This document shows positions 1-12,428 of a DNA stretch of 12,428 nt, one piece after another (within the stretch, counting starts at the first letter, position 1; the number at the start of each line of letters is the position of its first letter). A program made the translations under genes and the position numbers. The stretch is from contig JASIGD010000394.1 in assembly GCA_030045295.1 (NCBI GenBank), positions 1 to 12,428 on the forward strand, read 5' to 3'. This DNA is from Streptosporangiaceae bacterium. GTDB lineage: Bacteria; Actinomycetota; Actinomycetes; Streptosporangiales; Streptosporangiaceae. The notes below the pieces were generated by a model, which was not told the DNA's origin, made no database searches, and was given only the letters and a program-made list of their open reading frames with translations.

Positions 1-588
1 CTGGCCCCCGCGCTGGCCGGCGCGGCCTTCACCGGACGCGCGCACGGCTGGACCACGGCGGCGGTGCTGCTGGCCGGGGCGGTCGCGGCGGGCACCCAGG
101 GCACTACCGCCACCCGGCGTGACACTAACGACCCGACGCTGCGCCGGCTGCTCGGCGTGGACTCCGGGACGGGCCTCGCCGCCCGTGCCGCGCTGCCCGC
201 GCTGCTCAGCTCCGCCTGGCTGACCGTCGCGCTCACGCTGCTCGTCCTTACCGGGGACCTGCCCGGGCGGCCGCTGGACGGCTGGCTGTGGCCACTGTCG
301 GGGCTGGCCGCCGGGGCCGGAGTGGCGGCGGCCGCGCTGCGGATCGCCCGGACCGCGCCGATCAACCCGGCCGACCAGGGACCCGACACGCCGGTGGGGA
401 CCGCGCCGCCCTGGCTGATTACCCGGGCGGGCAGCGTGTTGCTCGGCCTGGCCGGCGCCTACCCGACGCTGAGGGCCATCCTCGCCGGGCAGGTCCACGG
501 CAGCACCTTCGCCGCTCAGCTGGCCGTCTCCGCGGTCGTGCTCGGCGGATACCTCATGCTCGCCGTGCGCGTCGCCCCGTCCCGGTGA
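1..588 (+). CDS. Multi-pass membrane protein, C-terminal part (5' end outside window)
   Basis: The frame is open from base 1 to the TGA at 586-588, so this is the last 195 residues of a protein that begins upstream. It is strongly hydrophobic, with likely membrane segments near residues 17-32, 62-86, 94-115, 140-160 and 172-190. These are separated by short loops rich in Arg or Pro, including the PINPADQGPDTP loop around residues 121-132. No catalytic motif is visible. The pattern, and the DTP-x-G-x-x-P loop followed by two last helices, recall actinobacterial membrane subunits of ABC exporters now grouped as DUF6297. That link is from memory and is tentative. The nearest gene downstream is on the opposite strand, so nothing here shows its operon. 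I am sure of the coding frame and membrane nature, but not of the family. Confidence 0.7.
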   Translation: MAPALAGAAFTGRAHGWTTAAVLLAGAVAAGTQGTTATRRDTNDPTLRRLLGVDSGTGLAARAALPALLSSAWLTVALTLLVLTGDLPGRPLDGWLWPLSGLAAGAGVAAAALRIARTAPINPADQGPDTPVGTAPPWLITRAGSVLLGLAGAYPTLRAILAGQVHGSTFAAQLAVSAVVLGGYLMLAVRVAPSR

Positions 589-641
589 TCAGTGCTCGTC
601 GTGGCGGCGCCGCCGTTGCCGGTCTCGTTGCGGCCACGCGG

Positions 642-745
642 CGCGCGGTCGAGCCAGGCGCGGCCAGCCGGGGCGCGGTCGCCTGTGCACCGCCAGGCAC
701 ACCAGTTCGGCATCGGATAAATAACTCGACAGCCGCCGCAGCGTC
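642..745 (-). pseudogene. Decayed transposase N-terminal fragment
   Basis: Read on the minus strand in the frame of the aldo/keto reductase but after its stop, bases 688-720 encode LSDAELVCLAV. This is a hallmark N-terminal stretch of actinobacterial DDE transposases (IS982/IS5-like, where it usually continues AQALLG and then WLR-x-A). One missing G after the GTG valine codon at 688-690 would restore AVAQA. After a further short interval, a third frame at 642-659 reads AWLDRA, at about the right distance for the WLR-x-A block. No ATG, terminal repeat or catalytic domain is present. I read it as a scrap of about 35 codons of a transposase with at least two frameshifts. The motif match is seen; family and history are inferred. 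Confidence 0.45.
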
Positions 746-752
746 TGGCCGC

Positions 753-781
753 GCCCGGCCGGAGCCCTCTTCCCGCCGGGC
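753..781. terminator. Possible hairpin terminator after the aldo/keto reductase
   Basis: A perfect 7-bp stem pairs GCCCGGC (753-759) with GCCGGGC (775-781) around a 15-base loop. It begins 15 bases past the stop codon of the aldo/keto reductase on the minus strand. There is no U-run, as is common for actinobacterial hairpin terminators, and chance pairing in GC-rich DNA is possible. Confidence 0.3.
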
Positions 782-795
782 CGGTGCCGCGGCGG

Positions 796-1821
796 TTAGT
801 GGGCGCTGGAAGCGGCCCAGATGTTGATGCCGGCGTCCACCGCGTCGCGGTCGATGTCGGCCAGCTCGTCCTCGGTGAACTCGGTGTGGTCGGCCGCGGC
901 CAGGTTCTCCTCCAGCTGCGCGACGCTGCTGGCGCCGATCAGCGCCGACGTCACTCGCGGATCACGCAGCACCCAGGACAGTGCCATCTGCGCCAGGGTC
1001 TGGCCGCGGGCCGCGGCGATCCCGGCCAGCGCGCGGACGTGCGCCAGCGTCCGGGGCGATATCTGGTCCGAGGACAGCGACCCGTTCAGGCTGCCCCGCG
1101 AGCCGGTCGGCACGCCGTCGAGGTACTTGCCGGTGAGCACGCCCTGGGCCAGCGGCGAGAACGCGATGCAGCCCACGCCTTCGCGGCCGAGCACGTCAAG
1201 CAGGCCGCCCTCGATCCAGCGATTGAGCATCGAGTAAGACGGCTGGTGGATGAGCAATGGCGTGCCCATACGACGGAGCAGGGACACGGCATCCACCGTT
1301 CGTTCGGCAGAATAAGAAGAGATACCCGCGTAGAGCGCCTTGCCAGACTGAACCGCGGTATGCAGCGCGCCCATCGTCTCCTCGAGCGGGGTATCGGGAT
1401 CAAAGCGGTGCGAGTAGAAGATGTCGACGTATTCCAGGCCCATCCGGCGCAGTGACTGGTCGAGGCTGGCCAGCAGGTACTTACGGGAGCCGTGGTCGCC
1501 ATAGGGGCCTGGCCACATGTCGTAGCCGGCCTTGGTGGAGATGATCAGCTCGTCTCGGTACGGCCGAAGGTCCTCCCGCAGGATCCGGCCGAAGTTGATT
1601 TCCGCGCTGCCGTACGGAGGCCCGTAGTTGTTGGCCAGGTCGAAGTGCGTGACACCTAGGTCGAACGCGCGGCGCAGGATCGCACGCTGATCCTCGATCG
1701 GCTTGCCATCACCGAAGTTCTGCCACAGTCCGAGCGATATCTCCGGCAGCAGCACCCCGCTGCGCCCGCAACGGCGGTAGCGGAGCTTGTCGTAACGGTC
1801 ATCAGCGGCGACGTAAGCCAT
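796..1821 (-). CDS. mgrA: Aldo/keto reductase, L-glyceraldehyde 3-phosphate reductase (YghZ) type
   Basis: A 341-residue NADPH-dependent aldo/keto reductase with a cytosolic TIM barrel. It aligns from end to end with E. coli YghZ/Gpr, which reduces L-glyceraldehyde 3-phosphate and other aldehydes such as methylglyoxal. Shared blocks include ITHFDLANNYGPP, ISTKAGYDMWPGPYG, EYVDIFYSHR and LIHQPSY. The catalytic tetrad is visible as D61, Y66, K97 and H138. The C-terminal cofactor region carries SVLIGAS-like SALIGAS (292-298), and the end (IWAASSAH) matches the family's end. The ATG start is supported by this alignment, although no good ribosome binding site precedes it (GACAGACTTTCTCGC). It diverges from the DUF6295-like gene, with 122 bp between starts. 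The family is certain; the physiological substrate in this organism is inferred. Confidence 0.93.
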   Translation of the reverse strand: MAYVAADDRYDKLRYRRCGRSGVLLPEISLGLWQNFGDGKPIEDQRAILRRAFDLGVTHFDLANNYGPPYGSAEINFGRILREDLRPYRDELIISTKAGYDMWPGPYGDHGSRKYLLASLDQSLRRMGLEYVDIFYSHRFDPDTPLEETMGALHTAVQSGKALYAGISSYSAERTVDAVSLLRRMGTPLLIHQPSYSMLNRWIEGGLLDVLGREGVGCIAFSPLAQGVLTGKYLDGVPTGSRGSLNGSLSSDQISPRTLAHVRALAGIAAARGQTLAQMALSWVLRDPRVTSALIGASSVAQLEENLAAADHTEFTEDELADIDRDAVDAGINIWAASSAH

Positions 1822-1943
1822 GCGAGAAAGTCTGTCACCGCCGTCGCCCGGGTCCGACGCTGGCCGGCGCGGCGGCCGGGCCGGAGGACCCCGAGCGCGG
1901 CCGGGCGCTGCCTGTTATCGTCCTGACTGGGAGAGGAGTCGCC

Positions 1944-2207
1944 ATGTGCACGTACCTGACGGAAAACGTATCGATCAGCGGCAGCGGGAAAGGCCCGGCC
2001 GGCTGGTTCAAGGTGACCGACGCGAGCGTGTACTTCGACCACCCGGTGCACGCGCAGGCGGAGCACACCCTGAACATTGACTTCCTTGACCCGGAGGCCG
2101 GCCCGTCGGCGCGCGTCGCGGTGGAACTCACCGCGGAATCGGCCCTCGCCCTGGCGAAGGCGATCCAGGCCACCCTCGACGCCGCGCCCCCCGGCCTGAT
2201 CCGCTAG
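1944..2207 (+). CDS. Small DUF6295-like protein
   Basis: An 87-residue soluble protein beginning MCTYLTENVSISGSGKG, with no signal peptide or membrane segment. The ATG is preceded by GGGAGAGGAG (core AGGAG at 1934-1938, 5 bases before the start), so the start is secure. The sequence looks like the small actinobacterial family catalogued as DUF6295. That family shares the MCTYLTE start, a WF-x-V-T-x-A-x-V-Y-F-D-H-P block (here residues 21-35), a THTLNIDF-like strand and a C-terminal helix ending near APPGL. The assignment is from memory. Its function is unknown. The conserved Cys2 and the H-x-x-H-like spacing (HPVHAQAEH, 34-42) could bind a metal, but this is speculation. It lies 205 bp upstream of the clamp gene on the same strand and probably has its own terminator. 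Confidence 0.85.
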   Translation: MCTYLTENVSISGSGKGPAGWFKVTDASVYFDHPVHAQAEHTLNIDFLDPEAGPSARVAVELTAESALALAKAIQATLDAAPPGLIR

Positions 2208-2212
2208 TCCCG

Positions 2213-2253
2213 GCCGAACCCCGGCCCGGTCACCCAGTCCTGCCGAACCCCGG
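2213..2253 (+). repeat. Pair of 12-bp direct repeats (GCCGAACCCCGG)
   Basis: GCCGAACCCCGG occurs at 2213-2224 and again at 2242-2253. Each copy is preceded by AGTCC within a few bases, giving an imperfect tandem unit of about 29 bp. The first copy begins 6 bases after the stop of the DUF6295-like gene. The function is unknown; slippage in the non-coding spacer is the simplest origin. Confidence 0.6.
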
Positions 2254-2299
2254 GCCGACCCGCCCGCCGGTGACCGCGCGGCCAGCCGGCCCGAGCCCT

Positions 2300-2318
2300 G
2301 GGTCCCGAGCCCGGACCC
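2300..2318 (+). terminator. Possible hairpin terminator between DUF6295-like gene and clamp gene
   Basis: A 6-bp perfect stem pairs GGGTCC (2300-2305) with GGACCC (2313-2318) around a 7-base loop. It lies 93 bases after the upstream stop and 38 bases before the clamp promoter motif. It could isolate the two transcription units. There is no U-run. Confidence 0.3.
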
Positions 2319-2345
2319 TAAGCGCCCGGTCCCTAAGCGCCTGGT
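2316..2345 (+). repeat. Two tandem 15-bp repeats upstream of the clamp promoter
   Basis: CCCTAAGCGCCCGGT (2316-2330) is followed at once by CCCTAAGCGCCTGGT (2331-2345), with 14 of 15 bases identical. The pair ends 5 bases before the GGAAATGTCAGTG promoter element. Position and exact tandem arrangement would fit a regulator-binding site, but replication slippage is equally possible. Confidence 0.65.
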
Positions 2346-2350
2346 CCCCT

Positions 2351-2377
2351 GGAAATGTCAGTGCCTCGTGCGAGTAT
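2351..2377 (+). promoter_or_regulatory. Candidate DNA-damage promoter (RecA-NDp/PafBC type) of the clamp gene
   Basis: TGTCAGTG (2356-2363) is followed by 8 bases and then GAGTAT (2372-2377). The actinobacterial RecA-independent damage promoter is tTGTCRgtg-N8-TAnnnT. All eight fixed positions of the upstream box from TGT onward fit, and the -10-like hexamer keeps A at position 2 and T at position 6 but has G at position 1. The preceding bases GGAAA are shared with the second copy at 8743-8755. A start near 2384 would leave a leader of about 29 bases containing AAGGGAGG. The match is seen; PafBC control is inferred. Confidence 0.6.
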
Positions 2378-2412
2378 GCGTGTGAAGGTACCCGCGAAGG
2401 GAGGCGGCAGGA

Positions 2413-3690
2413 ATGCGGTTCGTGGTGGAGCGCGACGCGCTGGCTGAGGCGGTGGCCTGGGTAGCGCGCTCGCTGCCGTCCCGGCCCGTGCTCCCGGTCC
2501 TGTCCGGGCTGCTGCTCGAGGCGGCACCCGACGGGCTGACCCTCTGCTGCTTCGATTACGAGGTATCGGCCAGGATCGCGGTGGACGCGGACGTGGCCGA
2601 GCCGGGGACCGTGCTCGTTCCCGGCAGGCTGCTGGCCGAGATCACCCGCAGCCTGCCGGGTCTTCCCATCGAGGTCGACGACGCAGATGACGTGACCTTG
2701 ACGTGCGGCGCGGCGTCGTTCAGCCTGGTGACGCTGCCCATCGCGGAGTATCCGCAGCTGCCCGACCTGCCCCGGCTGGCCGGCACCGTCGACGGCGGCG
2801 TGTTCGCCACGGCGATCAGCCAGGTCACCCCCGCGGCAAGCCGGGATGACACGCTGCCCATTATCACCGGGGTGAATGTCGAGATCGAGGGGGACAGCAT
2901 CACGCTGGTCGCGACCGACAGGTATCGGCTGGCCATCCGGGAACTCGCCTGGAGTCCTGCCCGCGCCGCGGGCACCGGCACGCTCCTCGTCCCGGCCAGG
3001 ACACTGGCCGACGCGGCCCGGATGATGGTGCCCGGCGTCCCCGTCCGGATCATGACGCGCGAGGCGGGCGGGTCCGGCGGAGCCGGGACCGCCGAGGGTG
3101 ACCGCGCCGGCGCGCTGCGCGCAGCCGACGCGATGATCGGCTTCGAGGCCGGGGGGCGCCGGCTCACCACGCGCCTCATCGCGGGGGAGTACATCAAGTA
3201 CAGCTCGAAGTTTCCCGCGGACTTCGGCAGCTGCGGGGACATGCCGGCGGGTCCGCTGGCCGAGGCGGTCAGGCGGGTCGCACTCGTGGCCGAGCGGGGA
3301 AGCTCGGTGCGGCTGTCGTTCGGGCCGGGGAAGGTCATCATCGAGGCCGGCACCAAGGGCCAGGCCCGGGCCAGGGAGATCGTAGCGGCCGACTTTTCCG
3401 GTGACGAGTCCGCGATCGCGTTCAGCCCGCACTACCTGCTCGACGGGCTCGGTGCTGCCCTCATCGCGGCCAACGGCCTCGCCGCCCCCGCCCAGAGCTC
3501 CCAGGGCGCCCAGGGTTCCGAGAAGGCCGAACGGGACGGGCCATCAGCCCCCGACGAGGGACGCATCCGCCTGCAGTTCACCAGCCCCACCAAGCCAGCC
3601 CTGATCACCGGCAGCGTAAAAGCCGGCGACGAGTCGGCGCCCGATTTCCGCTACCTGGTTGTGCCGCTGCGCGCCCTGACCAGCGCCTGA
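2413..3690 (+). CDS. dnaN: DNA polymerase III sliding clamp (beta subunit), probable second copy
   Basis: A 425-residue sliding clamp; as a ring-shaped dimer it tethers DNA polymerases to DNA. The three clamp folds fall at about 1-120, 125-265 and 270-425. Close family blocks include MRFVVERDALAEAVAWVARS, FDYEVSAR (47-54), DDTLPIITGV (145-154), VATDRYRLAIRE (166-177), RRVALVAER (287-295) and TSPTKPALITG (390-400). The start is set by AAGGGAGG (2397-2404), 8 bases before the ATG. Unlike a housekeeping clamp gene, it is not beside dnaA, recF or gyrB. Two Gly/Ala/Ser-rich inserts (about 217-240 and 349-384) and a C-terminal extension past the usual YLIMPVRL-type end (here YLVVPLRALTSA) lengthen it beyond the family's usual 365-380 residues. 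A damage-type promoter motif precedes it. Clamp identity is certain; second-copy status is inferred from context. Confidence 0.93.
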   Translation: MRFVVERDALAEAVAWVARSLPSRPVLPVLSGLLLEAAPDGLTLCCFDYEVSARIAVDADVAEPGTVLVPGRLLAEITRSLPGLPIEVDDADDVTLTCGAASFSLVTLPIAEYPQLPDLPRLAGTVDGGVFATAISQVTPAASRDDTLPIITGVNVEIEGDSITLVATDRYRLAIRELAWSPARAAGTGTLLVPARTLADAARMMVPGVPVRIMTREAGGSGGAGTAEGDRAGALRAADAMIGFEAGGRRLTTRLIAGEYIKYSSKFPADFGSCGDMPAGPLAEAVRRVALVAERGSSVRLSFGPGKVIIEAGTKGQARAREIVAADFSGDESAIAFSPHYLLDGLGAALIAANGLAAPAQSSQGAQGSEKAERDGPSAPDEGRIRLQFTSPTKPALITGSVKAGDESAPDFRYLVVPLRALTSA

Positions 3691-3694
3691 CCGG

Positions 3695-4159
3695 CTAAGG
3701 CCGTCCCGGAGGGCCCGGGAACTGGCCCGGCCCGGGCCAGTAGGCGTGACGAGACATCCAGGCCATGATCAGTATCCAGGTAGCCAGCGCGAACAGCAGC
3801 AGCGCGAAGACCAGGAAACGGCCCGCGTCCGGGTCGGACTCCGACCGGGCCGACTCGGTGCGGTCGGCCTTGAGCGGCCGGGGCAAGTCAGCCATCAGGC
3901 GATCGATCTGGCCCTGGGTCTTCGCGGCGAGCGCGAGGTCGATGCGCTCGGTCAGCTCGTCGAAGGTCAGGCGGCCGGCTGCGAAGTGCTCGCGCAGTTG
4001 GACCATCGCCGCGTCGCGCTCTGCGTCCCCGATCCGCAGATCGTAGTCGTACCGGCTGTGCCCGGGCACGCGCCATCCCGGTACCAGCTGCTCACGCGGT
4101 TGCCCCGCGTCGGGATCCTGTTCTAGCATTCCACTTCGGACGTCGTATCGCCTCGTCAT
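3695..4159 (-). CDS. DUF1707 domain membrane protein
   Basis: A 154-residue protein of unknown function. The DUF1707 domain (residues about 41-93, LRIGDAERDAAMVQLREHFA through LMADLP) is a helical domain found at the N-terminus of many actinobacterial membrane proteins. It is followed by an acidic/polar linker and one membrane helix (about 114-135, FLVFALLLFALATW). A short Pro/Gly tail (PGPGQFPGPPGRP) ends the chain. The domain is preceded by a 40-residue polar extension. The ATG at 4159 has only a weak GGAAA upstream, and the internal ATG at residue 11 is a possible alternative start. It lies 145 bp after another DUF1707 gene on the same strand, and its stop is 4 bp from the clamp gene's stop in convergent orientation. 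Confidence 0.85.
   Translation of the reverse strand: MTRRYDVRSGMLEQDPDAGQPREQLVPGWRVPGHSRYDYDLRIGDAERDAAMVQLREHFAAGRLTFDELTERIDLALAAKTQGQIDRLMADLPRPLKADRTESARSESDPDAGRFLVFALLLFALATWILIMAWMSRHAYWPGPGQFPGPPGRP
3722..3740. terminator. Hairpin at the clamp/DUF1707 convergent junction
   Basis: A perfect 7-bp stem pairs CTGGCCC (3722-3728) with GGGCCAG (3734-3740) around a 5-base loop, 31 bases past the clamp stop. It lies inside the last codons of the convergent DUF1707 gene. It could end clamp transcription, but overlapping coding constraint (the Pro/Gly tail) is an alternative explanation. Confidence 0.35.
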
Positions 4160-4304
4160 CGGGTTTCCGGGTTCGCCAAGCCGACTTGCCTCTTTTCAAC
4201 CATAAGTCGGCACGGCCCGGCGCGGAACCCAGGTAGCGCAGATTCAGTGGCGGTCCGCCGACCAGAGCCGGGGGCGCGCCCGCCGGCCAAGGCAGCGGGC
4301 CCCC

Positions 4305-4853
4305 TCAGAAGCGCGGGCCCCTGGGTCCCCTGGGTCCTCGCGGGCCTTTCGGACCCCTCTGGCCGCCGTTGCCCCTGCGCCGCGCCCCGAACCCGAACAA
4401 CCGTCTGATGAACGCGAGCGCCGCGATGATCAGCACAATGGCCAGCGGCCTGTCCCCGCCGCTGCCGAACAGCATGACGGCGCCCAGGATCACGAACACC
4501 CACACCAGGCCCATCAGCGGCGCGAAGGCACCTGACGGCCTGCCCTGCCGGCTGTTCCCGGTGCCGGAATCCCAGCCGGACCCCCCGGGCCGGGCCGACG
4601 CTGGCCAGGACGGCCCCTGCCACGCGGTGTTGCCGACGCTCCCGGGCGGCACCCCGCCGACCGGCCGCGCGGCGGGGGGCAGGTCGCGCAGCACCGTGGT
4701 CAGGTCGGCACTGGTCTTGGCCGCGAACGTCTGGTCGAGGCGTTCGTTGAGCTCATCGAACGTCAGCCGGCCATCGGCGTAGTGCTCACGCAGCTGGGCA
4801 GCGACCGCATCACGGTCGGCGTCCCCGACACGCACGTTGAATCCTGTTGCCAT
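4305..4853 (-). CDS. DUF1707 domain membrane protein with collagen-like Gly-Pro-Arg tail
   Basis: A 182-residue protein. The DUF1707 domain occupies residues about 6-60 (VRVGDADRDAVAAQLREHYA through LRDLPP). A Gly/Pro/Ser-rich linker (60-108) follows, then two membrane segments (about 112-130 and 137-151), so both ends should face the same side. The chain ends RRRGNGGQRGPKGPRGPRGP and then RF, which gives six consecutive Gly-X-Y triplets with Pro at X and Arg or Lys at Y in most. The ATG is preceded by GGAGGG (4858-4863 on the + strand), 4 bases away, so the start is firm. It is the first gene of a tandem pair of DUF1707 genes. Candidate operator palindromes lie 20-60 bp upstream. The function is unknown. 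Confidence 0.88.
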   Translation of the reverse strand: MATGFNVRVGDADRDAVAAQLREHYADGRLTFDELNERLDQTFAAKTSADLTTVLRDLPPAARPVGGVPPGSVGNTAWQGPSWPASARPGGSGWDSGTGNSRQGRPSGAFAPLMGLVWVFVILGAVMLFGSGGDRPLAIVLIIAALAFIRRLFGFGARRRGNGGQRGPKGPRGPRGPRGPRF

Positions 4854-4872
4854 CGTGCCCTCCGTAGCAGAG

Positions 4873-4885
4873 CGCGGAATCCGCG
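4873..4885. promoter_or_regulatory. Short perfect palindrome before the DUF1707 gene
   Basis: CGCGGA (4873-4878) and TCCGCG (4880-4885) form a perfect 6-bp inverted repeat around one base. It lies 20-32 bp before the DUF1707 start codon, between the ribosome binding site and the larger palindrome. It may be an operator or a small leader hairpin; chance is possible in GC-rich DNA. Confidence 0.3.
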
Positions 4886-4893
4886 TGCCTCCA

Positions 4894-4913
4894 CGATATA
4901 TCGCGAGACATCG
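4894..4913. promoter_or_regulatory. 20-bp imperfect palindrome, candidate operator
   Basis: CGATATATCG, itself a perfect palindrome, is followed directly by CGAGACATCG. The two halves form an inverted repeat with 8 of 10 positions paired, and also read as a direct repeat with 8 of 10 identical. It is the most AT-rich spot in the region, 41-60 bp upstream of the DUF1707 start. This is where a repressor would overlap a promoter. ATATATCG-type operators are familiar for PadR-like regulators, but no such regulator gene is in the window. Confidence 0.5.
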
Positions 4914-4966
4914 GACAGCAAGCCGAAAGGCCCGCTTCGCCAGCGCGTCGTGCCCGCCCGGCGGCT

Positions 4967-4986
4967 TTGGCTAAGACACCAGCCAA
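4967..4986. repeat. Inverted repeat TTGGCT / AGCCAA
   Basis: TTGGCT (4967-4972) and AGCCAA (4981-4986) are perfect complements around 8 bases. They lie 58-77 bp upstream of the small frameshifted gene. This could be an operator or weak leader hairpin. The rest of 4914-5030 shows no gene. Confidence 0.3.
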
Positions 4987-5043
4987 GGTGACCGCCCAGG
5001 CCTGATCATGTTCCCGCCGGCCTTTTTCACGGAGGGGAAAGCC

Positions 5044-5269
5044 ATGGGAAAAGACCCTGGCCGGAATCCTGGCCGCCGCGGGGCTCTCGCTGGCCGGTCT
5101 GACCGGCACGCTGAAGAATTCAGCGCAGGCTCTGCTGAAACGGCTGCGCCAGGACGCGTACACCGACCTCGTGGCGCTGGCCGTGCAGACCGCTCCGCCG
5201 CCGCCGAGGAAGTCGGATCTGCAGAATGCGATCAGCCGGCGTGAGCTGACGCCGGCCACTCCGAACTGA
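5044..5269 (+). pseudogene. Small helical protein gene with an early frameshift
   Basis: GGAGGGGA (5031-5038) stands 5 bases before ATG at 5044, so translation should start there. After three codons (M-G-K) the ATG frame changes to Arg/Gly-rich sequence with poor codon bias and runs to 5244. From 5054 the next frame is clearly coding: 71 codons to TGA at 5267-5269, with about 85% G or C in the third position. It encodes a hydrophobic stretch (TLAGILAAAGLSLAGL), an amphipathic helix (LKNSAQALLKRLRQDAYTDL), a Pro-rich hinge and a basic tail (ISRRELTP). That frame has no ATG, GTG or TTG of its own. Removing one base in GGGAAAAG (5046-5053) would give a 74-residue product. It may be a mutation, a sequencing error, or, less likely, recoding. 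I recognise no family. Confidence 0.6.
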
Positions 5270-5304
5270 AGGCCGGGCAGACGGCGCCCAAGCGACCCGA
5301 CGCG

Positions 5305-5847
5305 TCAGCCTGCGGCCGCGACTCTCACCGCGGCCCGGATGGCGTCCTCAACGCCCTCCAGCGGAAGCTTGCCGTCGATGCGCTGACCATCGACGTAGAA
5401 CTTGGGGGTGGCGTTCACGCCATCACGGACGCCTTCTTGCACGTCACGCTGGATCTTGGCGGCGTGGGCGTTCCCCGTGACTTCGGCCCGGAACCGGTCA
5501 AGGTCCAGGGCCAGGCGCTCGGCGTAGCCAACCAGCGAGCCGAGGTCGAGTTGGGATGCTGGCTGCAGCAAGAGCTCGTACATGCCCCAGAACTTCCCCT
5601 GGGCCGCGGCCGCCTCGGCGGCCTCGGCGGCCTGCTCCGCCTGCGGGTGAAGCTGCGGGATGGGGAAGTTCCGGAACACGAACCGGACCGTGCCGGGATA
5701 ACGATCGAGCATTTCGTGCACGTCCCGTGCCGCCCCCCGGCAGAACGGGCACTGGTAATCGCCGTACTCGAGGACGGTGACAGGCGAATCGGGCGGACCG
5801 AGCACATGGTCATCGGCGGTGATCTCAGGTGCGTCCAACGTCTCCAC
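5305..5847 (-). CDS. DsbA-family thiol-disulfide oxidoreductase, cytosolic
   Basis: A thioredoxin-fold protein of up to 180 residues. The active-site CPFC motif is at C33-C36, within VLEYGDYQCPFCRGAARDV. A helical insert follows (about 65-140). The cis-proline loop is NATPKFYVDG (T147-P148). There is no signal peptide or membrane anchor, so it probably acts in the cytoplasm, unlike classical DsbA; its partner is unknown. The annotated start is GTG at 5847, but GGAGG directly abuts that codon. The TTG at 5838 (residue 4), 9 bases after the same GGAGG, fits better, which would make the protein 177 residues. It is divergent from the universal stress protein gene, with 138 bp between the starts, a pairing compatible with redox or stress roles. 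Confidence 0.88.
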   Translation of the reverse strand: METLDAPEITADDHVLGPPDSPVTVLEYGDYQCPFCRGAARDVHEMLDRYPGTVRFVFRNFPIPQLHPQAEQAAEAAEAAAAQGKFWGMYELLLQPASQLDLGSLVGYAERLALDLDRFRAEVTGNAHAAKIQRDVQEGVRDGVNATPKFYVDGQRIDGKLPLEGVEDAIRAAVRVAAAG

Positions 5848-5985
5848 CCTCCGTCAGCAGACTGCGTTGGTGGCCAGGCTATGGCAGTGGCCGAGCCAGC
5901 GTGCGGGCGGATGCCGAACGCGGTACGCGCGGCCCGGCCGGGCGGTAGGCTCCGACCTGCGAATCATCGAGGCTAGGAGCGGACG

Positions 5986-6453
5986 ATGACTGCAGAACCC
6001 GGTAGCGGCGAGGCCCGGATCGTCGTCGGCGTCGACGGATCAGGGCATTCCCTGCAGGCCCTGCGATGGGGCGCCCGGCTCGCCGCGGTATTCGGCGCGC
6101 GGGTTGACGCGGTAACCGCCTGGGAATTCCCGGCCGCCTACGGGTGGTCGGCCGTACTGCCAGATTGGGACCCGGCGGGGGACATGCGGCACGTTCTGGA
6201 CGACAGCGTGCGGGCCGTCTTCGGCGACTACCCGCCGGCCGGGTTGCAGCGGCAGGTGCTCGAGGGCGGCGCGGCCAAAGTCCTGCTCGACGTCAGCCAG
6301 GGCGCGGTCATGCTGGTTGTCGGCAGCCGCGGGCACGGGGGTTTCGCCGGGCTCCTGCTCGGCTCGGTCAGCGCGAACGTGGCCGAGCACGCCCCGTGCC
6401 CCGTGCTGGTCATCCACGGCGACCAGGCAGAGCCGCCAGCGCCGTCCACATGA
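5986..6453 (+). CDS. Universal stress protein (UspA family)
   Basis: A 155-residue single-domain universal stress protein, cytosolic, with the nucleotide-binding subfamily signature. The first strand carries VVGVDGS with D17, and the phosphate-binding motif G-x2-G-x9-G-S/T is seen as GSRGHGGFAGLLLGS (G113 to S127). The end, APCPVLVIHG, is typical. Family members with this motif bind ATP and respond to hypoxia, stasis or other stress. The ATG is preceded by AGGAG (5975-5979) with 6-base spacing. TAGGCT at 5946-5951 could be a -10 element, but I see no clear -35. It converges on the methyltransferase gene with a 13-bp gap between stops. Confidence 0.93.
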   Translation: MTAEPGSGEARIVVGVDGSGHSLQALRWGARLAAVFGARVDAVTAWEFPAAYGWSAVLPDWDPAGDMRHVLDDSVRAVFGDYPPAGLQRQVLEGGAAKVLLDVSQGAVMLVVGSRGHGGFAGLLLGSVSANVAEHAPCPVLVIHGDQAEPPAPST

Positions 6454-6466
6454 CCCGCATCCCCGG

Positions 6467-7057
6467 CTACGGGTAATCCTCAGCCCTCCGGTGTCCCGAA
6501 GGTGCCGTGGACAGGCGTACGACCAGGGCGTCGAGCATGCGCGTGTCGCTCGGCACCGCGGCTCGCTGCATGTGCTCGATCTGCCAGCCGGCGAACGTGT
6601 CGCGGATGACCGCTTCGTCGATGTCGTTGCGCACGCCCGCCGCCCGCAGGCTGGCTCTTAGCAGCAGTTTTCCGCCCGGCCGCAGGACACGGCCGAGCTC
6701 GTCGGCGTACCGCGAGCGGTCGCCGGCCGCAAGGTAGTGAAAGCAGCCCCGGTCCAAGGCGGCGTCCACGCTATGGCGGCCGAACGGCAGCTGGCGTACG
6801 TCCGCTCGCAGCAGCGCCGGACCGTCATGCTCGGCTGCCGCCCGGGCCACGGCCGCCTCGGACAGGTCGACGCCGGCCACCTGCCAGCCGGCCGAGGCGA
6901 GGTATCCGGCCTCGCTGCCCAGGCCGCAACCCACGTCCACGGCGCGACCGCTGCGGGGCAGCCAGGCATCCTCGAGCGCCGAGACGAGCTCGGGCGAGGG
7001 CCGCGACAGGTGCCACCACCGGTAAGTCCCGTCGGAATAGTGGTCGGCCACGACCAC
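6467..7057 (-). CDS. Class I SAM-dependent methyltransferase
   Basis: A 196-residue protein with a single Rossmann-like methyltransferase domain. Motif I is AVDVGCGLGSEAGYLA (about 39-54). The acidic residue that binds the SAM ribose is in GVDLS (D64). Motif II-like ADVRQLPF (85-92) and the post-motif LRPGGKLLLRASL (about 125-137) follow. The N-terminus HYSDGTYRWWHLSRPSPEL looks like a substrate-recognition segment. The start is GTG at 7057, with GTG at 7051 possible; neither has a strong ribosome binding site. It starts 22 bp after the exporter's stop on the same strand, so co-transcription and possible coupling are likely. The acceptor is unknown; pairing with an exporter suggests a small molecule. 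Confidence 0.87.
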   Translation of the reverse strand: MVVADHYSDGTYRWWHLSRPSPELVSALEDAWLPRSGRAVDVGCGLGSEAGYLASAGWQVAGVDLSEAAVARAAAEHDGPALLRADVRQLPFGRHSVDAALDRGCFHYLAAGDRSRYADELGRVLRPGGKLLLRASLRAAGVRNDIDEAVIRDTFAGWQIEHMQRAAVPSDTRMLDALVVRLSTAPSGHRRAEDYP

Positions 7058-7079
7058 AGTCTCGCCGATCAGCGCCTGC

Positions 7080-8546
7080 TTACCCGCCCATCGCAGCCGA
7101 CCGCCGGGCCGCCGCCACCGTCCGGGCCAGCGGAATCCCCGCTACTACGCCGAGCACCATCGCCGCGGCCAGCCACTCCAGCGTGACCCCCAGCGCGTGC
7201 CCGGAGACCGCCGGTACCGTGCCCCCGCCGTCCCCGTCCAGCGTGAGGAACAGGCTGCCGAACGTCGCGACCCCCACCGCCTGCCCGAGCTGGATCGTGG
7301 TGGTGAGCAGCCCGCTCGCGTCGGCCGCCTGGTGCAGCGGCACCCGCACCAGCGCGTGCGTGACCAGAGGGCTGAAACCCAGCGCGAGCGCCGCGCCGGT
7401 CACGACCAGCGCCACCTGCAGGTGCCAGCCGCCCTGGCCGCCGGAGCGCAGGACTTGCGCGACGGCCAGGTAACCGCCCACCGCGACCAGGCAGCCGAGC
7501 GGGGCGAGCAGGTGATGCGACCGGCCCGGGAGCCGCCGCCAGAAGTACCCGCACACCCCGAACACCAGCGCGCACGGCGCGAAGGTCAGCCCCGCGCGCA
7601 GCGCGCTGTCCCCCAGCCCCGCCTGCAGGTGCAGCGCGAAGCTGAACAGGAAACCGCCGTAGGTGATCATCAGCACGGCCACCGCGGCCAGGCCGGGCAC
7701 CAGTCCGGGGGCGCGCAGCACCTCCAGGTTCAGCAGCGGGTCCCCGCCCCGGCCCGCGATCCGCCGTTCCACGGCGACGAAGACGCCGGCCAGGATGAGG
7801 CCCAGGGCGATGCACCCGAACACCCACGCGGGCCAGCGCTCCTGGTGGCCGAGCATCAGCGGCAGCACCACCAGGAACACCGCGGGTACCGCGATGGCCA
7901 GGCCGGCCAGGTCCAGCTGCCGGCCGCCCGTGGGTGAATCGCGCGGCACTACCCGGGGCACCAGGGCCAGCACCGCCAGCCCGATCGGCACGTTGACCAG
8001 GAACACGGGCCGCCAGGCCTCGCCGAACAGGTTCGCCGTCACCAGCACGCCGCCGATGACCTGCCCGGCGACGAACCCCGAGGACAGCACGGCCGTGTAC
8101 GCGCTCAGCGCCCGCGCCCGGGCGGCGCCGTCGAACCGCACCTGGATGACGCTCATGATCTGCGGCATCATCGCCGCCGCCCCCGCGCCCTGGACGAACC
8201 TGGCGGCGATGAGAATCTCGATCGTGGGCGCGATTCCGCAGATCAGCGAGGCGAGCGTGAACACGGCGACCCCGGCCATGAACATCCGCCTGCGCCCGTA
8301 GAGGTCTCCCATCCGCGCCCCGGTGATCAGCAGCATCGCGTAGCTCACCGTGTAACCGGCCACGACGAGCTGGAGCTCGGCTCCGGACGCGTGCTCGGAC
8401 CGGCCGATCGTGGGCATCGCGACGTTCACGATCGTGACGTCGAGCAGCGCCATGAACTGCCCGGCCAGCAGCACGATGAGCATCGGCCAGCGGCCCCGCG
8501 CGGCGGCCGCCGGATCCCGCACCGACCGATCGGTAGTCGTAGTCAT
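7080..8546 (-). CDS. MFS drug/H+ antiporter, DHA2 (EmrB/QacA-like) family
   Basis: A 488-residue inner-membrane exporter, the usual length for the 14-helix DHA2 group. Helix 1 carries the family motif MALLDVTIVNVAMP (32-45, with D36). The loop after helix 2 carries motif A, GARMGDLYGRRRMF (77-89). Helix 5 has the motif C-like GFVAGQVIGGVL. Fourteen hydrophobic segments can be followed along the chain. The family exports hydrophobic drugs or natural products using the proton gradient. The ATG at 8546 lacks a clear ribosome binding site and sits in the bulge of a long inverted repeat. A methyltransferase follows 22 bp downstream, and an MmyB-type regulator is divergent with a 243-bp intergenic region. 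That layout is typical of a regulator controlling its neighbouring transporter. Confidence 0.94.
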   Translation of the reverse strand: MTTTTDRSVRDPAAAARGRWPMLIVLLAGQFMALLDVTIVNVAMPTIGRSEHASGAELQLVVAGYTVSYAMLLITGARMGDLYGRRRMFMAGVAVFTLASLICGIAPTIEILIAARFVQGAGAAAMMPQIMSVIQVRFDGAARARALSAYTAVLSSGFVAGQVIGGVLVTANLFGEAWRPVFLVNVPIGLAVLALVPRVVPRDSPTGGRQLDLAGLAIAVPAVFLVVLPLMLGHQERWPAWVFGCIALGLILAGVFVAVERRIAGRGGDPLLNLEVLRAPGLVPGLAAVAVLMITYGGFLFSFALHLQAGLGDSALRAGLTFAPCALVFGVCGYFWRRLPGRSHHLLAPLGCLVAVGGYLAVAQVLRSGGQGGWHLQVALVVTGAALALGFSPLVTHALVRVPLHQAADASGLLTTTIQLGQAVGVATFGSLFLTLDGDGGGTVPAVSGHALGVTLEWLAAAMVLGVVAGIPLARTVAAARRSAAMGG

Positions 8547-8610
8547 GACACCAGGCTGCGCCCGCTCCCGCCGACATGCAGAGAGCCTGCTGATCCTGGT
8601 GTTACGACTA
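8534..8610. repeat. Interrupted inverted repeat spanning the exporter start codon
   Basis: TAGTCGT (8534-8540) pairs with ACGACTA (8604-8610), and ACACCAGG (8548-8555) with CCTGGTGT (8595-8602). This gives 15 matched pairs. The interruption on the exporter-proximal side is AGTCATG (8541-8547), which holds the start codon (8544-8546); on the far side only one base (8603) is unpaired. In the exporter mRNA this would be a hairpin with the AUG in an asymmetric bulge. As DNA it could be two operator half-sites about 40 bp apart. Confidence 0.55.
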
Positions 8611-8742
8611 CCCGGCTATCACTATTTTGTCCCGAACGGACGCCGGTGCGTGCCTCGAGTCGGCTGCGCCTGGGCAGGTCGCGACCGGACCTGTCGCCCT
8701 TTGACCGCGGTTGACGTGCACCCGAACCCGTAAAACCCTTCC

Positions 8743-8769
8743 GGAAATGTCAGTGGTCACCGCTAGGTT
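8743..8769 (+). promoter_or_regulatory. Candidate DNA-damage promoter (RecA-NDp/PafBC type) of the MmyB-like regulator
   Basis: TGTCAGTG (8748-8755), then exactly 8 bases, then TAGGTT (8764-8769). This agrees with the actinobacterial damage promoter tTGTCRgtg-N8-TAnnnT at every fixed position except the leading lower-case t, which is A here. The 13-base string GGAAATGTCAGTG (8743-8755) is identical to the one before the clamp gene. Transcription would start near 8776, pointing into the regulator gene. The sequence match is direct; control by PafBC is inferred. Confidence 0.65.
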
Positions 8770-8789
8770 GGATCGGGGCAGTTGGGCGA

Positions 8790-9716
8790 TTGGGAAAGCT
8801 CTTGGTTACGTACGAAGCAACGGCCTACAGAACCGCGGATTACGGAGCAAGCGAACTGGCCGCGCGGCGAGCGGGCGAGCGGCGCCGGGCTGAGCTCGGC
8901 AAGTTCCTGAAGGCCAGGCGGGCGCGGCTGAGCCCCGCGGACTTCGGCATGCCGCCCGGCTCGCGACGGCGCACGCCGGGACTGCGCCGTGAGGAAGTCG
9001 CGCTGCTCGCCGGGGTCGGCGTTACCTGGTACACCTGGCTGGAGCAGGGCCGCCAGATCAACGCCAGCACCCAGGTGCTGGACGCGGTGGCCCGCACGCT
9101 CCGCCTCGACCGGGCCGGGCGGGAGCATTTGTACCGGCTGGCCGAAGCGACGCCGCTGCGAAAGGGCTGCGCTCGCACGTCAGTGCCCGACGCCATCCGG
9201 GAGATCGTGTATTCGCTGGAGCCGCTGCCGGCGAGCCTGATCAACAGCCGGTTTGACGTCCTGCTGTCGAACCAAGCCTCCGAGGAACTGTTCTGGGAAT
9301 GGCACACGATGCCGTGCGTCCATAAGAACACGCTGTGGTGCTGCGTGACCGAGCCCAGCGCCCGCGCCAAGTTCCCCGATTACGACAGGCACGTCCGCTA
9401 CATGGTGGCGCGGTTGCGTTCCGCGTACGGCCTGCATGTCGGCGACCCGGACTGGGAAGAGGACATCCGCCGCCTGGCCAGCATGAGCCGCGAGTTCGCC
9501 GAACTGTGGGCGCGGCACGAAGTCGCTGATGCGGAGCCGCGCGCGCTTACCTACCTGCATCCGCGCGCCGGGTCGCTCACCTTGACCGTCAGCGAACTCG
9601 ACGTCCCGGACATGCCGGAAGCGCGAATCGTCGTCTACACGCCGCGAGACGACGACACCCGGGCCCGGTTGCCGCTGACCCGCGGGACCCCGGCCACCGC
9701 TCAGGTCACCGCGTAG
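8790..9716 (+). CDS. XRE-family transcriptional regulator with MmyB-like ligand domain
   Basis: Up to 308 residues. The N-terminal XRE helix-turn-helix (about 36-110) has the signature of MmyB-like regulators: LGKFLKARRARLSP, RRRTPGLRREEVALLAGV, WYTWLEQGR and a VLDAVARTLRL helix. The C-terminal MmyB-type domain (about 135-300) includes LLSNQASEELFWEW, YMVARLR and ELWARHEVADAE, and in relatives binds lipid-like ligands. The start is uncertain. TTG at 8790 and TTG at 8802 give an N-terminus with poor codon bias up to about 8855, while CTG at 8856 has GGAG 8 bases upstream and falls where GC-biased coding begins. There is no ATG or GTG before the conserved domain. It is divergent from the exporter operon, its most likely target, and has a damage-type promoter. 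Confidence 0.9.
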   Translation: MGKLLVTYEATAYRTADYGASELAARRAGERRRAELGKFLKARRARLSPADFGMPPGSRRRTPGLRREEVALLAGVGVTWYTWLEQGRQINASTQVLDAVARTLRLDRAGREHLYRLAEATPLRKGCARTSVPDAIREIVYSLEPLPASLINSRFDVLLSNQASEELFWEWHTMPCVHKNTLWCCVTEPSARAKFPDYDRHVRYMVARLRSAYGLHVGDPDWEEDIRRLASMSREFAELWARHEVADAEPRALTYLHPRAGSLTLTVSELDVPDMPEARIVVYTPRDDDTRARLPLTRGTPATAQVTA

Positions 9717-9807
9717 AACGCGCGTCACCCGGGCCGTGCGGAGGCGCCGCGGAATGTTATACGGTGGCTACAAACGGTTGCGGCGAAGGGCGGGCTTAGC
9801 AGAGGGC

Positions 9808-10635
9808 ATGGCGACCAAGAAGTACGAACCGCGCGTCCCGGAGGGTGTCGACGTCACCCGGCCGAGCATCGCCAGGATCTACGACTACCTGCTCTTCGGC
9901 AAGGACAATTTCGCCGTGGACCGGGCGGCGGCAGACAAGCTGATGCAATCCCGGCTCGACCCGAGGCGGCTGTCGCTGGCCAACCGGGGTTTCCTCTTGC
10001 GCGCGGTGCGCTTCCTGGCTGAGCAAGGCATCTCGCAGTACCTCGACCTGGGTAGCGGCCTGCCTACCTCGCCGAGCGTCCACGAGGTCGCGCGGGAGAT
10101 CATCCCCGGGGCGCGCGTCGTATACGTCGACCACGACCCGATCGTCGTCGCGCACAACGACGCCCTGCTCGCGACGCGAGACGGCGTGATAACCATCCGG
10201 GCCGATGTCAGGGACCCGGACGCGGTACTCGGCCACGAAGCGCTCGCCACCTGCCTTGATTTCAGTCGGCCGGTCGCGGTGCTGCTGCTGAGCGTGCTGC
10301 ACTTCATCAGCCAGGGCGAAGACGCGGCGGGGATCATCGCCCGATTCCGCGAGCGGATGGTGCCCGGCAGTTACCTGGCCATCTCGCTCGGCACCTCCGA
10401 CGGCGCCGATCCCGGGATGCTCGCCGAGGCCACCCAGACTTACGCGGGCGCGCGGATGCCCTTCACGCTCAGGTCCCGGGCGCAGATCATGAACCTGTTC
10501 GACGGCTTCGACCTGATCGAGCCGGGCGTGGTCAGCCTGCCGGAGTGGCGGCCGGACCCCAACACGGACCGGACACCGCTGAACGGACCTACCGTGGGCG
10601 GCGTGGCCAGGCTGGCCGGCAGCCGGCTCAGTTGA
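9808..10635 (+). CDS. SAM-dependent methyltransferase, DUF574 (SAV2177) family
   Basis: About 275 residues. The N-terminal block PEGVDVTRPSIARIYDYLLF followed by GKDNFAVDRAAADKL is diagnostic for this actinobacterial family, also called Methyltransf_19. The SAM-binding motif is YLDLGSGLPTSP (78-89), followed by VVYVDHDPIV (104-113) with the ribose-binding acid. LLLSVLHFI comes next, and LVEPG-like LIEPGVVSLPEWRP lies near the end. I chose ATG 9808 because the family normally begins only a few residues before PEGVD. The frame is open back to a GTG at 9736, but that stretch is basic, atypical and AT-richer (9754-9780), and looks like leader or promoter. AGAGGG abuts the ATG with only 1 base of spacing. 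The substrate is unknown for the family. It overlaps the convergent lipoprotein gene by 8 bp at the 3' end. Confidence 0.88.
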   Translation: MATKKYEPRVPEGVDVTRPSIARIYDYLLFGKDNFAVDRAAADKLMQSRLDPRRLSLANRGFLLRAVRFLAEQGISQYLDLGSGLPTSPSVHEVAREIIPGARVVYVDHDPIVVAHNDALLATRDGVITIRADVRDPDAVLGHEALATCLDFSRPVAVLLLSVLHFISQGEDAAGIIARFRERMVPGSYLAISLGTSDGADPGMLAEATQTYAGARMPFTLRSRAQIMNLFDGFDLIEPGVVSLPEWRPDPNTDRTPLNGPTVGGVARLAGSRLS

Positions 10636-11107
10636 GGAAGTAGCTGCTGCCGCCGGACTCGGGATCGGTCACCATGGCGATGATCGTGATCGTGCCGGCG
10701 TTCGCGAAGGTGAGCCGCAGCATGATGTCCTTGCCGTCATGCATGGGACCCGCGCCCGTGATCAGCAACTGGTAGCTGTCCGGGTTGAGCTGCACCATCG
10801 AGTCGGCCGGAATGGGTATCTCGGCCACCGTCCGCATGGTCAGCGTGCCCGCACGCCGCGCGACCGGGGCGCGCATCTGGACCGTCCCGCCCACGCTGGT
10901 ATGCACCGCGACCAGGCGATCCGCGTGGTCGCCAGTGTTGCGGATGTCCAGGTACGCGACCGTGGTCCCCGGTGTCGTCGGCTGCGGCACGTAGGCGCTG
11001 TTGACGTTGATCGACGACGCGGCGTCAGCCGCCGCGCACCCGGTCACCGCGAGCGCCGTCAGCAGCGCGGCGCACCCGATGCCGAGGACCGACCTCAGTC
11101 TGCGCAT
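10628..11107 (-). CDS. PCuAC-like lipoprotein with degenerate copper site
   Basis: A 159-residue protein. A signal peptide (MRRLRSVLGIGCAALLTALA) ends in the lipobox VTGC, so C24 should be lipidated and the protein anchored outside the membrane. The rest follows the PCuAC (DUF461) copper-chaperone fold: AYLDIRNTGDHADRLVAV, GTLTMRTVAEIPIPADS, VQLNPDSYQLLITG and DIMLRLTFANAGTI. The canonical ligand pattern H(M)x10Mx21HxM falls on R79-A80, M91 and Q113-L-L115, so only one ligand position (M91) is kept although the spacing is exact. Classical copper delivery to cytochrome oxidase is therefore doubtful. It starts 9 bp after the stop of the DUF885 gene on the same strand and may share its mRNA; a -10-like TAGCCT also lies directly upstream. 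Confidence 0.87.
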   Translation of the reverse strand: MRRLRSVLGIGCAALLTALAVTGCAAADAASSINVNSAYVPQPTTPGTTVAYLDIRNTGDHADRLVAVHTSVGGTVQMRAPVARRAGTLTMRTVAEIPIPADSMVQLNPDSYQLLITGAGPMHDGKDIMLRLTFANAGTITIIAMVTDPESGGSSYFLN

Positions 11108-11113
11108 ACGCCC

Positions 11114-11119
11114 AGGCTA
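11114..11119 (-). promoter_or_regulatory. Possible -10 box giving a leaderless lipoprotein mRNA
   Basis: On the minus strand TAGCCT (TAnnnT) lies 6 bases before the ATG of the PCuAC-like gene. Transcription would then begin at or next to the A of the ATG. The first three bases of the box are the TAG stop of the DUF885 gene. No -35 is obvious, and read-through from the upstream gene is an alternative. There is no good ribosome binding site before this ATG, which favours the leaderless reading. Confidence 0.35.
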
Positions 11120-12428
11120 CTCTGTCGGCCCGGGGGGACGGAGGGACCCGTCCCCCCGTCCCCCCAGGGCCGTGCCGAGCAGGCCCACGGACGGCGACCC
11201 GAGGTCCAGCAGAGCCTTGTGGAAACGCTGCAGCGAGAAGCCGGTGCCCCACTCCTTCCTAGCCCGTTCGCGCAGCTTGAGGATCTCGAGCTTGCCCCAG
11301 GTGTACCGGCCGTAGGTCGGGTCGAAGGCGGCCCGCCGGGCCTCGGACAGCGCGGCGGGACCGGACAGGTGGGTGTGCGCCTCGAACCGGCGGGCCGCCT
11401 CCACGACCGTCATGCCGGCGGTGTGCACGCCGATGGCACAGGCCAGCCTGGTCACCCGGACCAGAGCCTCCAGCCAGACGCCGATCACGATCCGCGGATC
11501 GTCGGCGCCGAAGCCCTCCTGCACGCAAAGCTCCTCGGCGTAGTGCGCCCAGCCCTCGACGAACGCGGCCGACTGCACGGTACGCCGGACGTCGGAGGTC
11601 ACCCGGCGCAGCGCGCGGCCGTGGGAGAAGTGCCCGGGTGCGACCTCGTGCACGGCGATGCCGGGCAACGTCGTATCGCTGAATACCTCCAGCCACTCCT
11701 CTTTCTCGCGCTGCGGCCAGGATTCCTCCGGCGGGGTGATGTGGAACCACGAGGGACCTTCCGGCTCACCGGGCGCGGCCGGGGTCATCATGGCCATCGC
11801 CCACCGCCGCGATTCGGGCGCGAGGCCCACCAGGCAGGTGCCGTCGTGGTAGGGGACCAGGTCACGTTCACGCGTGAACTCAATGACGCGCTGCGCCCAG
11901 ATCCTGGCCGCGTCGATCACTCCCGCCGCGTCCGGGTGCTCGCGGACCAGCTCCCGGGCCACCTGCAGAGCCGGCCGGCCCGGCGCAACGCGCGCGCATC
12001 CATCGGTCAGCAGGGCGTGCAGCCGCTCGCGCTCGGCGTCAGCTTGCTCGGCCAGCCGGCCCAGGTCGACCGGCATGGCCTCGGCGCTGCTCATCAGCGC
12101 GGCGAGCGCCGGCCCGCCGAGCGCCGGATCCGGGTCACCCTCAGCCGCGGTCCGCTCCAAGTGGGCAACCAGGCGTGCGTGCGCAGCCAGCGCGGCCTCG
12201 CGTACCGCCTCGTCCGCATGGCGTACTGCCTCGTCCGCGTGGCCGCCGAAGCCCCCGGTACTGATCCCGGCCGCCAGTCCCCGGGCTGGGGCGAGCAGGG
12301 ACTCTGCGACCGGCGCACTGACCTGGTCGAGGGACTCGAGGGCCGCGTCCACCACCCGCGGCCAGGCGGCCAGGTGTTCGGCCCAGGCCGCCGCTCGTTC
12401 CGCCGCGGGGGCGTAGTCCCGGTCGTAG
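11117..12428 (-). CDS. DUF885 family protein, zinc-metallopeptidase-like (5' end outside window)
   Basis: The minus-strand frame is open from the window end to the TAG at 11117-11119, giving the last 436 residues of a protein that in this family is usually about 550 long. The metal-binding motif HEVAPGH (bases 11630-11650; HE-x-x-P-G-H) and the downstream glutamate of FVEGWAHYAEEL mark the DUF885 family. It is distantly like gluzincin carboxypeptidases. GRYTWGKLEILKLRERAR near the end is also typical. The known chemistry of relatives is limited; peptidase or ester hydrolase activity is plausible but unproven here. No signal peptide can be judged because the N-terminus is missing. The GTG at 12353-12355 is internal, since the conserved-looking frame continues upstream of it (DYAPAAERAAAWAEHLAAWP). 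The PCuAC-like lipoprotein follows 9 bp downstream. Confidence 0.88.
   Translation of the reverse strand, partial: YDRDYAPAAERAAAWAEHLAAWPRVVDAALESLDQVSAPVAESLLAPARGLAAGISTGGFGGHADEAVRHADEAVREAALAAHARLVAHLERTAAEGDPDPALGGPALAALMSSAEAMPVDLGRLAEQADAERERLHALLTDGCARVAPGRPALQVARELVREHPDAAGVIDAARIWAQRVIEFTRERDLVPYHDGTCLVGLAPESRRWAMAMMTPAAPGEPEGPSWFHITPPEESWPQREKEEWLEVFSDTTLPGIAVHEVAPGHFSHGRALRRVTSDVRRTVQSAAFVEGWAHYAEELCVQEGFGADDPRIVIGVWLEALVRVTRLACAIGVHTAGMTVVEAARRFEAHTHLSGPAALSEARRAAFDPTYGRYTWGKLEILKLRERARKEWGTGFSLQRFHKALLDLGSPSVGLLGTALGGRGDGSLRPPGPTE
12201..12242 (-). repeat. In-frame 21-bp tandem repeat in the DUF885 gene
   Basis: Two adjacent 21-base units (12201-12221 and 12222-12242) are identical at 19 positions and encode the 7-residue repeat HADEAVR twice, in a helical Ala/Glu-rich segment of the N-terminal half. 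Both differences keep the amino acids. This indicates slippage duplication within the coding sequence. Confidence 0.75.

Follow-up and report, generated by a model that had tools for sequence, protein, structure and literature searches.

Our analysis points to two genes that are probably under damage-responsive control in the window, the whole 12,428-nucleotide stretch of soil-actinobacterial DNA studied here. Two exact copies of the 13-base element GGAAATGTCAGTG, at 2351-2363 and 8743-8755, both lie on the + strand and just 5′ of a + strand gene, precisely as given in the preliminary description. The genes encode a second sliding clamp (2413..3690, +) and an XRE regulator (8790..9716, +). The element and its conservation make it very likely that both copies are promoters of the LexA/RecA-independent damage response and drive these two genes. 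Sliding clamps are rings that keep DNA polymerase attached to DNA; in bacteria, a single ring is generally taken to serve both replication and repair.

Two promoter-like elements in the window

RecA-NDp promoters are read by sigma-A RNA polymerase together with PafBC, which is activated by the single-stranded DNA arising from DNA damage, as shown by others in mycobacteria. The candidate promoter element of RecA-NDp/PafBC type at the XRE gene (8748..8769, +) has the form TGTCAGTG-N8-TAGGTT and reads TGTCAGTGGTCACCGCTAGGTT in full, with the TGTCRG box, 10 bases and TAnnnT of such a promoter. Its counterpart at the clamp gene (2356..2377, +), whose architecture is shared by orthologs, consists of TGTCAGTG at 2356-2363, an 8-base spacer and GAGTAT at 2372-2377, and so has the box and the spacing but lacks the first T of the hexamer. 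The earlier claim that both copies fit TAnnnT after exactly 8 bases is therefore correct for the regulator copy and fails for the clamp copy. The clamp spacer ends in TGC (2369-2371) directly before the hexamer, forming an extended -10 that had gone unmentioned, and because TGn precedes the hexamer throughout this clamp lineage, we regard the clamp copy as a variant of the RecA-NDp promoter.

In a window of 71% GC, recurrence of a 13-mer is in itself nothing unusual: 25 of them recur on a single strand, compared with 11.1 per shuffle. GGAAATGTCAGTG is the only one among them with six or fewer G/C, and a repeat of that kind arose in 0 of 60 shuffles. With up to two mismatches allowed, the 13-mer has two matches where 0.10 are expected, and two were reached in 1 of 200 shuffles, which bears out the original judgement that the repeat is unlikely to be due to chance. 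Shorter patterns provide weak evidence: the core TGTCRGTG alone occurs twice against 0.72 expected (37 of 200 shuffles reach two), and TGTCR-N11-nAnnnT three times against 0.94, with one occurrence inside the clamp gene at 3314. The LexA box has the consensus TCGAAC-N4-GTTCGA. At three or fewer mismatches the window contains 11 matches to it against 4.06 expected, all of them weak, the best having two mismatches (4723-4738) and the remaining ten three. None of these matches overlaps either 13-base element, and the nearest (2243-2258) ends roughly 90 nt before the clamp element.

The motif in related genomes

Relatives stand in for the window's own genome in our comparison, which covers 61 genomes of its family; counts across them are not independent because the genomes are related. 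TGTC-N12-TAnnnT was present at all 29 readable recA loci, 24 of which have TGTCRG, and many of these recA promoters read GGAAAATGTCGGTG. These loci derive from 30 taken among the 60 genomes with a recA match (57 over the cut-off), one of which (L113) was unreadable. At pafA control loci the same pattern was found in 1 of 30 (1 of 16 on a first, poorer reading). A strict form of the motif gave 44 sites in the 61 genomes versus 3 for the reversed control, and the loose pattern TGTCRGTG-N9-AnnnT gave 70 sites versus 9 in one genome, G001. The gene behind the site was read at 30 of the 44 strict sites, and at least nine of the 30 stand before repair genes (UvrB four times, RecA, O6-alkylguanine methyltransferase, an AlkZ-like glycosylase and two exonucleases). 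About two-thirds of the 30 have downstream frames that are ambiguous or not recognisably repair genes, and three of the ten downstream proteins put to Pfam matched no family. PafB is encoded in 58 of the 61 genomes, and in G001 PafB and PafC are adjacent; their WYL/WCX domains, the PafC domain included, were found by Pfam, and a plain three-letter WYL search found none.

The preliminary description had suggested checking for this motif ahead of recA, dnaE2, imuB and similar genes. In the relatives, the check succeeded for recA and for the repair genes listed above, and it mostly failed for DnaE2. DnaE2 exceeded its curated cut-off in only 14 of the 61 genomes (30 loci were loaded), and among the 11 of these 14 loci that were readable, with up to 1500 nt scanned, the motif was found in one and not in the other ten. 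A link to DnaE2 as a general rule was consequently rejected.

The two kinds of clamp gene differ sharply in this respect. Of the 57 second clamps, counting that of the window, 54 are preceded by TGTC-N12-nAnnnT at a distance of no more than 200 nt, compared with 1 of the 60 dnaA-linked clamps; dinucleotide shuffling leaves about one such motif in each clamp set. The spacing is equally marked, as the 54 all have a spacer of 12 and spacers of 8-11 and 13-17 yield 0-4 of the 57. All three second clamps without the motif (L133, L138 and L220) are near-misses. TGn is present in each of the 15 clamp elements whose -10 lacks the first T and in none of the 39 whose -10 has it, and the first T was lost together with a gain of TGn again in one XRE ortholog (L067). 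Among the clamps, the exchange of T for TGn corresponds to a single clade. Beyond the family sample, the motif is absent from five of nine copies taken as non-main, with L372 and L376 set aside in this wider class scan as probable main copies, and two genomes have TGTCRGTG-N8-CAGACT further upstream of their main dnaN. Our literature search found no second clamp with a damage-type promoter. For the regulator, the element was found in all six orthologs at 65% identity or more, versus 1 of 24 paralogs, and none of the 24 when TGTCR was demanded. The reading of both elements as PafBC/RecA-NDp-type damage promoters, as first suggested from the window, is supported by the recA loci, by the prevalence of PafB and by the orthologs of both genes, which keep the element.

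The second clamp and the regulator

The clamp gene encodes a 425-aa DnaN paralog with all three DNA_pol3_beta domains of Pfam and a TIGR00663 equivalog match of 220 bits (cut-off 137.65), which identifies it as a beta sliding clamp. Adjacency to dnaA was our mark of the replicative clamp, and dnaA was not found among the window proteins scanned. For comparison, 116 clamp loci were taken and partial or weak matches left out (including G042, G020:C75, G024:C1:5702716, G008:C24, G059:C15 and G031:C1:2017556). In a quick tree, one branch with SH-aLRT 96 separates dnaA-linked from second clamps, and the window clamp groups with those that are not dnaA-linked. Of the 61 family genomes, 56 were found to have a second clamp, which probably diverged from the replicative DnaN early in the history of the family. 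The window clamp is 55% identical to the main DnaN of G001 over residues 3-348, its lineage has a median length of 432 aa versus 378 aa for dnaA-linked clamps, and in this lineage the clamp sits in an AKR-DUF6295-clamp-DUF1707 block. At the pocket-gate Met position, all 16 window-lineage clamps have Val and all 59 readable dnaA-linked clamps have Met; clamps of other second-clamp lineages keep Met in 37 of 41, the others being two Gln and two unread. The predicted structure of the clamp was poor (pLDDT 49.7, pTM 0.33).

From the sequence comparisons we infer PafBC binding, damage induction and a job for the clamp. Damage would produce single-stranded DNA and activate PafBC, which would let the housekeeping polymerase use TGTCAGTG and the -10 element, and thereby switch on both the second clamp and the MmyB-type XRE regulator. 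The second clamp would probably serve as the clamp, or take over from it, where forks are damaged or restarting, and would recruit repair enzymes, with the dnaA-linked clamp staying under ordinary control. As a tentative further step, we suggest that the family may possess a clamp dedicated to damage. This ancient paralog of the replicative ring would be kept low until PafBC fires, would swap with or supplement the replicative clamp, and would have its own partner pocket, as hinted by the change of the gate Met to Val in the window lineage. The promoter in that lineage would represent a second type of PafBC promoter, one where an extended -10 (TGn) stands in for the initial T of the hexamer.

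A different and rather improbable explanation gives the second clamp, in the manner of GriR and MypR, the main role of a spare copy that clamp-binding antibiotics do not inhibit, where the damage promoter would serve because clamp-binding drugs cause DNA damage. The second DnaN copies MypR and GriR are described as self-resistance genes in mycoplanecin and griselimycin producers (PMC10817943), and the uniform gate Val of the window lineage, together with a transporter and a regulator nearby, fits such a role. However, a mobile resistance gene would not be expected to occur in most of the sampled family genomes or to part from the dnaA-linked DnaN by one branch, the gate Met is largely retained in the other second-clamp lineages, and no biosynthetic cluster was seen among the ORFs of the 12 kb window.

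The regulator has HTH_31 and MLTR_LBD domains (PF13560 and PF17765, both over cut-off), which make it an XRE regulator with an MmyB-like ligand-binding domain. Its start is TTG 8790 or TTG 8802, and the latter may be better because it is aligned with VVTYEA of the ortholog L240. Divergent from it is a DHA2/EmrB-like MFS transporter gene (7080..8546, −; Pfam MFS_1), whose product has the EmrB subfamily as its top NCBIfam match, below that family's cut-off. This neighbour may be a target of the regulator. An MFS gene is adjacent and divergent in L359 too, lies at least 2 kb off in L354 and L356, and was not found at the ortholog locus L355. The site at 8748 falls within the divergent region common to both genes, and could in principle serve the MFS gene or be an operator of the XRE protein. 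We consider this very unlikely, as the site is directional with its -10 facing the XRE gene, is kept in L354 and L356, where the MFS gene lies apart, and in L355, where none was found, and has a spacing equal to that of the recA promoter. That the match is due to chance, or that both copies are ordinary constitutive sigma-A promoters, is hardly credible: the bare core is indeed little enriched in the window, but conservation, fixed spacing and near-absence from main dnaN and XRE paralogs all speak against it.

Comparison with known systems

If the damage-promoter reading is right, the presence of a second clamp with such a promoter makes clamp switching under damage directly testable in bacteria, and a dedicated damage clamp, if true, would give bacteria a counterpart of the division between replication clamps and checkpoint/repair clamps. 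On comparative evidence, promoters of the PafBC type also occur in a family distant from mycobacteria, and the data offer a testable rule in which the first T of the -10 is traded for an extended -10. The PafBC promoter motif is given as TGTCGG, TGTCAG or TGTCAC-N10-TAnnnT (PMC8151990), and the motif is described as not conserved in Streptomyces venezuelae by a first search (PMC9380542). Like the RecA-NDp/PafBC promoters of mycobacteria and other actinobacteria, the elements described here have a TGTC box at a fixed distance from a -10 hexamer, and the motif is found on recA and repair genes in a family that encodes PafBC; the window clamp lineage differs in having nAnnAT with a TGn extended -10 instead of TAnnnT. 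In mycobacteria, the clamp used by the damage mutasome is reported to be the product of dnaN (PMC10421592). The window clamp shares the three clamp domains of dnaA-linked DnaN, but has no dnaA in the window, is longer, has Val in place of the gate Met and carries a damage-type promoter. With GriR and MypR it has in common that it is a second DnaN copy; those genes form part of antibiotic pathways, with transposase genes nearby (PMC10817943), whereas the window clamp is family-wide.

The second clamp and its promoter

Identical copies of the 13-base element GGAAATGTCAGTG lie on the + strand at 2351-2363 and 8743-8755, as the preliminary description reported, with a DnaN-type clamp gene (2413-3690, +) downstream of the first and the gene of an XRE regulator that carries an MmyB-like domain (8790-9716, +) downstream of the second. 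That such a match is unlikely by chance holds for its composition and not for its length: recurring 13-mers are frequent at the 71% GC of this window (25, compared with 11.1 per shuffle), and GGAAATGTCAGTG is the sole one with six or fewer G/C, a kind of repeat seen in 0 of 60 shuffles. Both copies had also been fitted to the RecA-NDp motif, in which a TGTC box is followed at a fixed spacing by a TAnnnT hexamer. The XRE copy conforms, with TAGGTT at the canonical position, and the clamp copy departs at the hexamer (GAGTAT). The window additionally holds 11 weak LexA-box-like matches (2-3 mismatches; mean 4.06 and largest value 10 in 200 shuffles).

The association of this promoter with a second clamp is a wider and more interesting result than the original pair of elements. 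Our sample comprised 61 genomes of the family of Trebonia kvetii (G001, clamp locus L009), taken as its centre; the clamp loci matching the window best are mostly from Streptosporangiaceae MAGs. Among the 116 clamp loci fetched, dnaA lies within about 1500 nt upstream in 60 and is absent there in 56, which come from 56 different genomes. In a tree built quickly from 117 clamps, the window's included, with SH-aLRT values only, no bootstrap and an unknown root, one branch (SH-aLRT 96) splits the dnaA-linked from the second clamps, and the window clamp groups with the latter. Within 200 nt, TGTC-N12-nAnnnT is present at 54 of the 57 second clamps (the window's among them) versus 1 of 60 dnaA-linked clamps, with shuffle averages of 0.9 and 1.0, respectively, and the stricter TGTC-N12-TAnnnT at 39/57 versus 0/60. 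Other spacers (8-11, 13-17) occur at only 0-4 of the 57, and the three misses are near-misses, namely a TTGGAT hexamer (L133), a CGTC box (L138) and a TATAAG hexamer (L220). In an earlier set of 33 clamp loci, sharing some genes with the 61-genome set, 30 carry a TGTC[AG] box at a distance of up to about 105 nt. Throughout the family sample, then, a promoter of the damage type is a hallmark of the second clamp, and the main clamp is essentially devoid of it. The block of aldo-keto reductase, DUF6295, second clamp and DUF1707 (796-4853) also occurs at L001, L004, L009, L031 and L360.

The window clamp has all three clamp domains, and clamps of its lineage have a median length of 432 aa, against 378 aa in the dnaA-linked set. 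The position of the C-terminal FRYLV-x-PLR motif that aligns with the gate methionine of other clamps is occupied by Val in 16/16 clamps of the window lineage and by Met in all 59 readable dnaA-linked clamps. By alignment, this Val would be equivalent to Met362 of E. coli DnaN, named as the gate residue in the portion of the source available (PMC10817943).

The motif at recA and repair genes

A motif scan near repair genes, proposed in the preliminary description and run here on the 61 family genomes, found TGTC-N12-TAnnnT within 250 nt of recA in all 29 readable loci (of 30), 24 of them with TGTCRG, compared with 1 of 30 pafA control loci. A frequent recA form, GGAAAATGTCGGTG-N8-TAGCTT, is near the window 13-mer. 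The strict pattern GAAATGTCRGTG-N8-TAnnnT gave 44 sites in 26/61 genomes, whereas its backwards-read control gave 3. This comparison with relatives supports the proposed reading as a damage-type promoter. Downstream frames were read at 30 of the 44 sites, and at least nine precede repair genes: UvrB (four), RecA, O6-methylguanine methyltransferase, an AlkZ-like glycosylase and RNase_T-type exonucleases (two). Pfam confirmed one protein of each repair kind except RecA, the remainder being assigned by eye; of the ten strict-site proteins put to Pfam, three matched no family. One strict site belongs to an XRE ortholog (L240), and the other frames are of another kind, of unknown kind or ambiguous. 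Separately, genome G053 carries five strict copies (L235, L261 and three more), and at the two sites read the downstream protein, judged by eye, is presumably IS200/IS605 OrfB-like. At L256, a strict site lies 38 nt upstream of a large protein that appears Cas3-like by eye.

PafA and PafB each exceed the cut-off in 58/61 genomes; the weaker PafA matches we take to resemble the related Dop. In Trebonia kvetii, PafB (WYL, WCX) is directly followed by PafC (HTH_PafC, WYL, WCX). The accessible part of PMC11804915 describes PafBC in terms of single-stranded DNA activation and sigma adaptation.

A probable extended -10 variant and the XRE regulator

All 15 second clamps lacking the first hexamer T, the window's included, have TGC or TGT directly before the hexamer, and TGn is found there in 0 of the 39 with TAnnnT. 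An extended -10 is an established feature of sigma-A promoters, and this is the natural reading of the TGn. Because the 15 clamps form a single clade, the missing first T and the accompanying TGn may go back to a single event. The XRE ortholog L067 provides another, separate example: it reads CTGC-GAGTAT at the position of TAnnnT in its relatives. Across the 61 genomes, AATGTCRG-N7-TGYSANKAT was matched at 11 sites in nine (control 0); five are second clamps (L345-L347, L351, L352), and the remainder stand before frames of another or uncertain kind, among them an RmuC-like gene (L344) scoring below the model cut-off. A site of this type also lies upstream of a mycothiol-S-transferase gene (L349).

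Among 30 XRE homolog loci, the element is present with correct spacing in each of the six that share at least 65% identity (L064-L069), as TAnnnT in five and TGC-GAGTAT in one. Below 51% identity, TGTC-N12-nAnnnT occurs in 1/24 and TGTCR in 0/24. The divergent MFS transporter gene would be the obvious candidate target of the regulator; the element is kept at L354, L355 and L356, where this gene is non-adjacent or was not found.

Second clamps beyond the family

Two or more clamp matches occur in 11 of 79 genomes of the class, eight of them new, from which nine copies were taken as non-main. L372 and L376 were left out: their resemblance to L368 makes them likely main copies, even though no dnaA was observed. 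Perfect TGTCRGTG-N8-TAnnnT precedes four of the nine (L365, L367, L371, L375) and was not found at the other five. The main dnaN of G079 (L366) and G099 (L370) has TGTCRGTG-N8-CAGACT at -123 and -115, respectively.

In a literature search for additional or damage-inducible actinobacterial clamps, which covered few subscription journals, the matches listed included only antibiotic self-resistance copies and a lone Embleya dnaN (PMC13152386). Further background came from the available parts of PMC8151990, PMC6789036, PMC5087735, PMC9690074, PMC10421592, PMC9380542, PMC8223512 and PMC11139829. In the accessible text, the dnaN of the Embleya EEC1 replicon, which stands without dnaA, is assigned to an incomplete chromosomal replicon (PMC13152386). 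Alternatively, it could be a damage-type second clamp.
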